From positions 1-64,000 of the forward strand of contig JASHOY010000142.1 of the NCBI GenBank assembly GCA_030038435.1: a stretch of 64,000 bases of DNA, read 5' to 3'. The notes under the pieces were generated by a model. It saw nothing but the letters and a program-made list of their open reading frames with translations, ran no database searches and was not told the origin of the DNA. Below, piece after piece: positions 1 through 64,000 of this stretch; positions within the stretch are counted from its first letter, which is position 1; each line of letters starts with the position of its first letter. The position numbers were made by a program, and so were the translations under genes. The DNA is from Acidobacteriaceae bacterium (GTDB taxonomy: Bacteria > Acidobacteriota > Terriglobia > Terriglobales > Acidobacteriaceae).

Positions 1-1135
1 AGCCGGTTATGGTTAAATTTCCAGCCAATGTACTGGCCATCGCCAGCACCAGCCAGCCGTTATGCGCATCGTGAAAACCCGCTGCCAGCGGTTTGAGCAA
101 CATCACCGCCGGCACGTTGCTGACCAAATTTGAAAGCGCCGCTGTAACCACCGTCAGCATGCCTGCATTTTGCATGTTCAGGCGGTCTGCGGCGGCTAAA
201 AGATAGTGCGTCAATCCCGCACTCTCTGCTCCGCCAACAATGAGAAAAAGTCCTACGAAAAATACCAGTACGCCCCAATCCACTTCGTCGTAGATGAGCC
301 GCGGCTCGCGGGTGCGCGTAATGAGCATCAGCGCGGCACCCAAGGCGGCCGTCATGGGAGGCGAAAAACCAGCAAGAAAACCAGCCAGCACCAAAGCGAT
401 CACAATCGCAGATTTGCGTAGCTCGCGCCACGCGATGCGCGGCGTTTCGCCGGAGTGTTCCTTCGGCTCCTCGGGCATGGCAGGACCAAAAATCACTCGA
501 ATGATCAGCCAGTCGAGGATCATCCCGATCAGCGCCACCGGCCCAAGCCGTTCGAGAAACGCCGGATAGCCGATTCCGGAATACGAGCCAATGAGCATGT
601 TTTGCGGATTGCCGGTGATCGTAGCCACGCTGCCGATATTTGAAGCGGTCGCCACCGCCAGTAGATAGGGCAGTGGCTTGATTCCCATGCGCCGCGCCGC
701 CTTGAGCGTTAGCGGAACCATGGCCAGGCAGACAATGTCGTTGACAAAAAATGCCGACAGGGCGCCGGTGAGAAAGATAATGGCCGGCAGCAGATAACCG
801 GGCTGCAGGTGGGCCACTGCCAGACCAGCAATCCAGTCAAAGAATCCGGCCAGGTGCAGGCACCCCACTACCAGCATCATCGAGAAGAGCAGCACAAGCG
901 TGCCAAAATCGATGAAGGACACCGCCTCGGCGGCTGTGACTGCACCGAACGCGACCATGAGCACGGCCCCGATGATGCCCATACCCGGCCGGTCAATTTT
1001 CATGCCGGGCAGTTTGCCCAGCGCGAAGACCACGTAGCTGACAGCAAATACGATGTACGCGGCTGCGATCTGCCAGTTGGCGAGGTGTCCGGGTGCAGCC
1101 GACTGCGCGGCCCGCAAAAGCTCGGGCATGCCCAT
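1..1135 (-). CDS. SLC13/ArsB-NhaD-type anion permease (partial, runs off window start)
   Basis: Reverse-strand reading from ATG at 1135: MGMPELLRAAQSAAPGHLANWQIAAAYIVFAVSYVVFALGKLPGMKIDRPGMGIIGAVLMVAFGAVTAAEAVSFIDFGTLVLLFSMMLVVG; hydrophobic helices typical of citrate/arsenite permeases. Absent from the ORF track because it is truncated. Confidence 0.8.
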   Translation of the reverse strand, partial: MGMPELLRAAQSAAPGHLANWQIAAAYIVFAVSYVVFALGKLPGMKIDRPGMGIIGAVLMVAFGAVTAAEAVSFIDFGTLVLLFSMMLVVGCLHLAGFFDWIAGLAVAHLQPGYLLPAIIFLTGALSAFFVNDIVCLAMVPLTLKAARRMGIKPLPYLLAVATASNIGSVATITGNPQNMLIGSYSGIGYPAFLERLGPVALIGMILDWLIIRVIFGPAMPEEPKEHSGETPRIAWRELRKSAIVIALVLAGFLAGFSPPMTAALGAALMLITRTREPRLIYDEVDWGVLVFFVGLFLIVGGAESAGLTHYLLAAADRLNMQNAGMLTVVTAALSNLVSNVPAVMLLKPLAAGFHDAHNGWLVLAMASTLAGNLTITG

Positions 1136-1158
1136 GATGGCAGTGTACGCGACGGGAG

Positions 1159-1953
1159 CTATAAGATAGCCCGAACTACGCCGCCGTCCACGCGCAAGGC
1201 GGCGCCGTTGGTAGCTGACGACGGCTCGCCGGCAACGTAAGTTACCAGCGCGGCGACTTCGTCGACCGTCGCAAAACGCTTCAACAGCGACGAAGGGCGG
1301 GCATGTTCAAAGAATTCCTCTTCGACTTCTGACTTGCTCTTTCTCTGCTGGCCGGCCATGGATTCGAGGAATTTGCCTACGCCTTCCGACGCCGTCGGTC
1401 CCGCCAATATGCTGTTCGCAGTGACGCCCGTTCCCGCCACGCTCTCTGCGATGCCACGCGCGATGGCCACTTGCGCGGTCTTGGTCATTCCGTAATGCAC
1501 CATTTCCACCGGGATCTGCACCGCCGATTCGCTCGAAATGAAGATGATTCGGCCCCAGTCCTTTTTCAGCATCCCGGGCAGATAGTGTCGTGACAGGCGC
1601 ACCCCGCTCATCACGTTCACCTCGAAGAATCGGTGCCACTCCGCGTCGTCGATTTCGCCAAAGGACTTGACATCGAAGATGCCCACGTTGTTTACCAGCA
1701 CGTCAACCGCGGACAGTGCGGCAACCACTTTCCCCGCACCCTCGGAACTGGAAAAATCCGCCGCGATGCCGTCGACCTTGGCCGCAGAATTCTCCGAGCG
1801 TATTGCCACCAGCGCAGCATCCACGCGCTCCTGGGTTCGTCCATTGACGTAAACGTGTGCGCCCTCGCGAGCCAGCGCCCGCGCAATTCCCAGGCCGATT
1901 CCCGCCGTCGATCCTGTCACCAAGGCAGTTTTTCCGCCAAGTTTCAGGTCCAT
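1159..1953 (-). CDS. SDR-family oxidoreductase
   Basis: Rossmann TGSTAGIGLGIA, NNVG, YGMTK motifs. Confidence 0.92.
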   Translation of the reverse strand: MDLKLGGKTALVTGSTAGIGLGIARALAREGAHVYVNGRTQERVDAALVAIRSENSAAKVDGIAADFSSSEGAGKVVAALSAVDVLVNNVGIFDVKSFGEIDDAEWHRFFEVNVMSGVRLSRHYLPGMLKKDWGRIIFISSESAVQIPVEMVHYGMTKTAQVAIARGIAESVAGTGVTANSILAGPTASEGVGKFLESMAGQQRKSKSEVEEEFFEHARPSSLLKRFATVDEVAALVTYVAGEPSSATNGAALRVDGGVVRAIL

Positions 1954-2190
1954 CGCGCTCCTCCCAAAAAAGACTCAGCCGCTTTGATTCGGGAGCGGCG
2001 CAATGGATTCCATGGATTGGGGAACACAGGTGGGATTGGCCTGCCAACCGCACGGCAAAAGCTGACGCCAGACCGTGATGCAAATACAAAGCGCATCAAC
2101 TCTCCCGCGGGACCGCAATCAAAGGTGTAGGAGCATGTGCGCACCATCTCGCGCGTACCACGCTCTCCGAAGCGGTGTTCCGCTGGCTGC

Positions 2191-2454
2191 TTATTCGGCC
2201 GCCACTGGCTCAATAGAAGCGAAGCGCCCCTTGTTGCCTCGATCACTGAACTTGACGCGCCCAGTCACCTTGGCAAACAGGGTGTCGTCTGAGCCGATCC
2301 CCACGTTGGGGCCCGGCTTGATGCGCGTGCCACGCTGCCGCACGATGATCGAGCCGCCGCTGATCACCTGTCCCGCGAAGGCCTTCACGCCCAAGCGCTG
2401 TGCATTGGAATCACGTCCGTTGGTGGAGCTGCCTCCACCCTTCTTATGTGCCAT
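2191..2454 (-). CDS. rpmA: 50S ribosomal protein L27
   Basis: [29 protein letters not shown]; start trimmed to the internal ATG of the listed ORF. Confidence 0.97.
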
Positions 2455-2590
2455 TGCCGAATCCTCATTTGGGCCGTCGGCTTTCCGCCAGACAGCGTAT
2501 ATCGCAACGCTCCCATTCCCGCGCATTCCTAATGAAAGCTGAAGGTCAAGAGCTCAAAAATCGTGGCGCGTCTCAGAATTGCCGCTCGCC

Positions 2591-2926
2591 CTAGCTGGCC
2601 GCCGTCTCCGCATAGGTGATGCCGTCGGCCACAATCGTCTTGATGCGCACTTCGGTCAAATTCTGCCGGTGTCCACGAAGCTTCTTGTACTGCTTCTTCC
2701 GCTTGAGATGAAAGACCAGCACCTTGTCGCCGCGACCTTCGCCCAATACTTCCGCGGTGACCTTGGCGCTCGAGGGCTTGGCAAGCTTCCCCGGTTCGCC
2801 TGAAACCGCCAGCACTTCGCTGAACTCTACTTCCCGGTTCTCTGATGACTTAACGGTCTCGATCTTCAGCACGTCGCCGGGCGTCACCCGGTATTGCTTG
2901 CCTCCGGCACGAATCACTGCGTACAT
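2591..2926 (-). CDS. rplU: 50S ribosomal protein L21
   Basis: MYAVIRAGGKQYRV...KRKKQYKKLRGHRQ; start trimmed to ATG at 2926. Confidence 0.97.
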   Translation of the reverse strand: MYAVIRAGGKQYRVTPGDVLKIETVKSSENREVEFSEVLAVSGEPGKLAKPSSAKVTAEVLGEGRGDKVLVFHLKRKKQYKKLRGHRQNLTEVRIKTIVADGITYAETAAS

Positions 2927-3224
2927 AACAAATCCTCCAGCGCTGCACATCCGAGCGCGACCATTATTCGTGTGCTTCGATTGGGGCGGATACAGACTGC
3001 GACTGCATCGGAAGCGGGCCGCACATCCGCCGCTCACGGCGGTGAACCCGACACCATTCTGCGCCCCCGACCGGCGGGACCACAGCGCCAAACCATTTGA
3101 TTTTATCGTCTACCGACGATCCAGGTCAATTTGCAATCCTGACTCGGTTCTGGCATCCTCGGGGGATACCCTCGTTCCCTCATTCGGACCGTCATTATTA
3201 GGAAAACTCTCCTGCTGACTCGCT

Positions 3225-4649
3225 ATGGATCCCCTAAGCTCCGCCGCGATCTCGTGGATTGTCGGACAGACCTTGACCAAGGCTGCCGATGCCCTGCGCG
3301 GTTCCGATGTGGAGCGGGATCTGGACCGCGAATTGAACGAATGGCAGGAGCAGGTTTCGGGTTCATGTAAGGCGACGCTGACAAACATCTTTTCGATTAC
3401 CTCCGTCACCGAAGCCGATAGCCCGCATCTCCTCCGACTTCGGGAGCAGCTCGCTGAAAATCAAATTCCAGCCGTCGAAACCTTCACCAGAGCACTCGTC
3501 GAGAGTTGGGAGCGGGTGCATAGGCAGTCTGAAGTGCAGCCGTTTTTTGCCGCGGAACTGCCCCAAGTCAAGCCTCAGCTGCAAAACCTGGCGAAGCGGT
3601 TCGCTCGGGTATGCCAGACGAACCAGAAGCTGCTTTTCCCGAAGCTTTACGAAGTCATGCAAAGGCTTGATGAGAACCGGCGTGAAGACCGACAAGCGCA
3701 GCGCAAACTTATGCAAATGGTCCAGGACCTCTGGGCCGCGCAAAAGCGTAAGCAAATTGAGGACAGCGACTCAAATTTGCAGTATCCCGCCAGCTTCCTA
3801 TGGCAACCGACTTGGGAACCACGAGAGGCCGTGGAGGGCGCAAATGCTTGCATCGAAGAAGAGGCATCACTTGACGAACTGGCACCCAAGATACCGATTC
3901 TCGTGACCTTTGCTGACAAGCTTTCAACCAGTTGGCAGGACCCGAAACTCGCCTCCATCGCAATTTGGGACAGCAAAGCGGCGATCTCCCGGCCGGTCTA
4001 CCCAACACTCCCGCGTGCTTTGCACGGCAAAGGCCGCGACATGGCGCAACAGAACGACGCCTGGAGCCGATGTTCTCTCTGCATCCCGAGTTACAGCCTG
4101 CCGGTAGAGTGGCGCGTTGAGAGCTATGTGTACTGGCCGCCCTGGAAGGAAGCCAAGAGGCGCGTTGTTCAATCATTCCTGGAAAAGTGCCGCGGCAGGC
4201 AAGTTCGCGGTCTTGTCATCTCCGTACGGCGGGATTCCAATGGTCCGGTGGTGCTCGTGCACTCAACAGATTACGACGATTTCCTGCGGCGGAGCTGGTC
4301 CTATTACAAGGGGCTGGAAGCTGCACTAACCATGGGCGAGTACTACAAATGGAAGACGAGCCGCAGGTCAGAGTCCGCGCTGGAACTTCTTGCCGGGAAT
4401 CTTGCGAAAAGCGGAGAAATCCTCAAGCTTATCCCGCGGCACTACCAAGATCTGTTTGGGGGCCGCAAAATCCAGAAGCAGGATATTCATTTCATGCTGA
4501 CGGGAATCATGCAACGCGAGCAGGAAAGCATCAAACGGCACGAAAGGCCGGCTGCCGGCCACCGTGGCGCCGACAGGTCCGGACCGGCATCTGCGGCCCG
4601 GGCTCCGATCCGGCCAGCGAGGCCCGAAGTGCCTGGCGCGCGTACCTGA
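3225..4649 (+). CDS. hypothetical protein, 474 aa, helical N-terminus
   Basis: Long ORF with natural codon use and no recognised catalytic motif; divergent from rplU. Confidence 0.7.
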   Translation: MDPLSSAAISWIVGQTLTKAADALRGSDVERDLDRELNEWQEQVSGSCKATLTNIFSITSVTEADSPHLLRLREQLAENQIPAVETFTRALVESWERVHRQSEVQPFFAAELPQVKPQLQNLAKRFARVCQTNQKLLFPKLYEVMQRLDENRREDRQAQRKLMQMVQDLWAAQKRKQIEDSDSNLQYPASFLWQPTWEPREAVEGANACIEEEASLDELAPKIPILVTFADKLSTSWQDPKLASIAIWDSKAAISRPVYPTLPRALHGKGRDMAQQNDAWSRCSLCIPSYSLPVEWRVESYVYWPPWKEAKRRVVQSFLEKCRGRQVRGLVISVRRDSNGPVVLVHSTDYDDFLRRSWSYYKGLEAALTMGEYYKWKTSRRSESALELLAGNLAKSGEILKLIPRHYQDLFGGRKIQKQDIHFMLTGIMQREQESIKRHERPAAGHRGADRSGPASAARAPIRPARPEVPGART

Positions 4650-4682
4650 TCCGCAGAGATTCTCGCCCGCTATACTTGCCCT

Positions 4683-5660
4683 ATGCAGCCCGTTAGCATC
4701 GTGGCCACGGTCCTGAATGAAAAGCAGGACATTGGCCGCATGGTCTCGAGCCTTCTTGCCCAGGAACCACCGGCCGCCGAGGTGGTCATCGTCGACGGCG
4801 GCTCCTCTGACGGCACCTGGGAGTGGCTGGTCGCGGCGCAGGTCTCCGGATCCACCACCGCCAACCGCCTGGTTGCGATCCGCGATGAGTCCTGCAGCCT
4901 CAAATTCTCTCCCGGACCTGTCTCCCGCGGGCGCAACGTCGCCATCACCGCCGCACAATCGGAAATCATCGCCACCGCCGATGCCGGCTGCACCTATGCT
5001 CCCAACTGGCTCGCCAACTTGACCGGGCCGCTGGCGGCCGGCCACGCCCGTTACGCCCTCGGCGGCACCTGTCTTGATCCCGACGACTACACCGTCTGGG
5101 ACGCGGCATCGGCCCCGTTTTTCAGCATCAAGCTGGAGGCCACGGAGCCCACAAAATCCTGCACCGCGCGCTCCATGGCCTTTACCCGCGAACTCTGGCG
5201 GGAGATCGGTGGCTTTCCCGAGAACGTTCTGGTGGGCGAAGACACGCTCTTTGACCTCGAAGCCCGCCGTCGTACCCGGCCCTGCTTCGCCCGCGAAGCC
5301 AAGGCCCTCTATCATCCGCGAAATACTCTCCACTCAGCCGCGCATCAACTGGCTCGCTATGCCATCAGCGACGGGCAGGCCGGCGTGCGCTGGGCGCGCT
5401 TATTCCGTAATGGCGCTCGCTGCCTCGCCGAACTTGCCGCCTTCGCCACTTTACCCTGGACCTGGATTCCGCTCGCCTTGATCTTCTTGCTCGAATGCTG
5501 GTTCGCATTCAAACGGGATTGGCGATTTCTGCCGCGCTTCGGAGTGAAAGCCATATTCGCCCGCTTCGCATTCTCCGTCGCCGTTCCCTGGATCGTTGCC
5601 CTGAATCAGATTCGCGGACAATTCTCCACAGCACGGCTGACCAACAAGCAGAATGCATGA
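4683..5660 (+). CDS. glycosyltransferase family 2
   Basis: VSIVATVLNEKQDIGRMVSSLLAQ...VIVDGGSSDGT GT-A fold motifs; C-terminal hydrophobic region. Confidence 0.92.
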   Translation: MQPVSIVATVLNEKQDIGRMVSSLLAQEPPAAEVVIVDGGSSDGTWEWLVAAQVSGSTTANRLVAIRDESCSLKFSPGPVSRGRNVAITAAQSEIIATADAGCTYAPNWLANLTGPLAAGHARYALGGTCLDPDDYTVWDAASAPFFSIKLEATEPTKSCTARSMAFTRELWREIGGFPENVLVGEDTLFDLEARRRTRPCFAREAKALYHPRNTLHSAAHQLARYAISDGQAGVRWARLFRNGARCLAELAAFATLPWTWIPLALIFLLECWFAFKRDWRFLPRFGVKAIFARFAFSVAVPWIVALNQIRGQFSTARLTNKQNA

Positions 5661-5779
5661 TGGGCCAAAGCTGATCGGCAAAGTCATTGGCAACCCCGGT
5701 GCGCAGTTCCCGCCGCCTGCCTGAATCTAACCCCGTTGCGGGGCCGTAAAGGTGAAGCCGAACGCTCATTCGCCGTAAA

Positions 5780-6178
5780 ATGACTGCTACGGGCACGTGC
5801 AAGCGGCAGGCTGACATGAATAACCGCGACATCACAATTTCTCCCGGCGCTCGCCTTCGCACCGCAATGCTGCTGGCGGTTGGCGCCGACGTGTTGGAGA
5901 TGATCATCCTCCCGTTCTTTGTCGAAGGATTCGATTCTCCAGCCGCCGATCTGCTGGACCTTTGCGTAGGCGGAGCGCTTACCTGGCTGCTGGGCTGGCA
6001 TTGGGAATTTGCGCCGTCTTTTCTCGCCAAGCTCGTCCCCGGCGCCGATCTGGCCCCGCTCTGGACGCTGGCCGTGGCTAACGTGTATCGCAAATCGAGG
6101 CAAATCCGGGAACCCGGCGAAGAACCGCGAGTAGAGCGCCATGTCGGTAGCGGTGAGGCTCATCCACGTCGCTCTTAG
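5780..6178 (+). CDS. small hypothetical membrane protein
   Basis: Hydrophobic segments, no family recognised; start may be the internal ATG (MNNRDITIS). Confidence 0.5.
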   Translation: MTATGTCKRQADMNNRDITISPGARLRTAMLLAVGADVLEMIILPFFVEGFDSPAADLLDLCVGGALTWLLGWHWEFAPSFLAKLVPGADLAPLWTLAVANVYRKSRQIREPGEEPRVERHVGSGEAHPRRS

Positions 6179-6253
6179 CGGCGACCGGCGGCATTGAGCT
6201 GTGGTAACACGGGTGCGTTCAGGCGCAACCGACCGTATACTCAACAGAAGAGC

Positions 6254-7066
6254 ATGACCAATCGCCTCGACACCATTCTGGCCGCCACTCGCACCACCAT
6301 ATCCGCCAGCAAGAGCCATACGCCACTGGCGGAACTCGAGCGCTGCGCCGCCCTGCACCGTCCGCGGGGCTGGGCGGAAGCTCTGCGGCGCCACGCAGCC
6401 AAAGGGCCTGCAATCATTGCCGAGATTAAAAAAGCATCGCCGTCAAAAGGCCTGATCCGCGCTGATTTTCAGGTGGAGTGGCTGGCCCGCCGTTATCGTG
6501 CCGGTGGCGCCGCCGCGCTCTCCATCCTCACCGACGAACCCTATTTCCAGGGCAGCCTTCGCAACCTGGAGCTTGCCTCGGATTCCACTCCGCTGCCTTG
6601 CCTGCGCAAGGATTTTGTCGTCGATGAGTACCAGGTGGTCGAGGCCCGCGCTCACCGCGGGGATGCCATCCTGCTCATCGTTGCCGCCCTCACCGACGGC
6701 GAACTCCGCCACTTCGCCGAGGTTGCCCACGGCTTCTCCCTTGATGTTCTCGTAGAGGTGCACTCGGCCAACGAGCTGGACCGCGCCCTCGATGCACTCG
6801 GCTCGACCGGCGCCGATGCCATCGGTGTCAACAACCGCGATCTGCGAACTTTCGAGGTGACGCAGCAAACCTCGCTGGCGCTGGTCGACGGCATCCCCGC
6901 CGGTCCCGTGCGCGTCACCGAAAGTGGCATTTCCACCGCCGAAGACCTTGTCCGCCTGCGCAATGCCGGCTTCGATGCGTTTCTCATTGGCGAGAGTCTC
7001 ATGCGCCAGGCCGATCCCGGCGCAGCGCTGGCTGAACTGCTCGCCGGCTCCGCGGTGACGCGATGA
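6254..7066 (+). CDS. trpC: indole-3-glycerol phosphate synthase
   Basis: IIAEIKKASPSKGLIRADF; LRKDFVVDEYQV; GVNNRDLRTFEV; start trimmed to ATG at 6254. Confidence 0.96.
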   Translation: MTNRLDTILAATRTTISASKSHTPLAELERCAALHRPRGWAEALRRHAAKGPAIIAEIKKASPSKGLIRADFQVEWLARRYRAGGAAALSILTDEPYFQGSLRNLELASDSTPLPCLRKDFVVDEYQVVEARAHRGDAILLIVAALTDGELRHFAEVAHGFSLDVLVEVHSANELDRALDALGSTGADAIGVNNRDLRTFEVTQQTSLALVDGIPAGPVRVTESGISTAEDLVRLRNAGFDAFLIGESLMRQADPGAALAELLAGSAVTR

Positions 7067-7755
7067 GCCTGTGGATCAAAATCTGCGGCAACACTTCACT
7101 TGCCGACGCTCGACTGGCTATCGACTCCGGCGCAAACGCGGTGGGTTTCGTCTTCGCGCCAAGCCCGAGGCAGGTTACGCCCGAGCAGGTTGCGGCCATT
7201 ATCCCAGCGCTGCCGGATTTCGCGGAAAAAATCGGCGTCTTCGCCGAGGCCGATTTCGACGAGATTTCCGCGGTGGCTCGCAGCTCCGCGCTGACCGGCG
7301 TGCAACTGCACTTTGACGCGCCGCTAGAACTCACCGCCCGGCTTCGCAATTCGCTGGGCAGCGAATTGCGCATTCTCCGCGTGCTGCGCATCGGTCATGA
7401 CAACCGGGGTGAATTGTTTGCCTTCACCGCCGATCCGAATGCTGACGCCACCCTGGTCGATTCCTGCTCCAAAACAGGGGCCGGAGGCACCGGCGTCACC
7501 TTTGACTGGACCCTCGCCGCCAAAACCGTCTTTCGCGACGCCAAGGCGAACAGATGCATCGCTGCCGGCGGGCTCAATGCGGTTAACGTGGCCGAGGCGA
7601 TTACCACCCTGCGGCCTTGGGGCGTGGATGTTGCTTCAGGTGTCGAGTCCGTTCCGGGGAAAAAAGATCCGGAGCGATTGCGCGCTTTCATCGCCACAGC
7701 ACGCCAGGCAGACAGCGAATTAGAAACCCGGCCAGCGTCCGCGTTCCGGCACTGA
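7063..7755 (+). CDS. trpF: phosphoribosylanthranilate isomerase
   Basis: WIKICGNTSLADA, GFVFAPSPRQV, GGLNAVNV, DVASGVES; 4-nt overlap with trpC. Confidence 0.95.
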   Translation: MSLWIKICGNTSLADARLAIDSGANAVGFVFAPSPRQVTPEQVAAIIPALPDFAEKIGVFAEADFDEISAVARSSALTGVQLHFDAPLELTARLRNSLGSELRILRVLRIGHDNRGELFAFTADPNADATLVDSCSKTGAGGTGVTFDWTLAAKTVFRDAKANRCIAAGGLNAVNVAEAITTLRPWGVDVASGVESVPGKKDPERLRAFIATARQADSELETRPASAFRH

Positions 7756-7760
7756 ACGCT

Positions 7761-8795
7761 TCAGTCTGCCCGATCTCTGCTGGCGGGCGTAAGCCTCCGC
7801 AACAAGAACTCCTGTACGATTCCGTTCACCATCCTGCCGCCGGTGGTGATACCGGCATTGACAAACACAAGCTTCGCCCCGCGATTCGTCTCCGGATAAT
7901 ATGCATTCGAAATGGAGCCGGAGATCAGATCTCCGCCCACGCTGGAAAAATTCGGCTGCCAGTGCCCGTTGTCGCCTTTGCAGATGAACGGACTTGATAG
8001 TGCGTGTATCAGGCGCGATCGGGTTGTGCCTTCACCCTGATAGAAGTATCGCGGATCCTGGTGCAGAAGCGAAGGCAGAATAGCGCCTCCAAACATGATG
8101 TCAGTGAACCCGTTGGCATAGAGCGCGCCGAGGCGCTGTCCAAAACCTGCTGCGCCTTCGCCATAATTCGGCGTTGCGCCTTCCTGGTCCAGTCCGGCAA
8201 CAAATCCAGCTCCCAGAAAAGTGACCGGATCGGTCTCGGCGCGCCACGCCAATTTGAATTTAAGCTTCGTGGTCAGGGGCGCCGGATGGTGGTCGTACAC
8301 GACGTAAAAGTTGGGAACGAAGCCGAGCACGCGCTGCTGCTCTTCCATGTGCACCTGCTCGGTGGCAAGCTGCACATCGGACGACGCTGCAGAGACTGTA
8401 ATCGATGTCGCGCCGCCGGCGAGCTTCAATTCGCCGCCGGTGAGAATTTCAAATTGGCCGGGGTTCAGCACAATCGCCGGCGACGTCCAGCTTACGAAAT
8501 GATCGGCGCTGATGGTGACGTGATAAGGCACTCCCGGCTTTAGATTGCTGAACGCGAAGCCTCCATCGCCGTTCGCAATTGTGCTCTGTGTGTCGGCAGG
8601 CGCAGGTCCATCAAGCTCCACACGCGCGCTGGGAACGATCTCACTCTCAGTGTCGACAACTGTGCCGCTGATGGTCGCCGACTGAGCGCTATTGGCGGCT
8701 GACTGCGCGCCGCGCGCCGGCACTTGCTGTCCCCAACCCGAAGTGCAGACAACTATACCGAGGATGACAAAAAGGACGAATGATCTCCTACCCAT
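7761..8795 (-). CDS. secreted/outer-membrane protein with carboxypeptidase-regulatory-like domain
   Basis: Signal-like N-terminus MGRRSFVLFVILGIVVC; ATISGTVVDTESEIVPSARVEL...GGFAFSNLKPG; start trimmed to 8795. Confidence 0.8.
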   Translation of the reverse strand: MGRRSFVLFVILGIVVCTSGWGQQVPARGAQSAANSAQSATISGTVVDTESEIVPSARVELDGPAPADTQSTIANGDGGFAFSNLKPGVPYHVTISADHFVSWTSPAIVLNPGQFEILTGGELKLAGGATSITVSAASSDVQLATEQVHMEEQQRVLGFVPNFYVVYDHHPAPLTTKLKFKLAWRAETDPVTFLGAGFVAGLDQEGATPNYGEGAAGFGQRLGALYANGFTDIMFGGAILPSLLHQDPRYFYQGEGTTRSRLIHALSSPFICKGDNGHWQPNFSSVGGDLISGSISNAYYPETNRGAKLVFVNAGITTGGRMVNGIVQEFLLRRLTPASRDRAD

Positions 8796-9094
8796 GACAG
8801 AGGCGCTCCCGGCTTGAAGAGTGCAACGGCTGTATCGAAGGGACGGGAAACCGCGGTGCCCCTCGTTAGCCGAATAGAAATCCGAATGGATTTCAATTGT
8901 GGCAATGAGATGTTCCAGAATGCGGCTGGGATTCGAGAAACTGCGCCGATTGGACATCAGAAATCCATGAGATTCGGCGAGATTATTTGAAGATTTTCCA
9001 GGCGCGAATGCATCTCGGCCGCCGGAAATCTGCGGCGCCTGCCTGTACACTAAGAGGTTCGCCGACTTTCCGGGCAGAACTGCAGGAGCTCTCC

Positions 9095-10303
9095 ATGGCA
9101 TCGGTCATTCTTCCCGCAAATCCGTCGCCGTCGCGGCCGGGCCGATTCGGCGTGTACGGCGGCCGCTACGTACCGGAGACGCTGGTCGCCGCGCTGGTGG
9201 AACTCGAGCGCGAGTATGAAGCGACGAAGGCCGATGCGGAGTTTCAGGCTGAGCTGCATACGCTGCTGCACGACTATGCCGGCCGTCCCACGCCGCTCTA
9301 CTTCGCCAGCCGTCTCACGCAACAACTCGGCGGCGCAAGAATCTATCTGAAGCGCGAAGACCTGCTGCACACCGGCGCGCACAAAATCAACAACGCGCTG
9401 GGCCAGGGATTGCTCGCCAGGCGCATGGGCAAGAAGCGAGTGATCGCCGAGACTGGCGCCGGCCAGCACGGCGTGGCCACCGCTACCGTGTGTGCGCTGC
9501 TTGGCCTCGAGTGCGTGGTCTACATGGGCGATGTCGATATGGCCCGCCAGGAATTGAACGTGCAGCGTATGCGCCTGCTGGGCGCCGAAGTGCGCGGCGT
9601 CTCCTCGGGTTCCAGGACCTTGAAAGACGCCATCAGTGAGGCTATGCGCGACTGGGTCACCAACGTGCGCACCACGTACTACCTGCTGGGCAGCGCGCTT
9701 GGGGCGCATCCCTATCCGACCATGGTGCGCGACTACCAGCACGTGATCAGCAAAGAAATCAAAGAGCAGATTCTGGAGAAAGAAGGCCGCCTGCCCGCGG
9801 CGGTGATTGCCTGCGTCGGCGGCGGATCCAATGCCATCGGCGCGTTTTATGAATTCATTCCCGAGCGCCAGGTGCGGCTGATCGGCGTGGAAGCCGGCGG
9901 CTGCGGTAGCGAGCTGGGCCAGCACGCGGCGCGCTTCCGCGGAGGAGTGCCCGGAGTGCTGCAGGGTACGTTCTCTTACGTCCTCCAGGACGAAGACGGT
10001 CAGATCGCGATGACGCATTCGGTTTCCGCAGGCCTGGACTATGCTTCTATCGGGCCTGAGCATGCCGCTCTGCATGATTCCGGCCGTGCAGAATACGTCG
10101 CGCAGGACGATTCGGCTGCCCTGGATGCGGTGGTGAGGCTGGCGCGCACCGAAGGCATTCTGCCCGCGCTGGAAAGCGCCCATGCCGTGGCCGAAGCGCT
10201 CAAGATCGCGCCGGCGATGAACCCGCGTGACATACTGGTGGTGAACCTTTCAGGACGCGGCGATAAAGACATGGGGATACTCGCGCGCGAGCTGAAACTT
10301 TAG
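9095..10303 (+). CDS. trpB: tryptophan synthase beta chain
   Basis: [39 protein letters not shown]; start trimmed to 9095. Confidence 0.97.
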
Positions 10304-10317
10304 AGGTTCATAGAAAG

Positions 10318-11115
10318 ATGCCGATTCGTTTCGATCACAAACCGGGGTTAGTCGTCTATCTGACCGCGGGCGACCCTTCGCTCCAGGCCACGCGCGAGAT
10401 CGCGATAGCCGCTATCGACGCCGGCGCTTCGGTGATCGAACTCGGCGTGCCTTTCAGTGATCCGCTTGGCGACGGGCCGATCATCCAGCGCGCCAGCGAG
10501 CGCGCCCTGGCCCGCGGTACGCGACTGCGCGACGTGCTCTCTGTGGCACGCGAAATCCGCACCGCTCGCCCCGAAGCCGGCCTGATCCTCTTCACTTATC
10601 TGAATCCGATTTTGCGCTACGGGCTCGCTCATTTTGCCGATGATGCCAAAGCCGCCGGTGCGGACGGTGTGCTGGTCATCGACCTCATTGTCGAAGAAGC
10701 CGGCGAGTATCTCGGCGAGATGAACCGCGTTGGTCTGGCGCCAATTTTCCTCGCCGCGCCCACCAGCCCCGATTCCCGCTTGCAGGCGATTGCCGAGCAC
10801 TCCAAAGGTTTTGTTTACGCCATTTCCCGCGTCGGCATCACCGGCACGCAGCAAAGTGTGACCGCTGACGCAGCGGCCCTGGTCACGCGCATCCGGCGAT
10901 GGTCTGGACCCGCTGGAACGGGGCTGCCGGTGGCCGTCGGGTTTGGCATTTCCAATGCGGAGCATTTTGCCCAGGTTGGAGAGTTCGCGGATGCCGCGGT
11001 GATCGGCAGCGCCATTGTAGAGTTGATCGAGCGCTCGGCTCCGGAAACTGCGCCAGACGCAGTCGCCCGATTTATCAAGGGTCTGCGCCTGCCCCATGAG
11101 GCGCTGGCCCGATAA
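10318..11115 (+). CDS. trpA: tryptophan synthase alpha chain
   Basis: ELGVPFSDPLGDGPIIQRASERAL; GFGISNAEH. Confidence 0.97.
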   Translation: MPIRFDHKPGLVVYLTAGDPSLQATREIAIAAIDAGASVIELGVPFSDPLGDGPIIQRASERALARGTRLRDVLSVAREIRTARPEAGLILFTYLNPILRYGLAHFADDAKAAGADGVLVIDLIVEEAGEYLGEMNRVGLAPIFLAAPTSPDSRLQAIAEHSKGFVYAISRVGITGTQQSVTADAAALVTRIRRWSGPAGTGLPVAVGFGISNAEHFAQVGEFADAAVIGSAIVELIERSAPETAPDAVARFIKGLRLPHEALAR

Positions 11116-11122
11116 AGAAGAT

Positions 11123-11224
11123 AGCCGCCAGCCATCAGCTTTCAGCCGCCAGCTTGTTCCGTCGCAAATCGAGCATTTAGGCTCGCATCGACACAATCAA
11201 GCTGAAAGCTGATGGCTGACGGCT
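11123..11224. repeat. inverted repeat, 24-nt arms with one mismatch and 54-nt spacer
   Basis: Arm 11123-11146 agccgccagccatcagctttcagc; arm 11201-11224 gctgaaagctgatggctgacggct. Confidence 0.85.
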
Positions 11225-11261
11225 GAGAGCGGAACGCTCAACCAGCTCAACCGAGGATGGC

Positions 11262-11612
11262 ATGACAATCGAAGAATTGCGAAAGCGCATTGATGTGCTG
11301 GACCGCCAGCTTGTGGAATTGCTCAGCGAGCGGGCGCGTGCCGCCGTCATGATTGGGCATCTGAAAGCCGCCACGTCATTGCCGGTCTACGAACCCAACC
11401 GCGAAAAGGTGATCTACCAGAACATCTGCGCGGCCAATCAGGGTCCGTTGCCGGATAGCGAGCTGACGCATATCTACGAACGCATCATCGACGTGATGCG
11501 CGCCATCCAGAGGGACGAGTTGGCATCGGAAAGAAACGCCCAGGGCCGCCACGGCGATCCCGAGGGCCATGCCGCGGGCGCATCGACGCCCGAGACAGGG
11601 ACGAAGCAATGA
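11262..11612 (+). CDS. aroQ: chorismate mutase (AroQ class)
   Basis: LRKRIDVLDRQLVELLSERARAAVMIGHLK. Confidence 0.93.
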   Translation: MTIEELRKRIDVLDRQLVELLSERARAAVMIGHLKAATSLPVYEPNREKVIYQNICAANQGPLPDSELTHIYERIIDVMRAIQRDELASERNAQGRHGDPEGHAAGASTPETGTKQ

Positions 11613-12625
11613 TTGTAGCCATGCTGGAAACGGCCACTGAGGACCAGATCGACGCCGTAATTGACGCTATGACGGAAGCCGGAGTGGATGTGCACCGCAC
11701 CACCGGCAAGATGCAAACCATCCTCGCCGCCGTGGGACCCACGGCCGGTCTCGACTTGAGCAAATTTGAGGTGCTTCCCGGCGTGATGCACGTACATCGC
11801 ATCAGCTCGCCTTACAAGCTCGCCGGCCGCGCCTTTCGCCCTGAAGGCACGGTGGTTGAATTTGCCAAGGAGGTGCACCTGGGAGGCGCTGAAGTGCAGG
11901 TCATCGCCGGCCCTTGCGCGGTCGAGAATCGCGAACAGATCTTCGCCATCGCCAAATGCGTTCAAGCCGCCGGCGCGCACTTCCTCCGCGGCGGAGCATT
12001 CAAGCCGCGCAGTTCGCCTTATTCCTTTCAGGGCCTCGGCATTCCGGGTCTGGAATTGATGCGCGAGGCCGCCGACGCGCACGGCCTCCTGGTGGTCAGC
12101 GAAGTCATGGAGATCGCGCAGATCGAGCCCATGCTGCCCTTCGTCGATTGCTTCCAGGTGGGCGCGCGCAACATGCAGAATTTCAATTTGCTGCGCGAAC
12201 TCGGCCAGATACGCAAGCCGGTGCTGCTCAAGCGCGGCATTGCGGCAACCATCGAGGAGCTCTTGCTCTCCAGTGAATACATCATGTCCGGCGGCAATTA
12301 CCAGGTCATCGTCTGCGAGCGTGGCATCCGCACCTACGAAACTGCGACGCGCAACACCATGGATATCGCGGCCATTCCGGTGCTGAAGAAGCTCTCGCAC
12401 CTGCCGGTGGTGGCCGATCCGTCGCACGGCACCGGACGCCGCGACATGGTCGCGCCCATGGCCAAGGCCGCGGTCGCCGCGGGCGCGGATGCGATTCTCG
12501 TCGAAATCCACCCCAACGCGGATAAGGCCGTCTCCGATGCTGCGCAGACACTGTTTCTGGAACAGTTCGAGGAGCTGGTGAAGGATCTGCGGCTGATCGC
12601 AACCGCGGTGGGACGGACGCTGTAA
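11609..12625 (+). CDS. aroF: 3-deoxy-7-phosphoheptulonate synthase
   Basis: VIAGPCAVENREQ; RGGAFKPRSSPYSFQGLG; DPSHGTGRRDMV. Confidence 0.96.
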   Translation: MIVAMLETATEDQIDAVIDAMTEAGVDVHRTTGKMQTILAAVGPTAGLDLSKFEVLPGVMHVHRISSPYKLAGRAFRPEGTVVEFAKEVHLGGAEVQVIAGPCAVENREQIFAIAKCVQAAGAHFLRGGAFKPRSSPYSFQGLGIPGLELMREAADAHGLLVVSEVMEIAQIEPMLPFVDCFQVGARNMQNFNLLRELGQIRKPVLLKRGIAATIEELLLSSEYIMSGGNYQVIVCERGIRTYETATRNTMDIAAIPVLKKLSHLPVVADPSHGTGRRDMVAPMAKAAVAAGADAILVEIHPNADKAVSDAAQTLFLEQFEELVKDLRLIATAVGRTL

Positions 12626-12824
12626 GATGAAGCGAGTCAGTCACGAAGCAGGTCAGCGAGTCGGCATGTCGGCCGAGTCAATTTGGAGCGAATTCAAAGT
12701 ACAACGTTCATGCGACCGTTGAGTCCTCCACTCGAAACCCGAGCGATCAAACGCCGCAGGTATGCCGACTCTCTTCCCTGCTGACTCGCTGCCTTGCCGA
12801 CCCGTTGCCCCGCTGAAAGGACCC

Positions 12825-13685
12825 ATGATCGAGCGCATCTCCATCGTCGGCACCGGCCTTCTCGGCGCATCTGCTGGATTAGCGCTGCGTCAGGCCGGAT
12901 TCGAGGGCCGCATCACTGGCTGGAACCGCAGCCCGCAGCAAGCCCGCCTGGCGCATCAGATGGGCGCGATCGACGAAGTCGCCGCCGACCCCATTGAAGC
13001 CGCGCGCAGCAGCCAGGTGGTGCTTCTTTCCGTGCCCATTTTCGCCACCCTCGACTTCATGGAGAAGCTCGCGCCAGCGCTCGGCCCTGAGCATCTGGTT
13101 ACCGACGTGGGCAGCACCAAGCGCATGATCGCCGAAACCGCCGCCGAACTCTACAACACGCCCGATCGCGCCGCGTTTCTCCCTGGCCATCCCATGGCCG
13201 GCAAAGAGCGCGGTGGCGCAGCGCTGGCTGACGCCGGCCTCTTTCGCGGCGCGGTGTGGCTGTTCACCGACGCTGGCGGAGCTGGACGTTCCGCTCGCGG
13301 CCAGGAGCTGGTTCAGGCCTGGCGCGACCTGGTCATGGCCATGGGTTCGCGCATCCTCGATCTCGACCCCGCACGCCACGACGAACTGGTTGCCTGGGTC
13401 AGCCACCTGCCGCAATTCACAGCTACGGCGTTAAGCGCGCTTCTCGAAGAAGAAGTGGGCGCCGCGCCGGAGCTCAAGGACGTGGGCGGGCGCGCCCTGC
13501 GCGAGATGACGCGACTTGGCGCCAGTCCTTTCTCCATGTGGCGCGACATCGCCCACACCAACACCGAGGCTGTCGAGCGCGCATTGCTCGCGCTCGAGCA
13601 ACGCCTGGCCTACATCCGCGAAAACCTCCGTACCCCGGCGCTGCGCGAAGAGTTCGAAGTGGCCAACCGCTTCCGGCGCGAATAA
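12825..13685 (+). CDS. tyrA: prephenate dehydrogenase
   Basis: ISIVGTGLLGASAGLALR; TDVGSTKRMI; PGHPMAGKERGG; start trimmed to 12825. Confidence 0.94.
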   Translation: MIERISIVGTGLLGASAGLALRQAGFEGRITGWNRSPQQARLAHQMGAIDEVAADPIEAARSSQVVLLSVPIFATLDFMEKLAPALGPEHLVTDVGSTKRMIAETAAELYNTPDRAAFLPGHPMAGKERGGAALADAGLFRGAVWLFTDAGGAGRSARGQELVQAWRDLVMAMGSRILDLDPARHDELVAWVSHLPQFTATALSALLEEEVGAAPELKDVGGRALREMTRLGASPFSMWRDIAHTNTEAVERALLALEQRLAYIRENLRTPALREEFEVANRFRRE

Positions 13686-13739
13686 CTAGCTCTGCCCGCC
13701 GCCCTCGACATCTTTGGCCGAAGCCATTAGCGTGACCCT

Positions 13740-14543
13740 ATGCAAGGTGTGTCACTAGACCTAGCCGGCAAAGCCGCGCTCATCACCGGCGGCGCGCGCG
13801 GCATCGGCGCCGAAACCGTGCGCCTGTTCTGCCAGGCGGGCGCGCGTGTGGCCTTCAATTACCGCCAGTCACGCGACCGTGCCGATGCTCTCGCCGCTGA
13901 ATGCGGCGGCTACGAAAACCCTCCACGCTGCCTGGCCTTCGAGCATGAGCTCAGTTCTCCGGCCGATGGACGCGCGCTGGTGGAAAAGACTGTCGCCGCC
14001 TTCGGCCGCATCGATATTCTTGTGGCCAATCACGGCATCTGGCTCGCGGACGACGCGCCCATCGCATCGATGGCAGAAACGCAATGGCGGCGCACACTGG
14101 CCGTCAATCTCGACGCCGTCTTCGGCCTGGTCCAGGCAGCCGCGGGACACATGCAGCAGCAGGCAGCCCCGGCCGAGGATCAGCCACGCGGCCACATCGT
14201 GCTTATCAGCTCCACGGCCGGCCAGCGCGGCGAAGCCTTCCATGCCGACTATGCCGTGACCAAAGGCGCGCTGATCAGTCTCACCAAAAGCCTGTCCACG
14301 GAGCTGGCTCCGCGGGGCATTCGGGTAAACTGTGTGGCGCCGGGCTGGGTGGCAACGGAGATGTCTGCCGACGCGCTCGCCGACTGCAAACGCGGGCCGG
14401 CGATCCTGGCCGGTATTCCTGTGGGCCGCGTGGCCCACCCGCGTGAGGTGGCCGGTCCGGTACTCTTTCTATGTACGCCGCTGGCCGGCTTTATCTCCGG
14501 CGAGGTGCTGAACGTGAACGGCGGCGCGGTGTTGGTGGGTTGA
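13740..14543 (+). CDS. SDR-family oxidoreductase (3-oxoacyl-ACP reductase-like)
   Basis: ITGGARGIGAETV; NHGIW; YAVTKGAL; VNVNGG-like C-terminus. Confidence 0.9.
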   Translation: MQGVSLDLAGKAALITGGARGIGAETVRLFCQAGARVAFNYRQSRDRADALAAECGGYENPPRCLAFEHELSSPADGRALVEKTVAAFGRIDILVANHGIWLADDAPIASMAETQWRRTLAVNLDAVFGLVQAAAGHMQQQAAPAEDQPRGHIVLISSTAGQRGEAFHADYAVTKGALISLTKSLSTELAPRGIRVNCVAPGWVATEMSADALADCKRGPAILAGIPVGRVAHPREVAGPVLFLCTPLAGFISGEVLNVNGGAVLVG

Positions 14544-14557
14544 GCGGGAGAAAATTG

Positions 14558-15352
14558 ATGCGCAGAATTTTGCCTTGGATGTCGGGGGTCCTTTTGCTGG
14601 CCGCTCCGGCGATCATCACAAGCCAGACCAACGGCAACGCGGTTGCCACCCAGAACGCCGACCAGGCGCGCGCAGCCCTGAACGCCATGGTGCAGGCGCT
14701 GGGCGGCCAGGCCTGGCTGGACATGAAAAATTCTGAGCGCGACGGCCATGTCGCCGCCTTCTTTCATGGCAATCCCGACCTCGGCACCGAGTCCTTCTTC
14801 GACTATCATCAGTGGCCCGATCACGACCGCATTGAGTTCACCAAGCACAAAGACGACGTCCTCTTCTACATCGGAAACCAGGGATGGGAAGTGACCTATC
14901 GCGGCAAAAAGGCGCTCCCCAGCAAAGATCTGAACGAATTCCTTCGCGACCGCGCCCACTCCATCGAGACGGCCGTCAAAGTGTGGATGAAGGATCCCCG
15001 GACCATACTCATCTACGAAGGTCCGCGCATGGTGGAACGCCATCTGGGTATCCAGGTGTCGCTGGTTGCGGCTAACAACGACGCCCTCACCATCGTGATG
15101 GACAACGATACCCACCTTCCGCTGCGCCGCGAATACCAGTACCGCGACCCCGTCTATCACGACCTCGATACCGAAACCGAGGAGTACGACGACTACCACA
15201 CTGTGGACGGCTTTCCCACCGCCTTTACCCTCACCCGAATCAAAAATGGCGAGACCACACAGCAGCTCTACCTGGTTCGCGTGAGGTACAACCAGGATCT
15301 GCCCGCCAATTTTTGGGATGCGGACGCCGCCGCCCGGAAGATCAAGAGATAG
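14558..15352 (+). CDS. exported hypothetical protein, outer-membrane lipoprotein-sorting-like
   Basis: Signal-like N-terminus from ATG at 14558; FDYHQWPDHDRIEF ... PLRREYQYRDPVYHDLDTETEEYDDY. Confidence 0.75.
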   Translation: MRRILPWMSGVLLLAAPAIITSQTNGNAVATQNADQARAALNAMVQALGGQAWLDMKNSERDGHVAAFFHGNPDLGTESFFDYHQWPDHDRIEFTKHKDDVLFYIGNQGWEVTYRGKKALPSKDLNEFLRDRAHSIETAVKVWMKDPRTILIYEGPRMVERHLGIQVSLVAANNDALTIVMDNDTHLPLRREYQYRDPVYHDLDTETEEYDDYHTVDGFPTAFTLTRIKNGETTQQLYLVRVRYNQDLPANFWDADAAARKIKR

Positions 15353-15528
15353 CGGCATCAAAGGCCGGGAAGCCTGGTTGGCCGGAGTCTTGCCGGGCTG
15401 GAATCTCGCAGTGCATCGCCGGCCGTGGCGGACACTGGGGGCGCAAAGATACCGTCATCCGTCGGTGCGCGGGCGGCGGGAAAGAAGTACCTGTGCGATG
15501 AGATACCCCTGGGGGGGGGCGTAAATCA

Positions 15529-15616
15529 CAAGTGTATGAAAACAGATGGGTTGCAAAGGATGCATTTTGCAAGTGTATGAAAATAAATATCTTGCGCGTA
15601 GATTTGTGATAAGTGT
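15529..15616. repeat. degenerate ~41-bp direct repeat with AAGTGT boxes
   Basis: caagtgtatgaaaa at 15529-15542 and 15570-15583; third AAGTGT at 15611-15616. Confidence 0.8.
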
Positions 15617-15642
15617 CTCAATCATTGGAGGTTACCTGCGAC

Positions 15643-15774
15643 ATGCTGGGCCGCGCGCGAGGCTTTGAATTGCCGGTAAAGTCCTCTGAAGCCGTGGTCG
15701 AAGCCGTGGTTCTGGGGCGCATTTGCGGGTCTTTCCGGGTGCATATATCAAGAGTAGCCAAAGGCAAGAATTAA
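15643..15774 (+). CDS. candidate 43-aa small ORF
   Basis: ATG preceded by ggagg (15627-15631); MLGRARGFELPVKSSEAVVEAVVLGRICGSFRVHISRVAKGKN*. Confidence 0.3.
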   Translation: MLGRARGFELPVKSSEAVVEAVVLGRICGSFRVHISRVAKGKN

Positions 15775-15994
15775 TCGGCAAAACGGCGCAGCGATTTCGC
15801 GCTTTGTTGTCATGCGGTTAGAAGAGTTCCTGAAGTTGAGGGGCTTGACACCGCGTGAGCGGAGCGTGAGGAATCCGGCGTCTGCGCGGCATGAGGCGCC
15901 GGGCTAAAAGGGATGGGAGAGGACAAGCGCCTTATTTATAATCCGGTAGAGCGCGAGGGCGTCTGTGTCCCGGCAGCTCGCCGGAGTCGAGAGA

Positions 15995-16510
15995 ATGACC
16001 TTTACCATCCAGGAAATCCTGGATTTCCTGCCCCATCGCTACCCGTTTCTGCTCATTGACCGGGTGGTGGAGTTCGAACGGGCCAGGCGGCTGGTGGCCA
16101 TCAAAAACGTGACCATCAATGAGCCATTTTTCCAGGGACATTTTCCTGGCTATCCGATCATGCCGGGTGTGCTGGTGGTGGAAGCCATGGCCCAGGCCGG
16201 CGGCATCATACTCATGCACGAACTGGCCGATCGTCATCAAAAACTGGTGGTTTTCACGGGCATCGAGCGTGCCAAGTTCCGCCGTCCTGTGACCCCAGGC
16301 GATCAGTTGCGCATCGAGATCGAGGTGCTTTCCTTTCGTCCGCGCGCCGGCCGCATCGCCGGCCGTGCCCTGGTGGACGGCAAGCTGGCCTGCGAAGCCA
16401 CGCTAACCTGCCAGGTGGTGCCACGCAGGCGCCAAGAGAGCTCCGGAGACCATTCCGTTTCGCAGTCCGAAGCCGGGTCCGCGCCAGCCGCGGCGGAGAT
16501 CGCCGAGTGA
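15995..16510 (+). CDS. fabZ: 3-hydroxyacyl-ACP dehydratase FabZ
   Basis: ILDFLPHRYPFLLIDRV; GHFPGYPIMPGVLVVEAMAQAGG. Confidence 0.95.
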   Translation: MTFTIQEILDFLPHRYPFLLIDRVVEFERARRLVAIKNVTINEPFFQGHFPGYPIMPGVLVVEAMAQAGGIILMHELADRHQKLVVFTGIERAKFRRPVTPGDQLRIEIEVLSFRPRAGRIAGRALVDGKLACEATLTCQVVPRRRQESSGDHSVSQSEAGSAPAAAEIAE

Positions 16511-17277
16511 GCGTGCATTCGAGCGCGGTGATCGCTTCCGGCGCTCAGGTTCCCGCCTCCTGCACCGTTGGCCCTTTCTGCACCATCGGCCCCGAGGTGC
16601 TGCTGGGCGAAAATTGCACTCTTATCTCGCACGTTGTCCTCGACGGCCGTACCCGCATCGGCGCACGGAATGTCTTCTATCCATTCTGCTCGGTGGGCGT
16701 GGCGCCGCAGGACCTGAAATATCGCGGTGAGCCCACGGAAACCATCCTCGGTGACGACAACACCATCCGCGAGAGCGTCACCATCAGCCGCGGCACGGTA
16801 GGTGGCGGCGGGGCCACGCGCATCGGCTCCAACTGCCTGTTGATGACCTGCGCCCACGTGGGCCATGACAGCCAGATTGGCGACCATTGCATACTGGCCA
16901 ATGCCGCCACGCTGGCCGGCCACGTCACCATTGAAGACTATGTGACGCTGGGCGCGTTTTGCCCCGTGCATCAGCATTGCGTCATTGGCCGCTATGCCTT
17001 CATCGGCGGCGGCACCATCGTCACTCAGGACGTGTTGCCGTTCTCGCTTACCTCGGCGCGGCGCGAAAACAAGGCCTTCGGCATCAACAAAATTGGCCTG
17101 GAGCGCCGCGGCTTTGCGCCGGACCGGCTGAATGCGCTGCAAAAGGCATTCCGTGTACTGCTCTCATCGAAGCAGAACACTGCCCAGGCCCTGGAAAAGC
17201 TGCGGGGGATGGAAAATGAAGACGTCGCGGAACTGGTGGCATTCGTTCAACGCAGCGAGCGCGGAGTGATCAGGTAG
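16507..17277 (+). CDS. lpxA: UDP-N-acetylglucosamine acyltransferase
   Basis: Left-handed beta-helix hexapeptides; VGVAPQDLKYRGEPT; 4-nt overlap with fabZ. Confidence 0.96.
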   Translation: MSVHSSAVIASGAQVPASCTVGPFCTIGPEVLLGENCTLISHVVLDGRTRIGARNVFYPFCSVGVAPQDLKYRGEPTETILGDDNTIRESVTISRGTVGGGGATRIGSNCLLMTCAHVGHDSQIGDHCILANAATLAGHVTIEDYVTLGAFCPVHQHCVIGRYAFIGGGTIVTQDVLPFSLTSARRENKAFGINKIGLERRGFAPDRLNALQKAFRVLLSSKQNTAQALEKLRGMENEDVAELVAFVQRSERGVIR

Positions 17278-17511
17278 TCACGCGTTGAGGGCAACAGGGA
17301 CATTTCTTAGAACAATCTAACGTGACGCAGCTTACATTCGCGGTCCGCTGCGAAGTCCTAGAATCCGTGAAAACTCAACTTCTGTGCGAGCGAAAGAGGT
17401 ACAACGCACGGTTTGGGGTGTTGTCTCTTTCAGGGCCGGATCGCCGTAAGAGCTGACCGGCGGAGTTTGGCGCCTGCGATTTCCCAGAATCTGCTGCAGG
17501 GTGGATGTGGC

Positions 17512-20500
17512 ATGGTTGTGGGAAGGCGGAGCCGGACGGAATGGCTTATGGCGGCCGTGTTGCTCGCATGGGCGGTCGTGACTCAGTCTGCCCGATCGCA
17601 AGGTCACGTTGTCGAATCGGACGGAACGGGCTCGCTCTCAGGAAAACTGACTGACTTGCACTCCACGCCGATGGGCGGCGCCACGGTGATTCTGCGCAAC
17701 CAGGCGACCGGTGCGGAGGTGCGCTCGACGACGGCGCGGAACGGGGCCTACCGCTTTACGGCTCTGGCGCCAGGCGAGTATACGCTGATGGCCGACTCGG
17801 CAAGGCGCGGGCACGGCAGCCTGGATGGGATTGAAATTGATGCCGGTGCGGAGGCGAGGATTGAGACGGCCATGCGGTTTGAGACGCCCCCGCCGGCCGT
17901 GGAGAGAGTCCTGGCTGTAAACCGGGGTGAAGTCTCTGCGCACGGTCAGGCCGAGATGCAGGCGGCGCCTGCTGCCGCTTCGCCGCGTGAGCCGGCTTGG
18001 CCTTCAAACGCCGCATCGCAGCCATCGGGTGTGGCGGCTGAAGCGGAACGGGTTTCCGCAAACACGCCTGCAGTCGCTGCCAGGCCATCGCCAGTGGTCG
18101 CTCCGCGACCCGAAGTCGCACCGTCTGAGGCGCCGGCGCAGAACTTGCCCATGGTTGCTCTGTCCTTTGAGCCCTTATCTCCGGCGGTATTAAGAATTGG
18201 GATGGGTGGCGCGGGCGGGATGGGCGGCAGCCGGGCAGCGAGCGAGCTGGCGGTGGAGGGATTAAACCTGCCCATGCAGCTCAGCCAGCTTCCGCCGCCG
18301 CGGATCCTGACCGCGGCGCAGCAACCCGATCCTGTGGCTGCGGCGGTGACGACGACCATGAGCGGAGCGGAGCTTCAGTCCTTGCCGGTCAGCGGCAGGC
18401 GCTGGGAGGATTTTGTCCTCGATTCGCCCGCCGCGTCGACCGAAGCGGGAGGCGCAGCGCAAACTTCGATCCGCGGTTCAGCCACCGCCCCCGTCGCGAC
18501 GACGGTTGACGGCATCGATATGCAATTGGCATTCGGGAATACCGGAAGCAATCGAGGCGCGGATTCCGGCGATAGCGGAGATGGTCCCAACAACATGGGC
18601 CAGGCATGGGGCGGGCGCGGCGCGCCGCTCAGCGAAGCCGCCATCCACCAGGTGCAGACCGTTGCCGGCAATGTGGAAGCACAGGCTTCGCGAGGCGCGG
18701 GTGGACGCGTGGAGGTGACCACCCAAAGCGGCTCGAATCAACTGCACGGGCAGGCCTTCGCCTTCGACCGGCAAAATACATGGGGAGCACAGAACCCGTT
18801 CACGCAGTGGGTGAAAGAGACGGCGCCGGCGACCAATTCCACCACGCCGGTGTTCACGCCGGAGCCCTATACGCCGCCGGATCACGAGACGACGCTGGGC
18901 GTTGGCGCAGGCGGGCGCATCCGCCGCGACCGGCTGTTCTGGTTTGCCGCGCTCGACGCCAACCACCGCAACGATCCGGGACTTGCGATGGTGAAGCTTC
19001 CGAATATGTTTTTTGCCCAGCCCTCGAATGATGAAATGCAGGTATTGAGCGCGCGACTGGGCATGAGCAGCGTGAACCCCGTTGCCGAAGGGCTGGGCGC
19101 GTATTCGCAGATGCTGGAAACGCTGGATGGATTGCTGGGACCGGCGCCGCGCACATCGGCCGAATGGGTCGGGTTTGGGCGAGTGGACTGGAAAGCGACG
19201 GAGCGGCAGACGTTTACCTTGGAAGGCGTGGGCGCAAGCTGGAACGCGCCGGGCGGGGGCATGCGCGGCGTGTCGGAAACCTATGGCAACCACAGCTTCG
19301 GGTCGAGCGCGGCGAGCCAGGAGTGGCTGCTGGCACGCTGGGAAGCCTTCGTTACACCGAATCTGCTGGCTGTGACGCAGGGATCGGCGGGGCGCGCGGA
19401 GATGAACGCGCGGCCGGAGCCGCCTTCGAGCTTTGAACAGACGCTGGTGCAAAGCGCCTGGGGGCAGTTGCCGCAGATCGTCGCCGATTCGCGGTATGGG
19501 TTCACCATCGGCAATCCGGCGCGGTTCGGGCAGGGCAGCTATCCCGCGGAAGACATTCTGCACGCACAGGAGATGGTGGACTGGGCCCACAATGACTTGT
19601 TGGCGAGGGCGGGTATTGAGTTAGAGCACAACGCCGATTCCACCAGCCTGCTGCGCAATCAGACGGGAACTTATCATTACGCCAGCGTTTACAATTTTGC
19701 CTCGGATGCGCTGGCTTTTGGCGGGTATGGGCTCCCGGGGCTGTTGAACCCGGCCAGTCCGCATGGCTGCGATGAAACGGGGAAGGTCTGGCGCGACTCG
19801 GCGGGCGAGTTGCGCGGCCTGGGCAACTTGCCGTGCTACTCCTACTACACGCAGACGATGGGGCCGGCAAACTGGCATTTGAGCACCAATGATTGGGCCG
19901 GCTACGCGACCGCACAATGGCAGCCAAAGAAGCTGGTGGTAGTGTCAGCCGGCCTGCGCGGGGAGCGCGAGCAGATGCCGCCGCCGATAGCCAAGCTGGT
20001 GAATCCGGAGCTTCCGCTGGCGGAGAAGCTGCCAGACCCGGGAAATGAGTGGAGTCCGCGGATAAGCATGGCCGTGGGCAACGGCGACAGTCGATGGCCG
20101 GTGCTTCGGCTCGGCTATGGGATGTACTACGGGCGCAGCGAGAACGCCACGCTGGAGAGCGCACTGACGCAATCGGGCTCGATGAACGGCGACTTAAACT
20201 TTTTCATCCGGCCCACAGACGGTTTCAATTCATTTTCCGCAAGCAGCGGCGCGCCGCTGTTTCCTTATGTGCTCCAGGGCGAGCCCCTGAATGTGATCAA
20301 GCCCGGAGCGGTGGAATTTGCGCCGGGGTTCCGCAATCCCGAAGTGCACCAGGCGGTGACCGCAATCGAAGAGAAGTTGCCGGCTCATTTGCACCTGAGC
20401 GCCAGCGCGCTGGTGAGCCTGGGACGGCGGCTGCCCGTGGAGATGGATACAAATTTCGATCCGGCAGTGAACCCAAAGACAATCACCTACGCAGTCGTGG

Positions 20501-21372
20501 ACGGATCGGGGAAAGGACCGATCAAGACGCCGCAGATCACCGTGCCGTTTTATGCCACTTGGCCTTCGGCGGCCGGTGCAACCGGGAGACTGAATCCCGA
20601 TTACCAGCAGATTTCCCAGGTAGAAAGCCGGGCAAATTCAACCTACGATGCCGCTGTGGTGCGGTTGGCGAGGTACGGGCGCGGCCTTTCGTTTTCGGCC
20701 CATTACACCTACGCCCACGCCATGGACTGGAATCCCGATGAAAGTACTTACCTGGGTGGCAGCGGGGTTTTTGACCCCGGGGATTTCAGCGCCGAATACG
20801 GCACCAGCAATCTCGATATAAGGCACTCCGGCGGGGCTATGCTGGCGCTGGAGGCGCCCTGGAAGCTGCACGGGGAGGCCGGCCGCTTGGCCAATGGCTG
20901 GCGGCTCTCGGGCACCGGGTATTTTCGCAGCGGGCTGCCATACACTATGCGGACCTCAGGGTCCCTGGCCGAAGAATTCACCGCGAGCGGCGAAGCCATT
21001 GTGGCGCTGGGACCGGGGATGAACGGCTCGGGCGGCGACAACCGGGTTTACGGCGTGGGCCGGAACACTTACCGCTATCCGTGGACATGGAAGGCGGATA
21101 CGCGGCTCGGCAAGAGCTTTGACCTGGGACACATGCGCCAGCTTGAGTTGCTGGCCGAAAGCTTCAACTTGTTCAACCACCAGAATGTGACCCGGATCGA
21201 GACCACAGGTTATTACATTGAGCCAGGCAGCGCGTCGGGCGGTTTCCCAACGCTGAATTTTTTCACCGGATTGAAGGCTAACACCACGGCATTCGGGCAG
21301 CCGCTGACCATCAACGCCACGAATTTCTTTCGGGAACGGCAGATTCAATTCGGGCTGCGGATGAAATTTTGA
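17512..21372 (+). CDS. TonB-dependent receptor with carboxypeptidase-regulatory N-terminal domain
   Basis: GSLSGKLTDLHSTPMGGATVILRN...YRFTALAPGEYTL; plug- and barrel-like segments; C-terminal aromatic QIQFGLRMKF. Confidence 0.88.
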   Translation: MVVGRRSRTEWLMAAVLLAWAVVTQSARSQGHVVESDGTGSLSGKLTDLHSTPMGGATVILRNQATGAEVRSTTARNGAYRFTALAPGEYTLMADSARRGHGSLDGIEIDAGAEARIETAMRFETPPPAVERVLAVNRGEVSAHGQAEMQAAPAAASPREPAWPSNAASQPSGVAAEAERVSANTPAVAARPSPVVAPRPEVAPSEAPAQNLPMVALSFEPLSPAVLRIGMGGAGGMGGSRAASELAVEGLNLPMQLSQLPPPRILTAAQQPDPVAAAVTTTMSGAELQSLPVSGRRWEDFVLDSPAASTEAGGAAQTSIRGSATAPVATTVDGIDMQLAFGNTGSNRGADSGDSGDGPNNMGQAWGGRGAPLSEAAIHQVQTVAGNVEAQASRGAGGRVEVTTQSGSNQLHGQAFAFDRQNTWGAQNPFTQWVKETAPATNSTTPVFTPEPYTPPDHETTLGVGAGGRIRRDRLFWFAALDANHRNDPGLAMVKLPNMFFAQPSNDEMQVLSARLGMSSVNPVAEGLGAYSQMLETLDGLLGPAPRTSAEWVGFGRVDWKATERQTFTLEGVGASWNAPGGGMRGVSETYGNHSFGSSAASQEWLLARWEAFVTPNLLAVTQGSAGRAEMNARPEPPSSFEQTLVQSAWGQLPQIVADSRYGFTIGNPARFGQGSYPAEDILHAQEMVDWAHNDLLARAGIELEHNADSTSLLRNQTGTYHYASVYNFASDALAFGGYGLPGLLNPASPHGCDETGKVWRDSAGELRGLGNLPCYSYYTQTMGPANWHLSTNDWAGYATAQWQPKKLVVVSAGLRGEREQMPPPIAKLVNPELPLAEKLPDPGNEWSPRISMAVGNGDSRWPVLRLGYGMYYGRSENATLESALTQSGSMNGDLNFFIRPTDGFNSFSASSGAPLFPYVLQGEPLNVIKPGAVEFAPGFRNPEVHQAVTAIEEKLPAHLHLSASALVSLGRRLPVEMDTNFDPAVNPKTITYAVVDGSGKGPIKTPQITVPFYATWPSAAGATGRLNPDYQQISQVESRANSTYDAAVVRLARYGRGLSFSAHYTYAHAMDWNPDESTYLGGSGVFDPGDFSAEYGTSNLDIRHSGGAMLALEAPWKLHGEAGRLANGWRLSGTGYFRSGLPYTMRTSGSLAEEFTASGEAIVALGPGMNGSGGDNRVYGVGRNTYRYPWTWKADTRLGKSFDLGHMRQLELLAESFNLFNHQNVTRIETTGYYIEPGSASGGFPTLNFFTGLKANTTAFGQPLTINATNFFRERQIQFGLRMKF

Positions 21373-21387
21373 GAGGCTGCCGGCACC

Positions 21388-22419
21388 TCAGTCGCCGGTC
21401 TGGATGTTGACCAGAACCCCGTCGCCACCGGGTGAAATGGTGCTGGTCTGCGGGGCGCGCCAATGGTCAATGTGGCTGACTTGGTGCACGCAACTGATGG
21501 TGCAGTTGGGCGCGCAGCTTTTGGCGGTGACGAACTCGCGCTGGAGATGGGCGCGGGTATATTCGGCGATGGGCACGCCAGGGGAGCCGCGCTGCTGCGA
21601 ACAGTAATGCACCAGGCCGTCTTCGCAGATGTAAAGGTAGCGCGAGCCGGCGCGGCATCGCCAATCGTTTGGCCGGCCCTGGGCGATGGCCTCCTGAAAC
21701 TGGTTGAAGCGCGAGTAATTGCGCTTTTTCATGCGCCGCATTTCGAAATAAACCCGGGCTTCGTCGCGCTTGAGAGGCTTGAGCTGGCCGTCGCCATCGT
21801 GAATGATGCCGATGGTCGAGGTAAATCCCAGCGCCAGCGCGCGCTTGCCGATCACCAGCGCGTCGTTGGGATTGCGGATGCCGCCGCCGACCACGGAATT
21901 GATGTTAACGTGGAACTCGGCGTATTCGGCCAGCATCTGCAGCTTCTTGTCCAGGACCTTCAGGCTTTTCATCGACACATCATCGGGTTCCAGGTTGTCG
22001 ATGGAAATCTGCATGTGATCCAGGCCGGCGCGGTTGAGCCGCTCGATGCGTTCGCGGTTGAGCAGATAGCCGTTGGTGATCATGCCGGCCAGCGCCCCGG
22101 TACGGCGAATGCGGCGGATGACGAGATCGAGCTCGGGGTGGGTCAGCGGTTCGCCGCCGGAAATGGTGATGATGCTGGTGCCGAGGCGCCCCAGGTGGTC
22201 GATGCGCCGGTTCATTTCGTCGATGGGAACCGGCGGCGAAACCTTGTCGAACTCGTTGCAATAAGCGCAGCTCAGGTTGCAGAAGCGCATGGGGATGATC
22301 TGCGCCATCACCGGATGATCGGTGAAGAGCAGAGCCCGGCCCACCAGCGCAACTTCGCGCACCTTGCGCGCGGCGGCTTTGAGCCGGCCGCGAATTGTCG
22401 ATCTCCTGGGTCTGGCCAT
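21388..22419 (-). CDS. radical SAM protein with C-terminal Cys-rich (SPASM-like) region
   Basis: CNLSCAYC, ISGGEPLTHPEL; C-terminal CRAGSRYLYICEDGLVHYC...CAPNCTISC. Confidence 0.9.
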   Translation of the reverse strand: MARPRRSTIRGRLKAAARKVREVALVGRALLFTDHPVMAQIIPMRFCNLSCAYCNEFDKVSPPVPIDEMNRRIDHLGRLGTSIITISGGEPLTHPELDLVIRRIRRTGALAGMITNGYLLNRERIERLNRAGLDHMQISIDNLEPDDVSMKSLKVLDKKLQMLAEYAEFHVNINSVVGGGIRNPNDALVIGKRALALGFTSTIGIIHDGDGQLKPLKRDEARVYFEMRRMKKRNYSRFNQFQEAIAQGRPNDWRCRAGSRYLYICEDGLVHYCSQQRGSPGVPIAEYTRAHLQREFVTAKSCAPNCTISCVHQVSHIDHWRAPQTSTISPGGDGVLVNIQTGD

Positions 22420-22450
22420 CTATTCTATTGAAACATATTAAGGGCAGAGG

Positions 22451-23245
22451 CTACGGCTTGGCGCTTTTTGTATACCCGGCCGTCATTATGCGGAGCAGCA
22501 GTCCGCTTCCGCTGTAGAGCACAATCTTGCTTTTGTCTGAGCTGAGGACGATCATGCCAAGCGGGTCACTTCTACCGGCGTGATCGATGCGGATGCTGGT
22601 GTAACCGTAAACGCCGCAGGCTTGCGTGGAAAAGAGCCACCAGGCCTGCAGCCGGCGGTTGCCTTCCACAACGCCTCGGCACGGGTCGCCGGGCCCGGTT
22701 AGCGGGAGCCCAAGGATTCCGTAAGGCGTCGGCCGGCCCACGGTTCTGATTCCGATTGCCACCGGGCCGCCTCCGCGGTAAACCTCTTCGCCCCCGATTT
22801 GCCTGAAGGTTGCCACTTCCGGCGGCAATCCCCGCGAAGCCTCCTCCTCGGGCGTCTGTGCTTCGCTTACCTCAATTGGCGAAGCCAGCGCACGCAGGTC
22901 GAAGCGCAGCGGGATCAGCCTTCCTTTCACTTTCACTGCCTCGAAGACAATTTCGAGACGCGCCGGCACGATGCCGGCACCGCTTGCCTCCACCACGCGA
23001 CCCTCGACTTTAGTCCTTCTGCGAACCGGCGTGCCAGGGACGTTTTGCATCACGGTGGCCTGGATCCGGCGGCCGGCCCGCACCTTGGCGGAGTTCAGCA
23101 CTCCATCAAGGCTGACGGGAAGAATCGTTCCCGGCGGAATGGAGCTTCGCGCTGCTGCGGTGAGGGGCATCGACAACACCATGGCAAGGACGCGGGAAAT
23201 GCGCCTGGCGCATTCCCAGTCGAATTTGACCTTCAGCGTGATCAC
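22451..23245 (-). CDS. exported hypothetical protein
   Basis: Signal-like N-terminus; IPPGTILPVSLDGVLNSAKVRAGRRIQATVMQNVP. Confidence 0.7.
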   Translation of the reverse strand: MITLKVKFDWECARRISRVLAMVLSMPLTAAARSSIPPGTILPVSLDGVLNSAKVRAGRRIQATVMQNVPGTPVRRRTKVEGRVVEASGAGIVPARLEIVFEAVKVKGRLIPLRFDLRALASPIEVSEAQTPEEEASRGLPPEVATFRQIGGEEVYRGGGPVAIGIRTVGRPTPYGILGLPLTGPGDPCRGVVEGNRRLQAWWLFSTQACGVYGYTSIRIDHAGRSDPLGMIVLSSDKSKIVLYSGSGLLLRIMTAGYTKSAKP

Positions 23246-23300
23246 AGCGTCGCCTCTTACAGGATTACACTTTCAGCCAGGCAGCGGTACCCTTTCTGGG

Positions 23301-23864
23301 ATGGAGAGCGAAATGGCGCAGCCAACCGATGCGCAGGAGGCGGCGATGGACAGGATTTCAGTGCTGAAGACGGATATCACGACGCTCGATGTGGACGCGA
23401 TTGTGAATGCAGCCAATACCACTTTGCTTGGTGGGGGAGGGGTGGATGGGGCGATTCATCGCGCTGCGGGAGCGGAGCTTTACGACGAATGCGCCGGGCT
23501 GGGAGGCTGCGAAACCGGCGGCGCCAAACTGACCAAAGGCTACCGGCTGCCGGCACGCTATGTAATTCACACCGTCGGTCCGGTGTGGACCGGCGGCGAT
23601 CGCGGCGAGCGCGATCTGCTGGCAAGCTGCTATCGCGAGTGTTTCAGGATTGCCCGCGAGCGGGGCTTCAAGACCATTGCCTTTCCTGCCATCAGTTGCG
23701 GCGTTTATCGTTTTCCCGTGGACGAAGCGGTAAGAATCGCCTTGCGCGAAACGCAGGAGGCGCTGAAGACAAACGGGCACATTGAAAAGGTGATCTTCGC
23801 ATGTTTTGGAGAGGATACCTATGAGGCTTATCGAAGTTATTTGCGTACGCCGAAGGGCGCATGA
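23301..23864 (+). CDS. macro-domain protein (O-acetyl-ADP-ribose deacetylase-like)
   Basis: DAIVNAANTTLLGGGGVDGAIHRAAG; FPAISCGVYRFP; start trimmed to 23301. Confidence 0.93.
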   Translation: MESEMAQPTDAQEAAMDRISVLKTDITTLDVDAIVNAANTTLLGGGGVDGAIHRAAGAELYDECAGLGGCETGGAKLTKGYRLPARYVIHTVGPVWTGGDRGERDLLASCYRECFRIARERGFKTIAFPAISCGVYRFPVDEAVRIALRETQEALKTNGHIEKVIFACFGEDTYEAYRSYLRTPKGA

Positions 23865-23890
23865 ATTCCATCGCGGTATCTAATGCAAAA

Positions 23891-23916
23891 ACGGGCAGGC
23901 GATCGGGCCTGCCCGT
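23891..23916 (-). terminator. intrinsic terminator hairpin
   Basis: acgggcaggc-gatcgg-gcctgcccgt, 10-bp stem followed by a T-tract on the minus strand; between convergent genes. Confidence 0.8.
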
Positions 23917-23954
23917 GGTTTGATGATCAAGCTTTTCGGGTTTCCGACTACGAG

Positions 23955-26756
23955 TTAGAAGTTAAATGTAAGCTTGGCCGACATTGTCCGCGGAGTCACA
24001 TAGTGCGTGCCGCTGAAAGTCGACAGGAAGTTATATAGCGCGTACTTATCCGCTATGTTGATGGCCGTAAGGTCAAGATCAACCTTGTAATGGTCGGCGT
24101 GGAAGATGTTATTCATGCCCACGGAGACGTCGAACAGATTGCGCGGCGCGATGCGCGGCGGGTTGTGGTCGTTGTTGCCCGTACCCGGCGCGGGAACATT
24201 GATCAGGGACGAGGAAAACTCGTTTGCCGGGCACACTGACGGCAACGGGCTGTTTGGAGTTGCCTTCACTCCGTTACACTCAAAACCGGCCTGAAACTCC
24301 TCGTCCGCAGTCAGCGGAAGATATGCCGCAGCTCCTGTGACCGGGTTAGTCGTGGGCGGTATGTTATCGTCGACCATGGCCACAGCGGGTTGGCCGTTGA
24401 GGGTTGTCGAAGTGCCGGGGCAGGCAGTATTGGGATCAGTTACGTTGTAGCAGGGCGCCGATCCGGCAACCAGGCCCGAGTCGAAATGCCAGTTGAATCC
24501 GCCCCAAATCCCGCTCCACAACTTGGAGCCGGGTAGCGTGTACTGCCAATGCGTGGTTTCGTTGTATTTCTCATCATGATCGATGCGGAAAGGCAGTCCC
24601 ACCTGGCCGCCGGTCGCTCCGGCGCCTGCCACCTGCGGCGGGAAGAAGCGCGCCGCCACCGACGACATGACCGTATAGGCGCTGAAGTTGTGGTAGTTAG
24701 GTACTTCCAGATGCAATGCGTACCCTGGGATCTTCGAGTTATGCCAGTCGATGGGGAAGGTGATCGGCGTGTTGCCAAGCACGCTGAAATCGAAGGCATT
24801 GTGCGTGTACTTCCAGATGTATTCGCCGCTGAAGACGAAGTATTTGCCGAAGGCCTGCTGCACGTCGGCGTGAAATTCGTTTCTATAACCGGGCGCCATA
24901 ACGCTCGATACTCCCGACGCGCAATTGAGCAGCGGTGCGAGCACTTCGTTCGAACAGCCGTTGCTGGACAGCACCAGGTTTTCGTTGAAGGGTGTTTCCA
25001 GCGTACGTGCGTAGGAGACGCCTAACACAGTCTTGGTGGGTTCGACCCGGTAGGCGATGCCCAGGCGTGGCTCTATCTGGTTGGCGTCAGTCAAGCCGTT
25101 GTAGACATCTTCGCGCAGCCCGAGGCTATAGTGCCAGTTGCCAATGCGGAGCTGATCTTCAACATAGAGCGCCAGCTCTTTAACGTCGGTGTGACCGAAG
25201 AAGTTATAGAAGCTTCCGCCGCGGGTCAAGTCGTAGGGCGCCAGCACGGAAAGAAAGTTCGGGTTCTGGCCTGCTGCGCCGCCCGGGCACTGCGATTGAT
25301 TACCGTAGCCGGGCAAAGGAACGCCGGTGAGGGGATTCATGCACGGCGAATTGTAGGTGTTGTCCACTATCCCGAGATTGTCGTGTTCGCGCAAGAAGGT
25401 CTGCTCGTAATCGGACCCGATCAGCAGGTTCTGTATTCCTCTCGCGTAGGTGTAATCGGCGTGGATTCCAGAGTTGGTCAGAGTGCGATATTGCCCGATC
25501 GAGGAAGTTTGCAGATTGGCGGGACCGAGGTCCGCCAGCGGATCGCCGCTCGGAACATAATCGTAATCGTCTTTACGCAGATACAGTCCCATGTTGAAAA
25601 CCGCATAAGTGCTGATGACTCGCGTGTAAGTGGGCGCGACGTTGAAGGTGTCGATTTTGGAGCGCTGGTCTGTGTTTCCCACATCGCCGAAGACCGGTGC
25701 TGCGCTGGCGCCGCTGTTGTCAATTACATTCTGCACGTTCAGGTTCTGGAAGGCATTTGGAGTTTGAAACCAGGAACGGCTGTAGTTGAGATCGGTGTGG
25801 ATGGAATTGGCCGGATTGAAATCGTAATCCACGTGATCGAAGACATTGCCTTCATTTCCCTTGGCGTGAAAGACGCTGAATTCAGGCGTATCGAGAAAGC
25901 GGCCGGTATCCAGTCCGTCGGCCTCGAAGAAGTTACCCCAGTTCGTGCCGCCATAGGAGATATTGAAGCCGGAGGTGCCGGTGCCGAAGGCTCCATAGGA
26001 GGCGTAAACGGAGCCGGTGGGCTTGGTCACGCCCTGGCCGGAGCGGGTGGTGGCCACGATCACCAGGCTGGTCTTGTCGCCGTACTGGGCCGGGGGCGCG
26101 CCTTCGATCACCTGGATCGATTGAATCGCGTTGGAGGGGAGCTGGTTGGAGAAGACTTTGCTCTGTTGGTCGGTGACGGGCTGGCCATCAATAGAAAACG
26201 AGTTGGAGGCGTGGTCGCCGAGACCGTGGAAAAGACCGTTGGAGTCGGCCGAAACGCCCGGAGTTGTCATAGTAACCAGCGAGCTGAGGCTGGAAGACTG
26301 GCTCTCCAGCGGAACTTTGATGAACATATCGCGCGAAATGTCAGTGTGATAAGTGGACGTGTCTTCAACCAGCGGTCCCGTAGACTCGACCGTCACAGTA
26401 GAAGTGGAACCGGCGATGTGCAGCACTAACGTAGCCTTGACCGGGACCGCAGATTGGATGACCACGGTCTGGCTCAGGGGGGCAAAGCCCACCGCGCGGG
26501 CGTTCACGGTGTAGCTGCTGAAGGGAATGTTGCTGAACGCGAATTGACCGGTAGAGTTGCTGGTCACGGAACGGGTGAATCCGCTCATCGCATTCTTCAG
26601 GGTCACCGTTGCATTGGGAATCACTGCTCCTGTGGGATCGGTGACTGTGCCCGCCACGGCGCCGGCAGCGCCGGCCTGGCTGAAAGCGGGAAGGGTGGCG
26701 AGCATCAGCATGGAGAGGGGAAGGATACGCGCGAGGGTGCGGAGATGATGCCTCAT
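23955..26756 (-). CDS. TonB-dependent receptor with carboxypeptidase-regulatory N-terminal domain
   Basis: VAGTVTDPTGAVIPNATVTLKN...FAFSNIPFSSYTV; plug-like SIDGQPVTDQQSKVFSNQLPSNAIQSIQVIEGAPPAQYGDKTSL; start trimmed to 26756. Confidence 0.92.
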   Translation of the reverse strand: MRHHLRTLARILPLSMLMLATLPAFSQAGAAGAVAGTVTDPTGAVIPNATVTLKNAMSGFTRSVTSNSTGQFAFSNIPFSSYTVNARAVGFAPLSQTVVIQSAVPVKATLVLHIAGSTSTVTVESTGPLVEDTSTYHTDISRDMFIKVPLESQSSSLSSLVTMTTPGVSADSNGLFHGLGDHASNSFSIDGQPVTDQQSKVFSNQLPSNAIQSIQVIEGAPPAQYGDKTSLVIVATTRSGQGVTKPTGSVYASYGAFGTGTSGFNISYGGTNWGNFFEADGLDTGRFLDTPEFSVFHAKGNEGNVFDHVDYDFNPANSIHTDLNYSRSWFQTPNAFQNLNVQNVIDNSGASAAPVFGDVGNTDQRSKIDTFNVAPTYTRVISTYAVFNMGLYLRKDDYDYVPSGDPLADLGPANLQTSSIGQYRTLTNSGIHADYTYARGIQNLLIGSDYEQTFLREHDNLGIVDNTYNSPCMNPLTGVPLPGYGNQSQCPGGAAGQNPNFLSVLAPYDLTRGGSFYNFFGHTDVKELALYVEDQLRIGNWHYSLGLREDVYNGLTDANQIEPRLGIAYRVEPTKTVLGVSYARTLETPFNENLVLSSNGCSNEVLAPLLNCASGVSSVMAPGYRNEFHADVQQAFGKYFVFSGEYIWKYTHNAFDFSVLGNTPITFPIDWHNSKIPGYALHLEVPNYHNFSAYTVMSSVAARFFPPQVAGAGATGGQVGLPFRIDHDEKYNETTHWQYTLPGSKLWSGIWGGFNWHFDSGLVAGSAPCYNVTDPNTACPGTSTTLNGQPAVAMVDDNIPPTTNPVTGAAAYLPLTADEEFQAGFECNGVKATPNSPLPSVCPANEFSSSLINVPAPGTGNNDHNPPRIAPRNLFDVSVGMNNIFHADHYKVDLDLTAINIADKYALYNFLSTFSGTHYVTPRTMSAKLTFNF

Positions 26757-26949
26757 AAAAGAACTCCTGAAATGGCTGAAGTGCGCGAGGTGGAGAGCCG
26801 CGGCGCGGGGGCCAGACGGCATCTTCAGTGCGAAGGAGCAACTCTTTCCGATCAGACAGCCCGGGAGTGGGAATGAATGCGGGTGTGCCGTGCCGAGTTT
26901 AGAAGCGAGCACGGGCTTTTGCTGCGAATCGGGATCTTGGAAAGAGTGG

Positions 26950-27213
26950 CTAGCAGCCGGCTGGAGGAGGCCTGGTGAAGAACTTGGGGCGCCAGAAACG
27001 AATGATCGCACGCGATTTGAAAAGCTGGGCTGGCCGACCGATGGGAACGACAACGACTATCGCCGCGGTGGGGGCAACGGGCGCGGCCGTGTGCAGCACA
27101 ATGCACAAGGGGCAATGGCTGGTGTCGGCTCCGACCTTGTGTACGTGTGTGACCTCGATTGTGGCTATCAGCGCAGCCAGCAGCACACAGATAACCCCCA
27201 GGAGCGGCTTCAT
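26950..27213 (-). CDS. small membrane protein with HxH and HCPLC motifs
   Basis: MKPLLGVICVLLAALIATIEVTHVHKVGADTSHCPLCIVLHTAAPVAPTAAIVVVV; codirectional and upstream of the TonB receptor; start trimmed from longer ORF. Confidence 0.7.
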   Translation of the reverse strand: MKPLLGVICVLLAALIATIEVTHVHKVGADTSHCPLCIVLHTAAPVAPTAAIVVVVPIGRPAQLFKSRAIIRFWRPKFFTRPPPAGC

Positions 27214-27391
27214 CCGTCCTTTGGGGAACCCTCTCGGCTGCGAATCTTGCTGGTCTTCGATCACACTATCCCTTACAACAAGAATACACACAATTGGACG
27301 TACCAGGTCCGGCGCAGGTTGCGCCCAAACCGAATATCCACTGCGCGCACGCCCACCCATCGGGCACGGGTTTCGTCTAAACTGGGATGCC

Positions 27392-28522
27392 ATGAGGCGA
27401 ATTCCTCATCTGCGGCATTCTTCGCTTCCGGTTCTGGCGGTGCTGCTGGGACTGACGGCATCTTTTGCCGCCGGGCAGAATCAGAGCCAGGGCCAGCAGC
27501 CGGATGCATCGCAGAATCAGAGCCAGACGATGCAGGACCAAAGCCGTGCGGGCCAGACTCCCTTGCCCCTCAGTCCTGATCTGAACGGGCTGCACAGAAA
27601 CCACCGCCTGATCCTCAAGGATGGCAGCTACCAGGTAGTAACCCAGTACCAGATCGTCGGCGACCGCGTGCGTTACTTCTCGCAGGATCGCCAGGATTGG
27701 GAAGAGATCCCCGTGAGCCTGGTGGACTGGGCTGCAACCCGCAAATGGGAGCAGGACCACAATCCATTGAGTGCGAATCAGATCTCGCCTGGGATGAAAG
27801 AGGCGGCCACGCTGGACGCTGAGGAGACCGCGGAGCGCGCCGACCAGAAAGCGCGCATGCCGGAGGTAGCCACGGGGCTGAATCTTCCTGACCAGGACGG
27901 GGTATTCGTGCTGGACACCTACCAGGGCACTCCGGAACTGGTGCAGTTGAATCCCAGCGACATCGATATGGGAGCCAAGGCGCACCACGGGGTCGAGTCA
28001 CTGAACCCGATGACCGGGGCGCGAACACGGCTCGAACTGGATGGCGAGCACGCCAAAGTTCATCTGCACGTAGATGAACCCGTGTTCTATCTTTCCCTCG
28101 ACACGCCGCACGCAGCTGACGATAAGGAACCGGTGCTGACCAATCCCGTTACCGTGCAGACGGTCAGCGAACAGGCGATCAAGGGTCGCGACTGGGGCGC
28201 CCACTCGGCCAGTTCTCACTTTGCCATCGTACATCTCGACGAGCGCATTGCCATGCGCTTTGTGGGTCCGGTGGAAGTGAGTTCATCGGGTGCCGTGGTG
28301 GCAGACCCCAACGTTATCCCAGCCGCGGTGCAGATCCTGACCGGCGGGCGTTGGCTGCGCGTGGAGCCGACCCGTCCTCTCATGATCGGCGAGTATGCGC
28401 TGGTGGAGATACTTTCTCCCACGGAGATGAATCCATCGGTGTGGGATTTCGAAGTGAATCCGGCGACCGGCGACAACCCCGGCTCCATGGGGCCGATTCT
28501 GGAAAACTCCAGCCGGCGGTAG
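27392..28522 (+). CDS. exported hypothetical protein
   Basis: Signal-like MRRIPHLRHSSLPVLAVLLGLTASFAAGQ; repeated Q/N-rich stretch after the signal. Confidence 0.75.
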   Translation: MRRIPHLRHSSLPVLAVLLGLTASFAAGQNQSQGQQPDASQNQSQTMQDQSRAGQTPLPLSPDLNGLHRNHRLILKDGSYQVVTQYQIVGDRVRYFSQDRQDWEEIPVSLVDWAATRKWEQDHNPLSANQISPGMKEAATLDAEETAERADQKARMPEVATGLNLPDQDGVFVLDTYQGTPELVQLNPSDIDMGAKAHHGVESLNPMTGARTRLELDGEHAKVHLHVDEPVFYLSLDTPHAADDKEPVLTNPVTVQTVSEQAIKGRDWGAHSASSHFAIVHLDERIAMRFVGPVEVSSSGAVVADPNVIPAAVQILTGGRWLRVEPTRPLMIGEYALVEILSPTEMNPSVWDFEVNPATGDNPGSMGPILENSSRR

Positions 28523-28675
28523 GCGGCAGACTTCCGGCCACATCCTCGTGAACGCAAAGCCAGGAATGCATGACTGAAGCCAAGCGCCTCTTCCGGGGGA
28601 GATCTGCGGCGTTCGGGGACCTCTCGGATTTCGTATGATAGGAACTTCGATAACTCACTTCGAGGTCATAATCCC

Positions 28676-29092
28676 ATGGCAGCATCGGGCGGCAACATGC
28701 GTAATTCGCTGGGCCTGCTTTTACTGCGCGTAATGGTTGGCTGGATCTTTCTTTCCGAGGGCATACAGAAGTTTCTCTACCCCGCAGCCCTGGGTGCCGG
28801 CCGCTTTCACAGGATCGGCATCCCCCTGGCGCGGTTTGCCGGGCCGTTTGTGGGCGTGGTGGAGATTGTCTGCGGGGCGCTGTTAATTCTCGGCCTGGCC
28901 ACGGGCGTGGCCGTCACTGCGTTGCTGATCGATATTGCAGTTGCGATTTTCAAAACCAAAGTGCCGTTACTAAGGCATGGCTTTTGGGGTGCCATGCACC
29001 ATGCGCGCACGGATTTCTGCATGTTTTTCGGCCTTATCGCCATTGCCCTGTTAGGCGCGGGCGGCTTGTCTTTCGGCGGCAGACGGGGATGA
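28676..29092 (+). CDS. DoxX-family membrane protein
   Basis: LLLLRVMVGWIFLSEGIQKFLYP...VEIVCGALLILGLATGVAV. Confidence 0.88.
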   Translation: MAASGGNMRNSLGLLLLRVMVGWIFLSEGIQKFLYPAALGAGRFHRIGIPLARFAGPFVGVVEIVCGALLILGLATGVAVTALLIDIAVAIFKTKVPLLRHGFWGAMHHARTDFCMFFGLIAIALLGAGGLSFGGRRG

Positions 29093-29216
29093 TGATGCCG
29101 TTTGCTGAGGTTGCAACTTTTGCGCCATGCGAAAAGATCGGCAAAGTCTTATGGTGGAAGTGGAAAAGCTGCGTTGGCACATCTGAAGGGCACAACGCTC
29201 AGAGGTTCGTGGGGAA

Positions 29217-29957
29217 ATGGAATTTGCGAGCGGAAACCACTGTGCGACGGAGTTGCCTGATTACTACGAACTCCTTCAGATCAGTCCTTCCGCCGCGCCT
29301 GACACCATTCATCGCATATATCGATTCCTGGCTGCGCGGTTCCACCCAGACAACCCTGACACCGGTGACCTGGACAAATTCCATCAGGTGAAGACCGCGT
29401 ACGATGTGCTTTCCAACCCCGAACGCCGGGCGGCTTACGACGGCGTGCGCGGCGGAGAGATGAAGGCATCCACCCCGCTTTCTTCCACCATTGACTTCAT
29501 GGATGACATCGAAGGCGAGATGAACCGTCGGCTCGCGCTTCTGGCGGTGCTCTACACGCGGCGCCGCACCAGCCCGCACGCCCCCGAAGTCTCTTTGACG
29601 GAGGTGGAAACCTATCTTGGATTTCCACGCGATTATCTGGATTTCACCACCTGGTATCTGTCAAAGAAGGGATACATTACGCGCGCAGACAACGCCGATT
29701 TCACGCTGACGGTTGCCGGCGTGGATTACGTGGAAAGCCAGCGCGCGAACCTGCCTATTCTCAACCGGCTGCTGACCAGCGGCCATCTTCGCGCCAGTGC
29801 GTTCAACGGGGAGCGGAGGGTCAAACAACGGGACCGGCGCATGAACCTTCCCGACGAACGCGTCGACAAGACGGAGCGTCGCGTCAACAAGAGGGATCGA
29901 CGCCGAAGCCAGACCGACGCCCGCAATGTGCGATACGGGGCTCACGAAGTGCAATAG
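29217..29957 (+). CDS. J-domain (DnaJ-like) protein with C-terminal extension
   Basis: DYYELLQISPSAAPDTIHRIYRFLAARFHPDNPDTGD..FHQVKTAYDVLSNPERRAAYD with HPD motif. Confidence 0.88.
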   Translation: MEFASGNHCATELPDYYELLQISPSAAPDTIHRIYRFLAARFHPDNPDTGDLDKFHQVKTAYDVLSNPERRAAYDGVRGGEMKASTPLSSTIDFMDDIEGEMNRRLALLAVLYTRRRTSPHAPEVSLTEVETYLGFPRDYLDFTTWYLSKKGYITRADNADFTLTVAGVDYVESQRANLPILNRLLTSGHLRASAFNGERRVKQRDRRMNLPDERVDKTERRVNKRDRRRSQTDARNVRYGAHEVQ

Positions 29958-30019
29958 TTCGCCCCTCGATCGCGCAGCGGCTGAGTCCCGCCCTTCGATC
30001 TCCGCAAGCGATGCCGGGG

Positions 30020-31375
30020 TTATTCCCGCACCCCGATGCCCAGAGCCTTCATTTTGCGGTAAAGATGGCTGCGCTCGAGGCCGAGCAGCTCGGCGGCGTG
30101 ACTGATGTTGTTGCGGGCTTCTTCAATTTTCTTCAGGATGTATTCGCGCTCATAGGCGTCGCGCGCCTGCTGCAGGGAGGAGAATTCCTCGGCGGCGCGC
30201 GCCGGCGGCTTTTGCGACAGCGGAGGCAAATGCTTGCGCTCGATGCGGAGCACGCGGGGATTGAGAATCAGCACCCTCTCAATTACATTTTTGAGCTCGC
30301 GCACATTGCCGGGCCAGTGGTAGTGGGCCAGGGCATCGAGCGCGTCTTCGCCGATCTCCATGCGGGGACGGCCGTATTGGCGCCCAAACTCGGAGAGGAA
30401 TTCGCGCACCAGAAGGGGGATGTCCTGCCTGCGCTCGCGCAGCGGCGGCACGAAGAAGGGCACGACGTTGAGACGGTAAAAAAGATCTTCGCGAAAATTA
30501 CCCTTGGCGATTTCCTCTTCCAGATCCTTATTGGTGGAGGCGATGAGACGCACATCGACGCGCAGGGGCTGGGTGCCGCCCACCGGGGTAAAGAGTTGCT
30601 CGTCGAGGGCGCTGAGCACTTTCGCCTGGGTCTTCAGGCTCATGTCGCCGACCTCGTCGAGGAACAGAGTTCCGCCGTCGGCGCGTTCGAGCGTGCCGCG
30701 CTGTTCGGGCAAACCGCCCGGCGGTGCACCATGCCGGAAGCCGAAGAGTTCGGCTTCGATATGCGCTTCGGGAATTGCGGCGCAGTTCAACTCTACAAAT
30801 ACGCGTTCCCGGCGCAAGCTCTCGGCATGTATGGAGCGGGCAATGAGCTCTTTACCGGTGCCGCTCTCGCCGTAGATGAGCACCCGGCCGTTGGTAGGCG
30901 CCATGAGGCGAATCTGTTGACGCAAAGCCTTTACCGGCACGCTTTCGCCGGTCAGCACAGAGGCGGCGCTGAACTGGCGCTTGAATTCCTGGTTTTCCGC
31001 CCGCAGACGGCGCGCCTCGGCGGCATTTTTGATGACGATCAGGGTGCGATCGAGCGAAAGCGGCTTCTCGAGGAAGTCGTATGCGCCCAGCTTGGTGGCC
31101 TTGACCGCCGATTCAATGGTGCCGTGACCGCTAACGATTACCACTTCCGGCCGCAGCTCGGGATCGAGACGGCGCAGGTCGGCGAGAACATCGAGGCCAT
31201 CGCGGTCAGGGAGCCAGATGTCGAGCAGAACCACGTCGTAAGGCACGTCCTGCAAGAGCAACAGGGCTTCAGCCGCGCTTCCCGCTCCGGCCACGCTGTA
31301 GCCCTCCTCGGCAAGAATTTCCTCGAGCGAGCTGCGAATCTCCGCTTCGTCGTCCACCACCAGGATGTGGTTCAT
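30020..31375 (-). CDS. NtrX/NtrC-type sigma-54-dependent response regulator
   Basis: REC domain ILVVDDEAEIRSSL; AAA+ GESGTGKELIARSIHAES; Fis-type HTH C-terminus. Confidence 0.95.
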   Translation of the reverse strand: MNHILVVDDEAEIRSSLEEILAEEGYSVAGAGSAAEALLLLQDVPYDVVLLDIWLPDRDGLDVLADLRRLDPELRPEVVIVSGHGTIESAVKATKLGAYDFLEKPLSLDRTLIVIKNAAEARRLRAENQEFKRQFSAASVLTGESVPVKALRQQIRLMAPTNGRVLIYGESGTGKELIARSIHAESLRRERVFVELNCAAIPEAHIEAELFGFRHGAPPGGLPEQRGTLERADGGTLFLDEVGDMSLKTQAKVLSALDEQLFTPVGGTQPLRVDVRLIASTNKDLEEEIAKGNFREDLFYRLNVVPFFVPPLRERRQDIPLLVREFLSEFGRQYGRPRMEIGEDALDALAHYHWPGNVRELKNVIERVLILNPRVLRIERKHLPPLSQKPPARAAEEFSSLQQARDAYEREYILKKIEEARNNISHAAELLGLERSHLYRKMKALGIGVRE

Positions 31376-33633
31376 GAATGGATTTCCTTGAGACGCACGG
31401 AATCATCTTCCGGTGCCGCATGTGCCATCTCCATCAATGGCAGGCGCAGCAGAAAACAGGCGCCCTTGGGGCTGTTGGATTCGGCACGGATTGAGCCGCC
31501 GTGCTCTTGCGCAATCTTGGCAGCAATGGAGAGCCCCAACCCCGTGCCGCGATGCTTGGTGGAGTAAAAAGGCAGAAACAGGCGCTCGCGTATCTCGTCG
31601 GTAATGCCGTGGCCGGTATCGGAGACGGTGATCTCAACTGCTTCTCCGTCTTCGCTCAATGCGCTGCGCACGCCGAGCACGCGCAGCAGGCTGCCCTGCA
31701 TGGCTTCGGCGGCGTTGTCAATGAGATTAGCCAGCGCCCGCCGGATCGCATCCTGATCGGCAAGAATCGTGGGCAGATGAGGATCGAGATCAAGTTGGAG
31801 GGTGATGCCGTCAAGTCTGCCCGCAAACAGGGCCAACGCCTCCTCCGCGACTCGGTTCATGTCGCAGGGGCGCGGTTGCGGCGCGGGAAATTGAGCCAGC
31901 GCGGAGAACTGGTCGACCAGCCTGCGCAGCGAACCCACGCACGACAATATGACTTCACTGCATTTGCGGATCACGCCGGGCGAGTCGGGCTGGGCGCGGT
32001 CAAGGTGTTTGCCGATGCGCTCAGCGCTGAGCGCGATCGGGGTGAGCGGGTTCTTGATTTCGTGAGCGACACGCTGCGCCACTTCTTTCCAGGCGAGCTG
32101 GCGCTGCGCACGCAGCAGGTCGGTGGTGTCTTCGACCACCAGAACGGTTCCGGGCTGGCCGCGCTCCAGTTCCAGCCGCGCGCTGGTGACGGCCAGATGC
32201 ATGGTGCGGCCCCGCGCGTAAACGTTGATCTCGGTCGATGCGGCTCCCATCCGCCGGCTGCGCCGGATGACTCCGGCGATGTCTTCCGCGCAGTCAGCGG
32301 GAAGCAGCGTTTCAATTTTCAGCCCCACCGGATTGTCGCCATGCCCGATCAGCTCAGCAAAGGCGTGATTGCATTGCAGCACCACACCGGAAGCGTCGAG
32401 CGTAACCACGCCGCTGGGGATGGTCTCGACGATGGTCTCCAGCTCACGGCGCCGCTCTTCAACGGAGCGGTTCGCGGCGGTCAGTTGCGCCTGCGTGCTC
32501 TCCGCCAACTGGCGGCTGGCTTCAAGATCCGCGGCCATGTGATTGAACGAGCACACCAGGTCCGCCATTTCGCCAGTCGCAACCAATGCCACCCGCTGCG
32601 CATATTTGCCGGCGGCAATTTCATCCATGGCATCGGCAAGCGCTTCGACGGGGCGCGTGATCTGCTTGGAGAGAAACATGGCCAGCCACACGCTGGAGAA
32701 GAAGATCACAACGGTGATGATCAATAGCATCAGGAAGAAAGTGGTGCGCACGCGGTTGCGGGTGCGGAAGAGCTGCCAATACTCATTCACTCCCGAAAGG
32801 ATGCGGGTTGTGGTCTGACTCAGGCCCCGTGGCATGGGCAGCGCCACTACCACCGATTTTCCCGATGAAGTAGCTGATATGCCCAGAGCATATTCCTGTC
32901 CTCCAACTTTGAGCACGGGGGCATCGCCGCGCCGTGCAGCGGAAAGCAGAATCTCCGCGAGGGTGCCATGGAGCGGAAGGCGGCCTTCCATGCCGTTCTC
33001 GATCCCTGTAACCAGCATGGCGGGACTGGATGGGGATGGCGCCTGAAATCCCGCCAACTCCCGTCCTTGGCGATCGTAAACCACCACAAAGCCCCCGGCC
33101 AGCGTGATGCGATGCGAGCTCAGTTCCGCTTCCAACTTGCGCTGGTTCCACTCCGGCGCCCCCGAAGCCGAGATCGACTCGGCCTCCACACGCGCATTGC
33201 TGGCGACATATTGCACCAGTTCCAGCACTACACTGCGTGAGTCGTCGCGCAGTTCCGACACGTTCGGTGAAAACCACCGGTCTATGGAGCGGTTCATCAA
33301 CTGGAAGCTGAACAGGAACATGAACACCGCGGGCATCAGCGCGATGAGCGCGGCGCCGGCGACCATGCGGTTGCGTAATCGTGCACCCAGGGCGGTGCTG
33401 GCCTGTCCGGCGTAGAGCTTGAAGATGTTCCTCAGCAACATCATCAGCAGCACAATAAGCAGCAGGAAGATGACCACCGTGAAGCCGGTGAAGGCCAGCG
33501 TTTCCCCTGAGGTGTTGGGATTAAGAAAGTGAATGTTGAATGCCTGGAGCGCGCCCAGCAGTGCGAAAAACAGGAGGGCACCACCGGCAAGCAGAGCTAC
33601 CGATCGCCGCCGGGAATCGCCAAGGAACGGCAT
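31372..33633 (-). CDS. NtrY-like sensor histidine kinase
   Basis: TM helices, HAMP, PAS, RVAHEIKNPLTPIALSAERI H-box, HATPase motifs; 4-nt overlap with regulator. Confidence 0.94.
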   Translation of the reverse strand: MPFLGDSRRRSVALLAGGALLFFALLGALQAFNIHFLNPNTSGETLAFTGFTVVIFLLLIVLLMMLLRNIFKLYAGQASTALGARLRNRMVAGAALIALMPAVFMFLFSFQLMNRSIDRWFSPNVSELRDDSRSVVLELVQYVASNARVEAESISASGAPEWNQRKLEAELSSHRITLAGGFVVVYDRQGRELAGFQAPSPSSPAMLVTGIENGMEGRLPLHGTLAEILLSAARRGDAPVLKVGGQEYALGISATSSGKSVVVALPMPRGLSQTTTRILSGVNEYWQLFRTRNRVRTTFFLMLLIITVVIFFSSVWLAMFLSKQITRPVEALADAMDEIAAGKYAQRVALVATGEMADLVCSFNHMAADLEASRQLAESTQAQLTAANRSVEERRRELETIVETIPSGVVTLDASGVVLQCNHAFAELIGHGDNPVGLKIETLLPADCAEDIAGVIRRSRRMGAASTEINVYARGRTMHLAVTSARLELERGQPGTVLVVEDTTDLLRAQRQLAWKEVAQRVAHEIKNPLTPIALSAERIGKHLDRAQPDSPGVIRKCSEVILSCVGSLRRLVDQFSALAQFPAPQPRPCDMNRVAEEALALFAGRLDGITLQLDLDPHLPTILADQDAIRRALANLIDNAAEAMQGSLLRVLGVRSALSEDGEAVEITVSDTGHGITDEIRERLFLPFYSTKHRGTGLGLSIAAKIAQEHGGSIRAESNSPKGACFLLRLPLMEMAHAAPEDDSVRLKEIHS

Positions 33634-33744
33634 GCGGCGATTATAGAGCGGAGCGTTGCAGGGTAACATCCCTGAGTGGGCGCGACGGTGGAAAGCGGCA
33701 TTGCGGCAGTGCAGGGGATTTGCTCAGGCCGGGAGCCTGGGCGG

Positions 33745-35217
33745 CTATTTCCAGATAAATGTGGCGACTGCGCCTGCGGGCAGAATCGTTGTCGCTGATT
33801 TGTGATGGAAGACGATGGCGAAGGTCTGGCCGTGGTTGGCGGCATTCAATGCATAGAGAACGACGGAGCCGTCGGGATTAAGAAAAGCGACGTTTTTCAA
33901 TTGCGTGCCGGCCGGCTGGTTTGACGCGATGCGGACGGCGCCGGGCAGGACGAAAGCGCTGGCCTGGCCGAGCACGTAAAAATCCGGCTCGCGATGGACG
34001 ATGGGATTTTGCGGGTTTGCAAGATCAATCGTGACCACGCCGCGGCAAGCGTTGCAGCCGCCGACGTGCGGACCGTGATTCTGGTCGGTGGCGATGGTCC
34101 AAAGCACGTAGCTTCTTGACCAGTTACGCATGACTTCAATCAGCTCGGCAGCTTCCTGGGTAACAATGCTGCCGGTTTGCCAGGTTCCGCCGCCGGCCTC
34201 CGTTTCCCACTCGCCTTTACTGGGGAATTGGTTGTGAAATGCGGTCATGACAGAGGGATTACCGCCGTAGTGGTGCCACGCGGTGCCGGCGGCGAGCGCG
34301 CGGGCCCTGCGATCCTTGAGCACGGCAGCGGGATACTCGGGGTGGTCCCAGTTGTGGTCGTAAACCAGGACCTTGGTTTTGAGGTGAGCCGCAGCCATAG
34401 CGGGCGCCAGCGCGTTGCCGAGGAACGCGGCCTGCTGCGCGGCGGACATGTACATGCCGCTGTAATCGGGCGCGGCGTAGAGGGGCTCGTTCTGCACGCT
34501 TATGGCATACACGGGTACGCCGGCGGCCAGATAGCCTTCAATGGTTTTGACCAGGTAATGGGCGTAGGCCCCATAAAAGCGCGGCAGCAGTGTAGAAGGC
34601 CGTCTGGTCACAGGGTCGAGGCCAAGCATAGAACCCGAAGTCTTCATCCAGCCCGGAGGGCTCCACGGCGTAAGCATGATCTTGATTTGGGGGTTGATGG
34701 CTAGGGCTTTACGCAGCAGGGGCAGAATGTACTCCTGATCGTGGGCGAGAGAGAAGTGGGTCAAGTCAGGATCAGCGATGCCCGGGGGCGTGGCGCAGGC
34801 GGTGGTGGTTTGCCTACAGAGATCGTCGTAGGAGTAGAACGTGACGGCAAGATCCGAAGAGCCGATGGGTTGGCGCAGGAAGCTAAGCCCGATGCCGTAT
34901 TTGCGGCTAAAGAGAGATTCGAAGGTCGAATCAGTAACCTCAGCGGGGAGCTTTCTGGCAAACAGCCACGCTGCGGCATCGGTCAGTGAAGCTCCGAAGC
35001 CGTCGATTTGCTGGTAGCGTTTGGAGGGCTGGACGGTGATGAACGGAATCTGCGTCTGGCTGCGGCGCTCAGAGCGGAAACGCAGCTTGGCGAGCTGGGT
35101 CATGGACTCGAGCAGATCGGGAGTTGTCTGGTAGGCGGCGATGCTTTGCGATAGGGCGTGGGGGGCGGCAAAAACGAAGGGAACAAGACAAACGATAGAC
35201 AGCAAAGAGCGCTGCAT
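33745..35217 (-). CDS. GH30-family glycosidase (glucosylceramidase-like), secreted
   Basis: YQQIDGFGASLTDAAAWLF; LTPWSPPGWMKTSGSM; VQNEPLY acid/base motif. Confidence 0.92.
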   Translation of the reverse strand: MQRSLLSIVCLVPFVFAAPHALSQSIAAYQTTPDLLESMTQLAKLRFRSERRSQTQIPFITVQPSKRYQQIDGFGASLTDAAAWLFARKLPAEVTDSTFESLFSRKYGIGLSFLRQPIGSSDLAVTFYSYDDLCRQTTTACATPPGIADPDLTHFSLAHDQEYILPLLRKALAINPQIKIMLTPWSPPGWMKTSGSMLGLDPVTRRPSTLLPRFYGAYAHYLVKTIEGYLAAGVPVYAISVQNEPLYAAPDYSGMYMSAAQQAAFLGNALAPAMAAAHLKTKVLVYDHNWDHPEYPAAVLKDRRARALAAGTAWHHYGGNPSVMTAFHNQFPSKGEWETEAGGGTWQTGSIVTQEAAELIEVMRNWSRSYVLWTIATDQNHGPHVGGCNACRGVVTIDLANPQNPIVHREPDFYVLGQASAFVLPGAVRIASNQPAGTQLKNVAFLNPDGSVVLYALNAANHGQTFAIVFHHKSATTILPAGAVATFIWK

Positions 35218-35344
35218 GGGCACTCCTCTCAATCGGTTGAGAATCATAATCCATTTGGCCGGCTGCTTGCGGACGCGGGTGGCGCTCTTGGGGCGCGATT
35301 GCGCGCAGAAGCAGGCGCAGGACCTGCCCTGTGCGCAGCGCGAA

Positions 35345-35836
35345 TCAGCCAAGCTCGCCGGCTCGGACGAAGTCTCCGCTTTTACCGCCGGACTTGGATT
35401 CGAGTTTCAGGTCGCGGATGACGATGGCTTTGTCGAGGGCCTTGGTCATGTCATAGACAGTAAGTGCCGCAACCGCGGCTGCGGTAAGAGCCTCCATCTC
35501 AACTCCGGTGGGGCCGGTGGTGGCAGCGCTGGCTTCGATGCGAATCCCGCTTTCGACAATCTCGGCGCGAACGTCAACGTGCGTGAGCGGGAGAGGATGG
35601 CACATGGGGATGAGGTCGGAAGTGCGCTTGGCGGCCTGAATGCCGGCGATGCGCGCGACTTCGAGAGGGTCACCCTTGGGGTTGGCGGGCAAGGCGGCGA
35701 GTACAGCGGCGGAAAGTTCGACGAAGGCGGAAGCAGCGGCGGTGCGGCGCGTGGGCTGCTTGGCACTGACGTCAACCATGGCCGCGCGACCGGACTGATC
35801 GTAATGAGAGAGCTGAGATCTGCGGGCTTTGGTCAT
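35345..35836 (-). CDS. moaC: cyclic pyranopterin monophosphate synthase
   Basis: [56 protein letters not shown]. Confidence 0.96.
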
Positions 35837-35843
35837 GGCATCC

Positions 35844-37121
35844 TCACGAAAGCAATATGCGGACGGTTGTACCGGCATCGAGAGCCTGGGAGGCGTCATC
35901 AGGCAGAACCAGAAAACAGTTGGCGCGTGCCAGGGCGGCGAGGTCACCCGAGCCCTGCCAGGAAACCAGAGCGACTTCAGGCAGGCTTTCGGGGTGAGAA
36001 CCGAAGGTGCAAAAGGCGGGGAGGAAACGCGTGAGCCCGGCTTTGGGGCGGCGATCAGGCGCGGCGCTGAGGCGGGCGAGTGCGAACCGCGGACCGAGAT
36101 GGACGCGACCGCTGAGCGCGTCGAGAACGGGCGACGCGAAAAGCAGGAAGGTTACAGCCGAGGAGATGGGATTTCCGGGAAGGCCGAAGACCGGCAGAGG
36201 CCTCTTGTCGGCTTCCCAATGCGCAGCCCTCTTATGCTTTGGAATTTCGGCGAAGACCAGGGGCTTGCCCGGCTGGATGCGGACACCCGTGCAATGAAAG
36301 TGAGCACCGGCACGGGCGAGGGCGGGCTCGACAAGATCGTACTTGCCCGCCGAGACACCGCCGGTGATGAGGAGGAGATCGGCGGTGACGGCCTGGTGAA
36401 TTGCCGCGTCGAGTGCCGCGTCGGAGTCGGCGGCAATGGGCAGAATCCAGGGTCCCCCCCCGCCGGCGGCAACCATAGCGGCGAGCATGGGACTGCTGGA
36501 GTTGCGGATTTGGCCGGGACCAGGTTCACAGTCGATGGGGACAAGCTCGTCGCCGGTGGAAAGAATGGCTACACGCGGCCGGGCGAAGACGTCAAGAGCA
36601 CTTTTACCGCAGGAGGCGGCAAGTGCGATCTGGCCGGCGGTGATCAGCACTCCGGGCGCGAGCAATTCGTCGCCGGCACGAGCCTGCGCGCCGCGCGCCA
36701 CGACGTTTTCCCCGGCTTCGAGCTTACGCGGCGCATGAAGGCGCACCCCACAGGCGGAAGCTTCGACGTGCTCGACCATCATTACGGCATCAGCACCGTC
36801 GGGGATTGGCGCGCCGGTCATAATCTCCCATGCGGCGCCGGGCGGCAGCGGGCCCGGAGGCGGCTGGCCGGCACGAATTGAGCCAGCCACAGGGAGCATT
36901 GCGTGCGTTGAGGCTTCGCGGGCGCGGCAGGCAAAGCCGTCGCGGGTGGAGCGCGCGAAGGGCGGCTGATCCTGATCTGCGTAGAGCGGGCTGGCGAGGA
37001 CGCGACCGGCTGCGGCGAGCAGATCGACGCGCTCAATTGCCGGCGGGATATTGCGCAGGCGCGCGGCATGTTCTGCAACCAGCGCAGCAGCTTCCTGATA
37101 AGTGAGCAGATCGGCGCTCAT
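35844..37121 (-). CDS. moeA: molybdopterin molybdenumtransferase
   Basis: [52 protein letters not shown]. Confidence 0.94.
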
Positions 37122-37257
37122 GCATTGGATTGTAGTGGGTTGCTCAGGTAGGAAACGAAAAGTTGCCGGCGGGGAAACTGATCTTGTCCCGGGGCGCACA
37201 CAGGGCAACGCCGAACCAGGGATCTTGACAGACGTTCAGAGGTGCGCAAAACGAAAC

Positions 37258-37299
37258 GCGCCTCATCTCACCGGAACTTTCACCGGCAAGATGAGGCGC
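37258..37299. terminator. hairpin terminator with flanking A/T tracts on both sides
   Basis: gcgcctcatct ... agatgaggcgc, 11-bp perfect stem then atttgttttt; just downstream of the minus-strand gene ending at 37321. Confidence 0.8.
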
Positions 37300-37320
37300 A
37301 TTTGTTTTTACCAGCCGCGC

Positions 37321-38556
37321 TTAGCGCTTTTTACCAGCCTTGTACGACGAACTGACCTTTTCGCCGGCCTGGGCCAGGATGCCTTGCACCTCGGCGGCAA
37401 ACTGGCCGTCGGGCGCGAGTTGAAGGTACTTCTGATAGGCATCTTCGCACTCGGGCGGCAGAACGATCCGCTGGGTTTTGGGGTCGATGGTGGCGTTCTG
37501 CACCAAGCCCTGGCCTTTGATGTAGTAGAGTAGCGCCTTGACCGGGTCAGGCAGGTTGGGATCGGATTTAATCGCCTCGTCGGCCGCTGCTACCTGCGCC
37601 GGGCCATTGTGCTCCTGGAAGAAGATGACGGCTTGGTTGCGGTAATACATCTGAGCGTGCGTCGGATCGTCCTTTACCGCAGCCTCAAAGGCCTGGTTGG
37701 CCTGGGGAACCTGGCCGCTCCGCGCGTAGCACTCGCCGAGACCCGATTCGATGCTGCCCAGGATCTCCGGTGCGGGCTTCTTCGATGCCTGTTCGAGACT
37801 GAGAGCCTTCTGATAGTTGGCTTCAGCGTCACTGTATTGCTTGAGGCCCTTCTGCCCGTTCGCCAGCTCCGTCCAAAGCAACGGCTCGTCGGGTTTCAGC
37901 GCCGTGTCTTTCTTCATGAGGGTGACGACGTCGGTGTATTTGGCGGTCTGGATGTCGCCGGCTTTGGCATCCACGGCGGCAGGCGTTGCCGAAGACCCGA
38001 GCTGCTGAATCGCCGTTGCGCGCGCGTTTTCCGCGTCCGTCATATCCGCGTTCACGCTTTTCAGATCGGCGTTCAGCGAGGCGATAACCTTGTTGGCGGC
38101 CAGTGCCGATTCATTCTGCTTCCTGAGCTCCTCAAGCTGCTTCTGCTGCTCCGGCGACATCTTGGCGATATAGGCTGCGCGCGACATATCGATGTCCGCA
38201 GTGGTGTCCTGGCCGGCGACGATTTTTACATTCTCGAGATCGTCGACCATCTTTCCCTCAGGCGTGTTCTGTTCGCGATAAATGACGGTGTACGTGCCCG
38301 GAGGCGCCTGACCGGAGTATTGGCCGTTGTCGTCGACGGGGAAGGTGTACTTGAGGGTCTTGCCGCCGTCGGTCGAGAGGCCGATTTCGCCGCCAGGCTG
38401 AGCCTGGCCGGTCGGATTCGTCACCTGACCGTGGATTTTGCCCATCGTGGCGGCGTTGGAAGCGGCATTTTGCTGCGCAAGCGCGGGCAAAACAGCAAAT
38501 GCCAGCAGGCCCGCCGCGACGGGCAGGCTCAGCCAAAGTGAAAATCTACGTTTCAT
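37321..38556 (-). CDS. exported protein with carboxypeptidase-regulatory-like domain and TPR-like repeats
   Basis: KIHGQVTNPTGQAQPGGEIGLSTDGGKTLKYTF; TPR-like LKQYSDAEANYQKALSLEQ. Confidence 0.82.
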   Translation of the reverse strand: MKRRFSLWLSLPVAAGLLAFAVLPALAQQNAASNAATMGKIHGQVTNPTGQAQPGGEIGLSTDGGKTLKYTFPVDDNGQYSGQAPPGTYTVIYREQNTPEGKMVDDLENVKIVAGQDTTADIDMSRAAYIAKMSPEQQKQLEELRKQNESALAANKVIASLNADLKSVNADMTDAENARATAIQQLGSSATPAAVDAKAGDIQTAKYTDVVTLMKKDTALKPDEPLLWTELANGQKGLKQYSDAEANYQKALSLEQASKKPAPEILGSIESGLGECYARSGQVPQANQAFEAAVKDDPTHAQMYYRNQAVIFFQEHNGPAQVAAADEAIKSDPNLPDPVKALLYYIKGQGLVQNATIDPKTQRIVLPPECEDAYQKYLQLAPDGQFAAEVQGILAQAGEKVSSSYKAGKKR

Positions 38557-38970
38557 CCTCTTCTCTCCTTAAGAGCCGCGCGAGACGTACCGCTCGCGCG
38601 CTCGAATAAATCGTTGCGGCCGTCCCCCCGTTTGTCGGCTTGCCGCCGTTGGGGGCGCCGGAATCGGCGCATGGACGACTGCGCATGAGGTCAACCGGAA
38701 AGGGCTGCGCAGGTTCGCGACGCTTAGGGCGCTACGTTCCTCCGCTCCTCTGCTGGCAGACCCAAGTTAAATCCAATCCACCGTCGGGCACAAGGGCCGT
38801 GCTCGAATCACCGTGGTTTGCCGGCTAACCTTCGCCAGATCAATGCCATGTTGCGCCGAACGGCAAGCCGCTGATCTCCGGACGCCGGACCCGCTTTCAC
38901 ATTCACGATCGATCGTAAGAGGGCGTGCCTGATGCCCGGTGTGGCGCGTATCACACACTAGAATAAACGC

Positions 38971-39474
38971 ATGGCAATGGCAATTCGCAACGCAATTGAA
39001 GCCGATGTCCCTGAAATTCTGGCGTTTATACGTGCTTTGGCGAAATATGAACGCGCCCCCGACGCGGTGACAGCTACCGAGGGGGACCTGCGGAGCCACG
39101 GATTCGGTCCGAATCCGTTCTATCAGTGCCTGATTGCCGAAGAGGACGGACGGCCGACGGGATTTGCCTTTTTTTTCTTCGACTACTCGACGTGGATAGG
39201 ACGGCCGGGAATTTATCTCGAAGATATTTTTGTCTATCCGGAATTTCGTGGCCGCGGAATCGGCAAGGCGCTGCTGCAGCGCGTGGCGGCGATTGCCGTG
39301 CAGAAGGGCTGCGCGCGGCTGAAATGGGAAGTGCTGGACTGGAATACCCCGGCGATCGAGTTTTACAGCGCGATGGGCGCGCAATTGATGGACGAGTGGC
39401 GATCGATGCGAGTGACGGGCGAGGCCCTGGCGCGGCTGGCTGGCGATGCGGTGAGCGCGGAGACGGCGTCTTGA
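38971..39474 (+). CDS. GNAT-family N-acetyltransferase
   Basis: IRNAIEADVPEILAFIRALAKYE; LEDIFVYPEFRGRGIGKALLQ. Confidence 0.94.
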   Translation: MAMAIRNAIEADVPEILAFIRALAKYERAPDAVTATEGDLRSHGFGPNPFYQCLIAEEDGRPTGFAFFFFDYSTWIGRPGIYLEDIFVYPEFRGRGIGKALLQRVAAIAVQKGCARLKWEVLDWNTPAIEFYSAMGAQLMDEWRSMRVTGEALARLAGDAVSAETAS

Positions 39475-40865
39475 GGATTCGCGTGATCGGCGGAGGGTTG
39501 GCCGGGCCGGAGGCTGCTTTAACCGCGGCGCGGCTGGGCTGCCAGGTGGATCTCTACGAGATGCGTGCGGTGGTGGATGGCAGGCCACGGCTGACGCCCG
39601 CGCATCAGACAACGGAATTCGGCGAGCTGGTGTGTTCGAATTCGCTGAAGAGCGAATCGCCTCATACGGCTCCCTGGCTGCTGAAGCAGGAGATGCGGTG
39701 CGGGCACTGCGCGCTTTTACGACTCGCCGATGAAACCGCGGTCCCGGCAGGGCACGCGCTGGCAGTGGACCGCGTAGAGTTTTCGCGGCGCATCTCCGAG
39801 GAGATCGCGGCGGAGCCGGCGATTCGCGTAATTCGCAAAGAGGTGACGCGACTGGATGCGCCGGAATCGGGTGACGCAGCGTTAACCATTGTGGCGACGG
39901 GGCCGCTGACCTCGGATGCGCTGAGCGCAGAGATCGAGCGCATTACGGGTGCGGGGCGCCTGGCGTTTTACGATTCGATCTCGCCCATCGTGGATGCCGA
40001 TTCGATCAACATGGAGCGGGTGTATTTTGCGGCGCGTTGGGACAAAGGGACGGCCGATTACATCAACTGCCCCATGGACCGTGGCGAGTACGACCGTTTT
40101 GTGGATGCTCTGCTCGCGGCGGAGCCGGCGGAGAGCCGGGAATGGGAGAAGCTGGATTATTTTGAGGGCTGTTTGCCCATCGAAGTGCTCGCCGCGCGCG
40201 GGCGCGACACACTGCGCTTCGGGCCCATGAAGCCGGTAGGGTTGCGCGATCCGCGAACCGGGAAGACACCGTGGGCGGTGGTGCAACTGCGCAAGGAAAA
40301 TCTGCGCGCATTGAGCTACAACCTGGTGGGATTCCAGAATCACCTCAAATTCGGCGAGCAGGCCCGGGTATTGCGTTTGATTCCGGGGCTGGAGAATGCG
40401 CAGTTTCTGCGTTACGGGCAGATTCACCGCAACACCTATCTATGCGCGCCGGCGCTGCTGGATGAGACGCTGCGCCTGAAGCAAGCCCCGTGGCTGATGT
40501 TCGCCGGACAGATCTGCGGTGTGGAGGGATACACGGAATCCATCGCCGCAGGCATGCTGGCGGGGATCTATGCGGCGGCAATCGCGCGCGGCCAGGAGCC
40601 GGTGCCGGTGCCGCGGGCTACGGCGCTGGGCTCGCTGATGCACTACATTACACACGCCGAGCAAAAGAATTTTCAGCCTGCGAATATCACCTTTGATCTG
40701 CTTGAACCGCTGGAAGAGGAAACGCGCAGGAAGGTGCGCGACAAGAAAGAGCGCCACCGAATACAGTGCGAGCGGGCGCTTGAGGCTTTCGATGCATGGA
40801 AGGCGGCACTGGAAGAACGCCTCAGCGCCGCCACGGTTTCTCGGGCGGGCAGGGAAGGCCTTTGA
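39471..40865 (+). CDS. trmFO: methylenetetrahydrofolate--tRNA-(uracil-5-)-methyltransferase
   Basis: RVIGGGLAGPEAALTAARLG..YEMR; TPAHQTTEFGELVCSNSLKSE; TTG start at 39471 overlapping the GNAT stop. Confidence 0.93.
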   Translation: MRIRVIGGGLAGPEAALTAARLGCQVDLYEMRAVVDGRPRLTPAHQTTEFGELVCSNSLKSESPHTAPWLLKQEMRCGHCALLRLADETAVPAGHALAVDRVEFSRRISEEIAAEPAIRVIRKEVTRLDAPESGDAALTIVATGPLTSDALSAEIERITGAGRLAFYDSISPIVDADSINMERVYFAARWDKGTADYINCPMDRGEYDRFVDALLAAEPAESREWEKLDYFEGCLPIEVLAARGRDTLRFGPMKPVGLRDPRTGKTPWAVVQLRKENLRALSYNLVGFQNHLKFGEQARVLRLIPGLENAQFLRYGQIHRNTYLCAPALLDETLRLKQAPWLMFAGQICGVEGYTESIAAGMLAGIYAAAIARGQEPVPVPRATALGSLMHYITHAEQKNFQPANITFDLLEPLEEETRRKVRDKKERHRIQCERALEAFDAWKAALEERLSAATVSRAGREGL

Positions 40866-40868
40866 CTC

Positions 40869-41810
40869 CTATCGCGTGACCGCCGGTTCCATCACGCGCA
40901 ATTGGGGCTCCTTGCCGAGGTCGAGTTCTGCTTTCACACCAAAGGTCAGAGTGACATTCTGGCGCGATACATGACCGCTGCGCAGGCCGATGCCGATGGG
41001 AATGTCGAGGTCGCGAAAGACGTGCAGTATTGTTTGCTCGAGCAGATCGGCAGCGGCGCCGGGGGAAACGCAGTCGATCATCTCGCCGAAGACGATGCCG
41101 CGTACGCGCCTGAACTTGCCCGCCTGGCGCAACTGCCAGAGAAGGCGATCGACCTGGTAGGGTTTGACACCGGTGTCTTCAAGGAAGAGGATTTTGCCTT
41201 CGGTCTGCGGCTCATAAGGCGTGCCCACCAGGGCGGCGAGAATGCTGAGACAACCGCCGTAAAGTATGCCGCGGGCGGTTCCGCGCTTGAGCGTGCGCAG
41301 ACCCTCAGCGGGGCCCACGGCGTAGGGCTCGCCGGCCAGCGCGGCGCGGAAGCTGTCCCATTGAACACCCTCTTGGGAGTCGAAATCGGCGGCGACCATG
41401 GGGCCGTGGAAAGCCGGCAGCCCGATTTTGTCGAGCAGGAGCAGTTGCAGGCCGGTGAGATCGCTGTATGCAAAGAAGGGCTTGGGATGGCGCGCAATGA
41501 GCCGCAGGTCGAGCTTCTCGAGAAGATAGTTTGAGCCGTAGCCACCGCGCAGCGAGGCGACCATGCGCGTAGATTTTGCGGAGAACGCGGCGTGCAGTTC
41601 GGCGAGGCGCCTCGCCGGCGGGCCGGCGAAGTAGAGGGGTCCGTGTCTAAGGGTGCCGCGCCCGATATGCGGCGTGAACTGGAGATTGCGCAAGGCCTGG
41701 ATGCCGCGCTCGGTGCGCTCGGAGAGGGCAAAGGACGCGGGAGCAATGATGCTGACACCGGCTCCGGCAGCAACGGCAGGAGGCTTGAGCAAACGCGTCA
41801 TGCGGACCAT
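40869..41810 (-). CDS. LD-carboxypeptidase (peptidase S66)
   Basis: ASLRGGYGSNYLLEKLD; FHGPMVAADF; GGCLSILAALVGTPY. Confidence 0.92.
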   Translation of the reverse strand: MVRMTRLLKPPAVAAGAGVSIIAPASFALSERTERGIQALRNLQFTPHIGRGTLRHGPLYFAGPPARRLAELHAAFSAKSTRMVASLRGGYGSNYLLEKLDLRLIARHPKPFFAYSDLTGLQLLLLDKIGLPAFHGPMVAADFDSQEGVQWDSFRAALAGEPYAVGPAEGLRTLKRGTARGILYGGCLSILAALVGTPYEPQTEGKILFLEDTGVKPYQVDRLLWQLRQAGKFRRVRGIVFGEMIDCVSPGAAADLLEQTILHVFRDLDIPIGIGLRSGHVSRQNVTLTFGVKAELDLGKEPQLRVMEPAVTR

Positions 41811-42622
41811 GCCTCGCCGCGCGCGATCAGTGCAGCCGGTCCGGTAAGTTGGAGTTCATCGCCAGGGCCGCTGCAGGCGACGGTTTGCGGGCCACCGGGG
41901 GCAACAACCTTCAGTGGAGATTTGCAGCCGTGCAGGGCCAGGGCCGCAGCGGCTGCAGCCGAAGTGCCGGTGCCGGAGGAAAGCGTGGGGCCAACGCCGC
42001 GCTCGAAGATGCGGATTTCAATTTCAGATGGCGTGAGCACGCGCAGAAATTCGACATTGGTCTGGCTGGGAAAATCAGGATGGGCGCAGATTTGCGCGCC
42101 GATAAGCTGCCACGCCTTTCCGGCGACATCGAACATCTCGTTATCGACCGCGATTACAAAGTGAGGATTGCCGGTGGAGACTTCTGCGCCCTCAATTTCG
42201 AGTCCAGCGGCGAGCTTTACGGTGCGCGGCGCGATGGTCGGAATGCCCATGCGGGTAGTGATGTCGACGGAGAAACCGGCGGTGCGATGGATGCCGTTGA
42301 CGCGGCAGATGCGTAGCCCGGCATCGGTGGTGATTTCCAGTGTGTCGCCTGGCGGCGAGGCGAGCGCTTCGGCCATCCATGCGGCGACGCAGCGCGTGCC
42401 GTTGCCGCTGATTTCCGCAATGGAACCGTCGGCGTTGTAGAGGCGGATGCGGCCGGCGCGGGGGCCGGTCCAGGAGAAGAACTCGATGCCGTCAGCGCCG
42501 ATGCCGGTATTGCGTGCGCAGAGACGGCGGGTGAGCTCAGCGCGGTCGTGATTGCCCGCGGCTTCTTCGCTGACGATGAGGAAATCGTTGCCGCAGGCGT
42601 GCGCTTTGGTGAAGGGGATCAA
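41798..42622 (-). CDS. dapF: diaminopimelate epimerase
   Basis: FTKAHACGNDFLIV; EISGNGTRCVAAWM; GPTLSSGTGTSAAAAA. Confidence 0.95.
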   Translation of the reverse strand: MIPFTKAHACGNDFLIVSEEAAGNHDRAELTRRLCARNTGIGADGIEFFSWTGPRAGRIRLYNADGSIAEISGNGTRCVAAWMAEALASPPGDTLEITTDAGLRICRVNGIHRTAGFSVDITTRMGIPTIAPRTVKLAAGLEIEGAEVSTGNPHFVIAVDNEMFDVAGKAWQLIGAQICAHPDFPSQTNVEFLRVLTPSEIEIRIFERGVGPTLSSGTGTSAAAAAALALHGCKSPLKVVAPGGPQTVACSGPGDELQLTGPAALIARGEAWSA

Positions 42623-42704
42623 ACATCCTCCGGAGGACGGGATTGGTAAATTAGGCGATGTTTGCGGCTCCCGGTCGCGCCGCGCATGTTCTCTACTACA
42701 CGCT

Positions 42705-44426
42705 TTAGCCCGATGCTAACACCGGCTGCGTTGTGGTGCGGTGCGCGCGCGCCTGCCCACTTACGTCCAGGTGCGAAACATAGACGCTGGCCGTAGGCTG
42801 CCCCTTGGCGGTGAAGCGGCCAACCAGCTTCAGTCCCTGCGGATGGGCTTTGACGGCGCGGTCTACAGCGTCGCCGTTAAAGGTAACCACGATGGCGGCG
42901 TGCACTGCCGGATGGGCGAGCGCCGCGGTGAAGAACTGTTTGTCGCTTTCATTGAGCGTCTGGCGCAGCGGAATGCGGGTGCGGGAGACGAGTTCGGGAT
43001 AGATCGATGTGTTCATAAGGATGATGCCGTCCGGGTGTGCAGCCAGCAGCGAGCGTAAAACGGGGGGGATGGCGAGGTCATACGGCCGGCGCGCGGCGAG
43101 ATTCTTGGTGCCCTCCACATAGACAAGCGGGTGCTGGCGGAGCATCTGCGCAATGTTGAAGGTGATGAGCGCGGCGAAGATCGCAATGGCTGCGTTGCGC
43201 CAGCGCAGTCCGGCCGCTGAAGGTTTGAATTCACGCACCAGGGCAAGGGCAACATGGGCAGCAAAAGCCAGTCCCAGGGCAATCGCGGGCAGCAGCTCCA
43301 TGCCGTAGCGGGTGTTGTACCAGGAGTGCGGCCACCACGGCGGAATGAAGATGGGCACGGAGCCGTAGGCGACGGCGTAGGCATAAAACGGAACCGGGAT
43401 CCAGAGCAGCAAGGCCCAGTTGAAGGCGCGGCGGCGATGGAAGATCCACGCCCAGGCGGCGCCGAGGACGCTGACGGCGAGCAGTAAATTGCCAAAAGCC
43501 GCGGCAGCGGAATCAAGCTCGGAGACTTTGAGAAAGTAAAGCAGCGAAAGCCAGGGATTGTGCCATCCGGGATGTGGCGGATAACCGGGTGGCGCGGTGC
43601 GCAGCTCGATGGCTTTGGCGGAAAACGGGCCGCGGGCGAAATCGAGCCAATCGCCGAAAAATGCCGCATTGTAAGCGAACCATGCGGCGGGTGCGGCGGC
43701 GAGCAGCACGCTGGCCATCCAGAACCCGGGCGAACGAAGCCGGCCGCGGCGGGCCAGGGTGACGAACATTGCGATCCATACGACAAATGCCATAACCCAG
43801 CCGTCGTAGCGGGTAAAGACGGCGGCGATGAGTGTGGCAAAGGTTAGCCAGAGCAAACGGCCGGAGCGTGCCGGCGCAGCGTCGAGGCTGGTGCGCCATT
43901 CCGCGGTGAGCACCACGATCCAGATCGCCTCGCAGAGAAAGAGCGGCTCGGTCATGGCCGTGGTTTGCAAATAGAGCAGGTTGGGATTGAGCGCGAAGAA
44001 GGCCAGCCCGAGGGATGCCGGCGCAGGCGAGAGCCAGCGGCGGGCCAGGCGGTAAAAGCCGAGGCAGGCGGCGAGGTATGCAAATGCCGAAGGGATGGCT
44101 CCGGCAATGCCGTTGGCCCACCAGGCATAGACCTGCACAAAAGGCACCATGAGCAGGTGGGGCAGCGGGAGCCAGACCGAACCTAGCTGGCTTAGTCCGG
44201 GACGATGCGAATCGAAGATGCGGCGGGCAATGTGGAGATGGCCAACCGCATCGCCGTAGTTGAGCATGGCGTGGTGCTGCCAGCTCCAGAATTGCGCGGC
44301 GAGCGAGGCCGCAGCGCATGCCAGCGCCACGACGAGATATTCGCGGCATGCGGGCGCTCCCGCGGGCACGGATTTGGCGATGGATTGCGGTTGCGTGCGG
44401 CGCGGGAGGGTGAGCGGTTCAGTCAA
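42705..44426 (-). CDS. GT39/ArnT-like polytopic membrane glycosyltransferase
   Basis: Multiple TM helices; YGDAVGHLHIARRIFDS luminal acidic loop; FTRYDGWV. Confidence 0.78.
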   Translation of the reverse strand: MTEPLTLPRRTQPQSIAKSVPAGAPACREYLVVALACAAASLAAQFWSWQHHAMLNYGDAVGHLHIARRIFDSHRPGLSQLGSVWLPLPHLLMVPFVQVYAWWANGIAGAIPSAFAYLAACLGFYRLARRWLSPAPASLGLAFFALNPNLLYLQTTAMTEPLFLCEAIWIVVLTAEWRTSLDAAPARSGRLLWLTFATLIAAVFTRYDGWVMAFVVWIAMFVTLARRGRLRSPGFWMASVLLAAAPAAWFAYNAAFFGDWLDFARGPFSAKAIELRTAPPGYPPHPGWHNPWLSLLYFLKVSELDSAAAAFGNLLLAVSVLGAAWAWIFHRRRAFNWALLLWIPVPFYAYAVAYGSVPIFIPPWWPHSWYNTRYGMELLPAIALGLAFAAHVALALVREFKPSAAGLRWRNAAIAIFAALITFNIAQMLRQHPLVYVEGTKNLAARRPYDLAIPPVLRSLLAAHPDGIILMNTSIYPELVSRTRIPLRQTLNESDKQFFTAALAHPAVHAAIVVTFNGDAVDRAVKAHPQGLKLVGRFTAKGQPTASVYVSHLDVSGQARAHRTTTQPVLASG

Positions 44427-45345
44427 GGTGAGTGAGCTCGCGGAATAGATTGAAGCGGCCGTCGATCTCCTGACGCGAGAGCTGCTGCAGGCGCTCGGTG
44501 CCGAAGCGCTCGACCGCGAATGAGCCCATCACGCTGCCGTAGAACATGGCGCGGCGGAAAACGCCAGGCGTGAGCTGCGGCTGCGAGGCGAGGTAGCCGA
44601 AGAAGCCGCCGGCAAAGCTGTCGCCGGCGCCGGTGGGATCAACCACTTCGTCGAGCGGCATCGCCGGGGCGCGAAAAGTGCGCTCCGCGCTTCCACCTTT
44701 TGGACCCGCGCCGTGAAACAATGTCGCTCCATATTCGCCGTGCTTGACGATGAGCGCGCGTGGCCCCATGGCCATGACCGCGCGGGCGGCGCGGACGAGA
44801 TTGTTGTCGCCGGCCAGCATGCGTGCCTCGGTGTCGTTGATGAGCAGGACGTCGAGGCCCTTGAGCACTTCCAGCAGCGCCGGGCGGTGGTCCTTGATCC
44901 AGTAATTCATGGTGTCGCCGGCAACCAGTTTTACGTCGGGCATGGTCTCGCGTACGCGCCGCTGCAGAACGGGATCGATGTTGGCGAGGAAGAGAAACTG
45001 CGAGTCACGATAGGCAGCGGGAATCTTGGGCTCGAATGCGGCGAAAACGTTCAGCTCGGTATTGTGGGTTTTGGCTTCGTTGAGGTTATCGAGATAAGAG
45101 CCTTCCCAGAAGAAGCTCTTGCCGGCGGCGCGCTCGATGCCGCGGGTATCAATGTTGCGCGCGGCGAAGACGGCCTCCTGCTCGGGACCGAAGTCTTCGC
45201 CGACCACGGCGATGACGCGGACGTCGGTGAAAAAGCTGGCGGCGAGAGAAAAATAGGTAGCTGCGCCGCCGAGACAGCGGTCGCGGCGGCCGGCGGGGGT
45301 TTCAATGGAATCGTAAGCGACACTGCCGACTACGGTGATGGACAT
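44419..45345 (-). CDS. PfkB-family carbohydrate/nucleoside kinase
   Basis: DVLLINDTEARML; DPTGAGDSFAGGFFGYLA; start trimmed to 45345. Confidence 0.93.
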   Translation of the reverse strand: MSITVVGSVAYDSIETPAGRRDRCLGGAATYFSLAASFFTDVRVIAVVGEDFGPEQEAVFAARNIDTRGIERAAGKSFFWEGSYLDNLNEAKTHNTELNVFAAFEPKIPAAYRDSQFLFLANIDPVLQRRVRETMPDVKLVAGDTMNYWIKDHRPALLEVLKGLDVLLINDTEARMLAGDNNLVRAARAVMAMGPRALIVKHGEYGATLFHGAGPKGGSAERTFRAPAMPLDEVVDPTGAGDSFAGGFFGYLASQPQLTPGVFRRAMFYGSVMGSFAVERFGTERLQQLSRQEIDGRFNLFRELTHLD

Positions 45346-45381
45346 GGACCTCCTCAAAGACTGAACTCATATTCGCGCGGC

Positions 45382-45615
45382 TCAGGGTGTGTAAATGTGT
45401 CCGTCGATTTTCACGACCGAGCACCAGAAGCAGAATCGCACTTGTTTTTGAGGTGCGATCGAAATTGTGTCGAGCGAGCGCCAGCGGTGCAAACCTGCTT
45501 TGCAAAGCAAGCCGCTTAACGACGGCGCCTCATGCTCACGATGCGGCCAGAGCTTTGCCAGACAGGTGGCGAGCTCCTGATCCGTAAGCGGCGCAGATTG
45601 TGCTGTCATCATCAT
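45382..45615 (-). CDS. small Cys-rich hypothetical protein (zinc-ribbon-like)
   Basis: LCKAGLHRWRSLD...VRFCFWCSVVKIDG; start uncertain (MMM). Confidence 0.6.
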   Translation of the reverse strand: MMMTAQSAPLTDQELATCLAKLWPHREHEAPSLSGLLCKAGLHRWRSLDTISIAPQKQVRFCFWCSVVKIDGHIYTP

Positions 45616-45640
45616 CGCGTTCTCACGGCCGATTTGTAGT

Positions 45641-46507
45641 TTACCAGCCGTGGTACTTGCCAAAGAGCAGTTTCAGACGTTCCCGGGCCGCCTTCGGAAT
45701 GGCATCCGGCTGGGTGAGCACAGCGTATCTCGCCGCCGTCGCGCAGGAGCACGATCGTTCGCGGGGCATGGCGGCAACGGCGGCTTTGACCACCTTGGCG
45801 GCGTTCTCTGCGTTCTGATGCAGCACGGCTACAATCTGCTCCACGGTCACCGCATCGTGGCCTTCGCGCCAGCAGTCGTAATCGGTGACCATGGCGATGG
45901 TGGCATAGCAGATTTCGGCCTCGCGGGCGAGCTTGGCTTCCTGCAGATTCGTCATGCCGATCACGTCGGCGCCCCAACTGCGATAAAGATTCGATTCAGC
46001 CTTGGTGGAAAATTGGGGGCCTTCCATGCAGACGTAGGTTCCGCCGGTCTTGCCGGTCACGCCCGCAGCCGCACACGCGCCGGATGCGGCTTTGGCCACC
46101 GTGGCGCAAACCGGATCTCCGAATGCAACATGGCCGACGATGCCCTCGCCGAAAAATGTGGAGATGCGCTGAAAGGTGCGGTCGATGAACTGGTCGGGGA
46201 TGACGAAATCTGTGGGCTTGTGCTCTTCCTTGAGCGAGCCCACGGCGGAGACGGAGATGATGCGCTCGACGCCAAGTTTTTTGAAGGCATAAATGTTGGC
46301 GCGGAAGTTGAGTTCGGAGGGAAGGATGCGATGGCCACGGCCGTGGCGCGCAAGAAATGCCACTTTGCGGCCCTCGAGTTCGCCCAGCACGAAGACTTCC
46401 GACGGCTCACCAAAGGGAGTTTCGACTCGCTGCTCGTGAACGCTGGTGAATCCGGGCATGGCGTAGAGTCCGCTGCCTCCGATAATGCCGATTTCCGCTT
46501 CCGCCAA
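45641..46507 (-). CDS. mtnP: S-methyl-5'-thioadenosine phosphorylase
   Basis: [70 protein letters not shown]. Confidence 0.95.
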
Positions 46508-46590
46508 GTTTCGCTCCTGTTGGGTAGTTGGTCAGCTTCGCGTTTGTTTCCTTCAGATGGTCGTGGGTTTAAATCCACGCCGGCGGCGCG

Positions 46591-47385
46591 TTAAACGGCC
46601 GCTTCTTCTTTCTTCCTTTTGTGCGAGGGGTGCACCCGCCAGGCCACCACGATGCCGATGAAGTAGAGACCAAGCATGGGGATGGCGTAGATGCACATGG
46701 TCCAGGGGTCGGGGCTGGGAGTGATGATGGCGGCCACAATGAACACCGCCAGAATTGCGTAGCGGATATTCTTCCACAGAAATTTGGGGCTGACGATACC
46801 GAACAGGGCCAGGAAGAAGATGAGGATCGGAAGCTCAAAGCTGATGCCCAGGCCGAGGATCACAGAAAGAAAAAAGCTGGTGTAATCCTCGATGCTGATC
46901 ATGGGTGTGAAATTGTGGCCGAAATCCACGACAAGGATTTTGATGGCTGCGGGAAGCACCCAGAAGTAGCCGAACGCCGCGCCGCTGAGGAATAGACCCA
47001 CGGTCGCCGTCATGAACGGTATAACAAAGCGCCGCTCCCTCTGATAGAGTCCGGGTGCTATGAAGAGCCACACCTGGTAAAGGATGAACGGCGAGGCAAG
47101 GATCGCTCCTGCCACAAGCGAGGCCTGCAGGTAGAGATTGAGCGCATCCATAGGATGCGTGAACATCAGTGTTTTGCCAATGTGGATCAGCGGCGCCTGG
47201 AAGAGTTCCACGATCCGGTTGTGAAAGACCCAGGCTATGCCGAAGCCGCAGGCCAGATAGATGGCTGAGTGGACGATGCGCTTGCGGAGCTCGTCGAGAT
47301 GCTCCATAAGGCTCATGCCCGGCAGCTCGGCGCGCTCGGTTACCGCTGCCCGCGCCTTTTCAATTGCGTCAGCGGGATCAACCAT
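46591..47385 (-). CDS. tatC: Sec-independent protein translocase TatC
   Basis: MEHLDELRKRIVHS; FELPILIFFLALFGIVS; six-TM pattern. Confidence 0.96.
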   Translation of the reverse strand: MVDPADAIEKARAAVTERAELPGMSLMEHLDELRKRIVHSAIYLACGFGIAWVFHNRIVELFQAPLIHIGKTLMFTHPMDALNLYLQASLVAGAILASPFILYQVWLFIAPGLYQRERRFVIPFMTATVGLFLSGAAFGYFWVLPAAIKILVVDFGHNFTPMISIEDYTSFFLSVILGLGISFELPILIFFLALFGIVSPKFLWKNIRYAILAVFIVAAIITPSPDPWTMCIYAIPMLGLYFIGIVVAWRVHPSHKRKKEEAAV

Positions 47386-48057
47386 GGTGTGTGGCCGGCT
47401 CCGTTTCCGCGCCGGCTTCGCTTGCCGCAGGGTTTTCAGGCGCCGGACGCTTGGCGCTCACCGCTTCGGAATGAGAGATTGCGGCCTCGTCGCCGGAGGG
47501 CGAAGATTCCAGGGCGGCTTCTTCTTCAGGTTCGGCAGACTGAGCGGGATCGGCCGCGGCGCGGCTGGTGGGCGGCTGGGCGGGAACCGGGGCGCCGGTC
47601 TCGGGTGGCTGCACCCGCAGCCCTGGCGGTTCAGCCTCAGCTTCATAGGCGGGGGTTTGGTTGTGATAATGCTCGTAGGCGGCTTCGTCGTAAGAGCAGG
47701 GAATGTCGGGCTCGCCAGTCTCTGGGTAATCCTCGTGTCGCTCAGCAGCGGGGGCTTCCGCTGGCTGAGTGGAGGCGGCAATCTGGGCGGGCGGGGCGGC
47801 AGAGGCGGCAGCAAGCGCACGCTGGCGCTCGGCCTCTTCCCGCTGGCGCCGGTCGGCCTCCTCGGCGTTGCGCAATTCCTCTTCCATCTGGAAGCGGAAA
47901 TCGTTCGAGGCCTTGCGAAACTCGTACATGAGCTTGCCAATCTGACGGCCGATCTTGGGCAGACGGCGCGGGCCGAATACCACCAGCGCCATGATCATCA
48001 CGATCATGGTGTCCCACATGCTTAGCGTGGCGACCTCGATTGTCGGGTGTATGCCCA
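47378..48057 (-). CDS. TatA/TatB-family translocase subunit with long C-terminal tail
   Basis: WDTMIVMIMALVVFGPRRLPKIGRQIGKLMYEFRKASNDF; 8-nt overlap with tatC; start trimmed to 48057. Confidence 0.9.
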
Positions 48058-48229
48058 TGAAGCTCCATGATACCTTTCCCCGCAGCGCGCTCACAAACAC
48101 GCACTACGAGGCCGCAGCCGTCCCATATGGCACGAACCGTTCGCTCAAAAGTGTACCGCGGCAGATGGGCGAAGGCCGGCCGGCGTGCGGAGGAACATAT
48201 ATTACGAATGGGTTACAATAAGGCTAGCG

Positions 48230-48285
48230 GCCGTGACGGAAACCGGTGAGGGATCTCCCTCAGGACGACGGTTTGGCGGCATGGC
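48230..48285 (+). ncRNA. nested-hairpin element upstream of the NAD+ aptamers
   Basis: gccgtg/catggc, aaaccg/cggttt and gaggga-tc-tccctc pair as nested helices. Confidence 0.45.
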
Positions 48286-48293
48286 TGCGGACA

Positions 48294-48408
48294 GGCTGCA
48301 ACATCCCCGTGGGTGGGGAAATCGCCGAGCGGTATTCGGCGAGGTCAGCGCATCCACTGCGGCCGTGATTGCTTTCAACATCCCCGTCCGGAAACGGACT
48401 GAAGGCGG
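48294..48408 (+). promoter_or_regulatory. NAD+-I (nadA motif) riboswitch, two tandem domains
   Basis: Domain 1 (48294-48364) ggctgcaacatccccgtgggtgggg...gtcagcgcatccactgcggcc; domain 2 (48371-48408) gctttcaacatccccgtccggaaacggactgaaggcgg; directly before nadA. Confidence 0.88.
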
Positions 48409-48414
48409 AACAGA

Positions 48415-49548
48415 GTGAATCTTGCGATTGACGAGCTGACGGCGCCCGCTTTGGCGGACGAAGGCGTTTGCAGCCTTGAAAACTATCTGGCGATGCCGGA
48501 CCACTCGATGGACGGCCGCATCGCCCAGGCGCGCGCCAAACTGGGCGCGACCACGGTGGTGCTCGGGCACCACTACCAGCGTGACGAAGTTGTGCGCTTT
48601 GCTGATTTTATGGGCGATAGTTACAGGCTTTCCCAGAATGCAGCGGCGACCGGCGCCAAGTATATCGTCTTTTGCGGCGTGCACTTTATGGCGGAAAGCG
48701 CGGATGTGCTGGGGCGCGATGGGCAGCAGGTGATCCTGCCTGACCTGAACGCGGGCTGCTCGATGGCCGATATGGCGGAGATCTCCCAGGTGGAGGATTG
48801 CTGGGAGGCGCTGGAACGCGCCGGGCTGGCGGATGAGACGATTCCCGTCACCTACATTAACTCGACGGCGGCGATCAAGGCGTTTTGCGGCGAGCGCGGC
48901 GGTCTGGTGTGCACGTCGTCGAGCGCGCGTGCGGCAATGGAGTGGGCGTTTGCCCGCGGCAGGCGGGTTTTGTTTCTGCCCGACCAGCACCTGGGGCGAA
49001 ATACGGGTTATGCGATGGGGATTCCGCTGCACGAAATGGCGGTTTGGGATCCCTGGGCGCTGCAGGGTGGGCAGAGCAAAGAAATGCTGGCCGCCAGCCG
49101 GGTGCTGCTGTGGAAAGGGCACTGTTCCGTGCACCAACGTTTTTTGCCCGGCCACGTCGACCAGGTGCGGGCCAAGTATCCGGGAATTCAGGTGATTGTG
49201 CATCCCGAATGCCGATTCGAGGTCTGCCAGAAAGCGGATGCCCTGGGCTCGACGGAACGGCTGATTGCGCTGGTGGAACAGGCGCCGGCGGGAACCATGT
49301 TCGCGGTGGGGACGGAGATCCACCTTGTGAACCGCATGGCGAAGCGCTTTGCCGCGCAAGACAAGCGCATTATTACCCTCGACGACACCGGCTGCCTGTG
49401 CACCACCATGTACCGTATTACCCCGCAGCATCTGGCGTGGGCGTTGGAAAATCTTGTCGAGGGGCAGGTTGTGAACCGGATACAAGTGCGTGCCGAGGTG
49501 AAGCGCTGGGCGCGAGTGGCGCTGGACCGCATGCTGGAATTGCGCTAA
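48415..49548 (+). CDS. nadA: quinolinate synthase
   Basis: GTG start; VVLGHHYQRDEVVRFADFMGDSYRLS; CSMADMAE; VHPECRFEVC. Confidence 0.96.
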   Translation: MNLAIDELTAPALADEGVCSLENYLAMPDHSMDGRIAQARAKLGATTVVLGHHYQRDEVVRFADFMGDSYRLSQNAAATGAKYIVFCGVHFMAESADVLGRDGQQVILPDLNAGCSMADMAEISQVEDCWEALERAGLADETIPVTYINSTAAIKAFCGERGGLVCTSSSARAAMEWAFARGRRVLFLPDQHLGRNTGYAMGIPLHEMAVWDPWALQGGQSKEMLAASRVLLWKGHCSVHQRFLPGHVDQVRAKYPGIQVIVHPECRFEVCQKADALGSTERLIALVEQAPAGTMFAVGTEIHLVNRMAKRFAAQDKRIITLDDTGCLCTTMYRITPQHLAWALENLVEGQVVNRIQVRAEVKRWARVALDRMLELR

Positions 49549-49686
49549 AGCCGCGGGGAGTCAGGCGTGACCGCGGTCAGCGATGATCTTCGCGGTGACC
49601 ACTGACTCCTGACCCCTGTCCACAAACACCTGAATCCTGTTCCCTGATCCTTGCTTTTCCCGTATCCTAGGTTGCAGGAACCGCCG

Positions 49687-50124
49687 ATGAAGACATTTAC
49701 GCTCGATGAAGCGCAGTCACTGCTGCCGGTGCTGGAATCGTTGCTCAAGCGAGCGATCGAAAGCAAGCGCGCGGCGGAAACCCTGGAGACGGATCTCTCG
49801 GAGTTGGCGCGGCAGATCTATATCTCAGGCGGTATGAAAGTAGATACTGCGAAGGTAGCGAAAACGCGTGCCGAGATGGAGAACCATCTTCAGGGGGTGC
49901 GCGAGAATATTGCGGAGATCGACGCCATCGGCGTGCAGGTAAAAGATCTCGACTCCGGACTGCTGGATTTTCCTTTTCGTCTTGACGACGAGGTGGTGCT
50001 GCTTTGCTGGCAGATGGGCGAACCCTCGATCGAACACTGGCACACAACCGATGCGGGTTTCAAGGGACGCCACCCGGTAGATGAACGTTTTCGCCGGCGG
50101 CCGACGGGCGGGCGGCCAAACTGA
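49687..50124 (+). CDS. DUF2203-family protein
   Basis: MKTFTLDEAQSLLPVLESLLKRAIESKR; WQMGEPSIEHWHTTDAGFKGRHPV. Confidence 0.88.
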   Translation: MKTFTLDEAQSLLPVLESLLKRAIESKRAAETLETDLSELARQIYISGGMKVDTAKVAKTRAEMENHLQGVRENIAEIDAIGVQVKDLDSGLLDFPFRLDDEVVLLCWQMGEPSIEHWHTTDAGFKGRHPVDERFRRRPTGGRPN

Positions 50125-50143
50125 CCGACGTTGGTTCGCCAAC

Positions 50144-50162
50144 TTCATATTGAGAATATGAA
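50144..50162. repeat. short perfect palindrome (8-3-8)
   Basis: ttcatatt-gag-aatatgaa. Confidence 0.7.
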
Positions 50163-50471
50163 ATGCCAGGCGCGGGCAGGCTGCGCCCGATCAAAGAGCC
50201 GCGAGCGGTTCTTTCTTCCCGTGTTCCCCATGCGCGGCCTGCAACGCATTCATTCCTGCAAGATTCGCGCGAGTTACTGCAAGTCCTGCGCCGGTCAGTT
50301 TGCTTTTTGAGTGAATCAAAACCCAATGCGAAATATTTCGAGCGTTTCGCAATGCGCGGAGAAAAGGGATCTCCGGTCAAAGGCTCCTCGTCTAACCGAA
50401 TAGAGCGATGTGCCTCTGCAATCCTGAAGCGCGGAGACATGGGTAATTCAAGTTAGAGGAGATTCTTAGAC

Positions 50472-51146
50472 ATGAAATATCGATCTAGCCTAGTGCTGCC
50501 AATTGCGGCGGCTTGCCTGGTGTTTTTGGGCCCGAATTTTGCCGCGGCCGGAAACGCCACAGACGTAAATGCGGCTGTAACCACTCCAAGCGCTGGACAC
50601 ATGGAGGCAATGGAGATGGTGCCTGCGCGTGCCACGTTAACCAAAAGGCTTGACGCCCGAGATATGCGAGCGGGTCAAGCTTTCGAAGCTAAGTTATCCA
50701 GCAAAGTAGAGCTGAAAAACGGTCCCGTGCTGCCCAAAGGCACTGAGCTTATGGGCAGAGTGATCAAGGACCAGATGGATCAGAACGGCCAGCCTTCGAT
50801 CCTTACGCTCCGCTTCACCCAGGCGGATCTGAAAAACGGCAACAAGATTCCGATCAAGGCAACCATCGTTGGCCTTTACGCGGGAGTGAATCCCTATACC
50901 GCTACTTATAACCAGGTCGAGATGCCGAATTACTGGACTCCGAAGACTCTGCGAGTGGACCAGATCAATGCTCTCCACAATGTAGACCTTCACAGCCGGA
51001 TAGCTGCGCATAACTCGGGTGTTCTGAGAACCACAAAGAAAAACATACAGTTTGCTCAGGGAACTGAGTTTGCGCTAGCAATCGCAGCACGCGGAAACGG
51101 AATGCACGAATCCCACGCCATGCAGGGGATGGGCGGAGGCGCCTAA
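50472..51146 (+). CDS. exported hypothetical protein
   Basis: aggagattcttagac ATG; signal MKYRSSLVLPIAAACLVFLGPNFAAA; Met/His-rich C-terminus. Confidence 0.8.
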   Translation: MKYRSSLVLPIAAACLVFLGPNFAAAGNATDVNAAVTTPSAGHMEAMEMVPARATLTKRLDARDMRAGQAFEAKLSSKVELKNGPVLPKGTELMGRVIKDQMDQNGQPSILTLRFTQADLKNGNKIPIKATIVGLYAGVNPYTATYNQVEMPNYWTPKTLRVDQINALHNVDLHSRIAAHNSGVLRTTKKNIQFAQGTEFALAIAARGNGMHESHAMQGMGGGA

Positions 51147-51578
51147 CCGAGCAGGGATAGAAACGGCGCAGCAAACAGGTTTTTGATTCCAGCGGCAATC
51201 AATTCTCCGCGGGGGAAACATATGCTCGATCCCTTAGCCGTGGGAACGAGCCTCATGCCAGAAGAAGGATCTACTGCTCCGCGCTTGCGATGTAACCGTC
51301 ATCGCCGGCGCGGGGCATGTTCCTGTAAGTCATCCAACCGCACTCCCAATCCTGAGAGAGATCCACCGCAGCCGAGTCACACTCATTTGCGCCGGACGTT
51401 GCTGTCCGAGGGCAGTCTTCGCCTGTCGAGCGAAGACGCGTTCCGCCCCGTCTTTACGTTGCATTCGTACCCTGAATTGGAATTGCGGGCCGGGACAGAT
51501 GGCGTCCTGTAGCTATAGGCTCTTTGTTAGTTGCACCGCAAAGCAAGGGCGTAGGAAGACGTGAGGCGTGGGGGCGGC

Positions 51579-52727
51579 ATGAAGATGGGGCGCTGGTTAA
51601 CAATCGCAGCGATGGCGTCGTTGCTGGCAGGGTGTAAGGGCTTCTGGCAGCCGGTAAGTTCGTCGAGCGGATCAGGCGGGACGGGCGCATCGGGAGGAGT
51701 GTTTTACGTGGCCAACGAGGCGACCGACCAGGTGGCGGCGTTTTCCATTGTTTCGGGCACGCTGACCAAGGTCTCCGGCAGTCCATACACGCTGACCGCG
51801 GCGCCGCTGGCGCTGGCGGTGGCGCCAAGCGGGAATTTCCTTTATGTCGCGACAGCGCAGGGAATTTTTCTTTATACCGTGGGGACGGGTGGGGGATTGA
51901 CTCTGGCCAATAGCGGAAACGTGATTTCTTCCGACCTGGCGACCACGATGCAGGTGGACGCGACCGGAGCATGGCTGCTGGAGAGCGGGCCGGATTTGGG
52001 CGAGCTGATGGCGATTCCCATCAATTCTGTCACCGGCGCTCCGGCCTCGACCACGGAGCAGACAGCAATGTTGCCGGCGACGACCGTGCAACAACTGGCC
52101 ATCGCTCCTGACAACGCCAATATTTTTGTCACCCTCGGGTCGGCGGGTACGGAAGAGTTGACGTTTAATGCCAGCAGCGGAACACCCTTCAGTTCGGAAA
52201 AGAACCTTGCGGTGAAGAACACCGCCGGAGCGGCAATCGCAGTGGCGGTCGACCCGGAGAAGCGGCTGGTGTACGTGGGCGAAACGGCCGCCGTGTCGGG
52301 AACAAACACCGGCGGGCTCCGGGTATTCAATTACAGCACCATGGCGGAGATTTCAGGCTCGCCGTTTGCGAGCGGTGGGCTGGGTCCCTATTCGATCTTG
52401 CCGCTATCCAACGGGGATTATGTGTATGTTGCTAACCGCACGATAAGCGGAAGTTCGGCAGGCAATATTGCCGGCTTTGCCGTGACCACAACCGGGACCT
52501 CGACTTCTCTTTCCGCGTTGAGCACCACGGCAACCACCGGTGTGGACCCGGTGAGCATGGCTGCCGAGTCCACCGGCAGTTACCTGCTGGCGGTAGATTT
52601 TGGCGGGAGCCCGGATCTGGAGGCCTATACTTTCGACACCACAACGGCAGGCAAGCTGGATTCAGCTTTGACCGCGGCCACCGGAACCGATCCCGTGGAG
52701 GCAACGGCGATAGCCGCATTGCCGTGA
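51579..52727 (+). CDS. beta-propeller (lactonase-like) lipoprotein
   Basis: Lipobox ASLLAGCKG; repeated FYVANEATDQVAAFSI / LYVATAQGIFLY / VYVANRTISG blades. Confidence 0.85.
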   Translation: MKMGRWLTIAAMASLLAGCKGFWQPVSSSSGSGGTGASGGVFYVANEATDQVAAFSIVSGTLTKVSGSPYTLTAAPLALAVAPSGNFLYVATAQGIFLYTVGTGGGLTLANSGNVISSDLATTMQVDATGAWLLESGPDLGELMAIPINSVTGAPASTTEQTAMLPATTVQQLAIAPDNANIFVTLGSAGTEELTFNASSGTPFSSEKNLAVKNTAGAAIAVAVDPEKRLVYVGETAAVSGTNTGGLRVFNYSTMAEISGSPFASGGLGPYSILPLSNGDYVYVANRTISGSSAGNIAGFAVTTTGTSTSLSALSTTATTGVDPVSMAAESTGSYLLAVDFGGSPDLEAYTFDTTTAGKLDSALTAATGTDPVEATAIAALP

Positions 52728-52741
52728 GCTAGGAAAGCCGT

Positions 52742-53086
52742 TCAGGCGGCTCGGGTGAGCCAGCGGATGATCATACCCAGAATGGCCAGGACGATTGCGC
52801 CCCAGAAGGCGGGGAAAAATCCGCGCACATCGAAGCCACGGACAATGCTGGAAGCGAGCAGGATCATCAACCCGTTGATGACCAGCAGAAAGATTCCCAG
52901 CGTAAGGATGCTCAAGGGAAAAGTGACGATCTTCAGCACAAAACCCAAGGTAGCGTTGAGAAAGCCGATGACCAGCGCGGCAATCAGCGCGGGCCACAGG
53001 CCACGGACGTCGAATCCGGGCACAATCTTGGAAACAACGAGCAGGGCGACGGCGTAGAGGACCCACTGGAACAGAAGGGCGAGCAT
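52742..53086 (-). CDS. phage-holin-4-superfamily (PF04020-like) membrane protein
   Basis: YAVALLVVSKIVPGFDVRGLWPALIAALVIGFLNATLGFVLKIVTFPLSILTLGIFLLVINGLMI. Confidence 0.88.
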   Translation of the reverse strand: MLALLFQWVLYAVALLVVSKIVPGFDVRGLWPALIAALVIGFLNATLGFVLKIVTFPLSILTLGIFLLVINGLMILLASSIVRGFDVRGFFPAFWGAIVLAILGMIIRWLTRAA

Positions 53087-53138
53087 GTCAGAGTCTTTCC
53101 TCCGGGCGGCACTGGCGCGGCCGGTTTAGAGTAAGACC

Positions 53139-53417
53139 ATGTTCGCACGGCGGCTGTCGATTGAGCGAGTGGATGCCGAGGGCGCCCGGCATACCTGTCC
53201 GGTGAAGTGGATTGACTCGTTTGCTATGCGGAACTTCACCAACGATGCGATCTTCGACGACACGCTGCCGGTGGGGGACGGGGCGCTCGAGGCGGGCATC
53301 CGTGTGCCCCTTGATCGGCTGCAGGAGGCCATGGAGGACTGGTTCCGGCGCAAGGGCTACCTGAAGCCCGGCGAGCGGCTGGTGGTAGTGGAGAGCCGGC
53401 GGGATAGCAGCGGCTGA
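53139..53417 (+). CDS. hypothetical protein, 92 aa
   Basis: Compact ORF in its own intergenic slot, divergent from the holin-like gene. Confidence 0.55.
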   Translation: MFARRLSIERVDAEGARHTCPVKWIDSFAMRNFTNDAIFDDTLPVGDGALEAGIRVPLDRLQEAMEDWFRRKGYLKPGERLVVVESRRDSSG

Positions 53418-53473
53418 CGGGCGCACAGTTGCACAGTTGCACATTCAAAAAACGAGCATGCGCGGGTTTTGCG

Positions 53474-53929
53474 TCAGGCGGTCTGAGGCGCAGAAACATT
53501 GGCGCCCCACAGGGCGAATTCGGCCTGACGTCGGACTTGCAGGCCGGGCACGACCTGGGTTCCGGAGTGATCCCAGAGAAGCAGTTGCTGGCGGGCGGCA
53601 TCGAATTCGCCGGCATTGAGATCACGCAGGAGTGTCGAGCCGCCGAGCCTTCCCTGTCCGAGGTTGAAGCAGAAGTCGACAAGGGCGTCGAACTGGCTCT
53701 GGCTGAGAGTGACGGTGACCAGCCGCTCCACAGCCTGGCCGGCAACGGCGGCGTCGGAGGCGAGAAGTTGCTCGGCCTGGGCCTCGGTGATGCCGTTGGG
53801 GTAGCTTTCGCCGGGAAGCAGCTTATGGCCATAGCCGATGGTCGGTATCCCGGCGGGATCGTTGTAGGTGGTGGAACGAAAGCCTTCGGAATTCCTGATC
53901 AAGGTCAATCCTGCATCGCTGACTTGCAT
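53474..53929 (-). CDS. GH24 lysozyme (phage-type muramidase)
   Basis: IRNSEGFRSTTYNDPAGIPTIGYGHKLLPG; SQSQFDALVDFCFNLGQG. Confidence 0.93.
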   Translation of the reverse strand: MQVSDAGLTLIRNSEGFRSTTYNDPAGIPTIGYGHKLLPGESYPNGITEAQAEQLLASDAAVAGQAVERLVTVTLSQSQFDALVDFCFNLGQGRLGGSTLLRDLNAGEFDAARQQLLLWDHSGTQVVPGLQVRRQAEFALWGANVSAPQTA

Positions 53930-54129
53930 ACGTACTCCCGCGCGCCTTTCGGGCGGTTTCAGGTATTTGGAACTGTTTTTGGATCTGAGTCAAGGGTAAA
54001 TTGCGGCGAGCCGGACGAATCGCGCAGCGCAGGCGGAGTCTGTGCTGCGCGATTCATGACACATAATTTCTCAGGATGTCCCTTTCGTGACATTGCCTGT
54101 GACCGCGCGGCACGATAGCATCTGGCGCT

Positions 54130-55215
54130 ATGCAAGAGCGTATCGTGGCACTCGACGGCTGGCGCGGCATCGCCATCCTCATGGTGCTGGCGTTCCACAA
54201 CTTTGGAGCGCCGCTCTCGCTCACCTATCCCCATAACTTCCTCGTGCATCTGCTCGCCTTCGGCTGGTGCGGAGTGGACCTGTTTTTCGTTCTCTCCGGA
54301 TTCCTGATCGGGGGCATTCTGCTCGATCATCTCGATTCACCAAGCTATTACCGAACTTTCTATCTGCGCCGCGCCTGTCGCATCCTGCCGCCGTATCTGC
54401 TGGTCGCGTTGACCATCGAACTTCTGGTTCGTTATCTCGGCATGCCCCACACTCCCTGGTACACCTATGCCTTCACCGCCAACTTTGCCTGCACCTTCGG
54501 AATCATCTGGGTGGGCATGTGGCATCTCTGGTCCCTTTCCGCGGAAGAGCAGTTCTACCTGATGCTGCCACCGCTCCTCCGCTTGAAGAAGCAGGCCATC
54601 CCCGTCATCGCCGGCGCCGTGCTGGTTCTGTCGCCAGTCATCCGCGACTTCGAGTGGCACAAGTGGGGCTACCTGGGCGCGCGCTTTCTGCCCTTCGGCC
54701 ATATGGACGGGCTCTTCGCCGGAGTGCTTCTGGCATACCTGATGCGCACTGCGCCCGAGCTGGTCAGGCGGATTCAGCCTCATTTCGGCTGGATCATCGC
54801 CGCCTTGATCGGCGTGCTTCTTGTCTTTGCCGCCCTAGGATGGACAAATCGCAAACTGCCCGCTGCGGTTTTCGGCTGCTCGCTTCTGATTCTGCTTTTC
54901 ACGACTCTTATTGCCGCCACCGTGCTTGCACCCGAGCGCTGGAGCTGGCTGCGCGACCCGCAGCTGGTCCGCATTGGCCGCTATTCCTACATGATCTATC
55001 TGCTGCACGCCCCGATCTTCTGGCTGTTGGCACCGGTGTCGGTGCCGCTGGCCATCTCTGCCAGCGCGGCAATCTCTTTTGGCGTCGCAGCACTTTCTTT
55101 CCGCTTCCTTGAATCGCCCATCATCGCCTTGGGTCACACCTTCGGTTACAAGACCAGGCCGAAAATAAAGGCCTTCCGGCTGGTGGCGGACGAAGTTCCC
55201 GCGCCGGCCGACTAA
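54130..55215 (+). CDS. acyltransferase 3 family protein
   Basis: RIVALDGWRGIAILMVLAFHNFG; GVDLFFVLSGFLIGGIL; FYLRRACRILPPYLL. Confidence 0.94.
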   Translation: MQERIVALDGWRGIAILMVLAFHNFGAPLSLTYPHNFLVHLLAFGWCGVDLFFVLSGFLIGGILLDHLDSPSYYRTFYLRRACRILPPYLLVALTIELLVRYLGMPHTPWYTYAFTANFACTFGIIWVGMWHLWSLSAEEQFYLMLPPLLRLKKQAIPVIAGAVLVLSPVIRDFEWHKWGYLGARFLPFGHMDGLFAGVLLAYLMRTAPELVRRIQPHFGWIIAALIGVLLVFAALGWTNRKLPAAVFGCSLLILLFTTLIAATVLAPERWSWLRDPQLVRIGRYSYMIYLLHAPIFWLLAPVSVPLAISASAAISFGVAALSFRFLESPIIALGHTFGYKTRPKIKAFRLVADEVPAPAD

Positions 55216-55466
55216 CCGCCCCGGCTGACATCGTCTTCCCAGGCTCCATTCCCATCTGCTATGAATTCAAAGCTACACACTTGCAGGAGATAATCGGCAA
55301 AAGTGGCCGGATTGCAAGCGGTTGAAAAAGCGCGGGTTGAGAAAAAAGTGTCGGGTAATGGGCTTGACATCCGGGCAGCGCCGAGGCCGGAGCACAGCCC
55401 CGGCCCCACCCGATCTGCAATTGATCGAGTGAACCCGACCGATTCCGGCAAAGCTGCAACCCGCAG

Positions 55467-56057
55467 CTACTTGTGGGCGAGCTGCTGCACGACCTCCAAC
55501 GCCTTTTGCACATGTTCGGGCGGGGTCAAATGATCTGCGTCGGAAGAGAACTCCGCGGCGACCTTGCCATCTTTGGCGACCACGAAGGTGGTGCGCGCAA
55601 AGAAGCCGTGGTCGATGGCGACGCCGCGCACGTCTTTCAAGCCCGCCCTTCCGGGAGAGGACTTGACGCCGTAGGCAGCGCCGATTTTGCCGCTGGGATC
55701 GGAAGCGACGGGGAAACGGCCGGCGCAATACTTGGGATCGGCGGAAAACTGATCGAGGCGCGCGATGCTGTCTTCGGAAACGCCGATGATGCTGGCGCCG
55801 GCAGCGGTGAACTGGTCCTTGTCTTCAGAAAAGGTATGGGCTTCGAGGTCGCAGCCGCCGGTGTAAGCGGAGGGGTAGAAGTAGACGACGACGGGGCCCT
55901 TCTGCAGGGCGTGGCGCAGCGAGAAGTGGAACTGCCTGCCCGCCAGCGAAGCGGGGGCGGAAAACTCGGGGGCGCGGTCACCTGCTGAGAGGGCGGCGAG
56001 GGCGGGAATGCAGAGTGCGGCGGAGATCGCCAGGCCGAAGAAGAGATTTTTCTTCAC
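55467..56057 (-). CDS. peroxiredoxin (AhpC/TSA-like, exported)
   Basis: GDRAPEFSAPASLAGRQF; VVYFYPSAYTGGCDLEAHTF; signal-like N-terminus. Confidence 0.93.
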   Translation of the reverse strand: MKKNLFFGLAISAALCIPALAALSAGDRAPEFSAPASLAGRQFHFSLRHALQKGPVVVYFYPSAYTGGCDLEAHTFSEDKDQFTAAGASIIGVSEDSIARLDQFSADPKYCAGRFPVASDPSGKIGAAYGVKSSPGRAGLKDVRGVAIDHGFFARTTFVVAKDGKVAAEFSSDADHLTPPEHVQKALEVVQQLAHK

Positions 56058-56304
56058 GAGAATCCTCCGTGCTAGCTGAGACTGAATGGGGATGGGCGCG
56101 GCGCTGAAGCAGAAACGCCGTCAGGCCTACGAGGATAGCAGAGCGGCCGGGGGCGCTGCCTGGATTGTCGAAGTGCGGAGCGCGGAAAAGCTTTATGGCG
56201 GATCGTTGAGAGGTTGATTTTTGAGGTTCGGGAAGCCGACTTATCAGGAGCGATCCGTGGCAACCGGGAGGTTGCAGCTTTCCCAGGTCTCAGAAGCGAG
56301 ACAC

Positions 56305-56368
56305 GGGGCACCCAAATTATGTTAGTAAACGGAGATGGGGCACCCAAATTATGTTAGTAAACGGAGAT
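56305..56368. repeat. perfect tandem duplication of a 32-bp unit
   Basis: ggggcacccaaattatgttagtaaacggagat repeated head-to-tail; followed by ggctcc and a ggggcacc fragment. Confidence 0.95.
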
Positions 56369-56666
56369 GGCTCCGGGGCACCTGGCGCAACAGCAAGATG
56401 ACTCCCCGTAAGCGGGTTCTCGACAAGTTTTTACGGTCGATAAAGGGCTAGCGGCAAGCTGGTGCGATGCCATTATTCCTGAACTGATCGAATGTTTCTA
56501 CACCAGCCTCTCAAGTGGGGTTTGTGGTCTCCGGGCCGGACGGAGCCGGCTGGGGAGAGTGGAGACGTTCCACCCATTGTCGCTAAAGGGAAGACGCGGC
56601 GAGCGTAGAGCACCCCTTGTCGCGGGAACCGGGTGGTGGGTGTGCGCGTACAATGGGAGTATCACG

Positions 56667-57494
56667 ATGACAGGCAACCGGCGCGCCCAATCGAAGGTAC
56701 TTTGGCTGCTTTTTGCGGCTTTCCTTGCAATTCCGGCGGTTCCGTTGCGCGCGCAGAGCGTGGCCAGCCTTCCTGCAAAACCCAGCGACTACGTGAGCGA
56801 TTTCGCCCATGTGTTTTCGCCGCAGACGATTGACCAATTGGATAACATCTGCAGCCAACTGGACCACACCAAGGCCGACGCGCAGATGGCCATTGTGACG
56901 GTGAACAACCTGGGCGGCGACGACATCGATGACTACGCGGACGAGCTCGAAGGTAAGTGGAAGATGGGGAAAAAAGGCTCGGACCGCGGCGTGCTGGTGC
57001 TGCTGGACGTGGGCGAGCACAAGTACCGCATCGAGGACGGATACGGGCTGGAAGGCATTCTGAACGACGCCAAGATTGGCGACATCGGGCGGTCGATGGT
57101 GCCGGACCTGAAGGCCGGCGACTACGACGACGCGGTGATGCTGGCAGTGGGCCAGCTTGCCCAGGATATTGCGGCTGACCGGGGCGTGACGCTGAACCTG
57201 AACGGCACGGCGGCGGTGCCTGAGCCTGTGGAGCAGCGGCCGCACGGCTCGCCGCTGGGCAAGCTGATTCTGTTCTTGCTGGTGCTCGTCTTTTTTGGCG
57301 GGTTCTCGATCATCCGCATGCTGCTGGGAGCAGGGTTGTTCTTCGGCGGCTGGGGCGGCCCGTGGGGCGGACCGTGGATGGGCGGCGGCATGGGCGGCGG
57401 CAACTGGGGCGGCGGAGGCGGCGGTGGTGGTGATGGATTCGGCGGCTTCGGCGGCGGGAGTTTTGGCGGCGGCGGGGCCGGAGGGTCGTGGTAG
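56667..57494 (+). CDS. TPM-domain protein with Gly-rich tail (YgcG-like)
   Basis: YVSDFAHVFSPQTIDQLDNICSQLDHTKADAQMAIVTVNNL; GGGWGGGGGGGGDGFGGFGGGSFGGGGAGGSW-type tail. Confidence 0.92.
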   Translation: MTGNRRAQSKVLWLLFAAFLAIPAVPLRAQSVASLPAKPSDYVSDFAHVFSPQTIDQLDNICSQLDHTKADAQMAIVTVNNLGGDDIDDYADELEGKWKMGKKGSDRGVLVLLDVGEHKYRIEDGYGLEGILNDAKIGDIGRSMVPDLKAGDYDDAVMLAVGQLAQDIAADRGVTLNLNGTAAVPEPVEQRPHGSPLGKLILFLLVLVFFGGFSIIRMLLGAGLFFGGWGGPWGGPWMGGGMGGGNWGGGGGGGGDGFGGFGGGSFGGGGAGGSW

Positions 57495-57699
57495 AGCACT
57501 CAGGCTGAGATTTTGAGAGCTGGTCCGGATCTCGGGAACGAGCGCGGGTGCGCTCGGATGTGCTGGTGATGGAAGCGTTGAGACGTCCCACCCTTGCGAC
57601 AGAAAGAAGTTGCAAGCTTGGGCACAGAGTTAGGCGGCAGTTGAGGCGCGGCGCGGCTTTTTAGGTCCCCAAACCTGGACCGGAGGAGAAGAACTTTTT

Positions 57700-58278
57700 A
57701 TGCGACGTGGACTTTATGTGATGCTGGCGGTGCTGGGGGTGCTGGTGCTGGCGGCGCTGATGGTGTTTGGCAGTTATGTGAGTGCGCGCAACCAGATGGT
57801 GGCGAAAGACCAGTCAGTAAAGCAGAACTGGTCGGAAGTGTCCATTCAAATGCAGCGGCGCGCCGACCTGATTCCCAACCTGGTGGAGACGGTCAAAGGA
57901 TTTACCAAGGAAGAGAGCGGAGTCTACGGCGAGATTGCGCAGGCGCGGGACGGCCTGATGAACGCGCAGACGCCGCAGCAGAAGATTGCCGCCAACGGGC
58001 AACTGGATGGCGCGCTGGCCAAGGTGCTGGTGCTGACGGAGAATTATCCGCAACTGCGTTCGAGCGACCAGTTCATGCGGCTGCAGGACGAGTTGGCGGG
58101 AACCGAAAACCGCATTGCCGTAGCGCGCAAACGGTATAACGACGCGCTGCAGGACTACAACACGTTTATTCTGCAGTTCCCCAACAACATCTGGGCGGGG
58201 ATGGCGGGATTCCAGCAGAACACCGCGTACTTCACGGCGAGCGCGGGCGCGCAGAATGTGCCGGCGGTGAAGTTCTGA
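57700..58278 (+). CDS. LemA family protein
   Basis: VSIQMQRRADLIPNLVETVKGF; ENYPQLRSSDQFMRLQDELAGTENRIAVARKRYNDALQDYN. Confidence 0.95.
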   Translation: MRRGLYVMLAVLGVLVLAALMVFGSYVSARNQMVAKDQSVKQNWSEVSIQMQRRADLIPNLVETVKGFTKEESGVYGEIAQARDGLMNAQTPQQKIAANGQLDGALAKVLVLTENYPQLRSSDQFMRLQDELAGTENRIAVARKRYNDALQDYNTFILQFPNNIWAGMAGFQQNTAYFTASAGAQNVPAVKF

Positions 58279-58511
58279 CGCGATGCGTCACACTATGCTA
58301 GATTGAAAGACGCCTTGTGCGCAGTAACTTTTCCGGTGCGAAAAGCGGCGACTGCCGGCAGGAAGGCGAGGTGCCGGGATGGGGTCGAGCCCGGTACAGG
58401 TTGAATCTTTCCGTGTCAGTGAATTGTCAAAACCAAACGGTCAGCAGGCGCTAACTGGTTGTGTTGATTCCCAAATCTGCCCCGCCGGGTATTCCTGGCG
58501 AAGGAGCAGCC

Positions 58512-59837
58512 ATGCGTTATGAAGACATCCCCAAGCTTGCGACCTGGAAGAACGATACCTCAGTGTTGCGAAGATCGGCTTCCGGCAGCACGTTAAACAA
58601 GATCGACGCGGATATCGACAACTACTGGAAGAGCTACTCGTCCATGGTCAAGCGGAATCTGCTGACCGACGTCAACAGCAACATCCGTAACTGGGAGAAC
58701 ATCAACGGCACGACGGTATCCTTCCATCCCGTCGTGGTCGCGCTGAAAGAGGTGATCACCCGCAAACTGCGGGAACTTTCGCCTTCGGCATACAGGTACA
58801 GGCAAGTGATGTGCCTGGGATTCCGCGTGGGCTGCAATACGGTCACGGATGAGTATTTCCGCTATTCGCCCAACGATGGCGTGGACATGCGCAAGAAATG
58901 CGATGAAATGATGCACGCCATCCGCTGCGCGCAAGGCTTTGTTGCCGCTTCAGGCATGGACAGCGACGAAACCCTGAAGATTTTCATGGCGCCGGAATTC
59001 TATTTTCGCGGGGCAAACGGCGCATATTCGCACGACCTGGTGGCAAGCATTCTTCCCACGATGACGGGGCTGGGAATGGGCGGCAATGCTTATGAACACT
59101 GGCTGTTTGTATACGGCACGGCGATTGCCGCCAGCGAGGAGGAGTTCACCTGCTGCCGGGTCTGCGGCCCCAACCCGAACACGGTGGAGTTTATCCGCGA
59201 TCCGACGAGCCGCCTGAGTGCGACGGGGATTCACAAAAAAACCCAGGCGGTATGCAAGACGAATCCCGCGCACCCCATCGAGATGAGAACTTACGGTGCT
59301 GAAGTTCAGAACGTGGCGTTGATTCAGAAAGGCACCGACATGCACATGGTGGTGAAGGAATACATATCGGGTATTGATTACAAGGGCAACCAGGTAAATG
59401 TGATTGAGGGGAAAGGAAAAAATCGCATTGTGAAGACATTGAACGCAATTGCACCGCAGGGCAGCAACATGAGCCGGATCGCTTCCAAATTTCAGGACGA
59501 GCGCATGGGCGGCGGTGTATTTACGATGGACGGGATTACATTCGGCATGGAGATTTGTCTGGATCATATCCAGTCCACTGGCGCGGCGGGGCGCCTGGGG
59601 CCCTATGCCAGCACCATTCAGGTGCTGCTGATCCCGTCGTATGGAATGGACATTACCCACCACTCCTGCGTTTCGGGCGGGGTCATCTTCAATGTGGACG
59701 GGCGAGGCGCCGGAACATCCAACGTTGTTGTGAAGGGGCACACGGGGGTGCCGATCACGGGGACTTCAATTGCGGCGCCCAATACCGGCGGCCAGATTGA
59801 GAGATGGGGACCGTTCCCCATTCCCAGGCGGGGATGA
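58512..59837 (+). CDS. divergent nitrilase-superfamily (carbon-nitrogen hydrolase-like) protein
   Basis: aaggag SD at 58501; E-K-C triad candidates in order: FMAPEFYFRG ... GIHKKTQAV ... FGMEICLDH. Confidence 0.6.
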   Translation: MRYEDIPKLATWKNDTSVLRRSASGSTLNKIDADIDNYWKSYSSMVKRNLLTDVNSNIRNWENINGTTVSFHPVVVALKEVITRKLRELSPSAYRYRQVMCLGFRVGCNTVTDEYFRYSPNDGVDMRKKCDEMMHAIRCAQGFVAASGMDSDETLKIFMAPEFYFRGANGAYSHDLVASILPTMTGLGMGGNAYEHWLFVYGTAIAASEEEFTCCRVCGPNPNTVEFIRDPTSRLSATGIHKKTQAVCKTNPAHPIEMRTYGAEVQNVALIQKGTDMHMVVKEYISGIDYKGNQVNVIEGKGKNRIVKTLNAIAPQGSNMSRIASKFQDERMGGGVFTMDGITFGMEICLDHIQSTGAAGRLGPYASTIQVLLIPSYGMDITHHSCVSGGVIFNVDGRGAGTSNVVVKGHTGVPITGTSIAAPNTGGQIERWGPFPIPRRG

Positions 59838-59901
59838 CGAATCGCAGCGCCGGCGGCGATGTCTGACTGCTTCGGCGCAATCCAGCGGCGCCTTGGGGCA
59901 G

Positions 59902-59944
59902 CGCAGAAAAGGCCATCCCGGCGGGCAGGATGGCCTTTTCTGCG
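59902..59944. terminator. bidirectional intrinsic terminator
   Basis: cgcagaaaaggccatcc-cggcgggca-ggatggccttttctgcg, 17-bp perfect stem between convergent genes. Confidence 0.88.
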
Positions 59945-59973
59945 AATCTCGTGAAGCGTGATCTGGGATGAAT

Positions 59974-60318
59974 CTACTTGAACGATGCGATGGCGCTGGC
60001 CTCGTCGTCGTAGATATCAAAGACGGTGTAGAGCTTGGTGAGCTGAAGCAGGTCGTGGACCTTCTTCGTGAGCTTGAGCAGTTTGAGCTTGGCACCCTGG
60101 TTGCGGGCGGTGGTGTAGGCGCTGACCAACTCGCCGAGGCCTGAGCTGTCGATGTAGTTGACATCGCCGAGATTGGCCAGGATGTTTTTCTGGCCTTTTC
60201 CGATCAGGTCGCGAACGGCGTCTCGCAACTGCACGCTGCCCTCGCCCAGAGTGATCCGTCCGCTCAGGTCCAGAACGGTGACGCCGTCGACTTCACGGGA
60301 AGCAATTGATAGTGCCAC
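59974..60318 (-). CDS. STAS-domain anti-anti-sigma factor
   Basis: GTG start with aggagg upstream; VTVLDLSGRITLGEGSVQLRDAVRDLIGKGQKNILANLGDVNYIDSSGLGELVSAY. Confidence 0.92.
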   Translation of the reverse strand: MALSIASREVDGVTVLDLSGRITLGEGSVQLRDAVRDLIGKGQKNILANLGDVNYIDSSGLGELVSAYTTARNQGAKLKLLKLTKKVHDLLQLTKLYTVFDIYDDEASAIASFK

Positions 60319-60435
60319 GGAAAGAATCCTCCTTCTTCGGTACATACGGTTATAGCATGCTGGCGGCACAAGGCAGCAAGCCCGATGCTGCGGATGAGAG
60401 AACAGGTGCGGGCCGGCTGCGCAGGCGCCAATCTA

Positions 60436-60879
60436 TTAGTTGCCGGCTGGCGCCAGACGTTTCACCATTGTCAACTCGGTGCCGGGATGCAATTGCCGGA
60501 AATGGACCTCATCCATGAAGGAGCGAATGAGGAAGATGCCGCGGCCGGTGCCGCGGAGCAGGTTTTCCGGGGCCAGCGGGTCAGGGAGGGTATCGGGATC
60601 GAGGCCTTTGCCCTGGTCGGCGATGGTGAAGACCAGAGCAGAGCCGGTGTTTTCGAGGCTGAAAGCGATTTGCCTGGAGGGGTCGTACTCATTGCCGTGG
60701 AGAACGGCGTTAACGGCGGCTTCGCGCACGGCCATGGTGACGTGAAAGCGCTCATCCTCGTCGAGGCCGGCCTCTTCGGCCAGCTTGTCTGCGGCGGCTT
60801 CCACTTCTGACACGCTGTCCATGGTGGAGCTGAGCGTGAAGCTGCGCCGGCCTGTCTTGGGTGCACTCAAAAGGGTCAC
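60436..60879 (-). CDS. RsbW-like anti-sigma serine kinase (HATPase)
   Basis: FHVTMAVREAAVNAVLHGNEYD; FTIADQGKGLDP; GTGRGIFLIRSFMDEV. Confidence 0.92.
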   Translation of the reverse strand: MTLLSAPKTGRRSFTLSSTMDSVSEVEAAADKLAEEAGLDEDERFHVTMAVREAAVNAVLHGNEYDPSRQIAFSLENTGSALVFTIADQGKGLDPDTLPDPLAPENLLRGTGRGIFLIRSFMDEVHFRQLHPGTELTMVKRLAPAGN

Positions 60880-61101
60880 AATCCGCCTGGATTATTGGGA
60901 TGCAGAACCGGCGGAAGCCGCCTCTCAACCCTTGAAACCTGCTGGCAGTTTCGTCGCTGAAAGGGATTGTGTCAAGCAACAATTGGGTTAGCATAACATC
61001 GAAGTTGATTTGAAGCAGCTCCCCGGGGAGTCGGGGTGCAGGCGGAGTCGGTCGCGGGCCTAAGGTCTGTGGTCTGCCCTGCCCGGAAAGAGGCGAACGG
61101 A

Positions 61102-62358
61102 ATGGAAGCGCGCACGACAGCACGCATTAGCCTCACGGCGCTGGTAGGCACGCCGGTCACCGACGCATCGGGGCGGCTGCGCGGGCGGCTGAAAGACATC
61201 GCCGTGGCTACTGGACCAGAGGCGGGCAAGGTTGCGGGTCTGGTACTGAAAACACGGACGGGGTTGTCGCTGGTGCCTTCGCAAGACGTAATGGAGACGC
61301 CCTCGGGCGCGCTGGAGCTGCGTTCCGCCGGCGAGTTGCCGCCGTTGAAGGACGGCGGCAATTACCTCTTTTTGCAGCAGGACCTGGTAGACCGGCAGAT
61401 CATCGACATCCACGGGCGCAAGGTGGTGCGCGCCAACGATGTGGACCTGGAGTGGATGGGGCACGGTGCGGCGCATCTGCTGCGCGTGGCCGAAGTGGAA
61501 GTGGGGATGCGCGGGGCGTTTCGGCGCGTCTTCAAAGGCCTGCTGCCCAAGCACCGGCTGGAGGCGCTTTCGCGCAAGCTGGCGGCGCACGCGATTCCCT
61601 GGCAGTTCGTTGATGTGATCGAGGTGGACCCGGCGCGGCGGGTCAAGCTACGCATCGAGTACGAGCGGCTGGCGCGGATTCATCCCTCGGAGCTGGCCGA
61701 TATTCTGGAAGACCTGGCGCCGGCGGAACGCGAGGCGGTATTCACCTCGCTCGATGAAGAAGTGGCCGCGGAGACACTCGAAGAGGTCGATCCCAAGCTG
61801 CAGAAGGCGCTGCTGGAAAAGCTGGACGAAGAGAAGATCGCCGATATCGTCGAAGAGATGGATCCGGGCGTGGCCGCCGATCTGCTGGCGGAGCTGCCCG
61901 AGGAGCGGTCCGACGCCATTCTCGAAGAGATGGAGCCGGAAGAGCGGCAGGAAGTGGAGGAACTGCTCGAGTTCGATGAGAGGTCTGCGGCCGGCTTCAT
62001 GACCACGGAATTTGTGCACGTAAGTGTAAACGCGACCGTCGCCACAGCGGTACAGGCGCTGCGGAGTTTCGATGGCGATCCGGAGAGCGTGACCGAAATC
62101 TTTCTGCTCGATGACAAAGAAATCCTGCGCGGATCGATTCCGCTGGCGCGGATGGTGATGGCGCAGCCGGATACGCGGCTCCTGGTGCTGGCGGAGCCGC
62201 GCGTGCTCTCCTGTCCCGCGGATCTGAACCAGAACGAAGTGGCCGAGATGTTCGACAAGTACAACCTGCACGCGCTGCCGGTAGTGGACCAGCAGGGGCG
62301 GATGGTCGGCGTGGTTCAGTCGGACCAGGTGATTACGTTTTTGCGGGAGAAACTGTAG
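61102..62358 (+). CDS. PRC-barrel-like / MgtE-N / CBS-domain protein lacking the membrane domain
   Basis: PRC-like N-terminus; LADILEDLAPAEREAVFTSLDEEVAAETLEEVDPKLQKALLEKLDEEKIADIVEEMDPGVAADLLAELPEERSDAILEEM; CBS pair; no TM segment. Confidence 0.87.
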   Translation: MEARTTARISLTALVGTPVTDASGRLRGRLKDIAVATGPEAGKVAGLVLKTRTGLSLVPSQDVMETPSGALELRSAGELPPLKDGGNYLFLQQDLVDRQIIDIHGRKVVRANDVDLEWMGHGAAHLLRVAEVEVGMRGAFRRVFKGLLPKHRLEALSRKLAAHAIPWQFVDVIEVDPARRVKLRIEYERLARIHPSELADILEDLAPAEREAVFTSLDEEVAAETLEEVDPKLQKALLEKLDEEKIADIVEEMDPGVAADLLAELPEERSDAILEEMEPEERQEVEELLEFDERSAAGFMTTEFVHVSVNATVATAVQALRSFDGDPESVTEIFLLDDKEILRGSIPLARMVMAQPDTRLLVLAEPRVLSCPADLNQNEVAEMFDKYNLHALPVVDQQGRMVGVVQSDQVITFLREKL

Positions 62359-62409
62359 CGATTTCGAGAAAACCCATGGCTTCCGCGGAAATTGTGAAAC
62401 AATCGATAG

Positions 62410-63879
62410 ATGCTCCAGTTACCGCGGATTATTCAAGGCGGCATGGGTGTCGGTGTGTCCAATTGGCGCCTGGCCAATGCGGTCTCGAAACTCGGCCAGC
62501 TCGGCGTGGTTTCTGGCACGGCGCTCGACCAGGTATTTGTGCGCCGGCTTGCCGATGGCGATGAGGGCGGGCATATGCGCCGGGGACTGGACGCGTTTCC
62601 GTTTCCCGCGATGGCGCGGCGCATCTGGCGGGAATATTTCATCGCGGGCGGCAAAGCTGCCGGCAGGTCCTATCCCACCGTCGTCATGCACCAGCGGCGC
62701 TGCCCGCGCAAGCTGGTAGAGCTTTGCATGGTAAGCAACTTCGTCGAGGTATTTCTGGCCAGAGAGGGCCACCGGAATCCGGTGGGCATCAACTTTCTGG
62801 AGAAGGTGCAGATGCCGCTTCTGCCCTCGATTTATGGCGCCATGCTGGCCGGAGTGGGCTACGTGCTGATGGGGGCGGGCATTCCGCTGCACGTCCCCGC
62901 GGTGCTGGACGCTTTTGCGGCGCATGTTGTGGCGGAGTACAAGCTGGCTGTGGCCGGCGCGTCGCGCGGCGAGGCGGAAATGGACACCACGATGCGCCTC
63001 GATCCGGCGGAATATGCGGAAGGGCCGCTGCCGGTGCTGGTCCGGCCGAGGTTCCTGGCGATTGTTTCGTCGAACACGCTGGCGTCGACGATGCTGCGGC
63101 GGGCGAGCGGGCGCGTGGATGGACTGGTGATCGAAAGCCCGACGGCCGGAGGACACAATGCGCCGCCGCGGGGCAAGATGCAATTGAATGCCGCGGGCGA
63201 ACCGGTGTATGGCGAACGCGATCAGGTGAACATGGCGGGATTGCGCGCATTGGGCGCCCCTTTCTGGATGGCCGGCGGGTATGGAAGCGCGGCCAAGCTG
63301 CGGGAGGCGCTGCTTGAGGGGGCCACAGGGATCCAGGCGGGAACGGCGTTTGCGTTTTCGAATGAGTCGGGCTTGCGGGCGGATTTGAAGAAGAAGCTGC
63401 TGGCGCGGGCGGCGGCGGGAACGGGTGATGTGTTTACCGATCCGCTGGCTTCGCCTACCGGATTTCCGTTCAAAGTGGCGCGGCTTGAAGGGACCAGTTC
63501 GGTGCCGGAGATCTACCAGGAGCGGAGACGGATTTGCAATCTCGGCTATTTGCGCGAGGCTTACCTTGCGGACGATGCCCGGATTTCGTACCGTTGTTCG
63601 GCGGAACCGGTGGCAAATTATGTAGCCAAGGGCGGCAAGGCCGAGGATACGGTGGGACGAAAATGTCTTTGCAATGCGCTGATGGCCAACATCGGGTATG
63701 CGCAGAAGCGCGATCAACAGGCAGACGAGCCTCCGCTGGTGACGGTGGGGAACGACCTTAATTCCATCGCCCAGTTTCTGAAGCCGGGGCGTACGACATA
63801 CAGCGCAGCCGAGGTGATTGAGTCGCTGCTTGGACTCAGTGGCGATGCTGCAGGGCTGGCTCTGGCGGTCTCAGCGTAG
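62410..63879 (+). CDS. nitronate monooxygenase family protein
   Basis: PRIIQGGMGVGVSNWRLANAVSKLGQLGVVSGTALD; VIESPTAGGHNAP; FWMAGGYGS; GIQAGTAFAF. Confidence 0.92.
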   Translation: MLQLPRIIQGGMGVGVSNWRLANAVSKLGQLGVVSGTALDQVFVRRLADGDEGGHMRRGLDAFPFPAMARRIWREYFIAGGKAAGRSYPTVVMHQRRCPRKLVELCMVSNFVEVFLAREGHRNPVGINFLEKVQMPLLPSIYGAMLAGVGYVLMGAGIPLHVPAVLDAFAAHVVAEYKLAVAGASRGEAEMDTTMRLDPAEYAEGPLPVLVRPRFLAIVSSNTLASTMLRRASGRVDGLVIESPTAGGHNAPPRGKMQLNAAGEPVYGERDQVNMAGLRALGAPFWMAGGYGSAAKLREALLEGATGIQAGTAFAFSNESGLRADLKKKLLARAAAGTGDVFTDPLASPTGFPFKVARLEGTSSVPEIYQERRRICNLGYLREAYLADDARISYRCSAEPVANYVAKGGKAEDTVGRKCLCNALMANIGYAQKRDQQADEPPLVTVGNDLNSIAQFLKPGRTTYSAAEVIESLLGLSGDAAGLALAVSA

Positions 63880-63897
63880 AGCTGAATCGGCGCTCGG

Positions 63898-64000
63898 CTA
63901 ATTGCTGACAGTTGCTACTCCTCCTTCCACCTCGAAGACCCTGGGCACGCGATCGGCGGGTGTGGGCAGAGCTGGAAACGGCGCGTGGGGCTCGGTCTGG
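63898..64000 (-). CDS. C-terminal end of an unidentified minus-strand CDS (partial)
   Basis: Open reverse frame ...QTEPHAPFPALPTPADRVPRVFEVEGGVATVSN* to window end. Confidence 0.4.
   Translation of the reverse strand, partial: QTEPHAPFPALPTPADRVPRVFEVEGGVATVSN

Follow-up and report, generated by a model that had tools for sequence, protein, structure and literature searches.

Does the leader of the nadA gene at this locus form a genuine NAD+-sensing riboswitch, and if so, which of its two similar domains would sense the cofactor and which would control translation? Here we address this question computationally in a window of 64,000 nucleotides (the whole stretch of DNA analysed), giving coordinates on its forward strand unless stated otherwise. 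We show that 48294-48406 is a genuine, complete and typical tandem NAD+-I (nadA motif) riboswitch of Rfam family RF03013, an RNA family described as a two-part switch of soil Acidobacteria that turns down a gene for NAD synthesis when there is ample cofactor. The most probable reading, to which we assign a probability of roughly 95%, is that domain 1 binds NAD+, that the closing helix of domain 2 (P1') occludes the Shine-Dalgarno (SD) sequence, and that translation of nadA is thereby lowered. Family membership, anatomy, conservation and sequestration of the SD in the predicted ensemble are all observed at this locus. It adds one member to a known riboswitch family whose architecture, including the ribosome-binding site in P1', has already been published.

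A cmscan search of the window against Rfam 15 returned two matches above the RF03013 gathering score of 37.5 bits. The first, scoring 50.5 bits (E 7.8e-9), covers domain 1, the ADP/NAD+-binding domain, at 48294-48364; the second, with 42.5 bits (E 1.7e-6), covers domain 2 at 48371-48406, an expression platform of compact form that has neither an internal loop nor P1b'. The initial annotation had proposed a tandem NAD+-I/nadA riboswitch, open to refutation by the lack of a covariance-model match; these two scores, together with nadA downstream, bear the proposal out. No other Rfam family reached its own cut-off in the window, and no RF03013 copies beyond the two domains were found in the 6.4 Mb genome. 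Both tandem stem-loops carry ACANCCCC in their bulges (48301-48308 and 48378-48385). The sequence already noticed as common to the two domains, CAACATCCCCGT, occurs at 48299 and 48376 on the forward strand and nowhere else in the 64 kb on either strand, compared with a chance expectation of ~0.008 occurrences on both strands (arithmetic for a random 12-mer). Fold energy was not exceptional relative to shuffled sequences (z = -0.95) and was uninformative, so the case is built on the covariance model and on conservation. Annotation of the locus is straightforward, a real riboswitch having been recognised by reading the sequence alone.

Domain 1 is closed by helix P1, in which GGCUGCA (48294-48300) pairs with UGCGGCC (48358-48364) at probabilities of 0.97-1.0. 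It is followed by the J1 bulge ACAUCCCC (48301-48308) and by the 7-bp helix P1a, formed by GUGGGUG (48309-48315) and CAUCCAC (48351-48357) at probabilities of 0.99-1.0. The partner of the bulge cytosines is the J2 internal loop AGCG (A35, G36-Y37-G38) at 48347-48350, with GG at 48316-48317 on its 5' side. Crystal-structure residues C13 and C14 correspond to 48306 and 48307 (numbering from PMC7297122), and the GYG of domain 1, GCG at 48348-48350, is placed to pair with them. In the solved structures the contacts C13-G38, C14-G36, G23-C37 and G24.A35 surround the ADP site (PMC7297122, PMC7708056); judged by its sequence, domain 1 carries every element of this pocket. A 6-nt linker, GUGAUU (48365-48370), leads into domain 2.

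In domain 2 the anti-SD strand GCUUUCA (48371-48377) pairs with 48400-48406 at a probability of 0.71-0.72, forming the P1' helix that had been read by eye as gctttca with tgaaggc; its seven pairs comprise six Watson-Crick pairs and one U.G. Next come the J1' bulge, again ACAUCCCC (48378-48385), and the P1a' hairpin GUCCG-GAAA-CGGAC, five base pairs capped by a GNRA tetraloop (48386-48399). An internal loop is absent, so the J2 GYG loop that would complete a pocket is missing. Such a lack is shared across the family and does not set this locus apart: PMC7297122 describes domain 2 of the nadA motif as lacking the internal loop and as holding the ribosome-binding site in the 3' strand of P1'. The compact domain 2 was accordingly rejected as a categorically new feature, since PMC7297122 and the P1b'-less RNA of PMC10702441 already cover such forms.

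The SD, GAAGGCGG, lies at 48401-48408. The initial annotation held gaaggcgg to be the only plausible SD and to be enclosed by the second domain. The choice of site agrees with the anti-SD duplex that scores best ahead of the GTG at 48415, AAGGCGGA/GAAGGCGG at 48401-48409 (-6.8/-6.6 kcal/mol, against -3.5 kcal/mol at best for non-overlapping sites); the enclosure is partial, with GAAGGC inside the P1' 3' strand and the final GG outside. The predicted ensemble shows P1' sequestering the SD; the modelled cost of freeing 48401-48408 is 5.4 kcal/mol in the leader and 6.3 kcal/mol in domain 2 alone.

The downstream gene, nadA (48415-49548, forward strand), encodes a quinolinate synthase of 377 aa (TIGR00550, 321.3 bits against a cut-off of 262.9). 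Its GTG start and N-terminus are conserved in the genus, and in most relatives from the genus the alignment begins with residue 1 at a GTG, which supports the start at 48415. The closest NadA relatives, ~80-86% identical, come from Acidobacteriaceae MAGs and isolates, with Occallatibacter and Terracidiphilus as named isolates among the nearest sequences, and thus place the locus in an acidobacterial host, as is typical of the nadA riboswitch. Searches for a consensus sigma-70 promoter upstream and for an intrinsic terminator in the leader found neither, and hence gave no sign of transcriptional control. Divergent from nadA, tatC and a TatA/B-like gene occupy 46591-48100 on the reverse strand, and beyond them lie genes for S-methyl-5'-thioadenosine phosphorylase (45641-46507) and a sugar-kinase-like protein (44419-45357).

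Of 41 close relatives, 20 matched RF03013, as did 87 of the 399 genomes searched across the class, and all 85 genomes with matches above the cut-off belong to one family. Two genomes from other families of the class gave single matches of 30.0 and 29.3 bits, below the cut-off and away from the contigs with NadA matches, which were treated as chance. Five genus members without an RF03013 match also lack a NadA match, suggesting that riboswitch and nadA occur together; four of these five genomes are <92% complete, and the group may use another NAD route or may owe the missing gene to incomplete assemblies. We then read 100 loci from the one bacterial family, with the bulge pattern relaxed to recover both domains in all; the counts are descriptive, given the relatedness of the sequences and the part that pairing played in locating the helices. 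In all 100 the riboswitch is tandem and upstream of nadA, and P1' reads GCUUUCA/UGA(A/G)(A/G)GC with all seven pairs kept, the start codon lying mostly 7-11 nt downstream. Outside the position that matches the third P1' pair, domain 1 varies across the set by paired changes, and domain 2 ranges from 36 to 114 nt, the 36 nt of the window being the minimum, common to three loci. Two nadA leaders from relatives in the genus (L014 and L020) have their domains ~127-131 nt apart, as opposed to ~5-14 nt in most others, and both domains still score above the RF03013 cut-off despite the long linker, offering a natural test of the need for domain proximity. No repeat is common to the two long linkers; there is just a 12-nt palindrome in L014.

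The published model, which the initial annotation shared in proposing that NAD+ would close the stem and repress translation, has domain 1 bind NAD+ via its ADP half, after which P1' of domain 2 forms over the SD (PMC10702441). By analogy with this work on relatives, domain 1 of the present RNA would fold into a J1/J2-locked pocket, bind NAD+ via the ADP half and favour formation of P1' in domain 2, the signal probably passing by docking or stacking of the domains across the 6-nt linker. By covering GAAGGCGG, P1' would reduce translation of quinolinate synthase and so exert feedback repression on de novo NAD+ synthesis. According to PMC10702441, citing Malkowski 2019, regulation suffers from a C13A mutation in either domain. 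The same paper found full-length RNAs to be prefolded in vitro and to bind ATP as well as ADP, which makes it uncertain that the RNA is a pure NAD+ sensor.

Binding of NAD+ by both domains, as the initial annotation had it, is contested and should be stated more softly, even though the two tandem domains themselves are present. A two-site model with weak binding in domain 2 (3.4 mM) was proposed in PMC7708056: domain 1 would bind one NAD+ tightly and domain 2 another weakly, the latter ligand driving closure of P1'. A domain 2 has been crystallised and its structure solved with NAD+ (PMC7708056), and the domain 2 bulge keeps ACAUCCCC nearly as strictly as that of domain 1. Isothermal titration calorimetry of full-length RNA, however, detected a single ligand, bound by domain I and recognised through ADP with ATP not distinguished, while domain II took up none (PMC10702441). 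Moreover, domain 2 of the window lacks the J2 GYG loop; of the 100 loci, 95 show that loop in register in domain 1 and 7 show it in domain 2. We therefore regard two binding sites as quite improbable; a compact domain 2 without the pocket-locking loop fits a one-ligand model.

The failure of full-length relatives to discriminate against ATP in vitro (PMC10702441) would also accommodate sensing of the general adenylate pool (ADP/ATP) instead of NAD+ specifically. This is rather unlikely in view of the exclusive association with nadA across the 100 loci and of genetic data, as cited in PMC10702441, on repression in relatives at abundant NAD+. A further alternative concerns the switch itself: the UCCCC of the domain 2 bulge (48381-48385) might, in an ON or alternative state, pair with the SD (48404-48409) in place of P1', and this pairing accounts for ~26% of the predicted ensemble. 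Yet it would hide the SD as well, and the bulge variants ACAUCUCC/ACAUCACC leave GGCGGA unchanged. Given this lack of bulge-SD covariation the pairing was rejected as a switch, its share of the ensemble notwithstanding, and we hold such a role to be extremely unlikely.

The third pair of P1' (48373-48404 in the window) is U.G in 92 and U-A in 8 of the 100 loci and is C-G in none, whereas C-G is the commonest state (52 of 100) at the same position in domain 1, which suggests that P1' strength is held down. With C in place of this U in the model, opening the SD became costlier, the median rising from 5.1 to 7.1 kcal/mol. P1' might conceivably have been selected to stay just weak enough for switching, in which case its stability would be a tuned set-point and domain 2 would act as a lid that senses nothing itself, an idea we advance tentatively and as somewhat doubtful. 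Were it true, compact domain 2 copies like that of the window would argue for the one-ligand model.

Among known systems, the Acidobacterium ailaaui RNA (PMC10702441) is nearly identical to that of the window outside the apical loops. Both have tandem domains with ACANCCCC bulges, a 6-nt linker, nadA downstream, a 7-bp P1a and GYG loop in domain 1 only, a domain 2 without P1b', and the SD in P1'. The window RNA differs in the longer apical hairpin of domain 1 (71 nt in all), in a few P1 and linker substitutions, and in the natural GAAA loop on its 5-bp P1a'. At 113 nt, with a 36-nt domain 2 and a native GAAA loop, it is a compact construct of natural origin and full length that may be of modest use for studying how the SD helix of domain 2 responds to ligand binding in domain 1. 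The ubiB variant of the nadA motif, as PMC7297122 presents it from Malkowski 2019, shares the tandem layout, a similar domain 1 and the ribosome-binding site in the second stem, but its domain 2 is an uninterrupted stem, unlike that of the window with its 8-nt bulge; with domain 2 bulged and nadA rather than ubiB downstream, identity with this variant was rejected. The NAD+-II (pnuC) riboswitch (PMC7749635) belongs to the same ligand family but differs in fold and in gene association (pnuC), and was likewise set aside, as RF03013 alone matched in the window and the downstream gene is nadA.

Some loci and neighbouring features stand apart. Three of the leaders carry TGAAGGCAGGAA before the start, with AGGA just outside P1', and judging from this placement SD sequestration may be incomplete in them. 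One draft genome has two nadA genes on separate contigs, each with its own tandem riboswitch, which could reflect two copies or a mixed bin. In the window itself, a 151-aa ORF on the reverse strand (53474-53929) resembles, by eye, a phage-type (T4-like) lysozyme/endolysin.
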